Source: Pseudomonas synxantha (GTDB taxonomy: Bacteria; Pseudomonadota; Gammaproteobacteria; Pseudomonadales; Pseudomonadaceae). Taken from it: a DNA stretch of 64,000 nucleotides. The notes under the pieces were generated by a model. It saw nothing but the letters and a program-made list of their open reading frames with translations, ran no database searches and was not told where the DNA came from. The stretch covers positions 6,634,001 to 6,698,000 of the forward strand of contig NZ_LT629786.1 in assembly GCF_900105675.1 (NCBI RefSeq), in the 5' to 3' direction. Positions 1 to 64,000 of this stretch are shown here, piece after piece (the stretch's first letter is position 1; every line of letters starts with the position of its first letter). The position numbers and the translations under genes are program-made.

Positions 1-27
1 GTCAATATATCTTCAACGCGGGGACAC

Positions 28-1128
28 ATGCAGACACTTAAGGTCGATCTAGGCGAGCGCAGCTACCCGATCCACATTGGCGAAGGTCTTTTGGACCGGC
101 CCGAGCTGCTTGCACCGCATATTGCCGGTCGGCAGGTGGCGATCATCTCCAACGAAACGGTCGCGCCGTTGTATCTTGAGCGTCTGAGCCGCAGCCTTGT
201 GGCGTATTCGGTGATCTCTGTGGTGTTGCCTGACGGCGAAGCCCACAAGAACTGGGAAACCCTGCAACTGATTTTTGATGGCCTGCTGACTGCGCGTCAT
301 GACCGTCGAACTACCGTGGTCGCCCTGGGCGGCGGTGTGATCGGCGACATGGCCGGTTTTGCCGCGGCCTGTTACCAGCGCGGCGTGGACTTTATCCAGG
401 TGCCGACCACCCTGTTGTCCCAGGTCGATTCGTCGGTGGGCGGCAAGACCGGTATCAACCATCCGCTGGGCAAGAACATGGTCGGTGCTTTCTACCAGCC
501 CCAAGCCGTGCTGATCGATACCACCACCCTCAACACCTTGCCGCCGCGGGAGCTGTCGGCGGGCCTGGCGGAAGTCATCAAGTACGGGCTGATCTGCGAC
601 GAGCCCTTCCTGACCTGGCTCGAAGAACACGTTGATGCCCTGCGCGCACTCGACCAGGTGGCCCTGACCGAAGCGATTTCCCGCTCCTGCGCCGCCAAGG
701 CGCTGGTGGTGAATGCCGACGAACGGGAGTCTGGCGTACGCGCCACCCTGAACCTGGGCCATACCTTCGGCCATGCGATCGAAACGCACATGGGCTATGG
801 TGTGTGGTTGCATGGGGAAGCCGTAGCGGCTGGCACTGTGATGGCATTGGAAATGTCGCAGCGCCTGGGCTGGATCAGCGCCCAGGAGCGCGATCGTGGC
901 ATCCGCCTGTTCCAGCGAGCCGGTTTGCCGGTCATCCCGCCGACGGAGATGACCGAGGCCGATTTCCTCGAACATATGGCAATAGACAAGAAAGTGATCG
1001 ACGGTCGACTGCGACTGGTGCTGTTGCGCCACATGGGCGAGGCAGTGGTGACCGACGATTATCCGAAAGAGATTTTACAGGCCACGCTGGGAGCGGATTA
1101 CCGCGCCCTGGCCCAGCTTAAAGGTTAA
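28..1128 (+). CDS. aroB: 3-dehydroquinate synthase
   Basis: AroB converts DAHP to 3-dehydroquinate, the second step of the shikimate pathway, in the cytoplasm using NAD and a divalent metal. The 366-residue length is normal. Visible hallmarks are the glycine-rich [15 protein letters not shown] segment (NAD site), the [19 protein letters not shown] block, and the metal-binding histidines in [12 protein letters not shown] and WLHGEAVA. The ATG at 28 follows a GGGGA ribosome-binding site. The gene sits 10 bp before damX, the usual Pseudomonas order (aroK normally lies upstream, outside the window). Identification is secure from family motifs. Confidence 0.97.
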
Positions 1129-1138
1129 TAAGATCCCG

Positions 1139-2710
1139 ATGACTAGTTTGCATGCCGACGAGGCGTTCCTCGGCCATTATCACTTGAGCCATGACCCTTT
1201 CGCTCCACGGGTGCCTGGCTTCAAATTCTTCCCGGCCCAGCGCAAGCCCGTGCTGGGGCAACTGCACCACCTGGCACGCTACAGCCAGCTGCTGCTGGTG
1301 GTCACCGGCCCGCTGGGCAGCGGCAAGACCTTGCTGCGCCAGGCGCTGGTCGCCAGCACTAACAAGCAATCGGTGCAGAGTGTGGTGGTCTCGGCCCGTG
1401 GCGCCGGCGATGCTGCAGGCGTGCTGCGCCAGGTGGCCCAGGCGCTGGACGTGGCCAATGCCGAGCCAAACGCGATTCTCAAGCAGGTGGTGCAACTGGG
1501 CCTGACCGGCCAGGAAGTCTATCTGCTGGTGGACGACGCCGAGCAGCTTGACGAATCTGCCCTCGAAGCGCTGCTGGCGCTTGCTGCGGGCACGCCGGAA
1601 GGTCGCCCGCATGTGTTCCTGTTTGGCGAGTCGTCGTTGATCGCCGATCTGGAGCAGATCAGCGGTGATCAGGAACTGTTCCACGTCATTGAGCTGCAGC
1701 CCTACGAAGAGGAAGAAACCCGCGAATACCTGGCTCAACGCCTTGAAGGCGCCGGGGCGGGTATCGAACTTTTCTCCGCTGCGCAGATCTCTGATATTCA
1801 CGAAAGCTCCGATGGCTGGCCTGGCAACATCAACCAGGTTGCCCGCGATGCAATGATCGAAGCCATGATTGCCAGCCGCTCAGCGGTCAAGCGTCCAAAG
1901 ATGGGGTTCACTATGCCTAAGAAGCACGTATTGGCTATTTCCGCCGTTGTCGTGGTCGCTGTTGCCGCCGCCTGGTTGATCCCGGGTCGCAATAAAGCAC
2001 CGACAACGACCGGCGCGCCAACTGAGCAGGCGCAGTTGCCACTGGGTAAGCCCACGCCAAACGTCGAGTTCGCCAACTCCGGCCAACCGACCAACCTGCC
2101 GATGGTTGGTCAGCCTGTAATGCGTGGCCCGCTCGCCGAAGAAGCCGGTGGCATTTCCGAAGGCGACGATGGTGTGCCGGTGGAAGGCTCTAGTGCCACG
2201 CCGCCGACCGTGACCACCACCGCGCCGCCTGCCGGCGTACCGGCTGGCACGCCAGCAACCCCGGTAGCGCCTGCCGCGCCGGTAGCGCCAGTTGCCAAGC
2301 CGACTCCGGCGCCGACGGTTGCGACAGCCAAGCCCGCAGCCCCAGTTGCCAAGCCGGCACCCGCACCTGCGGCCAAGCCTGCTGAAAAACCCGCGGCCAC
2401 CGTGGCCAAGGCCGGCGCCGCCGGCAGCAGCTGGTACAGCAGCCAGCCTACCGGCAACTTCGTGGTGCAAATCCTCGGCACCAGCTCCGAGGCCAACGCC
2501 CAGGCGTTCGTCAAAGAGCAGGGCGGCCAGTACCGTTATTTCAAGAAAGTGCTCAACGGCAAGCCTCTCTACGTGATCACCTATGGCAGCTTCCCAAGCC
2601 GCGCCGCAGCTGATTCGGCCATCAAAGCCTTGCCAGCGAAGGTCCAGGCTGGTAAACCTTGGCCTCGCACTGTTGCCAGCGTTCAACAAGAACTGGCAAC
2701 AACTCGCTGA
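1139..2710 (+). CDS. damX: DamX-like AAA ATPase with C-terminal SPOR domain
   Basis: This 523-residue protein has an ExeA/GspA-type AAA ATPase region with Walker A GPLGSGKT at residues 57-64. A single membrane segment follows at about 263-280 (hydrophobic VLAISAVVVVAVAAAW). Next is a long Ala/Pro/Lys linker, and the C-terminal SPOR domain (from about 440, GNFVVQILGTSS...YVITYGSF) should bind denuded septal peptidoglycan. It is therefore expected to be an inner-membrane protein recruited to the division site. It lies 10 bp after aroB and is probably co-transcribed, as in other pseudomonads. The ATPase-SPOR fusion is normal for the genus, although enterobacterial DamX lacks a typical ATPase motif. 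Confidence 0.9.
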   Translation: MTSLHADEAFLGHYHLSHDPFAPRVPGFKFFPAQRKPVLGQLHHLARYSQLLLVVTGPLGSGKTLLRQALVASTNKQSVQSVVVSARGAGDAAGVLRQVAQALDVANAEPNAILKQVVQLGLTGQEVYLLVDDAEQLDESALEALLALAAGTPEGRPHVFLFGESSLIADLEQISGDQELFHVIELQPYEEEETREYLAQRLEGAGAGIELFSAAQISDIHESSDGWPGNINQVARDAMIEAMIASRSAVKRPKMGFTMPKKHVLAISAVVVVAVAAAWLIPGRNKAPTTTGAPTEQAQLPLGKPTPNVEFANSGQPTNLPMVGQPVMRGPLAEEAGGISEGDDGVPVEGSSATPPTVTTTAPPAGVPAGTPATPVAPAAPVAPVAKPTPAPTVATAKPAAPVAKPAPAPAAKPAEKPAATVAKAGAAGSSWYSSQPTGNFVVQILGTSSEANAQAFVKEQGGQYRYFKKVLNGKPLYVITYGSFPSRAAADSAIKALPAKVQAGKPWPRTVASVQQELATTR

Positions 2711-3061
2711 AGATCCGGCGGCCTTACCCAGGCCGCCCTCCCGGCACCTCAAAAAAGATCGCAAGGCGTGCAGCCCCTCCAGGCCGCGCGCTTTGTGGTG
2801 TCTGCGTCACAGTGGCTTTTGAGTCGTAGCGGTCAGAATTAAAAAAGTTTTGACTAGCACAGCATATCGCTTTAAACCTTTCATAAATGCGACATAGATT
2901 TGCGACATTTCGTCGCTAAATTTGTGGGCGTCTGTGTCGGTGTGTACAATGACCTCCCTTTTGCCCCCGCTAAGTCGGCGTACGTTCGACGTGGAAGGTA
3001 ACCGGTTGAATTGAAAAGAAATTTGCCTCGGTATAAGAGGCAGCCTGGTGAGAAAGTGTCT
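2711..3061 (+). promoter_or_regulatory. damX-gltB intergenic region with probable gltB promoter
   Basis: No gene is seen in this 351-bp gap. A GC-rich inverted repeat (GGCGGCC at 2717-2723, GGCCGCC at 2731-2737) just after damX could help termination but lacks a T tract. A plausible sigma-70 promoter is TTTGTG (2921-2926) with TACAAT (2943-2948), 16 bp apart. Upstream of it lie two direct copies of GCGACAT (2889-2895 and 2902-2908), a candidate operator. The start of gltB is set by a GGTGAG ribosome-binding site shortly before the ATG at 3062. Confidence 0.4.
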
Positions 3062-7507
<4,446 letters not shown>

Positions 7508-7530
7508 TATGCGCCTGAACAGTTTGATGA

Positions 7531-8958
<1,428 letters not shown>

Positions 8959-8988
8959 CCCCGATCCTGAATTGAAATGGGATCAAAC

Positions 8989-9093
8989 TGTGGGAGGGGC
9001 GGTGCGACGATTCGACTTGCCCCCGATAGCGGTGTATCAGTCACCAGATTCATTGACTGACGCACCGCAATCGGGAGCAAGCCCCCTCCCACA
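8989..9093. repeat. REPIN (inverted REP pair), extended left arm
   Basis: Two inverted REP sequences flank a short spacer: the left arm starts TGTGGGAGGGG and the right arm ends CCCCCTCCCACA. The left arm carries about 16 extra bases (around CGGTGCGACGATTCGA) between GGGG and CTTGCCCCC, which the other copies in this window lack. It lies between gltD and hemE, outside any gene. REPINs are non-autonomous elements mobilised by a RAYT transposase, and none is encoded here. Confidence 0.85.
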
Positions 9094-9217
9094 TTTGTTT
9101 TGCGCTCTGTGCAAGCTACCGCGACAAATTGACCCGATAGACAAAAGGCACGGCGCATTCCGTGCCTTTTGCGTCGCGCTCTGAGAAAATGCCCGCACTT
9201 TTTTTGCGGATGCCGAC

Positions 9218-10285
9218 ATGACTGCCCTCAAGAACGACCGTTTCCTTCGTGCCCTGCTCAAGCAACCTGTAGACGTCACCCCCGTGTGGATGATGCGTCA
9301 AGCCGGTCGCTACCTGCCGGAATACCGCGCCAGTCGCGCCCACGCCGGCGACTTCATGAGCCTGTGCATGAATCCTGCGTTCGCCTGTGAAGTCACGATG
9401 CAGCCGCTGGATCGCTACCCACAACTGGACGCGGCCATCCTCTTTTCCGACATCCTCACCATCCCCGACGCCATGGGCCAGGGCCTGTATTTCGAAACCG
9501 GCGAAGGCCCGCGCTTCAGGAAAGTCGTCAGCACCCTGGCCGATATCGAAGCCCTGCCGATTCCTGATCCGCACAAAGACCTCGGCTATGTGATGGATGC
9601 GGTCAGCACCATCCGCCGCGAGCTGAACGGCCGCGTGCCGCTGATCGGCTTCTCCGGTAGCCCCTGGACCCTGGCCACCTACATGGTCGAAGGCGGCTCG
9701 TCGAAAGACTTCCGCAAGACCAAGGCCATGCTCTACGACAACCCGCAAGCCATGCACCTGCTGCTGGACAAGCTCGCGCAGTCGGTCACCTCGTACCTCA
9801 ACGGCCAGATCATGGCCGGCGCCCAAGCGGTGCAGATCTTCGATACCTGGGGTGGCAACCTGTCGGCGGCGGCGTACCAGGAATTCTCCCTGGCTTACAT
9901 GCGCAAGATCGTCAGCGGCCTGATCCGCGAACACGAAGGCCGCAAGGTGCCGGTGATCATGTTCACCAAGGGCGGCGGCCTGTGGCTGGAAAGCATCGCA
10001 GACGCCGGTGCCGATGCCCTGGGCCTGGACTGGACCTGCGATATCGGCGAAGCCCGCCGCCGCGTTGGCAGCCAGGTTGCACTGCAAGGCAACATGGACC
10101 CGACCGTGCTGTACGCTAACCCTGAAGCGATCCGCACCGAAGTCGGGCGCATCCTGGCCAGCTATGGCAAGGGCACCGGTCACGTGTTCAACCTCGGCCA
10201 TGGCATCACGCCGGAAGTGAATCCGGAACATGCGGGTGCATTCCTGCGTGCGGTGCATGAACTGTCGGCGCAATACCACGAATAA
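9218..10285 (+). CDS. hemE: Uroporphyrinogen decarboxylase
   Basis: HemE decarboxylates the four acetate side chains of uroporphyrinogen III to give coproporphyrinogen III in heme biosynthesis. It is a cofactor-free TIM barrel in the cytoplasm. The 355-residue length is normal. Hallmarks are [14 protein letters not shown] near the N-terminus (substrate-binding arginines), the conserved Asp in [27 protein letters not shown], and [16 protein letters not shown] at the C-terminus. It follows gltBD on the same strand after a 259-bp gap containing a REPIN, so it probably has its own promoter. Confidence 0.97.
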
Positions 10286-10298
10286 AGCACACAGCAAA

Positions 10299-10330
10299 AA
10301 TGTGGGAGGGGGCTTGCCCCCTCCCACATT
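10299..10330. repeat. Solitary REP palindrome between convergent genes
   Basis: A near-perfect palindrome, TGTGGGAGGGG-GCTTG-CCCCCTCCCACA with flanking AA/TT, forms one tight hairpin. It is the collapsed, single form of the REP repeat. It lies between the convergent ends of hemE and the MFS transporter gene, where it could serve as a bidirectional terminator or as a barrier between converging transcripts. Confidence 0.8.
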
Positions 10331-10345
10331 AAAAGCCAGAAACCT

Positions 10346-11614
10346 TCAGACCTGCCCCAACGGCGGCAACTTCGCCAGCTTCAACGCCACCAGCAACGCG
10401 CCAATCAGCAGCGCCACGATAAACCCGCCAATCCCGTTCCATCCGGCAAAGTGCCAGAAGAACCCGCCCGCCGTCCCGGCAATACTCGATCCCACGTAGT
10501 AACAGAACAGGTAAAGCGACGACGCCTGCCCCTTGGCTTTCACCGCGCGGCGGCCGATCCAGCTGCTGGCCACCGAATGCGCGCCGAAGAAGCCGAAGGT
10601 GAACACCAGCATGCCCGGCACTACCAGCCACAGCGGCGTGAACAGCGTCAGTAACATCCCCGAAAGCATCAACACGATGGTGCCCCACAGCACGCGGCGG
10701 CGGCCAAGGCGGTCGGCCAGGGAGCCGATCTTGGCCGAGCTGTAGATACCCGAGAGGTACACCAGCGACAGCAGGCCCACCAACGCCTGGCTCAGCTCGT
10801 AGGGCGAAGCCAGCAAGCGATAACCGATGTAGTTGAACATCGTCACGAACGCGCCCATCAGCAGGAAGGCTTCGAGGAACAGCCACGGCAGGCCCGCGTC
10901 CTTGAAGTGCATGACAAAACCATCCACCAGGCTACGCGGCTTGAGGCTGCTTGCGCGGAAGTTGCGCGATTCAGGGAGGATCTTCCAGAACACCGTGGCG
11001 GCGATAAGCGCCAGGGCACCGATGATCAGCATTGCGGTGTGCCAGCTGACGAAGTCGATCAACACGCCGATGATCAGGCGCCCACTCATGCCTCCAATCG
11101 CGTTGCCGCCGATGTACAAACCCATGGCCAGGCCGATGTGCTGCGGGTGGATCTCTTCGCTGAGGTAGGTCATCGCCACGGCGGCCAGGCCGCTCAGGGA
11201 CAGGCCCACCAACGCCCGCATCAGCAGAATCCCCTCCCAGGTCGGCATCAGACCGCTGGCGATGGTGGCGAGTGCGGCGCAGAACAACGCGGCGACCATC
11301 ACCGGCTTGCGCCCCAGCCTGTCGGAAATTGGCCCGGTGACCAGCAGGCCGCAGGCAAGCATCGCGGTCGCCACCGATAGAATCAGGCTGCTTTGCGCCG
11401 CATTGATGGAAAACTCGTGGGACAGCGCCGGCATCATCGGCTGTACGCAATACAACAGGGCAAAGGTGGCAAACCCACCGGAGAACAGCGCCAGCACCGT
11501 GCGCATGAACATCGGCGTGCCTTTTTCGATGTATTCGTCATTGAGCTGCGCCACCACTTCGTCGAGGGCGGAGGGGGGCGTTTGTTGGGTGAGTGGAGCA
11601 ACAGCAGAATTCAC
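10346..11614 (-). CDS. MFS transporter (12-TM exporter family, YnfM-like)
   Basis: A 422-residue major facilitator protein of the inner membrane, probably a drug or metabolite exporter. About twelve hydrophobic helices are visible. The family signature between helices 2 and 3 is GPISDRLGRKPVMV, and the second-half equivalent is GSLADRLGRRRVLW. I chose the GTG at 11614 because GAGG sits 6 bp before it; an ATG further upstream would add 25 residues with no membrane or signal character. It is divergent from a LysR-type regulator across 123 bp, which suggests local control. The substrate cannot be read from the sequence. Confidence 0.85.
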   Translation of the reverse strand: MNSAVAPLTQQTPPSALDEVVAQLNDEYIEKGTPMFMRTVLALFSGGFATFALLYCVQPMMPALSHEFSINAAQSSLILSVATAMLACGLLVTGPISDRLGRKPVMVAALFCAALATIASGLMPTWEGILLMRALVGLSLSGLAAVAMTYLSEEIHPQHIGLAMGLYIGGNAIGGMSGRLIIGVLIDFVSWHTAMLIIGALALIAATVFWKILPESRNFRASSLKPRSLVDGFVMHFKDAGLPWLFLEAFLLMGAFVTMFNYIGYRLLASPYELSQALVGLLSLVYLSGIYSSAKIGSLADRLGRRRVLWGTIVLMLSGMLLTLFTPLWLVVPGMLVFTFGFFGAHSVASSWIGRRAVKAKGQASSLYLFCYYVGSSIAGTAGGFFWHFAGWNGIGGFIVALLIGALLVALKLAKLPPLGQV

Positions 11615-11737
11615 GGAGACCTCGGGGAGGAAGGGCTGCCAGGACCGGCAATGCAAAAAAGAATATAGCTGCCTAATGATTCTTTCCAATATATTGTTCG
11701 ACCTGTTTGATAGGTTTTACGACCTAATGAGGGATAC
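11615..11737. promoter_or_regulatory. Divergent promoter region, MFS exporter / LysR regulator
   Basis: This 123-bp AT-rich stretch separates the divergent start codons. It contains paired TTTCCAATATATTG and TTTGATAGGTTTTACGAC-like segments, but I cannot pick out one clear T-N11-A LysR box with confidence. By analogy with other LysR divergons, the regulator would bind here and control both genes. Confidence 0.45.
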
Positions 11738-12631
11738 ATGGAATTACGTCATCTGCGGTACTTCATCGCCGTCGCCGAAGAACTGCATTTTGGTCGCGCC
11801 GCGCAGGTGCTGGGTATCTCGCAACCGCCCCTGAGCCAACAGATCCAGGCGCTGGAACAAGAGGTGGGTGCGCGGCTATTTGAGCGCACCAATCGTCGGG
11901 TCGAGCTGAGCGAGGCAGGGCGGCTGTTCCTGCAAGAGGCGCGACTGGTACTGGCCCAGGTCGACAAGGCGGCGGACGTGGCGCGCAGGGCGCAATCGGG
12001 AGAGCTCGGGGAATTGAAGATCGGCTTCACGTCTTCCGCACCGTTCAATTCCAGCATTCCCCAGGCGATCTTTGCGTTTCGCCAGGCTTTCCCGGCCGTG
12101 CACCTCAACTTGCAAGAGATGAGCAGCACCGAGGTGGCCGAGTCGCTGGTGGATGAGTCGATCCAGGTCGGGCTGATGCGACCTTTGCCATTGCCCGATT
12201 CGCTGAGCGTGGTCGAGTTGATGCGCGAGCCGCTGGTCGCGGTCTTGAACGCCGGCCATCCCTTGGTGGAAGGCAGCGAGCGCGGCTTGCACCTGGCGCA
12301 ATTGGCGCAGGAGCCCTTTGTGTTTTTCCCACGCACCTACGGCAGCGGCCTGTATGCCCAACTGCTCAACCTGGCCCGCGACGCCGGGTTCAGCCCGCAT
12401 TTTGCCCAGGAAGCGGGGGAGGCGATGACCATCATCGGCCTGGTGGCGGCGGGGTTGGGCGTGTCGGTGTTGCCGGCGTCTTACCAGCGTATTCGCATTG
12501 ATGGCGTGGTCTATCGCACGCTGCTCGACCCAGAGGCGATGACGGCGGTGTGGCTGGTACAGCGCAAGGGCGTGCAAACGCCGATGGCGAAGGGGTTTGT
12601 GGAGTTGTTGACGCGTCAGGTATTGGTGTAG
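11738..12631 (+). CDS. LysR-family transcriptional regulator
   Basis: A 297-residue LysR-type regulator. The N-terminal winged helix-turn-helix is clear (MELRHLRYFIAVAEELHFGR, then AAQVLGISQPPLSQQIQALE). The rest is a periplasmic-binding-protein-like effector domain (from about residue 90, GELKIGFTSSAPF). The resemblance to BenM/CatM/AlsR-type regulators points to a small organic acid or aromatic co-inducer, but this is inference. It is divergent from the MFS transporter gene and probably controls that gene and itself. Confidence 0.92.
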   Translation: MELRHLRYFIAVAEELHFGRAAQVLGISQPPLSQQIQALEQEVGARLFERTNRRVELSEAGRLFLQEARLVLAQVDKAADVARRAQSGELGELKIGFTSSAPFNSSIPQAIFAFRQAFPAVHLNLQEMSSTEVAESLVDESIQVGLMRPLPLPDSLSVVELMREPLVAVLNAGHPLVEGSERGLHLAQLAQEPFVFFPRTYGSGLYAQLLNLARDAGFSPHFAQEAGEAMTIIGLVAAGLGVSVLPASYQRIRIDGVVYRTLLDPEAMTAVWLVQRKGVQTPMAKGFVELLTRQVLV

Positions 12632-12719
12632 GCGGGGTCACATATCAGGTAACGCAACCGGCTTAGTTATTCGCCAGAAACTTGCGCAAAATCATTCTTT
12701 TTCAGGCGAGTGGATATGG

Positions 12720-13106
12720 ATGGCACTTCTCTATCAGCCCAAGGAGGGCAGCGTGTTGATTTGTGATTTTCGTGGCTATGAGGTTCCGGAAATCATCAAG
12801 ATTCGACCTGTTATTGTGATACGCAAACACCGGACGAATAAGCTGCTCGTAACGGTGGTACCTCTGAGTACTACCGCTCCACAGCAGGTGTTGGAACACC
12901 ATTTGCGGCTTGATAGCCACCTTCAGGGAGCGAGCCCGGTCTGCTGGGCTAAATGCGACATCGTCGCGACAGTCAGCTTGGGTCGACTGGACCGAATCAA
13001 AAGTAAAGATCGTCATGGCAAACGAACTTACAAAATAGCCGAACTCACCAATGACCAATTTTTGGCGATAAAAGCGGCGGTGCGCAGTGCGCTTGGGTTG
13101 CGATAA
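12720..13106 (+). CDS. PemK/MazF-family toxin-like protein, solitary
   Basis: A 128-residue protein resembling the PemK/MazF fold: GSVLICDF near the N-terminus, IIKIRPVIVI at the position of the conserved Arg-Pro strand, VVPLSTTAP, and a CWAKCDIVATVSLGRLDRI segment equivalent to the region that normally carries the dimer strand. Family members are mRNA endonucleases neutralised by a small antitoxin. No antitoxin gene lies in the 88 bp upstream, and none on this strand downstream. Base composition is noticeably lower in GC than in the neighbours, which suggests acquisition. It may be an orphan toxin, an inactive relic, or a PemK-like protein with another role. Confidence 0.7.
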   Translation: MALLYQPKEGSVLICDFRGYEVPEIIKIRPVIVIRKHRTNKLLVTVVPLSTTAPQQVLEHHLRLDSHLQGASPVCWAKCDIVATVSLGRLDRIKSKDRHGKRTYKIAELTNDQFLAIKAAVRSALGLR

Positions 13107-13187
13107 AGCGGGATATAGATGGACGGCGTTTTGCCACCGATTGCAGGTAACCTGCTTTCAGGCATACTGGCCGAGTTCCCGAAAAGG

Positions 13188-13300
13188 GGCTTGTGAGACT
13201 CTGAGGGTCCTGGGCAACCAGCCACCGCAGAGCCAGGCAGGAAGCGGCGATGACAAGCCAACCTGTTTGTGAAGAGGGCGCCTAAAGGCGCCCTTTGTCG
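13188..13300 (+). ncRNA. Candidate small structured RNA with intrinsic terminator
   Basis: No gene lies here, but the + strand folds well. An outer stem GGCTTGT (13188-13194) pairs with ACAAGCC (13253-13259). Inside it CTCTG (13199-13203) pairs with CAGAG (13228-13232), enclosing a GNRA-type hairpin CTGG-GCAA-CCAG (13210-13221). A perfect GC-rich terminator hairpin followed by TTTGTCGTTT ends it at 13276-13300. I do not recognise the RNA family. It could instead be the 3' UTR of the PemK-like gene. No promoter was clear. Confidence 0.4.
13275..13300 (+). terminator. Intrinsic terminator, possibly bidirectional
   Basis: The perfect stem GGGCGC-CTAAAG-GCGCCC is followed on the + strand by TTTGTCGTTT. 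It would end a transcript from the PemK-like/small RNA region. Since the aryl polyene operon ends at 13310 on the other strand, the hairpin may also stop that transcript, although the - strand has no good T tract. Confidence 0.65.
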
Positions 13301-13309
13301 TTTCTGGCC

Positions 13310-13705
13310 TTACTGCATCCCGGTCGAGCGCAACCCTGCCAGGATGTCCCTATCCAGCATGCTTATCCAACGGTTGTAGTTGCGATGGATCTTGCCGTCC
13401 TTGTAGCCCAGGTCGCGGCTGTCGCGGTAGGTGATGGCGTAGTTGTTACGGGTGTAGCGGATATCGATGGCGGCATAGAACTGGCCGCGCACGGTGATCT
13501 CGGCCTGCACCAGCTGCGGGCTCAGGCGTTGCACGGTCCACTCACGTTTCTGCAGGGCGGCGACGATGGCTTGTTTCATCTTTTCTTCGCTGACCTGGCT
13601 GGTGGCCGGCAACTCATGTTGGGTGTTGAGCACCGGCTTGCTGGTGCAACCGGCGGTGGTCAGCAGGGCCAGGGTGATCAGGGTCGCGCGTAGCAGGGAA
13701 GACAT
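13310..13705 (-). CDS. Putative lipoprotein, last gene of the aryl polyene operon
   Basis: A 131-residue predicted lipoprotein: a signal peptide with the lipobox LTTAGC places the lipidated Cys at residue 20. The mature part has one small domain (KMKQAIVAALQKREWTVQ, then AEITVRGQFYAAIDIRYTRNNYAITYRDSRDL), typical of short Pseudomonas envelope lipoproteins of unknown function. It begins 25 bp after the upstream ketosynthase stop and ends just before a GC-rich hairpin, so it is probably the final gene of the operon. A role in pigment placement in the outer membrane is possible but not shown. Confidence 0.75.
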   Translation of the reverse strand: MSSLLRATLITLALLTTAGCTSKPVLNTQHELPATSQVSEEKMKQAIVAALQKREWTVQRLSPQLVQAEITVRGQFYAAIDIRYTRNNYAITYRDSRDLGYKDGKIHRNYNRWISMLDRDILAGLRSTGMQ

Positions 13706-13730
13706 TCCGTTTTCTCCAATCGATTAAAAG

Positions 13731-14957
13731 TCAGGACCAGCGGCGGAAGATCAACGAGGTGTTGACGCCGCCGAAAGCGAAGTTGTTGTTCATCACATAG
13801 TCGTTGTGCATCTGCCGAAAGCCCCCTTGCAGGTAATCGAGCTCGCCGCATTGCGGGTCGACCGAGTCCAGGTTGAAGGTGTGCACGTACTCGTCGCGGT
13901 TCATCATTTCGATGCTGAACCACGACTCCAGCGCGCCGCAGGCACCCAGGGTGTGGCCGAGGAAACTCTTCTGCGAGCTGATCGGCATGCGGCTGCCGAA
14001 CAGGCTGCTGGTGGCTAGGGTTTCGGCGATGTCGCCCTGGTCGGTGGCGGTGCCATGGCCGTTGACGTAGCCAATGGCGGACGGTTCAAGCCCGGCATCT
14101 TCCAGGGCCAGTTCCATGGCGCGGCGCATGGTTTTCTGCTCCGGGCGGGTGGTGTGCTGGCCGTCGGCGTTGCTGCCAAAACCGACCAGCTCGGCGTGGA
14201 TGTGCGCACCCCGCGCCAGGGCATGTTCCAGCTCCTCGAGCACCAGCATGCCGCCGCCTTCGCCGATCACCAGGCCATCGCGGCCGCTGTCGTAGGGGCG
14301 TGGGCTGGTTTGCGGTGCGTCGTTCTTCAGGCTGGTGGCGTAGAGCGCATCGAACACCATGGCTTCGGTGGGGCAGAGCTCTTCGGCGCCACCGGCGAGC
14401 ATCAAGGGCAGCCGCCCGAACTTGATCGCCTCGTAGGCGTAGCCGATGCCCTGGCTGCCGCTGGTGCAGGCGCTGGACGTGGGGATCAAACGCCCGGTGA
14501 GGCCAAAGAAGATGCTGATATTCGCCGCTGTGGTGTGGGGCATCATGCGCACATAGGAGTTGGCGTTGAGCCCTTCGGCCACCGAGTTGAGCAGCATATT
14601 GCCGAAGGCCTTGATCTCATCGGTGCTGCCGGTGGACGAGCCACAGGCCACGCCCATGCGCCCGTCCTTGATCGACTCGTCACCGAGCAGACCGGCGTCG
14701 TGCAACGCCTGTTCCGCCGCCCACACTGCCAGGCGCGAGACGCGGCCCATGCTGCGCAGCTGCTTGCGGGTCCAGTGGGCGGGCACGACGAAATCATCAA
14801 TGGGCCCGGCCAGGCGCGTGTTCAATTCGGTAAAGCGGTCCCACTCATCCATGCGCCGGATGCCACTGCGGTTGGCGCGAAAGTTGGCGGCAATGGTCCC
14901 CCAGTCGCTGCCCAGGGAGGTCATGCCGGCCATGCCAGTGACGACGACGCGCTTCAT
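13731..14957 (-). CDS. Beta-ketoacyl-ACP synthase, aryl polyene type (ApeR-like)
   Basis: A FabF-type ketosynthase of about 408 residues from the ATG at 14957; a GTG two codons upstream at 14963 is an alternative start. The catalytic triad is intact: Cys164 in SSACTSGSQG, His301 in NGHGTATDQGD and His335 in LGHTLGACGA. In aryl polyene systems this synthase joins the second KS/chain-length pair in polyene extension. Its start overlaps the stop of the ketoreductase gene, indicating translational coupling. Gene order KS-DH-KR-KS at this end matches known APE clusters, so the assignment rests on both motif and context. Confidence 0.9.
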   Translation of the reverse strand: MKRVVVTGMAGMTSLGSDWGTIAANFRANRSGIRRMDEWDRFTELNTRLAGPIDDFVVPAHWTRKQLRSMGRVSRLAVWAAEQALHDAGLLGDESIKDGRMGVACGSSTGSTDEIKAFGNMLLNSVAEGLNANSYVRMMPHTTAANISIFFGLTGRLIPTSSACTSGSQGIGYAYEAIKFGRLPLMLAGGAEELCPTEAMVFDALYATSLKNDAPQTSPRPYDSGRDGLVIGEGGGMLVLEELEHALARGAHIHAELVGFGSNADGQHTTRPEQKTMRRAMELALEDAGLEPSAIGYVNGHGTATDQGDIAETLATSSLFGSRMPISSQKSFLGHTLGACGALESWFSIEMMNRDEYVHTFNLDSVDPQCGELDYLQGGFRQMHNDYVMNNNFAFGGVNTSLIFRRWS

Positions 14958-15685
14958 CAGCACAGGCCTCCGTTCACGGCCAGCACCTGGCGCGTGATAT
15001 AGCTGGCTTCGGCCGACATCAGGAAATTCACTGCGCCGGCGACTTCTTCCGGGGTCCCCATGCGTTGCGCGGGGATCATTTTCATCAGTTCTTCAACGGG
15101 GACGTTTTCATCCAGCATCGCAGTATCGATCAACCCGGGCGCCACGCAGTTGACGGTGATCTTGCGCTTGCCCAACTCGATGGCCAGTGCCTTGGCCGCG
15201 CCGATCAGGCCGGCTTTTGAAGCGCTGTAGTTGACCTGGCCGCGGTTGCCGATCAACCCGGAGACCGACGTGATACACACGATGCGCCCGGCGGCGCGGC
15301 GGCGGATCATCGGCATCATTACCGGGTGCAGCACGTTGTAGAAACCATCAAGGTTGGTGCGCATCACTACGTCCCAGTCGTCTTCCGACAGCGCCGGGAA
15401 CGCGCCGTCGCGGGTCAGGCCAGCATTGAGCACCACGCCGTAGTAGGCGCCATGTTGCTCCACATCGGCTTCAAGGATGGCCTTGCAATTGGCGCGGTCG
15501 GACACGTCGAATTGCAGCACCCGCGCCTTGCGCCCCAGGGCCTCGATCTCGACCTGCACGGCGTCGGCTTCGGCGCGACCACTGCGGCAATGCAGCACGA
15601 TGTCATGGCCGGCCTGGGCCAGGCGCAGGGCAATGGCGCGGCCGATGCCACGGCTGGAGCCGGTGACCAGTACGGATTCAGTCAT
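14957..15685 (-). CDS. 3-oxoacyl-ACP reductase, FabG-like (ApeQ-like)
   Basis: A 242-residue short-chain dehydrogenase/reductase. Features are the NADP-binding TGSSRGIGRAIAL, catalytic Ser140 (ITSVSG), Tyr153 and Lys157 (YSASKAG), and NAG at 87-89. It should reduce the beta-keto group of the growing ACP-bound polyene before dehydration. The gene overlaps the upstream dehydratase gene by the ATGA pattern and the downstream ketosynthase gene by one or a few bases, so it is translated as part of the aryl polyene operon. Assignment to pigment rather than membrane fatty acid synthesis is from context. Confidence 0.92.
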   Translation of the reverse strand: MTESVLVTGSSRGIGRAIALRLAQAGHDIVLHCRSGRAEADAVQVEIEALGRKARVLQFDVSDRANCKAILEADVEQHGAYYGVVLNAGLTRDGAFPALSEDDWDVVMRTNLDGFYNVLHPVMMPMIRRRAAGRIVCITSVSGLIGNRGQVNYSASKAGLIGAAKALAIELGKRKITVNCVAPGLIDTAMLDENVPVEELMKMIPAQRMGTPEEVAGAVNFLMSAEASYITRQVLAVNGGLC

Positions 15686-16143
15686 GGCGTTTGGTCCTTC
15701 GATTCATCTAGATAGTTGGCCGCCTGGGGCGGTCGAAATACGTTCAAGCGGGCGCTGGCCTGGATACCGTCGCCGGTGAGGTGGCATTCGAACACACCCA
15801 TGCCGTTGTCGTCTTCCAGGGAACGCAGGCCGTGGATATTCAGCTCGGCGCCGGCGGGAAAGTGCTCCACGTTGCACTCGAATTTACGCGTGCCCAACAG
15901 GAAGCCCAGCTCTACCGCCTGGCCTTGCTGGCGCGCACGGCAGCCGGCATAGGCGGCGACGCTTTGCGCCATCAACTCCAGGCCGACCCAGGCCGGCAGG
16001 CTGCCGTCAGGGCGGTTGAACAGGCCGCCGGGCTTGACGGTGACGCGGGTGCGGACCTGCTCTTCATCGAACGACAGCACCTGGTCGATCAGGATCATGT
16101 CGCCCGCATGGGGCAGTAGTTCGGCAAGTGGCCAATCGATCAT
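15682..16143 (-). CDS. 3-hydroxyacyl-ACP dehydratase, hotdog fold (ApeP-like)
   Basis: A 153-residue hotdog dehydratase. The start ATG at 16143 overlaps the upstream ketosynthase stop (ATGA). The likely catalytic His is in LLPHAGDMILIDQVL, and the second conserved block is GSLPAWVGLELMAQSVAAYAG. In studied aryl polyene systems a dehydratase of this kind forms a complex with a second dehydratase to create trans double bonds. Here the second one appears as the C-terminal domain of the ligase gene at 26393-28063. The function is therefore well supported by family and context. Confidence 0.88.
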   Translation of the reverse strand: MIDWPLAELLPHAGDMILIDQVLSFDEEQVRTRVTVKPGGLFNRPDGSLPAWVGLELMAQSVAAYAGCRARQQGQAVELGFLLGTRKFECNVEHFPAGAELNIHGLRSLEDDNGMGVFECHLTGDGIQASARLNVFRPPQAANYLDESKDQTP

Positions 16144-17306
16144 GGGGCCTCTGCAATTATCAGGCTGACGTTGTTGCCTCCGAAGGCAAACGAGTTGCTC
16201 ATCAGGCAGGTTTTTTTCAAGGTGTCGCCGCTGCGTGTCCATTGCAAGGCGGGCAGCGCCGGATCGGCTTGGCCGTCCCATACGTGGGGTGGCAGCAAGC
16301 CGTGGCTCAGGCTCAACCAGCAAAACGCCGCTTCCAGGGCTCCGGCAGCGCCGAGGGTGTGACCGGTCATGGGTTTGGTCGACGAGCAGGCTACGCCATC
16401 GGGGAACAGGCTGGCGACCGCCAGGCTTTCCATGGCGTCGTTGTGTTGGGTGGCGGTGCCGTGCAGGTTCAGGTAGCCGATCTGCTCGGGAGCCAGCTTT
16501 GCGTTGGCCAGGGCCTTGCGCATCGCTTGCAGCGCGCCCTTGCCGCTGGGCTCCGGCGCGGAGATATGGTGGGCATCGCAACTGGCTCCGCTGCCCAGCA
16601 AGGCGATCGGTGCCGGCTCGCGGCTCATCAGGAACAGCACCGCCGCTTCACCGATATTGATGCCGTTGCGGTTCACCGAGAACGGATTGCAGCGCTCGCT
16701 GGAGACCGCCTCCAATGCGGTGAAACCGTTCAGTGTCAGCTTGCACAGGCTGTCCACGCCGCCGCAGATCACCGCATCGCAGATGCCGAGATCCAGCAGG
16801 CGCTGGGCACTCATCAGTGCCCGGGCGCTGGAGGTGCAGGCGGTAGAAATCACATAGGCCGGGCCGCTCAGTTGCAGCCAGTCGGCGAGGAAATTCGCCG
16901 GGGCGCTGAGTTCCTGTTGCTGGTAGTCGTAGTCGGCGGGGAATTGCTGGTCGCGCAGGTAGTGGGCAATGCCGCGGCTGGCCTCATCGATGCCTGAGGT
17001 GCTGGTGCCGAGCACAATGCCAACCCGCGAAGGCCCGTAGGTTTGGATCGCCTGGCGCAGCTGAGCTTCGATCTGCAATGCCGCTTCCAACAGCAACTGG
17101 TTATTGCGGCTGCTCTGTTGGCCCAGCGTCACCGGCAGGGGCGCCAGCTCGCCGTGCACGGCCGCCACCGGCACCACGCGCTCCGGCACCCAACCGCCTT
17201 CGGCGCGCATGCCCGAGCAGTCGCCGGCAAACAGCCTGCGGCTGACTTCGGCCTGGCCGCGGCCAAGGGCGCAGATCACGCCGAGGGCATTGAGGTAAGC
17301 GGTCAT
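16140..17306 (-). CDS. Beta-ketoacyl-ACP synthase, aryl polyene type (ApeO-like)
   Basis: A 388-residue ketosynthase with Cys157 (ISTACTSSARAL), His282 (NLHGTATQHND) and His316 (TGHTLGAAGALEA) intact. The C-terminal NSFAFGGNNVSLI is the usual glycine-rich loop. In APE systems this synthase pairs with a chain-length-factor-like partner, here probably the protein at 29901-30623, to extend the polyene. The ATG at 17306 overlaps the upstream lipoprotein gene stop by 4 bp. It lacks a transmembrane or ACP fusion. Confidence 0.9.
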   Translation of the reverse strand: MTAYLNALGVICALGRGQAEVSRRLFAGDCSGMRAEGGWVPERVVPVAAVHGELAPLPVTLGQQSSRNNQLLLEAALQIEAQLRQAIQTYGPSRVGIVLGTSTSGIDEASRGIAHYLRDQQFPADYDYQQQELSAPANFLADWLQLSGPAYVISTACTSSARALMSAQRLLDLGICDAVICGGVDSLCKLTLNGFTALEAVSSERCNPFSVNRNGINIGEAAVLFLMSREPAPIALLGSGASCDAHHISAPEPSGKGALQAMRKALANAKLAPEQIGYLNLHGTATQHNDAMESLAVASLFPDGVACSSTKPMTGHTLGAAGALEAAFCWLSLSHGLLPPHVWDGQADPALPALQWTRSGDTLKKTCLMSNSFAFGGNNVSLIIAEAP

Positions 17307-17785
17307 CGTTTGAGGCCCAGCGGAGTAATGCGATAACGCAACGGCTGGCCCGCCATGTTCACGCTGAACACCTCGGAGGACTGATAGACGATCTGCCAAT
17401 GGCCCGGCAGCGTGCGCGTCAAGTCCATGGCCTGGGCGTGCGGATACAGCGCCGGCACTTCATCGGCCGAGGTCAGGGCAAACAGCAGCGCGGCGAACAA
17501 CTCCCGGGCCTGGGGATTGGGTGGCAGCAAACCGTCGGCCTGCCATTGGCCATCGACCAGCTTTTGCCGGGCCAGGGGAATGCCCAGTGGGTCCATCATC
17601 GACCAGCGAATCGCGCTGCCTTCGCGTTGGATCACCAGCAACCAATCCTGGCTCTGGCCGTCCGCAAGGCGTTGCACGTGTAATTGCATCGGCAAGGCCA
17701 GGGTTGGCATTCTTTCCGGCAGTGGTGCCTGGCTGGCGCAGGCGCTCAGCAGCAATACGCAACCGATCAACAGCAGGCGCATCAT
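17303..17785 (-). CDS. DUF3261-type lipoprotein of aryl polyene cluster
   Basis: A 160-residue predicted lipoprotein with a signal peptide (MMRLLLIGCVLLLSAC) and lipidated Cys16. The mature part resembles DUF3261 proteins, which are found almost only within aryl polyene and related clusters. The biochemical role is not known. With the LolA-like protein and the MMPL exporter it is likely to help move the pigment lipid to the outer membrane. ATGA overlaps on both sides (with the methyltransferase and ketosynthase genes) show tight coupling. Confidence 0.78.
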   Translation of the reverse strand: MMRLLLIGCVLLLSACASQAPLPERMPTLALPMQLHVQRLADGQSQDWLLVIQREGSAIRWSMMDPLGIPLARQKLVDGQWQADGLLPPNPQARELFAALLFALTSADEVPALYPHAQAMDLTRTLPGHWQIVYQSSEVFSVNMAGQPLRYRITPLGLKR

Positions 17786-18531
17786 GGGGCAGCATTCTCC
17801 AAAGGTTTACGCGCTACGCAGTTGACCAGGGTTTCCTCGCGCTGGCCTACCGGCGGCGCCTTGCGCAGGCCCCAGCGCTCCAGCAGGCCGAAGTCGCTGG
17901 AGCGGCTCCACCACAGGTAGGGGTACGAGACATTTTGCGGGGCAAATTCAAAGCCCTGCTCGCGGAGCATCTCCAGGTATTGCTCGGCGCTTTTCTGCAC
18001 ATGCATCGGGTGGCGGAACAGCCAGCGAATCACCCAGGTGTCGATATAGGCTTCGGTGGATTCGGCAAACAGCAGATAACCGCCCGGCTTGAGCACCCGA
18101 TAAAACTCCTTGAGCGCGCGATGTTGCTCGACCAAGTGGTGAAAGGTCTGGTGGCAGAACACGATATCCACGCTGGCATCCGGTACCTTTAGGGTGGCGC
18201 AGTCGCTGCCGATCAACTCGACAGCCATGCCCTGGCGCTCGGCTTCTTCGCGGCTCAGTTCGAGACTGTGGGGGTCAGCATCCAGGCCGATCAGGCGTGA
18301 GGGCGCAAACACCTCCTGCAGCAACCTGAAGGATTTACCCTGGCCGCAACCGGCGTCGAGTAATACCGGCGCCAACGGCAGCGGCTCGCTGAACAGGCTG
18401 CGCAGGTCATTGATCGCCACGCGCAAGACGTGATGCTGCCAGGTATGGCTGCGCAGGAACCAGAAGCCGAACCTGGTTTCTTCGACGTAATTCTTGCTCA
18501 GGTAGTTTTTTCCAACGGCAGGACTGCTCAT
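17782..18531 (-). CDS. Class I SAM-dependent methyltransferase
   Basis: A 249-residue methyltransferase with the SAM-binding motif I LLDAGCGQGKSFRLL, acidic strand-2 end LIGLDADP, and post-motif VDIVFCHQTFHHLVEQ. In the aryl polyene cluster it is expected to methylate the aryl head group (ring C- or O-methylation), as reported for APE pigments, but the exact target cannot be read. Start and stop overlap neighbouring genes by 4 bp each. Confidence 0.85.
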   Translation of the reverse strand: MSSPAVGKNYLSKNYVEETRFGFWFLRSHTWQHHVLRVAINDLRSLFSEPLPLAPVLLDAGCGQGKSFRLLQEVFAPSRLIGLDADPHSLELSREEAERQGMAVELIGSDCATLKVPDASVDIVFCHQTFHHLVEQHRALKEFYRVLKPGGYLLFAESTEAYIDTWVIRWLFRHPMHVQKSAEQYLEMLREQGFEFAPQNVSYPYLWWSRSSDFGLLERWGLRKAPPVGQREETLVNCVARKPLENAAP

Positions 18532-19775
18532 ACCACTTCACTCGCACAAATATCCGACAACATCCGCAACCGCCGCTTCGGTTCGCTGACAAACGGGTTG
18601 CGCTCATCCCAGGCGTAGCCGGCCAGGATCGCGCTGATCATGCGGCGAATCTCCGGTGAGCTGCCAGGATGGAAAATCACGTCCTGGAATGTGCCGGCAT
18701 ACCAGCCTTCGACGTAGCAGCGGAAGGTGTCGACACCACGTTTCAAGGGCTCGGCGAATTCGCTTTGCCAGTCGACAGTCTCACCGTTGAGCTGACGATG
18801 CAGGACCGCAGCGGCCATGCTCGCCGAACGCATGGCGATGGTCACGCCCGAAGAGAACACCGGGTCGAGGAATTCCGCCGCATTGCCCAGCAGCGCAAAG
18901 CCCGGGCCGTGCAGGGTTTTGACGTTGGCCGAGTAACCACCGATGCTGCGCGCCGGGGTGTCCCATACGGCATTGCTGAGCACGCCGGACAGGCTTGGCG
19001 TTTCGTCGATGAAGCTGCGCAGACAGGCGTCGAGGTCGCTGTCGCGGCCATCGAAATGCGCCTTGGCCGCAACCACGCCCACTGAGCAGCGGCCATTGCT
19101 GAACGGGATGGTCCAGAACCAGATATCGCGCTGGGTTGGATGGGTGGTGACGAGGATCTTGGTGCGATCGAAGCCTGGGTGTGCGATGTGGTCTTCGACG
19201 TGGGTAAACACGGCCTGGCGCAGCGGAAAGTTCGACGGTGCTTCAAGGTCCAGCAGACGCGGCAGCACGCGACCATAGCCGCTGGCGTCGAGCACGAACT
19301 TGGCCTTGATGTGGTACTCGCTGCCGTTCTGTCGGCGCACATGCAGGTAGCGGCACTCGCCGGAGAAATCCACGCCGACAATGGTGTGGCCATAGCGGAT
19401 GTCCACGCCCTGCAACGCCGCCTGATCGGCCAGCAATTTGTCGAACTCGCCGCGTTGCACCTGGTAAGTGGTGGGCTTGCCGTTGCTGAACGTGTCACCA
19501 AAATCAAACGCACTGTAGCGCTCGCCCCAGGCGAAGGCAGCGCCGGTTTTTACCTGGAAGCCCGCCGCTTGTACGGCGTCGAGCATGCCCGCTTCTTCGA
19601 TAAAGTCGATACAGTGCGACAGCAGGCTTTCGCCAATCGAAAAGCGCGGGAAATGCTCGCGCTCGATGATCAATACATCATGCCCTTTGCGCTTTAACAG
19701 CGCGGCCGCGATAGCACCGGAAGGCCCGGCACCGATCACCACCACCTGGCGACGTTCCATTTCAACTATGGGCAC
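18528..19775 (-). CDS. FAD-dependent oxidoreductase (tryptophan halogenase/geranylgeranyl reductase-like fold)
   Basis: A 415-residue flavoprotein with the FAD-binding VVVIGAGPSGAIAAALLK, a downstream RFSIGESLL segment and GFALLGNAAEFLDPVFSSGVTIAM, the second FAD motif. The GTG at 19775 is preferred because AAGGAG stands 5 bp upstream; an ATG at 19760 or 19808 is possible. This family is regularly part of aryl polyene clusters and may hydroxylate or otherwise oxidise the aromatic ring or the polyene. The precise reaction is not settled. It follows the MMPL exporter gene directly. Confidence 0.85.
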   Translation of the reverse strand: MPIVEMERRQVVVIGAGPSGAIAAALLKRKGHDVLIIEREHFPRFSIGESLLSHCIDFIEEAGMLDAVQAAGFQVKTGAAFAWGERYSAFDFGDTFSNGKPTTYQVQRGEFDKLLADQAALQGVDIRYGHTIVGVDFSGECRYLHVRRQNGSEYHIKAKFVLDASGYGRVLPRLLDLEAPSNFPLRQAVFTHVEDHIAHPGFDRTKILVTTHPTQRDIWFWTIPFSNGRCSVGVVAAKAHFDGRDSDLDACLRSFIDETPSLSGVLSNAVWDTPARSIGGYSANVKTLHGPGFALLGNAAEFLDPVFSSGVTIAMRSASMAAAVLHRQLNGETVDWQSEFAEPLKRGVDTFRCYVEGWYAGTFQDVIFHPGSSPEIRRMISAILAGYAWDERNPFVSEPKRRLRMLSDICASEVV

Positions 19776-19808
19776 GAGGGCTCCTTGCCGCATGGGCGAT
19801 AATCGCAT

Positions 19809-22121
19809 TCATAAGGTGTGTTTCTGCTGCCCGGCCCAGGGCGCCAGCATAAAGCTGAACGCCAGGCCGAGGCTGACCGACAGGCCGAAATTACTCACCG
19901 CCGGTGTACTGGAGACTGCCAGCAGGCCGAACGACAACCAAGTCGTCAGTGCTGCCAGCAGCGTCCCCAACAGGCTGACAGCCGGGCCGCCGATCTGCTC
20001 GCGCATCAAAATCGCATAGTCAACGCTGATGGCCGTCACCAGCAACAGGCCGAACAGGCTGAACAGGGTCAGTGGCTGGCCCAGCCAGCCGAGGCTGGCC
20101 AGGCTGCACAGCGCGGCCAGCAGCGGCAGGGCGACGATACGCAAGGCACCGCCAAAACCAAAGGGTGCAATCAGCAACAGCACAATCAGCACGCAGGACA
20201 TCAACTTCAATTCGGCGGCGCTGATTTGCGTGTCAGCAAAAACCCGGTTCAAGTCGCCCAGGCGATCGACCAATTGCACACCGGGCAAGTCCAGTGCCTG
20301 CACCCGCAGCAGCGCCGGGTTGTTCAAGCCTTGCAGGCTGACCATGGCCGCCACGCCGCCGTCGACCGGGCCGAGCCACAGCGTGCGCCAGGGTTCGGCA
20401 AGTGGGCCTTGCAGCGCAGCGTCGATGTCGGCGGTGGGCAGCGCCTGCAACTGCGCGACTTCGGCTTGCAGGGCGCTGGCGGGCACACCCAGGTCCAGCA
20501 GCGGCTGCCAGTGTTGCGCCAGATTGTTCAGGGCGTCCCGCAGTTGTTGCTGCTCGTCAGGGAGACTCACCAATTGATTGAGCGCCAGGTAACCCTGGAG
20601 CTTGTCCATATTCACCAACTGATCCAGGCGTTTACCCAAGGCGACTTGGCGTTCCAGCAACTGCTGCTGATTGTCGGCCCGCACCAGGAAAAACTGGCTG
20701 GTCGGCTGGAACCCGGTGATGCGCGCTACGGCCTGGGCTTCCTGGAGCAATTGCGGCGGCGCGCCGATCCATTGGCGGATATCGTTCTTGCTGTTCAGTT
20801 GCCACAGGCCCCCGGCGCAGAACAACAGTACCCACACCAGCAGCACTGAACTGGGCACGTGCTTGATCAGCGCCGTACGCATCTGCCAAAGACTTTCGGC
20901 GATGCGCAGCGGCCATTGCGCCGGGCGCAGTTCCACACCCTTGAGCAACGCCGGCAACAGGCACACGGCGCACAAATAAGCACCAACTAGCCCGGCGGCG
21001 GAGAACACCGCGATTTGCGTCAGGGCCGGGAACGGTGTCCAGGCCAATGCCAGGTAGCCGATGCAACTGGTGGCCAGGCTCAGGCTCAGCCCCGGCAGGG
21101 TCAGGCGCAACGCCGGCCAACTGCGCCAGGGTTGCAGGCTCCAGCTTTTCGACAGGTAGTGCAGTGGGTAATCCACCGCCACGCCGATCAGGCTGGAACC
21201 CAGCACCAGGGTCATCACATGCATATGCCCGAACAGCGCCACGCAGGCCACCGCGCCAAACAGCATGCCCACCAGCACCGGCACAAACGCCAGCAATACG
21301 CGCCAGCGTCGGAATGCCAGCAGCAGCAACAGCAGGATGCCGACGGTCGCACCGCCGCCGACCCAGGTGATTTCCCGGGTGGCCTGGCGTTGCCCGTTGG
21401 CGGCATAGAGCAAGCCGCTGGCGGCGAGCAGCTGCGCGCCTTGCTCGTCAGCTTGTGCGCGACTGGCCTGGAGCAGGTCCGCCACTTGCAGCGGCAATTG
21501 CATATCGAAGGCATTGCCGGTGGTGCGCGCCCGCAGCAGCACCCAGCTTTTGCCGTCGGCGTCGGCGATCAAGGCGCCGCTGCCGATATCCAGTTGCACC
21601 GAGCCGTGTTGCGGTTGGCTGTTCTGAATGCGCCCGGTCAGGCCCAGCCAGTCGTCCTGGCTCGGCACCAGGCTGAAGCCGGTGAAGGGATCGAACAGCG
21701 CTTGCACCCGTTGCTGGATGAAGGCGTCGGGTTGCTCAATCAACTGCTCGCGGTCCTTGGCCGAGAGCATCGACAAGCGCCCGCGCAGCAGTTGCTCGCG
21801 CAGTGCTGGCAGGTCGGCCTGCAGGTTCCACTGCACTTTTTCAAACAAGCCGCTGGCCTGCCAGCGCTCGCCCAATTGTTGTGCCAAGGCCAGTGCTTGC
21901 TGGCGGTCGGCATGCCCGACCAACACCAGCATTTCGCGGTTGAGCGGCTCCTGCATGCGCTGTTCGGCTTGCTGTTCAAGGGCGTCCGGCGTGCTGCCGG
22001 GCACCAGCTCCATCAGGTTGGCCGACAACGGCGCGCCATGGCGCCACTGCCAGCCGGCCAGGGCCAGCACGGCCACCAGCAGGATCAGGAACAGGCGCGG
22101 CAGCAGGCGCTCACTGGGCAA
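19809..22121 (-). CDS. MMPL/RND-family exporter of aryl polyene cluster
   Basis: A 770-residue inner-membrane protein with two halves, each a membrane helix, a large periplasmic domain, and a five-helix bundle (helices around 265-420 and 640-765), as in MMPL/HpnN-type lipid exporters. An N-terminal helix (LFLILLVAVLALAGW) comes first. The start is TTG at 22121, which overlaps the LolA-like gene stop. It probably extracts the aryl polyene lipid from the inner membrane and hands it to the LolA-like periplasmic protein. Export of a pigment lipid is inferred from the conserved pair in APE clusters. Confidence 0.88.
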   Translation of the reverse strand: MPSERLLPRLFLILLVAVLALAGWQWRHGAPLSANLMELVPGSTPDALEQQAEQRMQEPLNREMLVLVGHADRQQALALAQQLGERWQASGLFEKVQWNLQADLPALREQLLRGRLSMLSAKDREQLIEQPDAFIQQRVQALFDPFTGFSLVPSQDDWLGLTGRIQNSQPQHGSVQLDIGSGALIADADGKSWVLLRARTTGNAFDMQLPLQVADLLQASRAQADEQGAQLLAASGLLYAANGQRQATREITWVGGGATVGILLLLLLAFRRWRVLLAFVPVLVGMLFGAVACVALFGHMHVMTLVLGSSLIGVAVDYPLHYLSKSWSLQPWRSWPALRLTLPGLSLSLATSCIGYLALAWTPFPALTQIAVFSAAGLVGAYLCAVCLLPALLKGVELRPAQWPLRIAESLWQMRTALIKHVPSSVLLVWVLLFCAGGLWQLNSKNDIRQWIGAPPQLLQEAQAVARITGFQPTSQFFLVRADNQQQLLERQVALGKRLDQLVNMDKLQGYLALNQLVSLPDEQQQLRDALNNLAQHWQPLLDLGVPASALQAEVAQLQALPTADIDAALQGPLAEPWRTLWLGPVDGGVAAMVSLQGLNNPALLRVQALDLPGVQLVDRLGDLNRVFADTQISAAELKLMSCVLIVLLLIAPFGFGGALRIVALPLLAALCSLASLGWLGQPLTLFSLFGLLLVTAISVDYAILMREQIGGPAVSLLGTLLAALTTWLSFGLLAVSSTPAVSNFGLSVSLGLAFSFMLAPWAGQQKHTL

Positions 22122-22794
22122 AGTCGTGTTGCTCCGCTGCGCTCAAGGGTTGGCTGGCCGTGCTGTCCTGCATGCGCAGCACGGTGCTGTCGCCCTGGGT
22201 TTCCAGCAGTTCGATGGTGTGCACCAGCTCGCCGCCGTCGATATTGATCCGGGTGAACACTTGCTTGAGCAGCAGCGAGCGCGGGATCAGGGTGAGCTTC
22301 CATTGCTGGGCCGGGCCTTGCAGTTGCAGTTCGAAGTCACGCTGCAAGCCGCTGCTGTCGCCCTGCAGCACCGCGAGGAACAGGCGATTCTGCTCGGCGC
22401 CGGCGCTCTTGTTCGGCAGCGGTTGCCAGCCGTTGGCGTCACGCCGGGCTATGCCTTGGGCGTTGATGCGGTAGTCCTGTTGCAGCGGGGTTTTGAGCAG
22501 CCACAGCAGGCCATGGTCCTTGGCGAGCACGAAGGTGCCTTTGCTGACGAGTGGCTGGGGCAGGGCGCGCAGGTGTTTTTCCTGGATGAAGTTGCCGTGG
22601 ATGACGGAAGGTTTTGCAAGCTGGTCGCTCAACTGCTGCAAGTCGAAAGCCTGGGCATTGAAGCTCAGCAACAACGCGACCCCTGTAGGAGCGAGCTTGC
22701 TCGCGAAAAACCTGAGGGCGCTGCGCAGTGTCAGTTGGCGCGCGTTATCGTTAACGTCCATCGCGGGCAAGCCCACTCCCACAGGGGATCTCAT
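22111..22794 (-). CDS. LolA-like periplasmic carrier with a REPIN inside its signal region
   Basis: The mature part (from FDLQQLSDQLAKPSVIHGNFIQ, including LLWLLKTPLQQDYRI) is a LolA-type lipid carrier of about 180 residues. The start codon at 22794 overlaps the thioesterase stop as ATGA, the normal coupling in this operon. Codons 4 to about 37 are REPIN sequence. They read in frame to restore the remaining hydrophobic part of the signal peptide (GVALLLSFNAQA). The protein therefore has a long, unusual N-terminus, and whether it is still secreted is uncertain. It likely carries aryl polyene lipid across the periplasm, working with the MMPL exporter just downstream. Confidence 0.8.
   Translation of the reverse strand: MRSPVGVGLPAMDVNDNARQLTLRSALRFFASKLAPTGVALLLSFNAQAFDLQQLSDQLAKPSVIHGNFIQEKHLRALPQPLVSKGTFVLAKDHGLLWLLKTPLQQDYRINAQGIARRDANGWQPLPNKSAGAEQNRLFLAVLQGDSSGLQRDFELQLQGPAQQWKLTLIPRSLLLKQVFTRINIDGGELVHTIELLETQGDSTVLRMQDSTASQPLSAAEQHDFAQ
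22682..22785. repeat. REPIN of a different subfamily, inside a coding sequence
   Basis: This element has inverted arms CCTGTAGGAGCGAGCTTGCTC and CGGGCAAGCCCACTCCCACAGG around a 50-60-bp middle. It differs from the other copies in the window, so it belongs to another REP subfamily. It lies within the 5' coding part of the LolA-like gene, keeps the frame open on the - strand, and has no stop codon in that frame. Confidence 0.8.
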
Positions 22795-23216
22795 TTCAAA
22801 GCTCTCTCTACGGCGTCGGTGAATACTCTGGGCGAGGCCAGCTGCATCTCGCGGCTGGCGATTTCCACCGCCACCTGCACGGTGCTGGCGCGGGTCAAGC
22901 GCTCGCCGCTGGCCAGGTCAGTGATCAGGTAGTTGACCTTCAAACGATTCTCCCACTCCACCAGGCTGGCGCGCACATTGAGGGTCTGGCCGAAGGTGGC
23001 GCCACGTACATAGCGTAGCTGCATGTCGATCACCGGCCAGGCGTAGCCGGACTCGAGCATCGCCGTGTAGTTATGGCCGATCTTGTCCAGCAACGCACAG
23101 CGCGCCACTTCCAGGTACTTCACGTAATGCCCGTGCCAAACCACGTTCATGGTGTCGATATCGAAAAACGGCACGAGGATTTCAGTGTCGCTGTGCAACA
23201 CACCCTGACTACGCAT
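22791..23216 (-). CDS. Acyl-CoA/ACP thioesterase, 4HBT hotdog fold (ApeK-like)
   Basis: A 141-residue hotdog thioesterase. The motif FDIDTMNVVWHGHYVKYLEVAR includes the conserved Asp and the HGHY block of the 4-hydroxybenzoyl-CoA/YbgC type. The ATG at 23216 overlaps the ammonia-lyase stop by 8 bp. In aryl polyene pathways a thioesterase releases the finished or stalled polyene from the carrier protein; that role is from context. Upstream in-frame residues belong to the ammonia-lyase gene in another frame and are not part of this protein. Confidence 0.86.
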   Translation of the reverse strand: MRSQGVLHSDTEILVPFFDIDTMNVVWHGHYVKYLEVARCALLDKIGHNYTAMLESGYAWPVIDMQLRYVRGATFGQTLNVRASLVEWENRLKVNYLITDLASGERLTRASTVQVAVEIASREMQLASPRVFTDAVERALK

Positions 23217-24750
23217 GCAGCCCCCAGTGTTGCTCGGCGATGCGTTGCAGGCACAGGCGCAGTTCGCCTTCCAGGGCGCGGTCTTCGATGACTGGCGGGA
23301 AGTCCTTGGCCAGCTCTGCGTGCATCGCGGCCAATGCCGGTGGCAGCGGTCGTGCATCCTCGGCCTGCGCGCGCAGCCACACGCCCTGGTTGGCAGCGAG
23401 CAGGGTAGCGGCGGCGACCTGTTCGGTCAGCTCCAGCACACGGATGGCGTCGCGGGCGGCGATGGTGCCCATGCTGACCTTGTCCTGGTTGTGGCACTCG
23501 GTGGAGCGTGAGAACACGCTGGCCGGCATGGTGTTTTTCAAGGCTTCGGCGGTCCAGGCGCTGGTACCGATCTGCACGGCCTTGAAGCCGTGGTTGATCA
23601 TCGCTCGGTCAGCCGGGGCGCCTGATAGGTTGCTCGGCAGGCCGTGGTTGTAACGCACGTCCACCAGCAGCGCGAGTTGGCGGTCAAGCAGGTCGGCGAC
23701 GTTGGCCACCAGGGTCTTGAGGCTGTCCATGGCAAAGGCGATATGCCCGCCGTAGAAATGCCCGCCGTGCAGCACGCGCTCTGCTTCGGCGTCGATGATT
23801 GGGTTGTCGTTGGCGCTGTTGAGCTCGATCTCGATAAATGAGCGCAGCCAGTTCAGGCTGTCGGCCAGCACACCGAGCACGTGGGGGGCGCAACGCAAGG
23901 AGTAGCGATCCTGCAGGCGATGCAATGGCGCCGTTGGCGCATCAATCGCCAGGTCGTTGCGCAGCCATGCGGCAACCTGCATCTGCCCCGGGTGCGGCTT
24001 GGCGGCGAACAGGCGCTCGTCGAAGTGCTCCGGGTTGCCTTGCAGCGCCACCACATTCAGCGCGGTGATGCGCGTGGCCAGGTGCAGCAGGTAGTCGGCG
24101 CGGGCGAAGGCCAGACAAGCAATGCCGGTCATTACCGCGGTGCCGTTCATTAACGCCAGGGCTTCCTTGGGCCGCAATACCAGCGGCTCCCAGCCCAGTT
24201 CGCGATGCACTTCGGCCGCCTGGCGACGTTCGCCTCGGAACAGCACTTCACGTTCGCCGGACAAGGTCGCGGCCACGTAGGACAGCGGCGTCAAGTCGCC
24301 GCTGGCACCCACCGAACCCTCTTCCGGGATCAGCGGCAGTACGTCGTGTTTGAGGAAGGCGTGCAGGCGCTCCAGCAATTCCACGCGTACCCCGGACACG
24401 CCGTGACACAGCGACTGCAAACGCGCCGCCAGTACCGCCCGGGTCGCCTGGGCATCGAGCAACTTGCCCAACCCGCACCCATGAAAGGTGTACAGATGAC
24501 GGGGCAGCGCCTCGACATGTTCCAGCGGCACCGCCACCACGCAGGAATCGCCGTAGCCGGTTGTCACGCCGTAGATCACGCCTTCCTTGTCCAGCAGCGA
24601 GTCGAGGAACTGCGCGCCCTTGGCGATGCGTTGGCGATACGCCACGTCATCTTGCAATTGCGTGGGCACCTGACGGTTGGCCAGGGCCAGCACGTCTTCG
24701 ATGCGCAAAGGGCGTTCGCCAAAGGTTACCGGCTCAAGATGCGTCGTCAT
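23209..24750 (-). CDS. Aromatic amino acid ammonia-lyase (HAL/TAL/PAL family)
   Basis: A 513-residue MIO enzyme. The Ala149-Ser150-Gly151 triad in GSVGASGDLTPLSYVA should cyclise to the MIO cofactor, and Tyr60 in GVIYGVTTGYGDS is the catalytic tyrosine. In an aryl polyene cluster it most likely makes 4-coumarate from tyrosine to prime the polyene. At the selectivity position (RsTAL His89-Leu90) this protein has Phe89-His90, which is neither the classical TAL (His-Leu) nor HAL (Ser-His) pair, so the substrate is less certain. The start has GGAAG upstream and overlaps the acyltransferase gene by 17 bp. Confidence 0.88.
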   Translation of the reverse strand: MTTHLEPVTFGERPLRIEDVLALANRQVPTQLQDDVAYRQRIAKGAQFLDSLLDKEGVIYGVTTGYGDSCVVAVPLEHVEALPRHLYTFHGCGLGKLLDAQATRAVLAARLQSLCHGVSGVRVELLERLHAFLKHDVLPLIPEEGSVGASGDLTPLSYVAATLSGEREVLFRGERRQAAEVHRELGWEPLVLRPKEALALMNGTAVMTGIACLAFARADYLLHLATRITALNVVALQGNPEHFDERLFAAKPHPGQMQVAAWLRNDLAIDAPTAPLHRLQDRYSLRCAPHVLGVLADSLNWLRSFIEIELNSANDNPIIDAEAERVLHGGHFYGGHIAFAMDSLKTLVANVADLLDRQLALLVDVRYNHGLPSNLSGAPADRAMINHGFKAVQIGTSAWTAEALKNTMPASVFSRSTECHNQDKVSMGTIAARDAIRVLELTEQVAAATLLAANQGVWLRAQAEDARPLPPALAAMHAELAKDFPPVIEDRALEGELRLCLQRIAEQHWGLHA

Positions 24751-25669
24751 CGGTCTTCCAGAAAGGGTAAAAGTTGAACCATTGTTGGGGCGCTTGCAGG
24801 CAAAACTGGGCCAGGCGTGCGGCGTAGCGTGCGGTCCACTCGGCAATCACTTGCTCGCGGGTGCTGCGCTTCCATTCGATCAACGGCGCGAAAGGCTCGA
24901 TGGTCAGGCGATAGCGGCCTTGGTGTTTGAGGCACATCAGCAGGTTCACCGGGCATTTGAGCAGGCCGGCCAGCAGCCACGGGCCTTGGGGGAAGGCGGC
25001 GGCATGGCCGAGAAAGTCCACGCGCACCGTGCGCCCGTCGTGCAGGGGTATGCGGTCGCCGGCAATCGCCAGCCACTCGCCGTCGTCCAGGCGTTGACTG
25101 AGCAAGAGCATCGTGGCCGGGTCCAGTTCGCTGACCTGGATCAGGCGCAAATGGGTGGCGCCGGCCTCGCCCAACAGGCGGTTAAAACGCTCGGCGTGCT
25201 TGGTGTGCACCAGCACGTTCATGGTCACCTGCTCACCGATCTCCGCCAGGGCGCGGCACACTTCGAGGTTGCCCAGGTGCGCGCCCACCAGCATCTGCCC
25301 GCGTTCGCCGCGCAGTTGCCCGCGCAATTGCGCCGGGTCGTCGATGTCGATCTGCTCCAGGCTTAGCTTGCCGTTCCACACATCGAGCTTGTCCAGCAGC
25401 GAATCGGCGAAGGCCATGAACTGGCCGAAGACTTTCCTGTGGGTGGGATGCAGCTCATTGCGCCCACTCCATTCGGCCAGGCGCTGCTGGTATTGCCAGG
25501 CGCTGTGGCGGGCGGTGCGGCCGAACAGGAAGAAGTAAAAAACGATGCTGTACAACAACGGGCTCAACAAACGACGACCGAGGATTTTTGCCGCGACCGC
25601 GGTGAATTTCATCAACCAGAAGCTGCCACGTTCCTCGCGATCGGCCCAGTGCTTGGTGCTGTCGCTCAT
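24734..25669 (-). CDS. LpxL/HtrB-like lysophospholipid acyltransferase
   Basis: A 311-residue membrane-associated acyltransferase. Near the N-terminus are a membrane stretch (LLSPLLYSIVFYFFLFG) and the family motif GAHLGNLEVCRAL, in the position of the HX4-D/E catalytic block. It resembles lipid A lauroyl/myristoyl transferases but lies in a pigment cluster, so it probably attaches the polyene acid to a lipid or sugar carrier. The ATG at 25669 overlaps the glycosyltransferase stop (ATGA). Confidence 0.82.
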   Translation of the reverse strand: MSDSTKHWADREERGSFWLMKFTAVAAKILGRRLLSPLLYSIVFYFFLFGRTARHSAWQYQQRLAEWSGRNELHPTHRKVFGQFMAFADSLLDKLDVWNGKLSLEQIDIDDPAQLRGQLRGERGQMLVGAHLGNLEVCRALAEIGEQVTMNVLVHTKHAERFNRLLGEAGATHLRLIQVSELDPATMLLLSQRLDDGEWLAIAGDRIPLHDGRTVRVDFLGHAAAFPQGPWLLAGLLKCPVNLLMCLKHQGRYRLTIEPFAPLIEWKRSTREQVIAEWTARYAARLAQFCLQAPQQWFNFYPFWKTDDDAS

Positions 25670-26400
25670 GCCTGCCACCGTCGCCACAGGATCATCGGCG
25701 CACGCACCAACATGCCGAAAAACAGCCGCGTATGCATAGCGCTGATGCGAACGTTGTCGCGGAACAAGCGAAAGTGCGACAAGCCGTCAGCCGGGTAGTG
25801 CACCTGGGTCGGCAGCCAGCGCATCGGTTGGTTGCGCCAGGCCAGGCGCACCAGGATGTCGGAGTCGAAATCCATGTGCGTGCCGATATAAGCCGAGTCC
25901 ATCAAGGCCAGTGTCGGCGCCAGCGGGTACACGCGAAAGCCGCACATGGAGTCGCGGATCTGCAACGACAGGGTGTTGATCCACACCCACACGTGGGTCA
26001 GGTAGCGCGCATACAAGCGGCCTTTGGGCACGCTGTCGTCGTATTCGGGGTAGCCGCAGATGATCGCGTTGGGGTGCCGGCGGGAGGTATCGATAAAGGT
26101 CTCGACCTCACGCAAGTCATGCTGGCCGTCGGCATCCACTTGCAGGGCGTGGGTGTAGCCCAGGCGCGCCGCTTCCCGGAAACCGGCCATGACCGCGCCG
26201 CCTTTGCCTTGGTTGCTGGGCAGGGTCAGCAGGGTGACGCTGTCCAGCGTCGCCAGTTGCGCCAGCACCGCTGCGCAGGCCGGGCTGCTGCCATCGTCGA
26301 CCAGCAGGCAGGGCAGGCCGCTGTCGAGCAGGCTGCGGACCACCGCGGGCACGGCGGCTTCGTGGTTGTAGACCGGGATCAGGGCGCAAGGGTTATGCAT
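25666..26400 (-). CDS. Family 2 glycosyltransferase
   Basis: A 244-residue GT-A enzyme with the nucleotide-sugar motif CLLVDDGSS and the metal-binding LQVDADGQHD (DXD). It resembles dolichol-phosphate mannosyltransferase-like GT2 enzymes but has no C-terminal membrane helix, although the tail is basic and hydrophobic. It may build the lipid or sugar anchor of the pigment. It overlaps the ligase-dehydratase gene upstream and the acyltransferase gene downstream. Confidence 0.85.
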   Translation of the reverse strand: MHNPCALIPVYNHEAAVPAVVRSLLDSGLPCLLVDDGSSPACAAVLAQLATLDSVTLLTLPSNQGKGGAVMAGFREAARLGYTHALQVDADGQHDLREVETFIDTSRRHPNAIICGYPEYDDSVPKGRLYARYLTHVWVWINTLSLQIRDSMCGFRVYPLAPTLALMDSAYIGTHMDFDSDILVRLAWRNQPMRWLPTQVHYPADGLSHFRLFRDNVRISAMHTRLFFGMLVRAPMILWRRWQA

Positions 26401-28063
26401 GTGCAGCCTCCAGCACTATCCGTCCGCTGGAACAGGCAGCGATGCCGTTGCGGTAGGCGAAGTACAGCTTGCGGCGTTCCCGGTCAAAGCGCAGGTGCAG
26501 TTCGATTTGATCGCCTGGACGCACCAGTTGCTGGAACTTGAGCACTTCCATCCCGGCGAATGTGCCCGGCAACTCCAGCAGTTGCTGGCCCAGGTTGAAT
26601 GCCCACTCCACCTGCACCACGCCTGGCAGCACAGGCGTCACCGGGAAGTGCCCGCTGAAATAGGCCAGGTCCGGCGGAACGCTCAGTTGCACGGTCCATT
26701 CGCCATCGGCTTCGACCTGCTCCAGCACTTCGGGGGCTTTTGGCCGGGGAGCCAGCAGAAGTGCTTCGATGTCGGCCTGGGGCAGCTTGCCCTGGCTGTT
26801 CAGCGGCAATTGGCGCAGCAATCGCCAGCGCCGGGGCAGAGCCAGGGCTTCGCAATGTTGGCCCAGGTGCTGGCGCAGGGTTTGGGTGAGCGTGCGCCGG
26901 CCCTGGTTGCGCAGGGCGTGCAGGCCAGCCGCGCTGAGTACCACCAGGGCACCGAGGGAGGCGCGGTTTTCCTGCACCACGCCCAGGCGGGTTTCCGCAA
27001 CCCAGGGGTGGGTCATCAGCGCTTGTTCCAGCATCGGCAGGGAGATGCGTTTTTCTTCCAGCTTGACGATGCGGTCCAGACGGCCCAGCAATTCGAAACG
27101 GCCATCGGCATGGATGCGTGCGGCGTCGGCGGTCTGCTCCACATGCCCTTCGGGCAGGTATTTTGATGCGATGCGCAGCGCGCCGTCGGCATCCTGGCTC
27201 AGTTGCACATCGGCAAACGGCTGCCAGGGTTGCGCGCCCTGGCGCCAGGCGATGCCGCCGGTTTCCGAACTGCCGAGAATTTCCGTCGGCCATTGCTGCA
27301 AGCGGTCGTATAGGCTGCCGGCGGCTTCAACCGGCAAAGCACCGCCGGAGGAAAACACTCGCGCTACTTGGCTCAGTGCCGCCCAGTCGAGATTGTCGCC
27401 CATGCGCTTGAGCAGCGCCGGGCTGGCAACCCAGGCAAATTGTGGGTGCTCGCGGCTGGCGCGCTGCATGTCCTCGGGAAATGCCAGTTGCTGGCGCACA
27501 AAGCTGCGGCCGGCGCACAGCGGCCACAGCACGCGAAACAGCAAGCCGTAGATGTGCTGGGTAGCGACGCTGCCGATGATGCAGGCGTCTTTGAGGTCCG
27601 CCCCCCACAGGGCTTCCAGCGCCTGGACTTCATTGGCCAGTTGGCGCAGGGATTTGTCGATGCGCTTGGGCTCACCGCTGGAGCCGGAGGTACACAGGCT
27701 CAGTTGGCAGCTGTCCAGATCAAGAACCGCAGGGCTCAGTGGCGCCTGGTACAGCGCCTCGAGGTCAGCGGCTTCGGTCAGCCAGGCGTCAACGGCAGGC
27801 GCCCAGCGTTGGCGGGTCTGGGGTTGCAGGTCGGCGGGCAGCAACACGCTGGCACCGGCGCGCCAGGCGCCCAGCAAGGCAACCGCCAGGACGCCGGCGT
27901 CTTCCAGGTACACGGCCAGGCGCCGGATGCCTCGCGCCTGCAGGCCGGCCGCCAGGCGCAGTGACGCTTCCCACAGTTGGGCGTGGTTCATGTCAGGCTC
28001 GGTGGTGACCGAGCGCTGTTGCAGCGGCTCAAGCAACAAGTGCTCAAGTTTCAACCCATTCAT
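26393..28063 (-). CDS. Acyl-ACP/CoA ligase fused to a hotdog dehydratase
   Basis: A 556-residue two-domain protein. The N-terminal ANL ligase has the ATP loop [12 protein letters not shown] and the [11 protein letters not shown]5-type motif. The C-terminal domain after about residue 440 is a FabZ-type dehydratase with GHFP at 471-474. In many APE clusters ligase (ApeH) and dehydratase (ApeI) are separate genes; here they form a single protein. It should load the aryl starter onto an ACP and form polyene double bonds. The ATG at 28063 overlaps the upstream membrane-protein stop. Confidence 0.86.
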
Positions 28064-28605
28064 ACGCGGCCTCGAAGCCTTTGTCGTACCAGCCATTCCA
28101 CGGCAAACAACAGCGCCATCAGCCCGTAGGCGATCAAGCCGTTGTACAACGTCCACCAGCTCAGCGGCGCCCACAGCGTGAGTGCGGCGGCGAGCAAGCC
28201 ATTACACAGAAAAAATGCACTCCACACCACGGTGACCTGGCGGGTATACACGATTGCCTTCGGCGGCAGCTGCGGGTCAGTCATGCGTGCCAAGCGCTCG
28301 ACCATCGGCGGGCCGTATTTCAGGCTCAGGCCGAACAGCGCCAACATGAACGCGCTGACCAGGCTTGGGTACCAGCGCAGCCACTGCGGGTTATCGAACC
28401 AGGCCAGCAGCAGGCAGAACAGGATCACCGTCGCCGCCATCCAGCGGCTGCCCGGGCGCCGCGCAGCCGTCAGGGCGCGCAGCAGCCACAAACTGCCCAG
28501 CAACAAGCCGAACTGCCACGGCGCAAAGTGCTCGGTGCCGTAATACACGGCGAAGGGGTACAGCAGCCCCGCCAACAACAGTCCAAGGCCGATCAGCCGG
28601 CTCAT
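28060..28605 (-). CDS. COG4648-type membrane protein of aryl polyene cluster
   Basis: A 181-residue integral membrane protein with five or six helices (for example LIGLGLLLAGLLYPFAVYY and MAATVILFCLLLAWF). A basic tail (RQRLRGRV) ends it. Proteins like this are conserved in aryl polyene clusters next to the ACP genes, but their role is unknown; an anchor for the biosynthetic complex is one guess. The start overlaps the ACP stop by 4 bp (ATGA). Confidence 0.75.
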   Translation of the reverse strand: MSRLIGLGLLLAGLLYPFAVYYGTEHFAPWQFGLLLGSLWLLRALTAARRPGSRWMAATVILFCLLLAWFDNPQWLRWYPSLVSAFMLALFGLSLKYGPPMVERLARMTDPQLPPKAIVYTRQVTVVWSAFFLCNGLLAAALTLWAPLSWWTLYNGLIAYGLMALLFAVEWLVRQRLRGRV

Positions 28606-28856
28606 GCGGCGGGCTGGACCAGACGGTACACCGCCTCAACCACGTCGTTCACAGTGCGTACGGCCTTGAACTCTTCGGCGGCGATCTTCTTGCCGGTCTG
28701 GCGCTTGATGTGGTCGATCAGGTCCACGGCGTCGATGCTGTCGATTTCCAGGTCCTGGTACAGGTTGGCGTCAAGGGTGACGCGTTCAGGTTCCAGCTCA
28801 AACAGTTCCACCAAGGCGTCGCGCAGGGTGTTGAAAATATCGTCACGAGTTTGCAT
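28602..28856 (-). CDS. Acyl carrier protein 2 (ApeE-like)
   Basis: An 84-residue acyl carrier protein. Ser40 in LEIDSIDAVDLIDHI is the phosphopantetheine attachment site. It is acidic, with a four-helix ACP pattern, and follows another ACP gene by 9 bp. In studied APE systems two carrier proteins hold the aryl starter and the growing polyene. Which one takes which role is not clear from sequence. Confidence 0.93.
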   Translation of the reverse strand: MQTRDDIFNTLRDALVELFELEPERVTLDANLYQDLEIDSIDAVDLIDHIKRQTGKKIAAEEFKAVRTVNDVVEAVYRLVQPAA

Positions 28857-28865
28857 GGTACGGTC

Positions 28866-29135
28866 TCAAGCTGCCTGTCGGGCCGTGACGAACGCCGCAA
28901 GGCTGGCCACGTTGGTGAAATGATTGCGGGTGTCCTTGGCGTCAGCATCGATCTTGATACCGTAGGTTTTCTGGATCGCCAGGCCCAATTCCAGGGCGTC
29001 GACCGAGTCCAGGCCCAGGCCTTCGCCGAACAGGGTCTGATCGCTGCCAATATCGTCGGCGCTGATGTCTTCCAGGCCCAGGGCCTCGATGATCAGCTCT
29101 TTTATCTCGTGCTCAAGGCGGTGTTGGTCGCTCAT
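28866..29135 (-). CDS. Acyl carrier protein 1 (ApeF-like)
   Basis: An 89-residue acyl carrier protein with Ser44 in GLGLDSVDALELGLAI as the phosphopantetheine site. The ATG at 29135 overlaps the upstream acyltransferase gene. It is more divergent from FabC-type ACP than the second copy, with a distinct KTYGIKIDADAKDTRNHF tail, so the two are probably not interchangeable. Confidence 0.93.
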   Translation of the reverse strand: MSDQHRLEHEIKELIIEALGLEDISADDIGSDQTLFGEGLGLDSVDALELGLAIQKTYGIKIDADAKDTRNHFTNVASLAAFVTARQAA

Positions 29136-29925
29136 CTTCGGCGAGCTCCTTAATGAAATAGTGATGCAGGTAATCGTTGAGCTTGCGTGAAGCCTGGGGT
29201 GCGGGGCCGAGCGCGGCAAACGCTTGTGGCTCTATATCGGCTCCCACGCGCAAACTGAAGTGGAATCGACGTTTGGGAATGCGATACCAGGGTTCGGCCT
29301 TGGTCAGGGTCGTGGGGCTGACCTTGATCACCACCGGGGTGATGATTGTCGCACCGCGCAGGGCAATGGCTGCGCCACCGCGATGAAAGGCAGGCGCCGC
29401 GCCGGGCGTGGTGCGGGTGCCTTCGGGAAAGATGATCAGGGTCTGGCCGGCGCGCAGGGCGTCGGCAGCCGCATCGAGCATGTCGGCGCTGCCGTCGTTG
29501 CTGATATAGCCGGCATCGCGCACCGGCCCGCGGGTGAAAGGGTTCTGGAACAGGCTCTGCTTGACCACGCAGTTGGTCTGGCGCATCAGGCCGATCAGGA
29601 ACACCACGTCGATCAGCGACGGGTGGTTGGCGACGATCATCTGCCCGGGGCGCCCGAGCTTTTCGGCGCCCTCGACGCTGAAAGTGAGGATGCCCAGGGA
29701 TTTCATCAAGCGGATAAAGAACCAGAACAGGCAACTGATGGTGTGGCGTGCGCGCTTCTGGTGCTGCGTGGCGTCGCCCGGCAGGCAATTAAGCAGCGGA
29801 AACACCAGCAAACGCAGGCACAACCCGCCCACGCCGAACAGGAAAAAGCTCGCGGCGGTGGCGAACAGGCGCCAGTAGTAGGCGTCCCGAGGCTTGTCGG
29901 TCAGGGCTTGCGTTGCCAGTTCCAT
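29113..29925 (-). CDS. PlsC-like acyltransferase
   Basis: A 270-residue 1-acylglycerol-3-phosphate acyltransferase family enzyme. The catalytic HX4D reads NHPSLID, and FPEGTRT is the substrate-binding block. A hydrophobic segment (FFLFGVGGLCLRLLVFPLL) precedes them. The ATG at 29925 overlaps the upstream gene by 25 bp and has GGAAG before it. It probably acylates the lipid part of the pigment. Confidence 0.87.
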   Translation of the reverse strand: MELATQALTDKPRDAYYWRLFATAASFFLFGVGGLCLRLLVFPLLNCLPGDATQHQKRARHTISCLFWFFIRLMKSLGILTFSVEGAEKLGRPGQMIVANHPSLIDVVFLIGLMRQTNCVVKQSLFQNPFTRGPVRDAGYISNDGSADMLDAAADALRAGQTLIIFPEGTRTTPGAAPAFHRGGAAIALRGATIITPVVIKVSPTTLTKAEPWYRIPKRRFHFSLRVGADIEPQAFAALGPAPQASRKLNDYLHHYFIKELAEDERPTPP

Positions 29926-30623
29926 ACGCGGTTCTTCCAGGCATGTTGGCAGGCGCCCTGTTCGGTCAACAGGGTGCGCAGCAGGTTCAGGGCATGGGGC
30001 CACTGGGCGGTGGTGCAGGGTTGGACAGTGGCGCTGGTGAGTTCCAGCTGCCACTCGTCGCCCGGGGTCAGCAACAGGCCGAGGGCATAAGGGAACGGCA
30101 CGTCATCGATCCAACCCGCGTAGGCTTCGGGCGGCTGTTCTTCGGTGATCACCAGCAGCACCTCCGGGGCCCCTTCATTGAGCAGTGCGGCGGCTTCGAG
30201 CAGGCCGTGCTCCAGGCCATCGCCTGCGGCGGCGAGGGCGGTCATTTCACTGGTTTCATTGCGCAGGATCGACCACAGGCCAATCACTGCGTTGTGCACC
30301 GACAGGCTGAACTGGGTTGGCGACAGCGGCTGGTCGTTGGCCAGGTCGCTGAGGATATCGAGGGTGCGCGGGGTTTCGCCGTGCCGGGAGATAAACACCA
30401 GGGGCAAATCCTGCAAACCCTCGGCCAATGGCCAGCCCACGCTGAAAGCCATGCGCGCCAGGCGGCTGAGGCGGCGGCGTTGCATCGCTGGCAAAAATGA
30501 CACATCCGGCGAGGCTTCACTGACAGGCAGCAACACCGGGGCCCGGCACCAGGCGTGCCAGTCGTCCGCGGTCTCCAGGCCAGGAGCCCAGGCGCGCCAT
30601 TGGGCGATGTTGAAGTTGATCAC
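29901..30623 (-). CDS. Ketosynthase-like chain-length-factor protein (ApeC-like), first gene of the operon
   Basis: A 240-residue beta-ketoacyl-synthase N-terminal-like protein. It has the SVHNAVIGLWSI region where a KS would have its catalytic loop but no cysteine there, so it is expected to be a non-catalytic chain-length factor. In APE systems this partner pairs with an ApeO-type synthase. The start is GTG at 30623 with a weak GGGA upstream. It opens the 20-gene operon that runs without gaps larger than about 30 bp to 13310. Confidence 0.8.
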   Translation of the reverse strand: MINFNIAQWRAWAPGLETADDWHAWCRAPVLLPVSEASPDVSFLPAMQRRRLSRLARMAFSVGWPLAEGLQDLPLVFISRHGETPRTLDILSDLANDQPLSPTQFSLSVHNAVIGLWSILRNETSEMTALAAAGDGLEHGLLEAAALLNEGAPEVLLVITEEQPPEAYAGWIDDVPFPYALGLLLTPGDEWQLELTSATVQPCTTAQWPHALNLLRTLLTEQGACQHAWKNRVWNWQRKP

Positions 30624-30960
30624 TGAGAAGTTATCCCGCCCCTGCGGGCTTCCATGTGCGGCCGGTAGCCCCGAATACCGGGACAGGCAGCGATGGCCGA
30701 ATGGCGCGCATTATCCCGGTGCCGTGGGGTTCTAGCAAACTTTGGTAAAGAATTGTTCAAGTCTGATTACAAATGAGTGGGCAGGAATGACAGATTGTCT
30801 CTTACCCGGGGGCGACTTGGATTGTCGGACCGCTCCTATTCATTTGTGCGTGATGTACTAAGGCTTACCGGTAATGCAGCAGTGCATGGATGAACGAGGT
30901 AGCTAACGGGCGCTTTTGCGCTCTACACTCGGGCATTCATTGATACACGGAGGTTTTTCC
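30624..30960. promoter_or_regulatory. Divergent promoter region of aryl polyene operon and parA-like gene
   Basis: No gene is seen in this 337-bp gap. For the pigment operon on the - strand, TTGAAC (30755-30760) with TGCTAG (30732-30737), 17 bp apart, is a plausible promoter. The AT-rich stretch around 30830-30900 probably drives the ParA-like gene on the other strand. A GGAGG ribosome-binding site precedes its ATG at 30961. I could not identify a specific regulator site. Confidence 0.4.
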
Positions 30961-31731
30961 ATGCGGCGCGTGGTGTTCAATCAGAAAGGCGGGGTTGGCA
31001 AGTCCAGCATCGCCTGCAACCTGGCGGCCGTCAGCGCCAGCGAAGGTTACCGGACCCTGTTGGTGGACCTCGATGCACAAGCCAACTCGACCCAATACCT
31101 CACCGGCTTGACCGGCGACGATATTCCCATGGGAATCGCCGACTTTTTCAAGCAAACCCTGTCTTCCGGGCCGTTTTCCAAGAAGAACAAGGTGGATATC
31201 TACGAAACGCCGTTCGACAACCTGCACGTGATCACCGCCACCGCCGAGCTGGCAGACCTGCAGCCCAAGCTCGAAGCCAAGCACAAGATCAACAAGCTGC
31301 GAAAGCTGCTGGATGAGTTGAGCGAGGATTACGACCGGATTTACCTCGATACGCCACCCGCGTTGAACTTCTATGCGGTTTCTGCGCTGATTGCGGCTGA
31401 TCGTGTGCTGATCCCCTTCGATTGCGACAGCTTTTCGCGCCAGGCCCTGTATGGCCTGCTGGCGGAAATCGAAGAACTGAAGGAAGACCATAATGAAGGC
31501 CTGGAAGTGGAAGGTATCGTGGTTAACCAGTTTCAGGCCCGGGCCAGCCTGCCGCAGCAGATCCTGGATGAACTGATTGCCGAAGGGCTGCCGGTGCTGC
31601 CGGTGTACCTGGCCAGCTCGGTGCGCATGCGCGAGTCGCACCAGGAGAGCAAGCCGCTGATCCACCTGGACCCTCGGCACAAGCTGACCCAGCAGTTTGT
31701 GGAGTTGCACAACCTGCTGGAAAACGCCTGA
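30961..31731 (+). CDS. ParA-like ATPase
   Basis: A 256-residue ParA/MinD-family ATPase with a deviant Walker A, NQKGGVGKSS (residues 7-16), and Walker A' LLVDLDAQANST. Walker B is in RIYLDTPPAL. No ParB-like partner or parS-like repeat is nearby, so chromosome segregation is unlikely. ParA proteins without ParB often position protein complexes such as chemoreceptors or secretion machines. It lies divergently from the aryl polyene operon, which might suggest a role in placing its products, but that is only a guess. The 45 bases before the ATG at 30961 are not used because GGAGG sits before that ATG. Confidence 0.88.
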   Translation: MRRVVFNQKGGVGKSSIACNLAAVSASEGYRTLLVDLDAQANSTQYLTGLTGDDIPMGIADFFKQTLSSGPFSKKNKVDIYETPFDNLHVITATAELADLQPKLEAKHKINKLRKLLDELSEDYDRIYLDTPPALNFYAVSALIAADRVLIPFDCDSFSRQALYGLLAEIEELKEDHNEGLEVEGIVVNQFQARASLPQQILDELIAEGLPVLPVYLASSVRMRESHQESKPLIHLDPRHKLTQQFVELHNLLENA

Positions 31732-31754
31732 TCTCAAGTGCCACACAGATCCAA

Positions 31755-31843
31755 TGTGGGAGGGGGCTTGCTCCCGATTGCGGTACGTCAGTCAGTACAT
31801 ATTTGGCTGATACACCGCTATCGGGGGCAAGCCCCCTCCCACA
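31755..31843. repeat. REPIN between the parA-like gene and the structured leader
   Basis: A pair of inverted REP sequences (GTGGGAGGGGGCTTGC arms with CTCCCGATTGCGGT and CCGCTATCGGGGGC next to the core) is separated by about 30 bases. It is 89 bp long, of the same subfamily as the copies at 8989, 32444, 40155 and 44602. Confidence 0.9.
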
Positions 31844-31877
31844 TTTGGATGGTATTCCAATGAATCGTCCCACAGAG

Positions 31878-31930
31878 GCTGTAGGACCGGTCTGGCAATA
31901 GGGCTTGTGCCTTGTAACCTTGCCTACAGC
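31878..31930 (+). repeat. Inverted repeat GCTGTAGG/CCTACAGC
   Basis: Eight-base arms at 31878-31885 and 31923-31930 enclose about 37 bases. It stands between the REPIN and the structured leader and may be a further hairpin of the same transcript. Confidence 0.5.
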
Positions 31931-31981
31931 TACGCCAGAATCGGCCGGCTTGTGCGTCTGGATAGGCGTCTCTAAGGTTTG

Positions 31982-32203
31982 CCGGTCGCTGAATGTTCAG
32001 TGATCGGGTTTAGTAGCCCAACCGACCAAAGCATTTGTACCGCTCCAAAAGCATGGCGTTTATCGCCTATCTGATGGTGGCTGTATGCAGGGCACCTTCG
32101 GGTGCGCCGGTCTTTGCTTTGTTCCCCGGTCTACTAACCTGCGTACAGCTGCCACCCTTCGTTTAGTAGCGAAACGGTAGTGGCCCTATCAGGGAACAAA
32201 TGC
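31982..32203 (+). promoter_or_regulatory. Highly structured leader RNA of DUF6124-like gene
   Basis: This gap is not empty. Read as + strand RNA it has: an outer stem GGTCG/CGACC (31984-31988, 32023-32027) holding two hairpins, CTGA-ATGT-TCAG and GGG-TTTAGTAG-CCC (32006-32019); a GGCG/CGCC hairpin (32055-32067); a long stem GGTGGCTGTATGCAGG (32076-32091) with CCTGCGTACAGCTGCCACC (32138-32156), enclosing a UUCG hairpin; and TTCG-TTTAGTAG-CGAA (32158-32173). CTACTAA (32131-32137) is complementary to both TTTAGTAG loops. A small CCCT-ATC-AGGG hairpin covers the probable ribosome-binding site. No known RNA family was recognised; C4-type phage antisense RNA is a possible analogue. Confidence 0.6.
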
Positions 32204-32488
32204 ATGTCTATCAGTCTTTTCAATGTGTCGCCCAACCTGCCCACCGAAGCTCTAGTTCTCAACAGTTACGAAACCTTCTCCTCCGTGCGCACGCTATTAC
32301 TCAACTTGTCCAACGACCTCACTGGCGAACATCGCGATGTGGCGCTGGCGATTCACCAGTTAAGTGAATTGGGCGTCATGCTGGTCGCCCAGATGATGGA
32401 CCGCGAAGCCCCACTACCCCCAAAGCTGAAACACGGTCAAAAATGTGGGAGGGGGCTTGCTCCCGATGGCGGTGTATCAGTCACCTGA
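32204..32488 (+). CDS. DUF6124-like small protein with REPIN-coded C-terminus
   Basis: A 94-residue protein from the ATG at 32204. The core (MSISLFNVSPNLPTEALVLN to LGVMLVAQMMD) resembles the conserved C-terminal half of DUF6124-type proteins, a small helical family common in Pseudomonas and of unknown function. The last ~15 residues ([15 protein letters not shown]) and the stop codon come from the inserted REPIN at 32444-32533, so the native end has been replaced. AGGG at 32191-32194 is the likely ribosome-binding site and sits in a small hairpin. It follows the structured leader directly. Confidence 0.65.
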   Translation: MSISLFNVSPNLPTEALVLNSYETFSSVRTLLLNLSNDLTGEHRDVALAIHQLSELGVMLVAQMMDREAPLPPKLKHGQKCGRGLAPDGGVSVT

Positions 32489-32533
32489 TAAGTTGACTGG
32501 CCCACTGCTATCGGGAGCAAGCCCCCTCCCACA
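32444..32533. repeat. REPIN at the 3' end of the DUF6124-like gene
   Basis: A 90-bp inverted REP pair of the common subfamily, with GTGGGAGGGGGCTTGC at one end and its complement at the other. Its first 45 bases read on into the DUF6124-like coding frame and supply its stop codon. It also lies between convergent transcripts (that gene and trxC) and may act as their terminator. Confidence 0.88.
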
Positions 32534-32559
32534 CTGTCCTGCGGTGTTCTGAAGGGGGG

Positions 32560-32994
32560 TTACACCCCCTGACTACGCAACCAGCTCATCAACTGCGGCA
32601 ACGGAAACGCCCCACTCTGGCGCGCCACTTCGCGGCCATTCTTGAACAGGATCAAACTGGGAATCGAACGAATCCCCAACTGCGCCGACAGCTGCTGATT
32701 GGCCTCGCTGTCCAGCTTCGCCAACCGGCACTTGCCTTCAAGCTGCCCGGCGGCCTGCTCAAATACCGGCGCAAACGACTTGCACGGCCCGCACCAAGCC
32801 GCCCACACATCCACCAGCAACGGCAAATCGCCCTTGATCTGGCTGGCGTAGTCGCCTTGTTTCAATTCAAAGGGCTTGTTCAACAAAACCGGCTGTTTGC
32901 AGCGCCCGCATTTGGGCGCATCACCCAGGCGCTCGCCGGGGATGCGGTTGAGACCGTTGCAATGTGGGCAGGGGATTACAAGAGTTTCGGACAT
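32560..32994 (-). CDS. trxC: Thioredoxin 2 (zinc-binding)
   Basis: A 144-residue thioredoxin with an N-terminal zinc ribbon (Cys9, Cys12, Cys29, Cys32) and the active site WCGPC (Cys68, Cys71). It reduces protein disulfides in the cytoplasm using NADPH through thioredoxin reductase. GGAG precedes the ATG at 32994. TrxC genes are often under OxyR control, but no clear OxyR site was seen. Identification is secure. Confidence 0.96.
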   Translation of the reverse strand: MSETLVIPCPHCNGLNRIPGERLGDAPKCGRCKQPVLLNKPFELKQGDYASQIKGDLPLLVDVWAAWCGPCKSFAPVFEQAAGQLEGKCRLAKLDSEANQQLSAQLGIRSIPSLILFKNGREVARQSGAFPLPQLMSWLRSQGV

Positions 32995-33076
32995 CGGAGG
33001 CTCCTTGGGGGCGGCTGTTGGCTTCAATCTGGTGTCGGCGACGCGGTTTATCAACACTCGATAAAAAGGACAAAGC

Positions 33077-33301
33077 ATGAACGACGCTTTGAAACTGGCC
33101 ATTGAACATTGGCCTTACGTTGCAACGCTGCTGCGCAAACCCCAAACCGAGGATGATTATGACGCCCTGGTCGAGGCGATTGATGAGCTGCTCGATATCA
33201 TAGGAGAAGATGAAGACCATCCAATGGGTGGGCTACTGGACATCATTTCTGACTGGGTGGAGGCCTATGATCTGGAGCATCAGCGTATGCCTCAGATCTG
33301 A
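33077..33301 (+). pseudogene. HigA-type antitoxin N-terminal fragment without its HTH domain
   Basis: A 74-residue protein that matches the N-terminal half of HigA-like antitoxins of Pseudomonas (HWPYVATLL, then DYDALVEAIDELLDIIGEDE and WVEAYDLEHQRMP). It stops where the linker to the Cro/C1 DNA-binding domain normally starts. The following bases do not encode an HTH in any frame that I can see, and no HigB toxin gene is adjacent. AAAGGA before the ATG means it could still be translated. It may be a decayed remnant or a small stand-alone protein. Confidence 0.65.
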
Positions 33302-33342
33302 TGAGCCTATTCACCGCAGAATAATTCCATTGTCTTTAGGGC

Positions 33343-34854
<1,512 letters not shown>

Positions 34855-37800
34855 TTAGTCGAGTTTGCTCGGTGGCGGCTCCGGCGCATCCACCACTTTG
34901 CCTGCGGGAGGCTCCGGTGCGTCGGGCTTGTCGACGGGCTCGACGATGGTCTTGCGCTCATCCTCGGCCGGCACCAGTTTGTATTCCTGGCCGTGAAGGT
35001 TTTTCAGGTAGATCTCCATCTGCCGGAACGAGATGTTGATGTGCTGTTTCTTGAATTCGCGGTTGATAAAGCGGTTGACCTCGTCCAGCACCGGGTTGCG
35101 GTCCCCCAGGTCGCGTACGTGCATACGCAACTCGTGGTCCAGGGTGCTTTCGCCGAAGTTGAGGAAGTACACATGGGGTTCGGGCTCTTTCAACACCCGT
35201 GGGTTTTCCCGTGCGGCTTTGAGTAACAATTCCTTCACCAGGTCCAGGTCCGAGCCGTAGTCCACCCCGAGTTTGAGGGTCACCCGAGTGATGGTGTCGG
35301 TCAGCGACCAGTTGATCAGTTGCCCGGTAATGAAGGTTTTGTTCGGGACGATGATGTCCTTGTTGTCGAAGTCGGTGATGGTGGTGGCGCGAATGCGGAT
35401 CTTGCTCACCGTCCCCGACAGGTTGCCGATGGTGATGGTATCGCCAATGCGCACCGGGCGTTCGAACAGGATCATGATGCCGGAGATGAAGTTGGCGAAG
35501 ATCTCCTGCATACCGAAACCGAGGCCCACCGAGAGCGCGGCCACCAGCCATTGCAGCTTGTCCCAGCTCACACCGAGGGTGGAGAGCGTGGTCACAAAGC
35601 CCACGCCGGCAATGATGTAGGACAGCAAGGTGGTGGTGGCGTAGGCGCTGCCCTGGGCCAGGTCGAGCTTGGACAGCACCAGTACTTCCAGCAGGCCGGG
35701 CAGGTTGCGCGCCAGCGCGAAGGTGATGCCGATGATGATCGAGGCGCCCAGCAGGTCGCCGATGCTGATGGGCACCATGCTGATATTCGCGCCCGTGCCG
35801 CTGGTGTATTCGTACAGGGTGACGTTATCCAGGTAGGAAAATACCGAGATCAGGTCCGACCACACCCAGTACAACGCCGCGATAAAGCCGCCGAGCAAGG
35901 CCAGGCGGATCAGGCGCAAGGATTGTTCATTGACCTTTTCGATGTCCAGTGTCGGCTCTTCCACCACGGCTTCGCCTTCACCGGCGTCCTTGGCGGCCTG
36001 GCGTTTGGCCAGGGCCCGGGCGTAGGCCAAACGCCGGGCGGCGACGCTTAACCAGCGTACAAAGGTGGCCTCGATCACCAGCCAGAACATCAGCAGGTAC
36101 AGGGTGTTGATCAGCCGGTCGCTGAGTTTCAGTGCGGTGTAGTAGTAACCAAAGCACACGGCAATAAACAGCGCGACCGGCAGGGCGGTGAACAGCAGCC
36201 CGATGGCCTTGCGAAACAGCGAGGCCTTTTCGTGGGTCGGGCTGTTGAGCAGCAGGCGGCTCAGCAACCATGCCATCAGCGCGTAGCAGGTGAGCACCAC
36301 GGCGATGCCCAGCACGTCGTCGGCCAGCGCCGCCGGTTGGTGTTCGGCAATCGCCACCACGGCCACCAGGGCCAGCACCACCAGGCCGAGCTTGCGCACC
36401 CAGCCTTGCAGGAATTCAACCTGGGGCTTTTCCCAGCGGAAGTGCAGTTCCGCCACGCCGCCCGGCGCCAGGATGCGATAGGCGGTGTAGAAGACCAGCC
36501 AGGCCTGGGCGATCTGCAGCAGTGCCGCGCCCAGGTTGGCGTTTTGCCCACGGGCGTCGATCTGCAAGGCGTAGCCGCACAGGGCCAGGCCCAGCGACAC
36601 CGGCATCGCCAGCAGGATATTGATCAGGATGGCCTGGGGCGTGTGCCACTGGCTGTCGCGCTTGAAGTGACCGATATCCAGGTGAACCTTGTTCAGGCGC
36701 TGGTACAGGGCCTTGCGGCGCCACAGCAACGCGCCAATCAGCAACAGCAGCGGCAGGAACAGCAGCGGGCGCTGGGTCAGGCCGTCATATAACTCACTGA
36801 CACTGGAGGCCCAGGGCAGAGTAGTGATCTGTTTGCTCAGGTGCGCCGGTACGGTTTCCAGCCACTCGGTGTCCAGCGGCTTGTTGCTGGGGATCCAAAA
36901 CATCTGCTCGTCGAGGGTCGCGCGCAACGTGGTAGCTGTACTGAGCAGTTGTTTCTGGTTCAGTTGCAGGGTGATGGATTCGTTGAGCAATGCACTCAGC
37001 TCGCGGCTCAGGCGTTCCAGCAGGTCGCTGCGAGTGATCGCCAGTTCCAGCAAAGTGCGGCGCAGTTGCGGGGTGATGTCGTCCGGCGGCTGGTCGGCCA
37101 GCAACTTATCCACATAGGCACTAGGAGAACTGATCAGCTCGCGCTGCTGATTGACCTCGAACTGGTAGAGGCGAATGTTGGCGATATCGTCAGCCAGGTC
37201 GCGGTCCACGGTAAGGCGTGGCAGGGCCTGTTTCTGCTTATACAGAATCTTGGACAGCAGCAGGCTGCCCTTGAGCACGTTGATCTGCTCGTCCAGGGCC
37301 GAATCGCTCTGGGTCACGGTGTCCAGTTGCTGCTTGGTCTGCAGGTTTTTCTGGGTCAGATCGTTGAGGCGGTCGGTGCTTTTGAGCAGGTAATCGGAGA
37401 GCTTGAGGTTCGCCGCGCTTTCCGTGGCCAACAGGCTGCTGCCACCGGCTTTCTGCGCTTCGATGGACTGTTGGGTGACGGTCTGTTGGGATTGGGCCAG
37501 GCGTTTCTGGTTGATCAGGGTTTGCAGGTCCTGGATTTCCTGCTCCAGGCGCGCGGTTTTTTCCTGGATCAGGTCATGCTGGCTGTTGCCCAGGTCTTGC
37601 AGTTGGCTGTTGCCGGCCAATTCCTGGCGGCGTAGGGGGATCAGTGCATTCAGGGCCGCCAGTTCAGCGTTCAACTGGTTGCGCTGGTCGCCGCTGAGAG
37701 CCTTGCCATTGTCTTTGCCGAGTTTGAGCGTGGCGTTGATCTGCTGGATGCGCGTCTGGCTGCTGCTGATTTCGGTCTGGGCGCGCTCGGGGCGGGTCTG

Positions 37801-38238
37801 GGCGGCAATGGTCAGGCTGTTGGCCTCGGCCAGCTCCTTTTGCAGGTCGCCTTGCTGGGTGGTGCGTTGTACCAGCAATTGCTCGAGCTGCGGCACCGGG
37901 AGGGTGGCATAGCGTTGGGCCACCGGGATGACCTTGGTAGCCTTGAGCCGGGTCAGCTCGCGTTGGTTCTCGGTGGTCTGGCGCGGAGCCTCTTCCAGCT
38001 GGCGCTTGAGGTCGGCCAGGCGCTGTTCGTAATCCTGCTTGTTGCCCAGGTAGGTCAGGGTCTGCTGCAGGATCGCCTGCAACGCCTTCATGTCGGCGTC
38101 GGGCAGCTTGCGATCGGGCAGTTTATCCAGGTTTTGCTGGATGGCGTCGGCGCTGGGCGGGTCGGCGGCGTATACGCTGCCGACACAAAGGGTCAAGCCC
38201 AGCAGGGCAGTGGCGAGAAAAGTGCGCAGGGTTGGCAT
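34855..38238 (-). CDS. mscK: MscK/KefA-type mechanosensitive channel
   Basis: A 1127-residue channel. A signal peptide (MPTLRTFLATALLGLTLCVGSVYA) is followed by a long periplasmic coiled-coil region, several membrane helices, and the conserved MscS module at about 900-1100 (VGLGFGMQEIFANFISG pore helix, ERPVRIGDTI beta domain). It releases ions and small solutes on hypo-osmotic shock; the K+-dependent gating of E. coli MscK cannot be read here. The true start is the ATG at 38238; upstream in-frame sequence belongs to another feature. Downstream lies selO on the same strand. Confidence 0.92.
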   Translation of the reverse strand: MPTLRTFLATALLGLTLCVGSVYAADPPSADAIQQNLDKLPDRKLPDADMKALQAILQQTLTYLGNKQDYEQRLADLKRQLEEAPRQTTENQRELTRLKATKVIPVAQRYATLPVPQLEQLLVQRTTQQGDLQKELAEANSLTIAAQTRPERAQTEISSSQTRIQQINATLKLGKDNGKALSGDQRNQLNAELAALNALIPLRRQELAGNSQLQDLGNSQHDLIQEKTARLEQEIQDLQTLINQKRLAQSQQTVTQQSIEAQKAGGSSLLATESAANLKLSDYLLKSTDRLNDLTQKNLQTKQQLDTVTQSDSALDEQINVLKGSLLLSKILYKQKQALPRLTVDRDLADDIANIRLYQFEVNQQRELISSPSAYVDKLLADQPPDDITPQLRRTLLELAITRSDLLERLSRELSALLNESITLQLNQKQLLSTATTLRATLDEQMFWIPSNKPLDTEWLETVPAHLSKQITTLPWASSVSELYDGLTQRPLLFLPLLLLIGALLWRRKALYQRLNKVHLDIGHFKRDSQWHTPQAILINILLAMPVSLGLALCGYALQIDARGQNANLGAALLQIAQAWLVFYTAYRILAPGGVAELHFRWEKPQVEFLQGWVRKLGLVVLALVAVVAIAEHQPAALADDVLGIAVVLTCYALMAWLLSRLLLNSPTHEKASLFRKAIGLLFTALPVALFIAVCFGYYYTALKLSDRLINTLYLLMFWLVIEATFVRWLSVAARRLAYARALAKRQAAKDAGEGEAVVEEPTLDIEKVNEQSLRLIRLALLGGFIAALYWVWSDLISVFSYLDNVTLYEYTSGTGANISMVPISIGDLLGASIIIGITFALARNLPGLLEVLVLSKLDLAQGSAYATTTLLSYIIAGVGFVTTLSTLGVSWDKLQWLVAALSVGLGFGMQEIFANFISGIMILFERPVRIGDTITIGNLSGTVSKIRIRATTITDFDNKDIIVPNKTFITGQLINWSLTDTITRVTLKLGVDYGSDLDLVKELLLKAARENPRVLKEPEPHVYFLNFGESTLDHELRMHVRDLGDRNPVLDEVNRFINREFKKQHINISFRQMEIYLKNLHGQEYKLVPAEDERKTIVEPVDKPDAPEPPAGKVVDAPEPPPSKLD

Positions 38239-38287
38239 AGAGACCGGTCTTGCAAGGTGAAGAATCGGGGCGTTATTGCCCCGCAGT

Positions 38288-40030
<1,743 letters not shown>

Positions 40031-40154
40031 AGGCAGTACTCCAGAGCAGGGAAGACGGGGTGCAAACTGACCATGCAGTCTGCGTGCCAGGGATTCTAAC
40101 CTGTTGAATTGCTGCACTGTCAAAAAGCTTTTTCTGAATTTTCGCAGAAGCAAA

Positions 40155-40243
40155 TGTGGGAGGGGGCTTGCCCCCGATAGCGGTGGGTCAGCCACAGATA
40201 AGTCGACTGATATACCGCAATCGGGGGCAAGCCCCCTCCCACA
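40155..40243. repeat. REPIN between the chemoreceptor and nhaP2
   Basis: An 89-bp inverted REP pair, arms GTGGGAGGGGGCTTGC and its complement. It stands between two genes on the - strand, so its hairpins could separate the MCP transcript from nhaP2. Confidence 0.9.
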
Positions 40244-40260
40244 TTTTCAAGTGCAGTCAC

Positions 40261-41886
40261 TTAGAGACGGAAGCGACCTACCATCCCGTTCAGGTCCACT
40301 GCCAGGCGCGACAATTCACTGCTCGCGGCGCTGGTCTGGCTGGCGCCCGTAGCGGATTGCACCGACAGATCGCGAATGTTCACCAGGTTGCGGTCCACTT
40401 CCCGCGCCACTTGGGCCTGTTCTTCCGCCGCGCTGGCGATAACCAGGTTGCGCTCGTTGATCTCGACAATCGCGGTGTTGATGGTATCCAGCGACATGCC
40501 CGCACCTTTGGCGATGTTCAGCGTCGATTCGGCCCGCTCGGTGCTGTTGCGCATCGAATCCACCGCATGCTCGGTACCCGTCTGGATGCTGCCGATCATG
40601 CGCTCGATCTCGCTGGTGGACTGCTGGGTGCGGTGGGCCAGGGCCCGCACTTCATCGGCCACTACGGCGAAACCGCGCCCGGCTTCCCCCGCCCGTGCGG
40701 CTTCAATTGCCGCGTTCAGGGCCAGCAGGTTGGTCTGGTCGGCCAGGCCGCGAATCACGTCCAGTACCTTGCCGATATCCCGCGATTCATTGGCCAGGTC
40801 GCCAATCAGCGAGGCGGTGGCTTGCACGTCGGCGCTCATGCGTTCGATGGCGGTGACGGTTTCCTGCACCAGATCGCGGCCATCACCGGCTGAGGTGGTG
40901 GCGTTGCGCGAGGCCTCGGACGTGCTCACCGCATTGCGTGCGACTTCTTCCACGGCGCTGGTCATCTCGTTGACGGCGGTGGCGGCTTGTTCGATTTCAT
41001 TGTTTTGTTGGGTCAGGCCGCGGGCGCTTTCGTCGGTGACGGCGTTCAGCTCCTCGGCAGCGGAGGCCAGCTGCGTGGCGGAGCCGGCGATGCGCTGCAG
41101 GGTGTCGCGCAGCTTGTTTTGCATCTTTGCCATGGCCGCGAGCAGGCGGCCGGCCTCGTCATTGCCGTCTACGGTGATCGGGCGCGTGAGGTTGCCTTCG
41201 GCGACTTCTTCCGCGGCTTCCAGGGCTTGGGCGATAGGCACCGTGATGCTGCGGGTCAGCAGCCAGGCGAACAACAGGGTCAGCGCCGTGGCAACCACCA
41301 GCAGGCCCACCACCAGGTTAAAAGCCAGGTCGTATTGGTCCTTGGCTTGCTGGTTGGTGTCATTGGCCATCGTATTGTTGATCTCCAGCAAGCGGTTGAG
41401 CACCGCGTTGACTTGCTCGGAGTTGTTCAGCAGCTCGGTGTTGAGCAGGGTGCGCAACTCGTCAGTCTGGTTGGCGCGCGACAGGCTCTTCATGCGCTCT
41501 TCAATCTGGTGGTACTGGCCCAGCAAACCCACGTACTCATTGTAGGTGGAGCGCTCTTCGCTGCTTTCGATCAGCTTTTCGTAGACGCCCTGGGCGGTAC
41601 GAATCTGCTGGTTGCGCACATCGAAGGCTTCCAGGGTCTTTTGCTGTACTTCGGGCTCGCGGTTGGTCAGCAAGCGGTAGGACAGCACGCGCAGGCGCAG
41701 GGTCAGCTGGGTGAACTCGTCGAGGGCGCGAATGCTGGGCACGCTGGATAAGGTGATGTCTTCGGCGGCTGCGCGAATCTTGCTCATCTGGTTGAGCGCG
41801 AACACACCGAGCAACAACATCAGGGCGCCAATAAACGCAAAGCCGAGGAAGGCCCTCGGAGCGATATTCATATTACGAAGTGACAT
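40261..41886 (-). CDS. Methyl-accepting chemotaxis protein
   Basis: A 541-residue chemoreceptor. One membrane helix lies near residues 10-28 and another around 190-210; the periplasmic part between them looks like a four-helix-bundle (4HB) sensor. A HAMP domain follows, then the methylated signalling domain with the hallmark tip [19 protein letters not shown]. It signals to the CheA kinase through CheW. The ligand cannot be read. The ATG at 41886 is preferred because the next residues lead into the first helix. A sigma-28-type promoter sits just upstream, as expected for a motility regulon member. Confidence 0.94.
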
Positions 41887-41943
41887 GCTGGAATCCTGGG
41901 GGAAAGCGCGATCCATGCGGCCGTGAGACGAGGTGTGCATCTG

Positions 41944-41969
41944 CTATCGGCCATGCGACTAAAGTCTTA
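41944..41969 (-). promoter_or_regulatory. Probable sigma-28 (FliA) promoter of the chemoreceptor gene
   Basis: On the - strand TAAGACTT (41962-41969) is followed after 10 bases by GCCGATAG (41944-41951). The second box matches the FliA -10 consensus GCCGATAA except for the last base, and the first matches TAAAGTTT at five of eight positions. Placement about 60 bp before the start of a chemoreceptor gene is consistent. Confidence 0.6.
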
Positions 41970-42163
41970 AAGGGCTGCGCGCTTTTGTCGCACCTGACGA
42001 GGGGTTGGATGGATTCAGGAACCAGATCGGGTAAATGCAGTCACTAAGGCTCGAAAGTGCAGCCCGGCCCCTGAATAATCGGGCTGTACGCCGGGGATAA
42101 CCCTGGCATCCGAGGTGAATTTTCTTTATCGTCACCGCCCTTTTAAATACCCGAGAAATCAAA

Positions 42164-42394
42164 ATGTTAGAAGCATCCCTCAGCCAATTGGAACAACTGG
42201 TCAGCGACCTCGTACAACAGAATCAAGAGCTGCTGGGCAGCAACGAATCCCTCAAGGCCGAACTGGCCCGTGCCAAGGATGAAAACGACAGCCTGCAACT
42301 GAACCTGATGGAGCAGGAAGAAAAGCACGGCGCCACCGCCGCTCGCATCCAGGCACTGGTTGAGCGTGTGAGCGCAGGCCCTGTCAGCGCATGA
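42164..42394 (+). CDS. ZapB-like coiled-coil protein (TIGR02449 type)
   Basis: A 76-residue coiled-coil protein (LEQLVSDLVQQNQELLGSNESLKAEL, with heptad repeats) of the TIGR02449/ZapB-like family. Its stop overlaps the next gene by 4 bp (ATGA), so it is coupled to the ZapA-like protein. By analogy it may help organise the FtsZ ring, but direct evidence for this paralogue is lacking. Confidence 0.75.
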   Translation: MLEASLSQLEQLVSDLVQQNQELLGSNESLKAELARAKDENDSLQLNLMEQEEKHGATAARIQALVERVSAGPVSA

Positions 42395-42684
42395 GTGAGG
42401 GGATAAAGGTCGTTTCGATTCTCGGAGAGGATTATTCGATCAAGGCGCCGGCCGGCGAAGATCAAACCCTGATGCATGCCGTGACCATGCTCAAGGCCTC
42501 CCTGGCGGTGACCAAAAAAAAGTACCCGACCCTGATCGGTGACAAATTATTGGTATTGGCCGCGCTGAACCTGTGCGCCGAACAGATCGAAATGCAGCAG
42601 GCGCACCAGCAGGAACTCGACCGTTACCAAGAGCAAGTCAGCGCCACGGTTGATGTGATTTCCAAGGTGATCGGGCAGCCCTAG
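42391..42684 (+). CDS. zapA: ZapA-like cell-division protein
   Basis: A 97-residue protein of the ZapA family (VVSILGEDYSIKAPAGEDQT, then KLLVLAALNLCAEQ). ZapA binds FtsZ and cross-links filaments in the Z ring. In pseudomonads the usual zapA is followed by the 6S RNA gene and ygfA; here it is followed immediately by a convergent acyl-CoA dehydrogenase gene, so this may be a second paralogue. The two genes share overlapping stop codons in the palindrome CTAG (42681-42684). Confidence 0.8.
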   Translation: MSEGIKVVSILGEDYSIKAPAGEDQTLMHAVTMLKASLAVTKKKYPTLIGDKLLVLAALNLCAEQIEMQQAHQQELDRYQEQVSATVDVISKVIGQP

Positions 42685-44483
42685 AACCAGTCGTCTTGCA
42701 TCCCCAGGCACGTATCGTCGCGTGCCTCCAGAATCGCCAGTTCATGATGGCAGCCTGGTACTTCCCACGTCAGAAAGTATCGGGCGGCCTGGAGCTTGCC
42801 CTTATAGAAGGCCACATCGGCCGCATTGCCCTTGGCCAGCCCTTCTTCGGCGCGGATCGCCTGTTCCAGCCAGCGCCAGCCGATCACCGTATGCCCGAAC
42901 ACCTTCAAGTACAGTGCCGAGTTCGCCAGGCTGGTGTTGACCTTGCCCTGGGCGAGATCGGTCAGCAGGCCAATGGTGACGCTTTGTAGTCGATTAACCA
43001 GTTGCTCCAATGGCTCCCGTAGTGCCGTAAGTGACGGGTACCGCTGCGCCCGTGCACCGGTCTCGGCGATCAAGCGAATCAACTGTTTCAAACCGGCTCC
43101 ACCGTTCTGTGCCAATTTGCGCCCGAGCAAGTCGAGGGACTGGATACCGTGGGTGCCTTCGTGGATCGGGTTCAAGCGGTTGTCGCGGTAGTACTGCTCC
43201 ACCGGGTATTCGCGGGTGTAGCCATGGCCGCCGAGGATCTGGATCGCCAGTTCGTTGGCCTTGAGGCAGAACTCCGACGGCCAGGATTTGACGATAGGCG
43301 TGAGCAGGTCGAGCAGTTCGTGGGCTTGTTTGCGCTCGGCGTCGGCGGGCAGGGTGGTGGTGTCGTCGAACAGCCGCGCCGCGTACAGGCCGAGGTCGAA
43401 GGCGCCTTCCACATAGGCTTTCTGGGTCAGCAGCATGCGCTTGATGTCGGCATGCTGGATGATCGACACCGGTGCGGTGCTTGGGTCTTTGCTGTCTGGC
43501 AGTCGGCCTTGCGGGCGCTCCCGGGCATAGTCCAGCGAGTAGAGGTAGCCGGCGTAACCAAGCATCACCGCGCCCATGCCCACGCCGATGCGCGCCTCAT
43601 TCATCATTTGGAACATGCAGCTCAAACCCTGGTGGGGCTTGCCCACCAGATAGCCGACACAGTTGCCGTTATCCCCGAAGTTCAGCGCGGTGGACGTGGT
43701 GCCGCGCCAGCCCATCTTGTGAAACAGCCCGGCCAGCAGCACATCGTTGCGAGCGCCCAGGCTTCCGTCATCGTTGACCAGGAACTTAGGCACGATAAAC
43801 AGCGAAATACCTTTCACGCCGGCAGGGGCATCGGGCAGCTTGGCCAGCACCATATGCACGATGTTTTCGGACAGCGAGTGGTCGCCGCCGGAGATGAAGA
43901 TCTTGTTGCCCTTGAGTCGATAACTGCCGTCAGCCGCAGGTTCCGCGCGGGTACGAATATCCGACAGGGATGAACCGGCATGGGGCTCGGTCAGGGCCAT
44001 GGTTCCGAAGAAACGTCCTTCGATCATCGGTTGCAGGAAGCGTTGTTTCTGCTCTTCGGTGCCGAAGCTTTCGATCAGGTTGGCGGCGCCCATGGTCAGG
44101 AACGGGTAGGAGGTCGATGCGGCGTTGGCCGATTGGAAGTGGGCGAAGCACGCCTGGGACAACAGTGTCGGCAGTTGCATGCCACCGGCTTCGAAACTGC
44201 GTGCGGCGTTGAGGAAACCGGCTTCCAGGAAGGCATCTACGGCGGGTTTGACCTCCGGAATCAGGATGGCCTGGCCGTCTTCATAGCGCGGTTCGTTTTC
44301 ATCGTTCTTGCGGTTGTGGGGGGCGAAGTACTTTTCGGCGATGTTGCGCGCGGTGCTAATGGCTGCATCGAAGGTTTCGCGATTGTGTTCGGCAAACCGC
44401 TCGCGCTGTGTCAGGCCCTCGGCATCGAGGACTTCATACAGCTCGAAAGCCAGATTGCGGGAACTGAGCAGCGACTCGGACAT
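42681..44483 (-). CDS. Acyl-CoA dehydrogenase with C-terminal extension
   Basis: A 600-residue FAD acyl-CoA dehydrogenase of the long family (with an extra C-terminal domain, as in DmdC and FadE-type enzymes). The catalytic base is Glu442 in [11 protein letters not shown]. Substrate and FAD regions include [18 protein letters not shown] and [21 protein letters not shown]. It oxidises an acyl-CoA at the alpha-beta bond and passes electrons to ETF. The exact substrate (fatty acyl or methylthiopropionyl) cannot be decided from sequence. Start [13 protein letters not shown] is normal. Confidence 0.9.
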
Positions 44484-44601
44484 GGCGGCTTACCTTTGGA
44501 GGACTTGGCCTGAGTCTAAGCGCGTGAATATAGGCTGGATAGCAAGATTGATCTGGGTGATGGAAGGGCAAAACGCAGGCAGGTAATTGAAGTGCAGTCA
44601 A

Positions 44602-44690
44602 TGTGGGAGGGGGCTTGCTCCCGATAGCAGTGTGTCAGTGTCCAATGTGCTGACTGACACTCCGCTATCGGGAGCAAGCCCCCTCCCACA
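44602..44690. repeat. REPIN between the acyl-CoA dehydrogenase and putA
   Basis: An 89-bp inverted REP pair, GTGGGAGGGGGCTTGC arms, right against the putA stop codon (44695). It may help terminate putA transcription. Confidence 0.9.
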
Positions 44691-44694
44691 GGTT

Positions 44695-47600
44695 TTAACC
44701 GATAGTCATCAGGCTGGCATTACCGCCTGCCGCAGCAGTGTTGACGCTCAATGCCCGCTCGATCACCAAACGCTCCAGGGCAATGGCCGTCTCACCCTGA
44801 GACATACCGTGCACCCCAACAATCGCCCCACCACGCTGCGCCACTTGCTGGCACACCGCGCGCAATTGATCGGAATCACCGTGGTGCAGTACGGCATCGA
44901 ATACCACGTCGTCCTTGGTCCAGTCGGCCACACGCTTGATCTTCGCCTGAATATCCTTCGGCAGGCGTGGGAACAACGCCTTGGTCAGCTCGGTTTCCGG
45001 CCATACCGCCGAACCGCCTACCGCCAGTACCGCCGCCAGTTGGGTCAGCAGATCACCTTCCACCTCAGCCAGGCACAGCACGTGCTCGCGAGGCAGGATG
45101 GCATAGCTGTTGCGCTCGCCGGTCGGGCCGGCCAGTTGGCGGGTGATACCGCTCTGGGACTGCGCGGCGAACTGGGTGCACAGCACGCTCAGTTCACTGA
45201 ACTTGTGGCTGTCGGCCCAGGACTTCAGAGAGCTCAGCGCTTGGCTCATGGCATCACGCAGGCGCACATCGGGTGCAGCCAACTTGTCGCCGCGTACGAA
45301 GGACTGCTCGATCGCATCGGTAGGACGAGTCGACAGCAGTCGGTACAGGTACAGCGGGCCACCGGCTTTCGGGCCAGTGCCCGACAGGCCTTCGCCACCG
45401 AACGGTTGCACGCCGACCACGGCACCCACAATGTTGCGGTTGACGTAGACGTTGCCGGCATTGACGTTGTCGATCACCTTGGCGATGGTCTCGTCGATGC
45501 GGGTATGCACGCCCAGGGTCAGGCCGTAGCCCGACGCGTTGATCTGGCCGATCAGTTGGTCGATCTCTTTGCGCTTGTAGCGCACCACGTGCAGCACCGG
45601 GCCGAAGATTTCCCGTTGCAGCTCGTCGAAGCTTTCCAATTCGATCAGGGTCGGCGTCACGAAGGTGCCGCGCTTGATCTCTTCGCCGTCGGCAATCGCC
45701 ACCTGGTACACGGTGCGGCCTTTGTCGCGCATGGCCTGGATGTGTTTCTCGATGCCAGCCTTGGCTTCGGCGTCGATCACCGGGCCGATATCCACCGACA
45801 GACGCTCAGGGTTGCCCAGTCGGCATTCAGCCATGGCGCCCTTGAGCATTTCGATCACGCGGTCTGCCGAATCTTCCTGCAGGCACAGCACGCGCAGGGC
45901 CGAGCAGCGTTGGCCGGCGCTGTCGAAGGCCGAGGACACCACGTCGATCACCACCTGTTCAGTGAGTGCCGACGAGTCAACGATCATTGCGTTCTGGCCA
46001 CCGGTTTCGGCGATCAGTGGGATCGGGCGACCCTGGGCGTCCAGGCGCCCGGCGACATTGCGTTGCAGAAGGCGCGCCACCTCGGTGGAACCGGTGAACA
46101 TCACGCCTTTGACGCGATCATCACCCACCAGGCGGGCACCGACGCTTTCGCCCTGGCCCGGCAGCAGTTGCAGCACGCCTTCCGGAATACCGGCTTCGAG
46201 CAGGATGCGCACGGCTTGGGCGGCGACCAGCGGGGTTTGTTCGGCAGGCTTTGCCAAGACCGGGTTACCGGCAGCCAATGCCGCAGCAACCTGGCCGCTG
46301 AAGATCGCGAGCGGGAAGTTCCACGGGCTGATGCATACCACCGGGCCCAGTGGGCGATGGGCATCATTGGTGAAATCGTTGCGGGCCTGCACCGCGTAGT
46401 AACGCAGGAAGTCCACAGCTTCACGCACTTCGGCGATGGCGTTGGCGAAGGTCTTGCCGGCTTCGCGGGCCAGCAGGCCCATCAGCGGCTGGATCTCGCC
46501 TTCCATCAGGTCGGCGGCACGCTCCAGGATCGCGGCGCGTTCGGTGGGCGGGGTGGCCTGCCAGATCGGCGCGGCGCTGATCGCGCACTGGATCGCGTTG
46601 TCGACGTCTTCGACGGTGGCTTCCTGGACGTGGCCGACTACATCACGCAGGTCGGAGGGGTTCAGCACTGGCTGTGCCGCTTCCTGGCTGGAAGCGCAAC
46701 CGAGCATCGGCGCGGCTTTCCAGCTGTTGTGCGCGGTAGCCAGCAGGGCGCAGGACAGCGACGCCAGGCGGTGTTCGTTGGCCAGGTCGATACCGGCCGA
46801 GTTGGCGCGGTCGCTGCCATACAGGTCACGCGGCAGCGGGATACGCGGGTGCGGCAAGCCGAAGCCGCCTTCCAGCGTGGCCATCTGCTCGATGCTGGCC
46901 ACTGGATCGGCCACCAGCTCCTGAATCGAGATGGATTGGTCGGCGATACGGTTGACGAACGAGGTGTTGGCGCCGTTTTCCAGCAGGCGGCGTACCAGGT
47001 AGGCCAGCAGCGTTTCGTGGGTGCCGACTGGCGCGTATACGCGGCACGGACGGTTCAGCTTGCCTTCGGAGACCTTGCCTACCACCTGCTCGTACAACGG
47101 TTCACCCATGCCGTGCAGGCATTGGAACTCGTACTGGCCGGGGTAATAGTTCTGGCCGGCGATATGGTAGATAGCCGACAGGGTGTGGGCGTTGTGCGTG
47201 GCGAACTGCGGGTAGATGGCTTCCGGCACCGACAGCAGTTTGCGTGCACAGGCAATGTAGGAAACATCGGTGTACACCTTGCGGGTGTACACCGGGTAGC
47301 CTTCCAGGCCCTCGACCTGGGCACGCTTGATTTCGCTGTCCCAGTACGCGCCTTTTACCAGGCGGATCATCAGGCGGTGGCGGCTGCGGCGGGCCAGGTC
47401 GATGACGTAGTCGATCACATACGGGCAACGCTTCTGGTAAGCCTGGATCACAAAGCCGATGCCGTTCCAGCCGGTCAGTTGCGGCTCGAAGCACAGGCGC
47501 TCGAGCAGGTCGAGGGACAGCTCCAGGCGGTCGGCTTCTTCGGCGTCGATGTTCAGGCCGATGTCGTATTGCTTGGCCAGCAGGGTCAGCGACAGCAGGC

Positions 47601-48648
47601 GCGGGTACAGCTCGTCCATCACACGCTCGTACTGTGCGCGGCTGTAGCGCGGGTGCAGGGCGGAAAGCTTGATGGAGATGCCCGGGCCTTCATAGATCCC
47701 GCGGCCATGGGAGGCTTTGCCGATGGAGTGAATGGCTTGTTCGTACGAGGCCAGGTACTTCTGGGCATCGTGTTCGGTGAGTGCGGCTTCACCAAGCATG
47801 TCGTAGGAATAACGGAAGCCTTTGGCTTCGAACTTGCTCGCATTGGCCAAGGCTTCGGCGATGGTTTCGCCGGTGACGAACTGCTCGCCCATCAGGCGCA
47901 TGGCCATGTCGACGCCCTTGCGGATCATCGGCTCGCCGCTCTTGCCGATGATGCGGCTCAGGGACGAGGTCAAGCCCGCCTCATTATGGGTAGCGACCAG
48001 TTTGCCGGTCAGCAGCAGCCCCCAGGTGGCGGCGTTGACGAACAGCGACGGGCTGTTACCCAGGTGCGGCTGCCAGTTACCGGTGCTGATCTTGTCGCGG
48101 ATCAGCGCGTCACGGGTGCCTTTGTCCGGGATGCGCAGCAACGCTTCGGCCAGGCACATCAGTGCCACGCCTTCCTGGGACGATAGGGAGAATTCTTGCA
48201 GCAGGCCTTGGACGATACCGGCACGGCCACCGGCGCTCTTCTGATTGCGCAGTTTTTCGGCAATCGAGGCGGCCAGTTTGTTGGTGGCTTCGGCCATTTC
48301 GACCGGCAGGCGCGCCTGCTCGATCAGCATCGGTACCACTTCCGGCTCTGGGCGGCGGTAAGCGGCGGTGATCGAGGCGCGCAGGACCGATTGCGGCAGG
48401 ATGCTTTCGGCGAACTCCAGGAAGCATTGATGGGCGTGGTCGGCCTGGATTTCGCCAGCGTCTTCGGCGTCTTTGCTACCCGAGCCATTGAGCTCGGACA
48501 GGGTTGCACCACCCTCGAGTTTCTCCAGGTAATTGAAAATCGCCTGCTTGATCAGCCAGTGAGGCGTGCGATCAATGGAGGTCGCGGCCGCCTTGAGGCG
48601 TTCGCGGGTCGGGTCGTCGAGTTTGACCACAAGGGTGGTCGTTGCCAT
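44695..48648 (-). CDS. putA: Trifunctional proline utilisation protein PutA
   Basis: A 1317-residue enzyme/repressor. The N-terminal ribbon-helix-helix (MATTTLVVKLDDPTRERLK) binds DNA. A proline dehydrogenase barrel (YQKRCPYVIDYVIDLA, then LMIRLVKGAYWDSEIK) and a P5C dehydrogenase domain with catalytic Cys915 (GQRCSALRVL) follow. It oxidises proline to glutamate at the membrane and represses putA and putP when proline is absent. The ATG at 48648 gives the standard start, and five GTTGCA boxes lie in the putA-putP gap. Identification is secure. Confidence 0.97.
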   Translation of the reverse strand: MATTTLVVKLDDPTRERLKAAATSIDRTPHWLIKQAIFNYLEKLEGGATLSELNGSGSKDAEDAGEIQADHAHQCFLEFAESILPQSVLRASITAAYRRPEPEVVPMLIEQARLPVEMAEATNKLAASIAEKLRNQKSAGGRAGIVQGLLQEFSLSSQEGVALMCLAEALLRIPDKGTRDALIRDKISTGNWQPHLGNSPSLFVNAATWGLLLTGKLVATHNEAGLTSSLSRIIGKSGEPMIRKGVDMAMRLMGEQFVTGETIAEALANASKFEAKGFRYSYDMLGEAALTEHDAQKYLASYEQAIHSIGKASHGRGIYEGPGISIKLSALHPRYSRAQYERVMDELYPRLLSLTLLAKQYDIGLNIDAEEADRLELSLDLLERLCFEPQLTGWNGIGFVIQAYQKRCPYVIDYVIDLARRSRHRLMIRLVKGAYWDSEIKRAQVEGLEGYPVYTRKVYTDVSYIACARKLLSVPEAIYPQFATHNAHTLSAIYHIAGQNYYPGQYEFQCLHGMGEPLYEQVVGKVSEGKLNRPCRVYAPVGTHETLLAYLVRRLLENGANTSFVNRIADQSISIQELVADPVASIEQMATLEGGFGLPHPRIPLPRDLYGSDRANSAGIDLANEHRLASLSCALLATAHNSWKAAPMLGCASSQEAAQPVLNPSDLRDVVGHVQEATVEDVDNAIQCAISAAPIWQATPPTERAAILERAADLMEGEIQPLMGLLAREAGKTFANAIAEVREAVDFLRYYAVQARNDFTNDAHRPLGPVVCISPWNFPLAIFSGQVAAALAAGNPVLAKPAEQTPLVAAQAVRILLEAGIPEGVLQLLPGQGESVGARLVGDDRVKGVMFTGSTEVARLLQRNVAGRLDAQGRPIPLIAETGGQNAMIVDSSALTEQVVIDVVSSAFDSAGQRCSALRVLCLQEDSADRVIEMLKGAMAECRLGNPERLSVDIGPVIDAEAKAGIEKHIQAMRDKGRTVYQVAIADGEEIKRGTFVTPTLIELESFDELQREIFGPVLHVVRYKRKEIDQLIGQINASGYGLTLGVHTRIDETIAKVIDNVNAGNVYVNRNIVGAVVGVQPFGGEGLSGTGPKAGGPLYLYRLLSTRPTDAIEQSFVRGDKLAAPDVRLRDAMSQALSSLKSWADSHKFSELSVLCTQFAAQSQSGITRQLAGPTGERNSYAILPREHVLCLAEVEGDLLTQLAAVLAVGGSAVWPETELTKALFPRLPKDIQAKIKRVADWTKDDVVFDAVLHHGDSDQLRAVCQQVAQRGGAIVGVHGMSQGETAIALERLVIERALSVNTAAAGGNASLMTIG

Positions 48649-49109
48649 CTTTTTATCCTCATGGGTGCCACTACCGAGTGGCATCTGCTGGCCGCAAGAT
48701 TAGCTTTGCCCATGCGCAGGTGCAACCGGGTGCAACCTTTTTGTTCAGGAAATTTTCGACGGTTGATCGGAAAAAATATGGCCCACGGCCGAATCCGCTT
48801 TGCATTGGTGCATTTGCTTCTGAGATCCGCTGTTTTTGCTCCGAAAAGGAGCAAAAACAAGGCGTTTATCCAGAAACACACTTGGGTGCAACTTATTCGA
48901 AAGAAACTGGTTGCACCTTATTTGCTTTGTTGAATAGCATTCGCGCACCAAGGTGCAACCATCTTTAGGGTATGGTTCATCGGCTGGCGGCTTTCCTGGG
49001 GAAACGCCAGTCATAAATGCGCGGCAGGCAGGCTCGTCTATCCGGTAATCCACGGGTGGTCGTCCGAATGACCGTCGCTACATAAAAACAAAGCCAGGGC
49101 GTCACTCCT
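48649..49109. promoter_or_regulatory. putA-putP divergent control region with GTTGCA boxes
   Basis: This 461-bp region separates the divergent genes and holds five copies of GTTGCA or its complement TGCAAC: at 48721-48726, 48731-48736, 48887-48892, 48910-48915 and 48954-48959. The first two are 10 bp apart, one helical turn. GTTGCA is the known core of the E. coli PutA operator, so these are the likely binding sites for PutA's N-terminal domain. No gene is seen here. Confidence 0.75.
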
Positions 49110-50594
49110 ATGAGCGTTAGTAATCCAACCCTGATCACGTTCGTGATCTACATCGCAGCAATGGTGCTGATCGGCCTGATGGCCTATCGCTCCACCAACA
49201 ACCTTTCCGATTACATCCTCGGCGGTCGCAGCCTCGGTAGCGTGGTGACAGCCTTGTCAGCCGGTGCTTCCGACATGAGCGGCTGGTTGTTGATGGGGTT
49301 GCCGGGCGCGATCTACATGTCTGGCCTGTCGGAAAGCTGGATTGCCATCGGCCTGATCGCCGGTGCCTACCTCAACTGGTTGTTCGTGGCCGGCCGCCTG
49401 CGGGTGCAGACCGAACACAACGGCGACGCCCTGACCCTGCCGGATTACTTCTCAAGCCGCTTCGAAGATAAAAGCGGCCTGCTGCGGATCATCTCCGCCG
49501 TGGTCATCCTGGTGTTCTTCACCATCTACTGCGCTTCCGGAATCGTCGCCGGTGCCCGCCTATTCGAAAGCACCTTCGGCATGTCCTATGAGACTGCGCT
49601 GTGGGCCGGTGCTGCGGCGACCATCGCCTACACCTTTATCGGTGGTTTCCTGGCGGTCAGCTGGACCGACACCGTACAAGCCACGCTGATGATCTTCGCG
49701 TTGATCCTGACGCCGATCATCGTGCTGCTGGCGACCGGCGGTGTAGACACTACCTTCCTGGCCATCGAAGCCAAGGACCCGACCAACTTCGACATGCTGA
49801 AGAACACCACCTTCATCGGCATCATCTCGCTGATGGGCTGGGGCCTGGGTTACTTCGGCCAGCCGCACATCCTTGCGCGTTTCATGGCGGCGGATTCGGT
49901 GAAGTCGATCGCCAAGGCACGTCGCATTTCCATGACCTGGATGATCCTGTGCCTGGGCGGCACCGTGGCAGTGGGTTTCTTCGGTATCGCCTACTTCTCG
50001 GCGCATCCGGAAGTGGCCGGCCCGGTGACGGAAAACCCTGAGCGTGTGTTTATCGAACTGGCCAAGATCCTGTTCAACCCATGGGTTGCCGGTGTCCTGC
50101 TGTCGGCCATCCTCGCGGCTGTCATGAGTACCCTGAGCTGCCAGTTGCTGGTGTGTTCCAGCGCCCTGACCGAAGACTTCTACAAGGCGTTCCTGCGTAA
50201 AGGCGCTTCCCAGCTCGAGCTGGTATGGGTCGGTCGGATCATGGTGCTGGTGGTGGCCCTGATCGCCATTGCCATGGCCGCCAACCCGGAAAACCGCGTA
50301 CTGGGCCTGGTCAGCTACGCCTGGGCCGGCTTCGGCGCGGCGTTCGGCCCGGTGGTGCTGATCTCGGTGATCTGGAAACACATGACTCGTAACGGCGCAT
50401 TGGCCGGCATCCTGGTCGGCGCGATTACCGTGATCGTGTGGAAGCACTTCGAGCTGCTGGGCCTGTACGAAATCATCCCTGGCTTCATCTTCGCCAGCCT
50501 GGCGATCTACTTCGTGAGCAAGATGGGCGCACCGACTGCGGGTATGGTCGAGCGCTTTGATGCGGCGGAAAAAGACTACAACCTCAACAAGTAA
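49110..50594 (+). CDS. putP: Sodium/proline symporter
   Basis: A 494-residue sodium:solute symporter with 13 predicted helices. The signature lies in the first half (NLSDYILGGRSLGSVVTALSAGASDMSGWLLMG, the Na+-binding region), and a loop of GGVDTTF follows. It imports proline for catabolism by PutA and is controlled with putA through the shared operator region. The MSVSNPTLITFVIY start is normal for the family. Confidence 0.96.
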   Translation: MSVSNPTLITFVIYIAAMVLIGLMAYRSTNNLSDYILGGRSLGSVVTALSAGASDMSGWLLMGLPGAIYMSGLSESWIAIGLIAGAYLNWLFVAGRLRVQTEHNGDALTLPDYFSSRFEDKSGLLRIISAVVILVFFTIYCASGIVAGARLFESTFGMSYETALWAGAAATIAYTFIGGFLAVSWTDTVQATLMIFALILTPIIVLLATGGVDTTFLAIEAKDPTNFDMLKNTTFIGIISLMGWGLGYFGQPHILARFMAADSVKSIAKARRISMTWMILCLGGTVAVGFFGIAYFSAHPEVAGPVTENPERVFIELAKILFNPWVAGVLLSAILAAVMSTLSCQLLVCSSALTEDFYKAFLRKGASQLELVWVGRIMVLVVALIAIAMAANPENRVLGLVSYAWAGFGAAFGPVVLISVIWKHMTRNGALAGILVGAITVIVWKHFELLGLYEIIPGFIFASLAIYFVSKMGAPTAGMVERFDAAEKDYNLNK

Positions 50595-50628
50595 ATCCTT
50601 GGGCGTTTAACGCCTGTTGAACGAGTGA

Positions 50629-50666
50629 AAAAGGCCCGCGTCCTGAGGATGCCGGGCCTTTTTTTG
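50629..50666 (+). terminator. Intrinsic terminator after putP
   Basis: A hairpin AAGGCCCG/CGGGCCTT (50631-50638 and 50653-50660) followed by a run of T. It ends the putP transcript 35 bp after its stop. Confidence 0.92.
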
Positions 50667-50700
50667 TGCGAGCCTTCGGCTGCTGACGAATGAAGCCAAG

Positions 50701-50781
50701 GGTAGGACCTTACTGATTTGCCTGCGAGGAGTCCTGGCCGGCAACAAGCTGGTGCAGAATCGGCCGCCCACCCTTCGCAGA
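50701..50781. repeat. Leader repeat copy 1, upstream of vgrG
   Basis: A segment related to one at 56485-56567. The best match is GGTGCAGAATCGG followed by a GCCCAC and a GCAGA (50751-50781), with TGATTT 31 bp upstream of it. The two copies flank the vgrG-effector genes. Confidence 0.6.
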
Positions 50782-50791
50782 GAAACACCGG

Positions 50792-52816
50792 ATGTTCGCT
50801 CCTGCCAATCAAAGTGCATTTACCCTGGCCCTTGATGGGGTGCCCAGCGACTTAAAGGTGTTCAAGTTCAGCGGCACCGAGGCCATCAGCCAGCCTTACC
50901 GTTTTGAACTTGAGCTGGTCAGCGAGCAACCGGATCTTGATTTGGAGGGCTTGCTGCATCGCCAGGCGTACTTGAGTTTCAATGAGCAGGGCCATGGTGT
51001 TCACGGCTTGGTTTATCGGGTCGCCCAGGGCGATTCCGGACGACGCCTGACGCGTTACCAGCTCAGCCTGGTGCCCCACTTGGCGTATCTGGTGCACAGC
51101 AGTCAGCAACGTATTTTCCAACATAAGACGGTGCCGCAGATTGTTGCCCAGGTGTTGGTGGGGCATGGGATTCAAAGCGATCGCTTCGAGTTCCGGCTCA
51201 GCGGCAATTATCCTGAGCGCGAGTACTGCGTGCAGTTCGGTGAGACTGACCTGGCGTTCATCCAGCGCCTGTGTGCCGAACTGGGCATTCACTATCACTT
51301 CCAGCATGCTCCCGAAGGACACTTGCTGGTGTTTGGCGATGACCAGACCGTGTTTGCCCAGGCGGATCAGCCCACGCCTTACCGACCCGGTTCGGGAATG
51401 GTTGCCGATACCCCCGCGATCAAGCGTTTTACGCTGCAGCTGGCAACCCGTACCACGGCGGTCAATCTGCGCGATTATGATTTTCGCAAACCGCGCTTCG
51501 AGCTGGAAAACACGGCCGGCGAAGAACGGCCTCCAGCGCTTGAAATGCAACAATTCCCCGGCCATTTTTCCGATCGGACCCATGGCAAGTATCTCGCCCA
51601 GCGTGGCTTGGAGCGGCACCGTAGTGACTATCGGGTTGCCTATGGCCAAGGTGACGAGCCGGCCTTGGCCAGCGGTCGGTTTTTGCAACTGCGGGACCAC
51701 CCGTGCGAGGGCTGGAACGACTTGTGGCTGGTGACGCAAGTGACCCACGAAGGCAAGCAGCCCCAGGTACTGGAGGAAGCGGTCACCGAGGTGACTGGGG
51801 GAGAATTTCGCCAGGGGTATCACAATACATTTACCGCCGCACCCTGGGATGCAGTCTTTCGCCCGCCCTTGCCTGAGCAGCCGCGCCCGAGCGTATCGGG
51901 TTATCAAAGCGCCGTGGTCACTGGCCCGGTGGGCAGTGAAATCCATTGCGACGAATACGGTCGGGTCAAGGTGCAACTGGCCTGGGACCGCGTAGGTGAG
52001 CACGACGAGCATTCCAGTTGCTGGTTGCGGGTCGCCAGCGGCTGGGCCCATGAGCGCTATGGTGCGGTGCTTATCCCCAGGGTCGGCATGGAAGTGCTGG
52101 TGGGCTTCGTCAATGGCGACTTGGATATGCCGCTGGTGGTGGGCTGCCTGCCAAATGCCGCCACGCCGATGCCTCTCGATTTGCCGGCGGACAAGACCCG
52201 CAGCATCTGGCGTAGCCAGAGCAGTCCGGGGGGTGGAGGCTACAACGAGTTGCGTATCGAAGACCGCAAGGGCGCCGAGGAGATCTACCTGCGCGCCCAG
52301 CGCGACTGGACCCAGCATGTGCTGAATGACCAGCAGGTGCGGGTCGGTAACCGGCGTTGTGTGCGTGTGGAGGGTGAGTCGCACCATGAGTTGCAGGGCG
52401 AAGAACAGCGCATCACCCATGGCAATCGCCTGACTGAACTCAAGCAGGATGATCATCTGGTGGTCGGCGGTTCGCAGCATATGCGTGCCGGGCAGACCAT
52501 TCAGGTGGGGGCTGGGCAAAGCATCGTCATTGACGCGGGTGCCAGCGTGACCATTCAAGCAGGAGGGCAGTCGATCACGCTGTCGGCGGACGGGATTTTC
52601 AGCAGTGTGCCGATCCAGCTCGGAGGCGGGCCTGTTTCGCCGGCTGCGCCATTGATACCAGGGTTCAATGAGCAATTACTGGCGGTTATTCCGGCTTCGC
52701 TGAGCCTCGTACAGGTGGCCAGCCTGAAACGCAGTGCTCCATTCTGCGAGGAGTGCGAGCGCTGCCAAAGCGGGCAGTGCGATCTTGCTCAGCATGACCG
52801 TGTTGCAGACCTCTAA
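50792..52816 (+). CDS. vgrG: Type VI secretion tip protein VgrG (TssI)
   Basis: A 674-residue spike protein. The N-terminal region (FTLALDGVPSDLKVFKFSGTE, REYCVQFGETDLAFIQRL) matches the gp27-like base, and the gp5-like OB fold follows (GPVGSEIHCDEYGRVKVQLAWDR, with CWLRVASGWA). The rest is the beta-helical needle. A C-terminal cysteine cluster (Cys652, 655, 658, 663) may bind metal or an effector. It punctures target cells as part of the Hcp tube tip and carries cargo. The effector and adaptor genes follow, so this VgrG is probably dedicated to that cargo. Confidence 0.95.
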   Translation: MFAPANQSAFTLALDGVPSDLKVFKFSGTEAISQPYRFELELVSEQPDLDLEGLLHRQAYLSFNEQGHGVHGLVYRVAQGDSGRRLTRYQLSLVPHLAYLVHSSQQRIFQHKTVPQIVAQVLVGHGIQSDRFEFRLSGNYPEREYCVQFGETDLAFIQRLCAELGIHYHFQHAPEGHLLVFGDDQTVFAQADQPTPYRPGSGMVADTPAIKRFTLQLATRTTAVNLRDYDFRKPRFELENTAGEERPPALEMQQFPGHFSDRTHGKYLAQRGLERHRSDYRVAYGQGDEPALASGRFLQLRDHPCEGWNDLWLVTQVTHEGKQPQVLEEAVTEVTGGEFRQGYHNTFTAAPWDAVFRPPLPEQPRPSVSGYQSAVVTGPVGSEIHCDEYGRVKVQLAWDRVGEHDEHSSCWLRVASGWAHERYGAVLIPRVGMEVLVGFVNGDLDMPLVVGCLPNAATPMPLDLPADKTRSIWRSQSSPGGGGYNELRIEDRKGAEEIYLRAQRDWTQHVLNDQQVRVGNRRCVRVEGESHHELQGEEQRITHGNRLTELKQDDHLVVGGSQHMRAGQTIQVGAGQSIVIDAGASVTIQAGGQSITLSADGIFSSVPIQLGGGPVSPAAPLIPGFNEQLLAVIPASLSLVQVASLKRSAPFCEECERCQSGQCDLAQHDRVADL

Positions 52817-53180
52817 AACTAAACAGTGTGTAGGCGTTGGCTGATAGTGGCTTTGCTCCTCGGATCAAGGCGGTAGGCAATGTAGGGTCAAGTACGTCTT
52901 ATTTTTTACCAGCCTGAGCCGATGAGCACTTAGGTGAGTTGTTTCATGGCGTTGTTGTCTGTGATGAGTAACTATTTATCGATCAGAGGGAAATTTTTTA
53001 TAAGATTTTATGTGCTTTCTGAAAAGGTGGCAGAAACATATTTCAACTTTAAGGTTGTGGTCGCGCTTGAGAGCGTGAGGTAAATATATAGCACGCCTGC
53101 TGACATGTTCGAGACCTCGAAAGTTATTGCTATCCGGGTTGGCAGTTGTCTATTTGAACCTTAAAGTTGAGGTGTTATGT
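52817..53180 (+). promoter_or_regulatory. AT-rich gap with long inverted repeat upstream of the effector gene
   Basis: No gene is seen in this 364-bp AT-rich gap. A 13-base perfect inverted repeat, CAACTTTAAGGTT (53044-53056) and AACCTTAAAGTTG (53157-53169), encloses about 100 bases and touches the GAGG ribosome-binding site (53169-53172) of the effector gene. The pairing could hide or expose this site in the mRNA. The effector probably has its own promoter, as the gap from vgrG is large. Confidence 0.5.
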
Positions 53181-56100
53181 ATGATGCTGTCTTTTAGTTC
53201 CGGTCGTGCAGCACTTGAGGCGGTTAAGCGCCCTTCGGTTGAGGCCGTGCATAGTTTTGAGCCTTCGTCCGAGATAAGCACGTCGGCCGGAGTGTATGAT
53301 TCTAACGCATCGCTAAAAAAATGGTTACAACAACAGGTGTTGGCGGCCACAGGTAGACTCGTTGATCCTGATAAGGTTTATTTACATCGCTTTTCCAAAA
53401 GTCAAGGTGTTCATTCCGCAGATACCAGTACCGGTTGGAAGTATTCAGGTAAACCTGAACAGTCGATGACATTGACCGAAGCTGTGACCAGCAATTTCTT
53501 TTCCGCCGAGCGCTACCGTTGGGTTGGAAGAGTTGAGAGTACAGCGCATTTTGCAAGTTCTAATGTTAGTCCGTTTTCGCTGCTGGATAGTAGTAGTGTT
53601 TCAGATTTTTTCGGGCGCCTGGGGAAGTTGATTGCTGATAGAACCCTGCCGGGTTATATCTATTCGAAAATAAAAGATGATGTGCCGAGTGCAATAGAGA
53701 GTTGGCGTGACTTGGATGCGGTCTACGGTATTTATACGGATGGTCCCGATAAGGATAGTTATGACGCCCGTAATGAACTGCCGCTAAAACCTTCGCAGTT
53801 CTTAGATATCGTACGCACAGGGGATGTGCAGAACATGCTGACGGGAAACGTCAAAAAGTTCTGGACTGATCATCGTGCACAATGGCGCTCCGCGGCCAAA
53901 GGCCATTTTGTTGATGAAGCGCGCAAGGCGCTGAACGCCAACACGCTAAATCCCGCAGAGTATGCCTTGGTGATGGGGGGCGGGGCACCAGACCTTCCAT
54001 TGGATGCACCAACGACGCCGGAGCAACTACAAACAACGGCAGCGCCTGGCGCCAGCAGCCAGGTCATGCGTTTTGATATCAACGGCTACTATGCCACCGA
54101 TATCCTTCGTTTCGTTGGCGAGCGGGGCAAACAAATTCTCTACATCCCCGGTGCGTGCCCGGTCTTTGAGGTATTCCAGAACACGACAGAACTGCAAAGG
54201 TGGGTGGTAGAGCAGGGGAAGGACCCTGGCAAATCTGCCGCTCTTGCTCATCACTTCTCCCTGAGCGACCGCCAGCAAGGGATATATGGTTCGCTGAGTG
54301 TCAATGGTGTTGACAGCGCATTAAGCAAACTCGGTAGCGGTGAGATGAAGGCTGATAGCAATCATATCAACGTCAACGACTCGCGGGTTGGAGAAGATGT
54401 TTTCACCATGATGGCCCGGGAGACGCAGGCGCGCATCGAATCCGATGTGGATACCCAGATCAAGTCAAATTCGGAAGTGTACAGGGACGACGCTTTGGGA
54501 GTCGTTCAGTCTGCCAACGCGGTGTTCTCAATTCCCTTGGCGCTCTTGGGACCCATTGGCATGGGCGTCAATGCGTTGGCCTTCACGACACAAGTAGGAC
54601 TGGAAACGGATCAAGCCATCGAAGGTGATACCTATTCTGAGCGTAAGAACGGTTTCAAGGCAGCCGTGACAGATATGGCGATGATGGCTATGAGCCATGC
54701 CGTTGGTAAGTATACGAACTCGCGGTCAGGTGCAAGAACGGTACAAACGCAATCGAGTAGCGGCGGCCTGCCGGTGAGCGTATCCCAAGAGCGGTTTCCG
54801 TATGCCTTTGAACGGCCTGCGGCGTTCAATCCATTTAGCCTGAAGCTTTCAGAGGCCAGGGAAATTACGTTCAAGGGGCAACAATATTTTGTTGGCGCTG
54901 CTCCGGATGTTATGGATGGTCAGCACTACCTCTTATGGCAGCGGGATCCTGAAAACCCTTCTCTATTGGTCAGCACTGCGAGAGTCGCCAAGCCGGATGC
55001 AAGCGGAATTTGGCACTCCATGCGCACTTCGGGGGGAGCATGGCAGCCTCCTACCCAGCCTGAGACTTGGCAAGGCACTATCACGCTTGACCCCTATGAA
55101 GTCCGGACGGTTGGCCAAACGCCTATCGATGTGCCTCCTGGCTATGAATTGATATCCATAGGTAAGGAATCAATATTTGCTCCGGAAGGCTATCGAAGGG
55201 TTAGAAACTTTAATCAGGAAGGGGAACTGACAAATTATCCTCTTTGGAAGATAAAGGATGGGGTCGCTACGGAGTGCGGGCACTATACGCAGGAAGGCAT
55301 TATTAGTCTGGTCGGTTCGGATCTTAAAGTCAGCAATTATGTTCAGATTGAGGGGAAAATATTTAAAGTAGACTATGACGCTGATAAAGCCTCCTGGAAG
55401 ATAATCGGCAACGACGATGTGTCGGCCCCTGATATATTTATACAGCCAGGTCTCGAAATAGGTTCTTGGATACCTGAGCCAGATATGGCGGGGCGGGAAG
55501 TCCTGAGCAGTATGGTAAGACGTCTTCTCGGTATTTCGGAGAGCGCCAACAAGGAACCCGGAGTGCGTACTGCAAACGATGTTGCGGTACAAGAATATAT
55601 AAAACAATACGGTCGACAAATAATTCGCACTACTGAACCTACCATTCTGATGGCCGAGGCTTCTCGGCAAGACGCACTTATCGATCAGTATGTGCTTAAG
55701 CATGGACTTCCCTACGCTCAAGTTCAAAGTTTGGTGGAGGTAAGTCTCAAAGGCTTGCCGCTACCGTTGTGGGCTCCGAGGTTCGACGCTTTCGAGGGGC
55801 TTGGATCCATCGCTGCTGCGGGGGGGCGCGGAGGCTTGAATGTTAACCAGGCCTCAAGGAATGCGGCAGTTCGTTATCCCGTTCGCTCTTACAGTCAAGA
55901 GCAAATTGAAAGTATTCAAGCGCTGAATGCGCTTAACCAAGTGCATGAAAATTCTCCAATAAAGATAGCGGAAAACAATTATAAAAAGGGTGCTCTTAAC
56001 GAGAAAGTGCTGAAGCTTACTCTTGAGCGTGATGGATACAAGGTGCTCCCAGGAGGGCAGTACAAGAATGGAAAAAGTGGATTTGATCTGGTGTTAGAGG

Positions 56101-56435
56101 GGCCGAATGGAAATATATACGTACTGGAGGCAAAGCAGATTAAAAGCGTTGGCAATGGCAATACGTTAGGCTCTGTATCGATGTCTGATGCGGGGGCGGG
56201 AGGGAATGTGCAGTTGAGCGATGCGTGGGTCAGTTCGGTGTTGGATAACTGTCTTGCTGAGGCGAACTCTTCGGCGGCGCGTGCCGAAGTAGTCAATACG
56301 CCGGCCTATCAGGCTGTCTCGCATGCGCTGCAAAATGGCACACTGAGAAAGCTGTTAGGTGGTGTAACGCCTGACGGCTCAGTGCTTATATTCAAGGTTG
56401 ATTTTTCTGCATACGATTCAGCTCATCCGCGGTAA
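53181..56435 (+). CDS. Large T6SS effector: DUF6543 dermonecrotic-toxin-like region plus PD-(D/E)XK nuclease-like tail
   Basis: A 1084-residue protein from the ATG at 53181. The first ~600 residues look like the DUF6543 'dermonecrotic toxin' N-terminal region (WLQQQVLAATGRLVDPDKVY; GKQILYIPGACPVFEVFQ; ALAHHFSLSDRQQGIYGS), with a hydrophobic stretch at about 447-475. The C-terminal domain resembles a restriction-endonuclease fold: Glu941, Asp969 and Glu983-Ala-Lys985 (GFDLVLEG...VLEAKQ) fit a PD-(D/E)XK active site. This suggests a DNA-cutting toxin. Base composition is much lower in GC than in the flanks, indicating transfer. No homologous immunity gene is seen next to it. Confidence 0.72.
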   Translation: MMLSFSSGRAALEAVKRPSVEAVHSFEPSSEISTSAGVYDSNASLKKWLQQQVLAATGRLVDPDKVYLHRFSKSQGVHSADTSTGWKYSGKPEQSMTLTEAVTSNFFSAERYRWVGRVESTAHFASSNVSPFSLLDSSSVSDFFGRLGKLIADRTLPGYIYSKIKDDVPSAIESWRDLDAVYGIYTDGPDKDSYDARNELPLKPSQFLDIVRTGDVQNMLTGNVKKFWTDHRAQWRSAAKGHFVDEARKALNANTLNPAEYALVMGGGAPDLPLDAPTTPEQLQTTAAPGASSQVMRFDINGYYATDILRFVGERGKQILYIPGACPVFEVFQNTTELQRWVVEQGKDPGKSAALAHHFSLSDRQQGIYGSLSVNGVDSALSKLGSGEMKADSNHINVNDSRVGEDVFTMMARETQARIESDVDTQIKSNSEVYRDDALGVVQSANAVFSIPLALLGPIGMGVNALAFTTQVGLETDQAIEGDTYSERKNGFKAAVTDMAMMAMSHAVGKYTNSRSGARTVQTQSSSGGLPVSVSQERFPYAFERPAAFNPFSLKLSEAREITFKGQQYFVGAAPDVMDGQHYLLWQRDPENPSLLVSTARVAKPDASGIWHSMRTSGGAWQPPTQPETWQGTITLDPYEVRTVGQTPIDVPPGYELISIGKESIFAPEGYRRVRNFNQEGELTNYPLWKIKDGVATECGHYTQEGIISLVGSDLKVSNYVQIEGKIFKVDYDADKASWKIIGNDDVSAPDIFIQPGLEIGSWIPEPDMAGREVLSSMVRRLLGISESANKEPGVRTANDVAVQEYIKQYGRQIIRTTEPTILMAEASRQDALIDQYVLKHGLPYAQVQSLVEVSLKGLPLPLWAPRFDAFEGLGSIAAAGGRGGLNVNQASRNAAVRYPVRSYSQEQIESIQALNALNQVHENSPIKIAENNYKKGALNEKVLKLTLERDGYKVLPGGQYKNGKSGFDLVLEGPNGNIYVLEAKQIKSVGNGNTLGSVSMSDAGAGGNVQLSDAWVSSVLDNCLAEANSSAARAEVVNTPAYQAVSHALQNGTLRKLLGGVTPDGSVLIFKVDFSAYDSAHPR

Positions 56436-56484
56436 ATGCCAGGGCGGGGAAATCAAGCCTGACACTTTTGTCACGATGTACTTG

Positions 56485-56567
56485 GTGTAGGGATTATCTG
56501 ATTTAGTCGCTGCTTGACCAACAGGATAAATGGCCGGTGCAGAATCGGTTGCCCACTCGTTTGCAGA
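56485..56567. repeat. Leader repeat copy 2, upstream of the DUF4123 adaptor
   Basis: Related to 50701-50781: TGATTT is followed after about 32 bp by GGTGCAGAATCGG, then GCCCAC and GCAGA (56536-56567). The two leaders flank the vgrG and effector genes. Confidence 0.6.
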
Positions 56568-56609
56568 TGAAGAGTGTTTCAGTTCAGCTTTAAAAAGGAA
56601 CATGTCCGA

Positions 56610-57356
56610 ATGCATCCATCTTTGGCTCCCAGTGCCTGGCTTGCGCAAGACGTGCTGCGCCCCAATGAACAGCTCTATGCCGTGCTGAGCAATGCCAGTG
56701 ATGCCAGACCGTTGGCCGCCTGGCAAGCCACAGCTGCGGGGATGCGCCCTCAATCGCTATGGGCAGGTACGCCATATGCCGAATGGGACGAGGTAATGCC
56801 TTACGTGGGTATCGTCGAGCCAGGAAGCGCTTTTCTCGACTGGATCGCCGCCAGCGAGGCCACTGATTGGGGATGGCTGGCGGTATCGTCCAGCCCTTTG
56901 GAAGTGGTGGTCGCACATCTGCAAAGTTTGACCAAGGTATACCTGGCCGATGACCACGCAGTATTTTTACGCTTTTGGGATGGCCTGCAGTTTCTGCCGA
57001 TTATGCAAAAACTGGGAGAGGAAGCGGGCAGGGTATTGCCGGTGTTTCGCTGTTATTGGATCAATGGCGAATCGTTGACGGTGACGACCGGGCCGGTGAC
57101 CGCAGTCAAGCCGAGCCCATGGTGGCGAGTACCTGCATCATTACTTAAACAGTTGGCCGAGCAATCACCTCAAACGCTGATTGAAAATCTGCTGCAGTGG
57201 CTCGAAGAGCAACGTCCCGATTTATACGCGGCCTTCTCGTTATCGATTTTGAGGCACAAGGTTGCCTACTTCGTGCGCGAACCGTTGGTGGATTACCAGG
57301 CGCTGGTTAACCACCTCGAATCGGAGTCGTGCAGCACGCCATGGTTGGTGGCATAA
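56610..57356 (+). CDS. DUF4123 T6SS adaptor/chaperone
   Basis: A 248-residue protein of the DUF4123 family (QLYAVLSNASDARPLAAW; SLWAGTPYAEWDEVMPYVGIVEPG; FLRFWDGLQFLPIMQKL). Such adaptors (Tap/TEC) bind a specific VgrG and load its effector onto the spike. Usually they precede the effector gene; here it follows. AAGGA lies about 10 bp before the ATG at 56610, and a GTG further upstream is less likely. It supports delivery of the large effector by the VgrG encoded here. Confidence 0.88.
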   Translation: MHPSLAPSAWLAQDVLRPNEQLYAVLSNASDARPLAAWQATAAGMRPQSLWAGTPYAEWDEVMPYVGIVEPGSAFLDWIAASEATDWGWLAVSSSPLEVVVAHLQSLTKVYLADDHAVFLRFWDGLQFLPIMQKLGEEAGRVLPVFRCYWINGESLTVTTGPVTAVKPSPWWRVPASLLKQLAEQSPQTLIENLLQWLEEQRPDLYAAFSLSILRHKVAYFVREPLVDYQALVNHLESESCSTPWLVA

Positions 57357-57429
57357 ACGCCTCTCGGCGCACGACTCTGCACCTTTGCCCGCACAGAAGG
57401 TAAACTTCGCCCCCTGCGCAGGAGCAACC

Positions 57430-58266
57430 ATGAATTATCGTCACGCCTTTCACGCCGGCAACCACGCCGATGTCTTCAAACACCTGACCTTGACCCGCCT
57501 CATCGCCCTGATGTCGCGCAAGGAGCAGCCGTTCGCCTACCTCGACACCCACGCAGGCATCGGCCTGTACGACCTGCAGGGCGACCAGGCCAACCGAACA
57601 GGTGAATACCTGGAAGGCATCGCCCGCCTGTGGGGAGCAAGCGACCTGCCGCCGCTCACCGCTGACTACATGCGCGTGCTGCACGAGATGAACCCGGATG
57701 GCCAGTTGCGCTATTACCCGGGCTCGCCGGAGCTGGCCCGACGCCTCACGCGGCCACAGGACCGCGTGCTGCTCAACGAAAAGCACCCGGAAGACGGCGT
57801 GCTGCTCAAGGACAATATGAAGGGTGATCGCCGCGTCAAAGTGCACCTGGGCGAAGGCTGGCACGTGCCACGGGCCTTGCTGCCGGTGCCGGAAAAACGC
57901 GCGCTGATGCTGATCGACCCGCCGTTTGAACAGCTCGATGAAATGCAGCGTTGCGCGGCGTCCCTCAAGGAAGCGGTTGGCCGTATGCGCCAGACGGTCG
58001 CGGCGATCTGGTACCCGGTGAAGGACCAGCGCATGTTACGCCGCTTCTACCAGGACCTGGTCGGCACCGGTGCGCCGAAGTTGCTGCGTGTGGAGTTGCT
58101 GGTGCATCCCCTGGATACCCCCAACACCCTGACCGGCTCGGGCCTGGCGATTGCCAACCCGCCGTGGGGCCTGGAAGAGGAATTGCGCGAGTTGCTGCCG
58201 TGGCTGTCCAAGAAGCTTGGCCAGACCCAGGGTGGGTGGCAGATGGATTGGCTCATTGCTGAATAA
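57430..58266 (+). CDS. rlmJ: 23S rRNA (adenine(2030)-N6)-methyltransferase
   Basis: A 278-residue methyltransferase that modifies A2030 in 23S rRNA. The N-terminal MNYRHAFHAGNHADVFKH is the family signature, and the DPPF catalytic motif is at 163-166. AGGAG is 6 bp before the ATG at 57430. Length is normal. Identification is secure. Confidence 0.95.
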   Translation: MNYRHAFHAGNHADVFKHLTLTRLIALMSRKEQPFAYLDTHAGIGLYDLQGDQANRTGEYLEGIARLWGASDLPPLTADYMRVLHEMNPDGQLRYYPGSPELARRLTRPQDRVLLNEKHPEDGVLLKDNMKGDRRVKVHLGEGWHVPRALLPVPEKRALMLIDPPFEQLDEMQRCAASLKEAVGRMRQTVAAIWYPVKDQRMLRRFYQDLVGTGAPKLLRVELLVHPLDTPNTLTGSGLAIANPPWGLEEELRELLPWLSKKLGQTQGGWQMDWLIAE

Positions 58267-58293
58267 GCGCCTTTGCAGCCAAACACAAACCAA

Positions 58294-58322
58294 TGTGGGA
58301 GGGGGCAAGCCCCCTCCCCACA
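58294..58322. repeat. Solitary REP palindrome between convergent genes
   Basis: TGTGGGAGGGGG-CAAG-CCCCCTCCCCACA, a single near-palindromic hairpin with one extra C in the right arm. Like the copy at 10299-10330 it lies between convergent genes (rlmJ and msrA) and may serve as a terminator. Confidence 0.8.
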
Positions 58323-58340
58323 TTTGGTTTTATGTTGACC

Positions 58341-58988
58341 TTAGATCGGGCAGGTCACGCCAGTGCCACCGATGCCGCAGTAGCCCTGCGGATTCTTCGC
58401 CAGGTACTGCTGGTGGTACGCTTCGGCGAAGTACACCGTCGGTGCTTCGTCGATTTCAGTGGTAATGGTACCCACGCCGGCTTTGGTCAATTCAGCTTGA
58501 TAAGCCTCGGCACTGGCTTTGGCTGCCGCCAGCTGTTCGGGCGTAGTGGCATAAATAACCGAACGGTACTGGCTGCCGATGTCATTGCCCTGGCGCATGC
58601 CCTGGGTCGGGTTATGCAGTTCCCAGAACATCTTCAACAGGTCTTCATACTTGACCTTGGCCTGGTCATACACCACCAGCACCACTTCGCTGTGGCCGGT
58701 CAGGCCCGAGCAGACTTCTTCGTAGGTCGGGTTCGGCGTGAAACCGCCGGCATAGCCGACCACCGTGCTGACCACGCCGTCGCGTTCCCAGAATTTACGT
58801 TCCGCACCCCAGAAACACCCCAGGCCGAAGATCGCAAAGCCAACGTCGTCGATAAAAGGACCCAGCAGCGGGTTGCCGTTGACGTAATGAGTTTCCGGCA
58901 AGGCCATCGGGGTTTCACGGCCAGGCAGAGCTTGTTCTTGAGTAGGCAGCACGTTTTTGTTCACCAGAATTTCCGAGCGCAAGACCAT
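58341..58988 (-). CDS. msrA: Peptide methionine sulfoxide reductase MsrA
   Basis: A 215-residue enzyme that reduces the S form of methionine sulfoxide. Catalytic Cys58 is in the GCFWGAE motif, and the recycling cysteines lie in the C-terminal [12 protein letters not shown] tail. It repairs oxidised proteins using thioredoxin. Length and motif match the E. coli-type enzyme. Confidence 0.96.
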
Positions 58989-59060
58989 GATCAGTCCTCT
59001 CGTCAGGTTGAGTAGCAGTAAATTATCAGACAGTCAGTGTGCCCGAGTGTTACAGCGCTG

Positions 59061-61754
59061 TCAGGCGATTGGCCCACGTGGATAGCGTTTGAGCTTTTCC
59101 AGCAGTTCTGCACCGGGGATCGGCCGGTCGAACAGGTAGCCCTGGCCCACATCGCAGCGATGCCGGCGCAGGAACGCCAATTGCTCGGCAGTCTCGATAC
59201 CTTCGGCCACCACCTTGAGCTTGAGGTTGTGGGCCATGGCGATCACCGCCGAGGTAATTTCCATGTCGTCCTGGTTATCCGGGATTTCGTGGATAAAGCT
59301 GCGATCAATCTTAATGATGTCGATGGGGAATTTTTTCAAGTAGCTCAGCGACGAGTATCCGGTGCCGAAGTCATCCATGGCCAGGGTCAGGCCGAAGCTC
59401 TTGAGCTGGTCCAGTTGCAGGCGCGTGTCTTCGGTGGCCTCCAGCAGTAAGCCTTCGGTCAGCTCCAGCTCCAGCAGGTTGGCCGGCAGTTGTTCTTCCT
59501 TGAGGATCGTGGCGATCGAGGCCACCAGGTCCGGGTCGGAAAACTGCTTGGGCGACAGATTGATCGCCACCTGCAGATTGCCCATGCCTGCGGCGCTCAA
59601 CTGTCGGCTCATGCGACAGGCCTGGCGGGCGATCCATTTGCCGATGGGAATGATCAACCCGGTCTCTTCGGCCACGCTGATGAACTGGTCGGGGCGGATC
59701 ATGCCCTTTTCCGGGTGGTTCCAGCGCAGCAGCGCCTCCATGCCCAGCAGGCGACCGCTGCGCAGGCATAGCTTGGGCTGGTAGAACACGTCCAGCTCGT
59801 TCTGGGTCAGGGCGCGGCGCAGGTTGTTTTCTACGAACAGCTTGTAGCTGGCCTCGGCGTTCAAGGCTTCGGTAAATACCTGCACCTGGTGCTTGCCGTT
59901 GGCCTTGGCCTTGTGCAGGGCCAGTCCGGCGTTACGCATCAGGGTCTGTGGGTCACGGCCATGCAGAGGCGCGCAGGCCAGTCCTACGGAGCCGGTGACG
60001 CTGATCAGCTGGTTGTCGACGAACATCGGCTTGTCGAGGGTGGCCAACAGTTGGCACGCGACCTGCTGGCCAGTCTCCAGGTCGGCATCGTCCAACAGTA
60101 CCGCAAACTCGTTACTGGCAAAGCGCGCCAGGCTGCCGCCGCTGCTCAAGCTGTTGCGCAGGCGGCGGGCCAGGCTGATCAGCAACTTGTCGCCGGTCTG
60201 GTGGCCGAGGCTGTCGTTGATGCGCTTGAAGTTGTCGATGTCCACCAGCAGCAGGCTGATCGGGCTGTCGCTGTCGCGGGCAAAGCGTTCGTCGAGGTTG
60301 CGGATAAACGCCGGGCGGTTGCCCAGGTTGGTCAGGTTATCGGTGTAGGCCAGGCGTTCGATGCGCTGTTGCGCCAGCTTGGTCTGGGTGATGTCTTCGT
60401 AGATGCCGATGTAGTGGGTCAGCTCGCGGTTGTCGCCGTACACCTTGGAAATCGACAGCTGGCCCCAGTAGGGTTCCAGGTTCTTGCGCCGGCTTTTGAA
60501 CTCACCCTGCCAGCTGTTGCTTTTGGCCAGGGCCGAGGGTGCGTCGAACAGCAATTCGCTGAGATTTTCCAGGGCCGGCAGTTGGGCCAGGCGATGGCCG
60601 TGGACTTCTTCGGCGCTGTACTGGGTGATCGCGGTGAAGCTGGGGTTGACATACTCCACCACGCCGTCGCAGTTAACCAGCAGAAAGGCGTTGGCGCTTT
60701 GTTCCACTGCACGCTGGAACAGGTGCAGGGCACTGGTGGCGGTGCGGCGGTTGTGGTTGTTGATGACCTGGGCGAACTGGTCCGCCAACTCGCCGGCAAA
60801 CGCGATCTCATCGGACTGCCACGCCCGCGAGCTGCCGCTTTGTTCCAGGCACAGCACGCCGACCACCTGGCCGTCGACCCGAATGCTGGCGTCGAGCATC
60901 GCGTGAATATCCTTGGCACGCAGGCTTTCGGCCATTTCCCGGGTGCGTGGGTCGCGCAGGGCATGAGTGGCGTCGATGGCGCGGCTGGAGTGCAGGGCTT
61001 CCAGGTAATCCGGGAAACCACTGGCATCGATGGCGTCGGGCAGGCGGTGCTGTTGGTCGGCGCGGTGGTACGCCGAGATCGGCACCAGGCGCTGACCCTC
61101 CAGGTTCCAGATGCTGGCGCAATCGATCTGGTAGATGTCGCAGGCGCTTCGTGTAATCAGCTCTGCGGCTTCGCGCAGCGAATTGGACGTGGTGTAGCGC
61201 TGGCGCGCCAGCAGCAGGATCAATTCCTGCTGGGCGCGCACTCGCTCCAAGTGTTGCAGCTGTTCTTGCTGGGCACGCTGGTTGAGTTCCAGGGCGATCT
61301 GCAGGCGGCTGTTCTGGTTTTCCAGGTCAGCGGTCGGGGCGGGCGCGGTCGTATCGCTGAATAGCCCGTCGACCACCATCAGGTAGCCGCGCAGCAGATG
61401 GCGGTTGTGTTGTTTGTAGGCCTCGCCCATTTCCAGCAGGCTCATCGGGCCGTCATGGGTGTGCAGGGTATAGCGCACCAGGTAATGGGGGCTGTGGGTC
61501 AGTTGCTGCTGGATTGCGTCGTGCAGTTGATAGCGGGCCTGGGGCTCCATCAGGCTGGCGTAGGGCGTGCCGATCAGGGCACAGAGTTCCACCGCTGGCA
61601 GGCCGAACTGGCGCTCGCAATTGGGATCGAGGTACAGCAGGGCCCAGCTTGCCTCATTAAGCCGCTCGAAACGCAGCATACCGAGGCGCGAAGGCACCGG
61701 TAATTGCGTCACTACCTCGGCCGCCATACGGGCGACATCGGGATGGCTTTTCAT
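59061..61754 (-). CDS. PAS-GAF-PAS-GGDEF-EAL signalling protein with degenerate GGDEF
   Basis: An 897-residue soluble-looking protein: an N-terminal PAS-like region, a coiled linker, a GAF domain at about 170-330, a PAS domain at 345-460, then GGDEF and EAL. The GGDEF motif is replaced by ASNEF at 546-550, so diguanylate cyclase activity is unlikely. The EAL domain keeps EALLRW (Glu673) and DDFGTGYSSLSYLKKF, so it should hydrolyse cyclic di-GMP. The ATG at 61754 is preferred. Sensory input is probably a ligand or redox signal; the signal cannot be read. Confidence 0.9.
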   Translation of the reverse strand: MKSHPDVARMAAEVVTQLPVPSRLGMLRFERLNEASWALLYLDPNCERQFGLPAVELCALIGTPYASLMEPQARYQLHDAIQQQLTHSPHYLVRYTLHTHDGPMSLLEMGEAYKQHNRHLLRGYLMVVDGLFSDTTAPAPTADLENQNSRLQIALELNQRAQQEQLQHLERVRAQQELILLLARQRYTTSNSLREAAELITRSACDIYQIDCASIWNLEGQRLVPISAYHRADQQHRLPDAIDASGFPDYLEALHSSRAIDATHALRDPRTREMAESLRAKDIHAMLDASIRVDGQVVGVLCLEQSGSSRAWQSDEIAFAGELADQFAQVINNHNRRTATSALHLFQRAVEQSANAFLLVNCDGVVEYVNPSFTAITQYSAEEVHGHRLAQLPALENLSELLFDAPSALAKSNSWQGEFKSRRKNLEPYWGQLSISKVYGDNRELTHYIGIYEDITQTKLAQQRIERLAYTDNLTNLGNRPAFIRNLDERFARDSDSPISLLLVDIDNFKRINDSLGHQTGDKLLISLARRLRNSLSSGGSLARFASNEFAVLLDDADLETGQQVACQLLATLDKPMFVDNQLISVTGSVGLACAPLHGRDPQTLMRNAGLALHKAKANGKHQVQVFTEALNAEASYKLFVENNLRRALTQNELDVFYQPKLCLRSGRLLGMEALLRWNHPEKGMIRPDQFISVAEETGLIIPIGKWIARQACRMSRQLSAAGMGNLQVAINLSPKQFSDPDLVASIATILKEEQLPANLLELELTEGLLLEATEDTRLQLDQLKSFGLTLAMDDFGTGYSSLSYLKKFPIDIIKIDRSFIHEIPDNQDDMEITSAVIAMAHNLKLKVVAEGIETAEQLAFLRRHRCDVGQGYLFDRPIPGAELLEKLKRYPRGPIA

Positions 61755-61960
61755 GGGGAAACTCGCTTGGGAAAATGCGCGTGGCGCCCGGCTCACGCCC
61801 TCTTTACTGTCGCCTGCGGCAAGGTTGCATCATGCGGCACGCACTGACAAGAGAGGATGAAGGCTAAGTGCTATAAGGCAGTTATCGGCCGTGCGGGGGA
61901 TTTCTGCAATCGAAGTGACAGAAGGTGTACAAACCTGTTCTGTGTGTACACCGAGCGCAC

Positions 61961-61987
61961 AAAAAAAGCCCCGCCAAGCGGCGGGGT
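61961..61987 (-). terminator. Intrinsic terminator of the aceEF transcript
   Basis: On the - strand, ACCCCGCC-GCTT-GGCGGGGC is followed by seven T. This is a strong rho-independent terminator about 70 bp after the aceF stop. Confidence 0.93.
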
Positions 61988-62021
61988 TGAGGTACGAGCG
62001 TGGCGCTCGGAAATCGGTGCG

Positions 62022-62054
62022 GCAGGGGCCTTCCCGGTGAAAGGAAGGCCCTGC
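62022..62054 (-). terminator. Second hairpin just after aceF
   Basis: GCAGGGGCCTTCC (62022-62034) pairs with GGAAGGCCCTGC (62043-62054). It lies directly after the stop codon with no T tract, so it may be a 3' end stabilising hairpin upstream of the true terminator. Confidence 0.6.
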
Positions 62055-62057
62055 GGC

Positions 62058-63698
62058 TTACAGCAGGATGGTGCGGATGTCGTTCAGCAACTGGCTCAGG
62101 CGCTGGGTGAAGCGTGCCGCCGCGGCGCCGTTGATCACACGGTGATCGTAGGACAGCGACAGTGGCAGCATCAGCTTCGGCTGGAACGCTTTGCCGTCCC
62201 ACACAGGCTGGATGGTGGCCTTGGAAACGCCCAGGATCGCCACTTCCGGTGCGTTGACGATTGGCGTAAAGCCAGTGCCGCCAATGTGACCGAGGCTGGA
62301 GATGGTGAAGCAGGCGCCCTGCATGTCGTCCGGGGTGAGCTTCTTGTCGCGGGCCTTGGCAGCCAGTGCAGCGGCTTCGGCAGCGAGTTGCAGCAGGCTC
62401 TTCTGGTCAACGTTCTTGATGACCGGCACCAGCAGGCCATCCGGGGTGTCGACCGCGAAACCGATGTGCACGTACTTCTTGCGGATGATCGCCTTGCCAC
62501 TTGGCGCCAGCGAGGCGTTGAAGTCCGGCAGTTCCTTGAGCAGGTGCGCGCACGCCTTGAGCAGCAGTGGCAGCACAGTCAGTTTCACGCCGGCCTTTTC
62601 GGCCACGGCTTTCTGCGCAACGCGGAAAGCTTCCAGGTCGGTGATGTCGGCCTGGTCGAACTGGGTCACATGCGGGATGTTCAGCCAGCTCGCGTGCAGG
62701 CCGGCCGCGCCGATTTGCATCAGGCGGGTCATCGGCACTTCTTCGATTTCGCCGAAGCGGCTGAAGTCTACGGTACGGATCGGCGGAATGCCCGAACCAC
62801 CGGTAGCGCCACCGGCAGCCGGCGCTTCCTTCGCTTTCTGCATCATGGCCTTGACGTAGACCTGCACGTCTTCCTTCAGCACGCGACCGTGAGGGCCAGT
62901 GGCTGACACAGCATTGAGCTCAACGCCGAACTCACGGGCCAGTTGACGCACGGCAGGGCCGGCATGAACCTTGGCACCGCTTGGCGCAGGTGCGGCAGCA
63001 GCAGGGGCTGGTGCGGCCTCGGCTTTTGCAGCGGGCGCAGGGGCAGCAGCAGCCGGAGCCGCTTCAGCCTTGGCGGCGGGAGCAGCGGCCGGTGCAGACG
63101 CGGCGGCAGGCGCAGCGCCTTGTACTTTCAGCTTGAGAATGAAGTCACCGGTGCCGACTTCGTCTTCCAACTTGACCGCGATGCTTTCCACCACGCCGGC
63201 AGCCGGCGAAGGGATCTCCATGGAGGCCTTGTCGGACTCCAGGGTGATCAGCGACTGGTCGGCTTCGACGGTATCGCCGACCTTGACCAGCAACTCGATG
63301 ATCTTGGCCTTGCCCGACGAACCGATGTCCGGGACGTGGATGTCTTGAACGGTGGCGGCGGCAGGTTCAGCAGCCGCAGCGGCAGGCGCTTCGGCTGGCT
63401 TTTCAGCGGGTGCTGGCGCAGCAGCGGCAGCAGGAGCCGCCGCCGCAGGGGCTGCATCAGCAGCGCCTTCGATTTCCAGCTCCAGCAGTTCGTCACCTTC
63501 TTTCAGGCGGTCGCCCAGCTTCACTTTCAGGCTCTTGACCACGCCGGCCTTGGGAGCAGGGATTTCCATGCTCGCCTTGTCCGATTCCAGGGTCAGGATG
63601 CTCTGGTCGGCTTCGACAGTGTCGCCGACCTTCACAAACAGCTCGATTACTTCACCTTCACCGCTGCCGATGTCAGGTACGCGAATGAGTTCGCTCAC
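62058..63698 (-). CDS. aceF: Pyruvate dehydrogenase E2, dihydrolipoamide acetyltransferase
   Basis: A 546-residue E2 core protein. Two lipoyl domains with Lys41 and Lys157 (SDKASME) are separated by Ala/Pro-rich linkers, then comes a peripheral-subunit-binding domain (AGPAVRQLAREFGVEL, about 245-285) and the catalytic domain with SYDHRVINGAAAARF. It transfers the acetyl group from lipoate to CoA in the pyruvate dehydrogenase complex. The start codon is GTG at 63698 with GGAG 8 bp upstream. E. coli has three lipoyl domains; two is normal for Pseudomonas. Confidence 0.97.
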   Translation of the reverse strand: MSELIRVPDIGSGEGEVIELFVKVGDTVEADQSILTLESDKASMEIPAPKAGVVKSLKVKLGDRLKEGDELLELEIEGAADAAPAAAAPAAAAAPAPAEKPAEAPAAAAAEPAAATVQDIHVPDIGSSGKAKIIELLVKVGDTVEADQSLITLESDKASMEIPSPAAGVVESIAVKLEDEVGTGDFILKLKVQGAAPAAASAPAAAPAAKAEAAPAAAAPAPAAKAEAAPAPAAAAPAPSGAKVHAGPAVRQLAREFGVELNAVSATGPHGRVLKEDVQVYVKAMMQKAKEAPAAGGATGGSGIPPIRTVDFSRFGEIEEVPMTRLMQIGAAGLHASWLNIPHVTQFDQADITDLEAFRVAQKAVAEKAGVKLTVLPLLLKACAHLLKELPDFNASLAPSGKAIIRKKYVHIGFAVDTPDGLLVPVIKNVDQKSLLQLAAEAAALAAKARDKKLTPDDMQGACFTISSLGHIGGTGFTPIVNAPEVAILGVSKATIQPVWDGKAFQPKLMLPLSLSYDHRVINGAAAARFTQRLSQLLNDIRTILL

Positions 63699-63709
63699 AA
63701 AAAATCTCC

Positions 63710-64000
63710 TCAGCAGTCCAGTGGGTTGCGTTTTTCCGGGTTGATCCCGAACTTGACGATGGCGTCAGCCACCACCTTGGGTTCGATCTCACCACGGTCA
63801 GCCAAGGCTTCCAGGGCTGCCAACACCACAAAGTGACGGTCGACTTCGAAGAAGTGACGCAGCTTCTTGCGGCTGTCACTGCGGCCGAAACCATCGGTGC
63901 CCAGGACTTTGAATTCCTTGGACGGGACCCACTGGCGAATTTGTTCAGCAAACAGTTTCATGTAGTCGGTGGAGGCGATAACCGGACCCTTACGGCCGGC
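63710..64000 (-). CDS. aceE: Pyruvate dehydrogenase E1 component, C-terminal part only
   Basis: The frame is open from the window edge to the stop at 63710 and reads AGRKGPVIASTDYMKLFAEQ, then VLGTDGFGRSDSRKKLRHFFEVD, the C-terminal part of the homodimeric E1 enzyme. It decarboxylates pyruvate with thiamine diphosphate. The gene continues beyond the window on the left of its own sense (to higher coordinates). aceF follows 11 bp downstream, an operon. Confidence 0.95.
   Translation of the reverse strand, partial: AGRKGPVIASTDYMKLFAEQIRQWVPSKEFKVLGTDGFGRSDSRKKLRHFFEVDRHFVVLAALEALADRGEIEPKVVADAIVKFGINPEKRNPLDC

Follow-up and report, generated by a model that had tools for sequence, protein, structure and literature searches.

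A chromosomal C4 antisense RNA module precedes a DUF6124 gene and is one of many in Pseudomonas

Introduction

In the sequence record of phage P1 (AF234172), the elements a1, b1, C4, a2, b2, and icd are annotated in that order, with a2 and b2 noted as binding sites that repress icd/ant translation and a1 and b1 given as putative. The passages of PMC5320573 that deal with this RNA describe P1 C4 as being cut from a longer transcript by RNase P, and they credit Weinberg et al. (2010) with predicting C4 RNAs in groups that include the Pseudomonadales. The same passages describe 21 Group 1 C4-like small RNAs on the chromosome of Acinetobacter baumannii AB5075, six of them truncated. Expression and apparent processing of the Group 1 RNAs were seen there, and their targets were left open as either incoming phage or bacterial transcripts (PMC5320573, same passages).

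Here, we describe a locus near the middle of a 64-kb stretch of a Pseudomonas chromosome (the window). An initial annotation had reported a structured leader RNA with two identical hairpin loops and a strand able to pair with either, in front of a DUF6124-like gene. The RNA is of a kind already known: it is a C4 RNA. Our literature search, which covered open-licence texts, turned up no publication on DUF6124, none on C4 RNA in Pseudomonas fluorescens, and none on the coupling of C4 to DUF6124/DUF3077, its scale in Pseudomonas, or the matched sets of loops.

Results

The window carries a C4 antisense RNA flanked by complementary sites

The region from 31972 to 32206 comprises an upstream two-hairpin element, a compact RNA of three stems, a hairpin downstream of it, and the DUF6124 start codon. 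The parts of the locus are as follows.

31972..32024, + strand: a1/b1-type upstream target element (c4-a1b1 region), from cmscan with RF03163; kept in the alignment of the window and 28 relatives
32009..32016, + strand: a1 site, hairpin loop TTTAGTAG, complementary to a'
32027..32033, + strand: b1 site, CAAAGCA, 7-nt exact complement of b'
32070..32159, + strand: C4 antisense RNA (long stem, UUCG hairpin, b' hairpin), from cmscan with RF01695
32111..32125, + strand: b' recognition loop of C4, from alignment to the RF01695 structure; complement of b2
32131..32137, + strand: a' recognition strand of C4, CTACTAA, an unpaired junction in the RF01695 structure
32158..32173, + strand: a2 hairpin TTCG-TTTAGTAG-CGAA, downstream target of a', from complementarity and alignment
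32184..32194, + strand: CCCT-ATC-AGGG hairpin overlapping the probable Shine-Dalgarno sequence, from the sequence
32193..32200, + strand: b2 site GGAACAAA, at the end of the probable Shine-Dalgarno sequence, complementary to b'
32204..32488, + strand: DUF6124 gene, 94 codons, ATG at 32204, with a PF19619 match of 84.5 bits

In a cmscan of the window, RF01695 matched the three-stem RNA with 74.6 bits against a gathering score of 45 (E = 1e-12), and model positions 1 to 87 of 87 were aligned. The initial annotation had named C4 as the closest design and proposed an Infernal search of Rfam that included it; the guess was right, and the family, which the annotation had not recognized, is C4 antisense RNA. 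The upstream element gave 35.8 bits with RF03163 (E = 3.2e-7 over 841 nt), below the cut-off of 46.7, and is called here an a1/b1-type element rather than assigned to RF03163. It resembles c4-a1b1 elements in its place and in having a loop complementary to a'.

Both copies of TTTAGTAG lie in hairpin loops as first described, closed by GGG/CCC at 32006-32019 and by TTCG/CGAA at 32158-32173, and all seven bases of CTACTAA are complementary to each loop. The 8-mer occurs exactly twice in the 64-kb window, compared with 0.24 expected, and two copies were reached in 2 of 100 shuffles. A second recognition element, the b' loop, was absent from the initial annotation. It complements 8 nt at b2, which occupies positions -11 to -4 before the DUF6124 start codon and so places b' opposite the translation start, and 7 nt at b1. 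Each side of the C4 RNA therefore holds one site for a' and one for b'. The 222-nt region is indeed strongly structured: it folds at -93.9 kcal/mol (z = -5.6), a stability equaled by 0 of 200 shuffles. The gene behind it likewise proved to be DUF6124-like. No consensus sigma-70 promoter upstream of the locus passed our scan, no terminator was found on the module's strand, and no T-run lies between a1 and C4.

The locus resembles P1/P7 immI in having a C4 RNA above the cut-off (68.8 bits in P1, where c4-a1b1 gave 51 bits) and in the order a1, b1, C4, a2, b2, small ORF, with b2 just before the start codon. It differs in its target gene, which is DUF6124 and not the phage icd/ant, and it is hence not a member of the immI type, in which C4 is followed by icd and ant. 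It differs further in being chromosomal and stable beside a ParA-like gene and trxC, in the many C4 copies per genome, and in lacking a terminator between b1 and C4. Gifsy-1 IsrK/STnc1160 and P4 CI RNA, as treated in the relevant passages of PMC4825925, offer a parallel, a processed RNA within a leader, and P4 also has complementary sites both upstream and downstream. What these RNAs affect in those passages, by demonstration or by suggestion, is transcription termination, however, and the window, with no terminator between its upstream sites and the antisense RNA, falls outside this type.

The locus has persisted while its b' loop changed

A scan of named genomes returned 32 relatives of the window's DUF6124 gene. 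Of these, 31 have the same ParA-like neighbor at a distance of at most 1.5 kb (L164 is located elsewhere), and trxC is also present in 30 of the 31 syntenic relatives, the remaining one (L148) being cut by a contig end. In the window, a 74-codon frame at 33077-33301 adjoining trxC had no Pfam or NCBIfam match. The DUF6124 protein is conserved, with a median dN/dS of 0.08 across 403 pairs from 29 sequences (the window and 30 of the 32 relatives, without L164 and L167, less two of these 31 dropped for internal stops; 3 of 406 pairs were removed by a divergence filter). Counted from the position aligned to the first residue of the window protein, 28 of 30 relatives have 72 to 75 codons and two are shorter, at 45 and 29 codons. 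The 94-codon gene of the window has an extra C-terminus, which runs into a REP-like repeat. Such REP-like inverted repeats flank the module at 31751-31847 and 32443-32534, where they were seen as sub-threshold matches to microRNA models.

The fold is conserved as well. Aligning the window with 28 of the 32 named relatives showed all 261 cells of the upstream stem to be paired. For the three C4 stems the paired cells numbered 479 of 493, 145 of 145, and 145 of 145, and for the a2 stem 96 of 111. The CCCT-ATC-AGGG hairpin, which the initial annotation had described as masking the probable ribosome-binding site, is present in the window but was paired in only 87 of 116 cells, and its conservation is hence partial.

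The two recognition elements have behaved differently. TTAGTAG, the a' target, occurs both upstream and downstream of C4 in all 33 parsed loci (the 32 relatives and the window), while b' exists in 13 versions among the same loci, some of them near-identical, and varies together with b2. Taking one representative per version, the longest exact complement of b' in its own downstream region averaged 7.38 nt, compared with 4.71 nt in those of the others (0 of 50,000 permutations); upstream, the values were 6.15 and 5.01 nt (9 of 50,000). The match to b2 reached at least 6 nt in 11 of the 13 versions and only 5 nt in the other two, and that to b1 reached at least 6 nt in 8 of 13. Together with the synteny and the conserved protein, these data imply that a lasting chromosomal gene has retained a C4 RNA whose second loop changed repeatedly, its target changing along with it. 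Loss of loop or complement, or a failure of the two to covary in homologues, which the initial annotation had listed as evidence against its reading, was looked for and not seen.

Antisense loops mostly match the targets of their own locus best

At least 28 C4 matches lie on the single 6.84-Mb contig of the window's genome, and each exceeds the cut-off; this count is a lower bound, as 150 of 1,921 candidates were scored. Among these 28 loci (the window's is L017), the longest exact complement of a' averaged 6.50 nt in the cognate upstream region compared with 4.40 nt in noncognate ones, and 6.50 compared with 3.99 nt downstream. For b', the corresponding values were 6.79 and 4.90 nt upstream and 7.39 and 4.72 nt downstream. 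For each of the four site types the cognate advantage was reached by 0 of 100,000 permutations, a test that, like the other permutation tests here, ignores the shared ancestry of paralogues. In 22 of 26 loci the b2 match spanned 6 nt or more, and every one of these 22 overlapped positions -14 to -5 relative to the start codon; b1 was the weakest site, with 6 nt or more in 23 of the 28 loci and in 18 of 30 loci from other Pseudomonas genomes.

Only 16 different a' strands occur among the 28 loci, and a' alone therefore seldom picks out a single target: its best match was unique in only 7 or 8 of 28 cases, the strand being common to paralogues. Pairing at a' is nonetheless kept across several sequences, four of its seven positions using three or four Watson-Crick pair types and the other three using two, when a' is placed at its best-scoring position on each target, a choice that favors pairing. 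When a' and b' were scored together for the 26 loci with targets, the mean duplex energy was -22.05 kcal/mol for the locus's own target and -11.18 kcal/mol for others. By this measure 24 of 26 C4 RNAs uniquely preferred their own target, and 23 of 26 targets uniquely preferred their own C4 RNA, while 3 did not. The two exceptions among the RNAs were L018, which scored better on the L004 target, and L020, which scored better on the targets of L009 and L024. Because the a'/b' combinations differ to this extent, each C4 RNA should mostly control its own neighbor.

Cognate preference extended to 30 loci from other Pseudomonas genomes (L051 to L080, the top-scoring C4 match per genome and not a random sample) and to 26 loci from other genera (L082 and L102, both Pseudomonas, having been set aside), being reached by 0 of 20,000 permutations in each of eight tests. 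Sites of at least 6 nt were found for a2 in 30 of 30 and 21 of 26 of these loci, respectively, and for b2 in 28 of 30 and 22 of 26.

C4 RNAs and DUF6124/DUF3077 genes are coupled within the genome

The window's genome gave 22 DUF6124 matches, 19 above the Pfam cut-off. Nineteen of the 22 domains begin 57 to 194 nt behind a C4 RNA on the same strand, and the other three genes had no C4 match. Viewed from the RNA, 22 of the 28 C4 loci precede a DUF6124 or DUF3077 gene (L020 was left out of this Pfam scan of the frames behind C4), the DUF3077 proteins being those of L002, L005, and L028. L010 and L014 are followed by proteins with no Pfam match and L023 by a 38-codon frame. An a2 site lies just downstream of C4 in 26 of the 28 loci; L012 and L016 have a C4 RNA above the cut-off and no a2 target, and may be orphan or decaying copies. 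The set resembles that of A. baumannii AB5075 in comprising many chromosomal C4-type RNAs (at least 28 here and 21 there) with diversified recognition loops. It differs from the AB5075 set, as the passages of PMC5320573 present it, in this regular placement of a2 and of DUF6124/DUF3077 genes behind the RNA.

Several loci depart from the common pattern. L049 and L030 are DUF6124 genes with an a1/b1-type element and no C4 match, and no trans partner stood out for them among the other C4 RNAs; L040 is a DUF6124 gene that has no C4 RNA and is divergent from an apparent helix-turn-helix repressor gene. At L002 and L005 (4.92 Mb and 4.17 Mb), an apparent short leader ORF behind a2/b2 overlaps the DUF3077 start by ATGA, which by eye recalls the icd/ant overlap of P1.

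No C4 match was found in 14 control genomes. The c4-a1b1 model (RF03163) was less discriminating: it gave 29 matches in the window's genome, 8 of them above the cut-off, and weak matches in 6 of the 14 controls as well. Around 18 of the genome's C4 loci, 15 of 20 neighboring frames scanned (out of 55 listed) had a Pfam family, and some of the five unmatched ones may not be genes. The families include transporters, enzymes, and a flagellar export protein, and no phage structural family was found among the 20. Neighboring frames carry PAAR and S-type pyocin domains at L003 and L009 and a reverse transcriptase domain at L013.

Counts of C4 and of the two gene families rise together across the genus

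C4 RNAs were present in 110 of 119 genomes of the same genus, DUF6124 in 95, and DUF3077 in 93. The median was 14 C4 RNAs per genome, and 17 genomes had at least 33. The C4 count correlated with the summed DUF6124 and DUF3077 count (rho = 0.935), with DUF6124 (rho = 0.866), and with DUF3077 (rho = 0.674), in correlations that ignore kinship and use lower-bound counts (the best 33 C4 and best 47 DUF6124 candidates per genome). All nine genomes with no C4 match also had no DUF6124 or DUF3077, and 15 of the 119 had one to five C4 RNAs and no DUF6124.

Across the order, with the best 28 candidates per genome scored, 22 of 145 genomes held C4; two belong to the same genus, and the other 20 have one to six copies each. 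DUF6124 was found in 2 of the 145, both of the same genus. Across the class, 28 of 370 genomes had C4, with at most 10 copies outside Pseudomonas among the best 11 candidates scored per genome.

For the 30 other Pseudomonas loci, we also read the first frame behind C4 that opens with ATG and spans at least 40 codons. By this reading 8 were DUF6124/DUF3077-like, 7 antirepressor-like, and 3 of the L010/L014 type, and 12 were short frames of 41 to 57 codons. By eye, six DUF3077 matches lie about 500 nt behind a same-strand C4 RNA (G034, two in G048, G052, G071, and G095), which indicates that short frames can precede a DUF3077 gene; at least where these loci were fetched, a short frame lies between the two. 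In the window's genome, then, C4 RNAs usually have DUF6124 or DUF3077 as their cargo, which does not extend to every C4 locus.

Discussion

We conclude that the feature in the window is very probably a chromosomally domesticated C4 module, whose processed C4 RNA would block translation of DUF6124. The computed evidence consists of family membership, complementarity, co-variation, cognate preference, and the conservation of locus and protein; from it we infer transcription, processing, repression, and a decoy role. The a1/b1 element, the C4 RNA, the a2/b2 sites, and the DUF6124 gene would follow one another on a single transcript. By analogy with RNase P processing in P1, the C4 RNA would be cut out of this transcript. 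Its a' strand could then pair with the a2 hairpin loop and its b' loop with the stretch from the end of the Shine-Dalgarno sequence to just before the start codon, and this pairing would leave the ribosome unable to start on the DUF6124 frame. The a1/b1 element would bind the same C4 RNA and may serve as a built-in decoy or feedback site. Counting against this account are the lack of a consensus promoter in our upstream scan, the sub-threshold c4-a1b1 score, the a' strands common to paralogues, the better fit of L018 and L020 to foreign targets, the two C4 RNAs that have no a2 target, the three DUF6124 genes with no C4 match, and the weakness of b1.

The initial annotation proposed instead that two loops compete for one strand and form a switch. 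Such a cis-acting device, in which the uncut leader refolds and CTACTAA pairs with either loop to open or close the ribosome-binding site with no trans-acting C4 RNA, would fit the close spacing of all partners on one strand, the great stability of the leader, and the overlap of the CCCT/AGGG hairpin with the probable Shine-Dalgarno sequence. We nevertheless consider it unlikely. The C4 core has been conserved as a unit of its own, and the P1 family member is annotated as a separate RNA (misc_RNA); the Shine-Dalgarno hairpin is conserved only in part, as the 87 paired cells of 116 indicate; and b'-b2 complementarity is kept, although a switch based on CTACTAA alone would have no need of it. 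The pairing of loops and complement stands, while the parts to which it belongs correspond to the P1 antisense repressor, so that the switch captured half of the design and overlooked b'. That the locus is a remnant of a prophage immunity region, surviving by chance with no present role, would suit the nature of C4 as a phage regulator, and some other C4 loci, by reading of their translations, precede BRO-N/KilA-like frames of the antirepressor type. Viral families akin to the cargo also exist: the L005 DUF3077 protein matches phrog_36471 (E = 6.7e-12) and phrog_6327, and the L025 DUF6124 protein weakly matches phrog_6327 (E = 7.7e-4). Against this, the window protein has no PHROG match, L025 as a query found one match among 50,697 phage records and none among 72,556 plasmids, and no phage structural family appeared among the 20 neighboring frames. 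With the same ParA-like neighbor in 31 of 32 relatives, a dN/dS of 0.08, and loops that still match while they change, a functionless remnant is highly improbable.

Two further readings bear on how the module might act and on what it controls. Pairing of C4 with b1 could release a terminator that precedes C4, as happens with P4 CI and has been suggested for IsrK; negative feedback on transcription by IsrK/STnc1160, compared with P4 CI RNA, has already been proposed in the relevant passages of PMC4825925. Of 83 loci having a1, 55 show a T-run between it and C4, and in a model of 40 C4 loci with a terminator-like hairpin in this interval, 7 from the window's genome, blocking b1 raised the predicted terminator probability from 0.53 to 0.93, with 29 loci rising by more than 0.05 and none falling by that much; P1 itself went from 0.33 to 0.83. 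In the same 40 loci the modeled probability was 0.67 when other upstream stretches were blocked and 0.79 when the terminator's own loop was blocked. Because blocking that loop also raises the probability, the rise is partly unspecific, and the modeled response suggests negative transcription feedback at those 40 loci. A three-arm, terminator/antiterminator-like design with its first arm at b1 was seen at L002, L005, L015, L051 to L054, and others. The window locus has neither a T-run between a1 and C4 nor a terminator on this strand, and for it we give attenuation next to no credence; we do not claim it there, and it may hold elsewhere. A type I toxin-antitoxin arrangement would make DUF6124 a growth inhibitor that the antisense RNA keeps in check, as might be true of Icd in P1; this is a proposal about the cargo and does not conflict with a domesticated C4 module. 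It would be in keeping with a small ORF under antisense control in many copies and with the position that DUF6124 shares with P1 Icd, an annotated inhibitor of cell division. DUF6124, however, has no profile similarity to Icd, and the paralogue L025 (79 amino acids) is predicted to form a two-helix hairpin (mean pLDDT, 85.8) for which a fold search gave no significant and hence no informative match. We regard a toxin role as doubtful.

The pairing of C4 with DUF6124/DUF3077 ties an RNA family to protein families with no assigned function and predicts how these are controlled. It also presents 26 natural antisense-target pairs in one cell, their specificity predicted in silico, as a set that could be used to study how recognition loops evolve without cross-talk. 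We speculate, as an idea more likely wrong than right by a wide margin, that Pseudomonas has built from a phage immunity RNA a repertoire of dozens of insulated keys per genome that serves phage defense or competition. If so, each antisense key would keep one DUF6124/DUF3077 protein silent, keys and locks would be recut together while the protein stayed unchanged, and incoming phage RNA with C4-like sites would titrate one key and free its protein.
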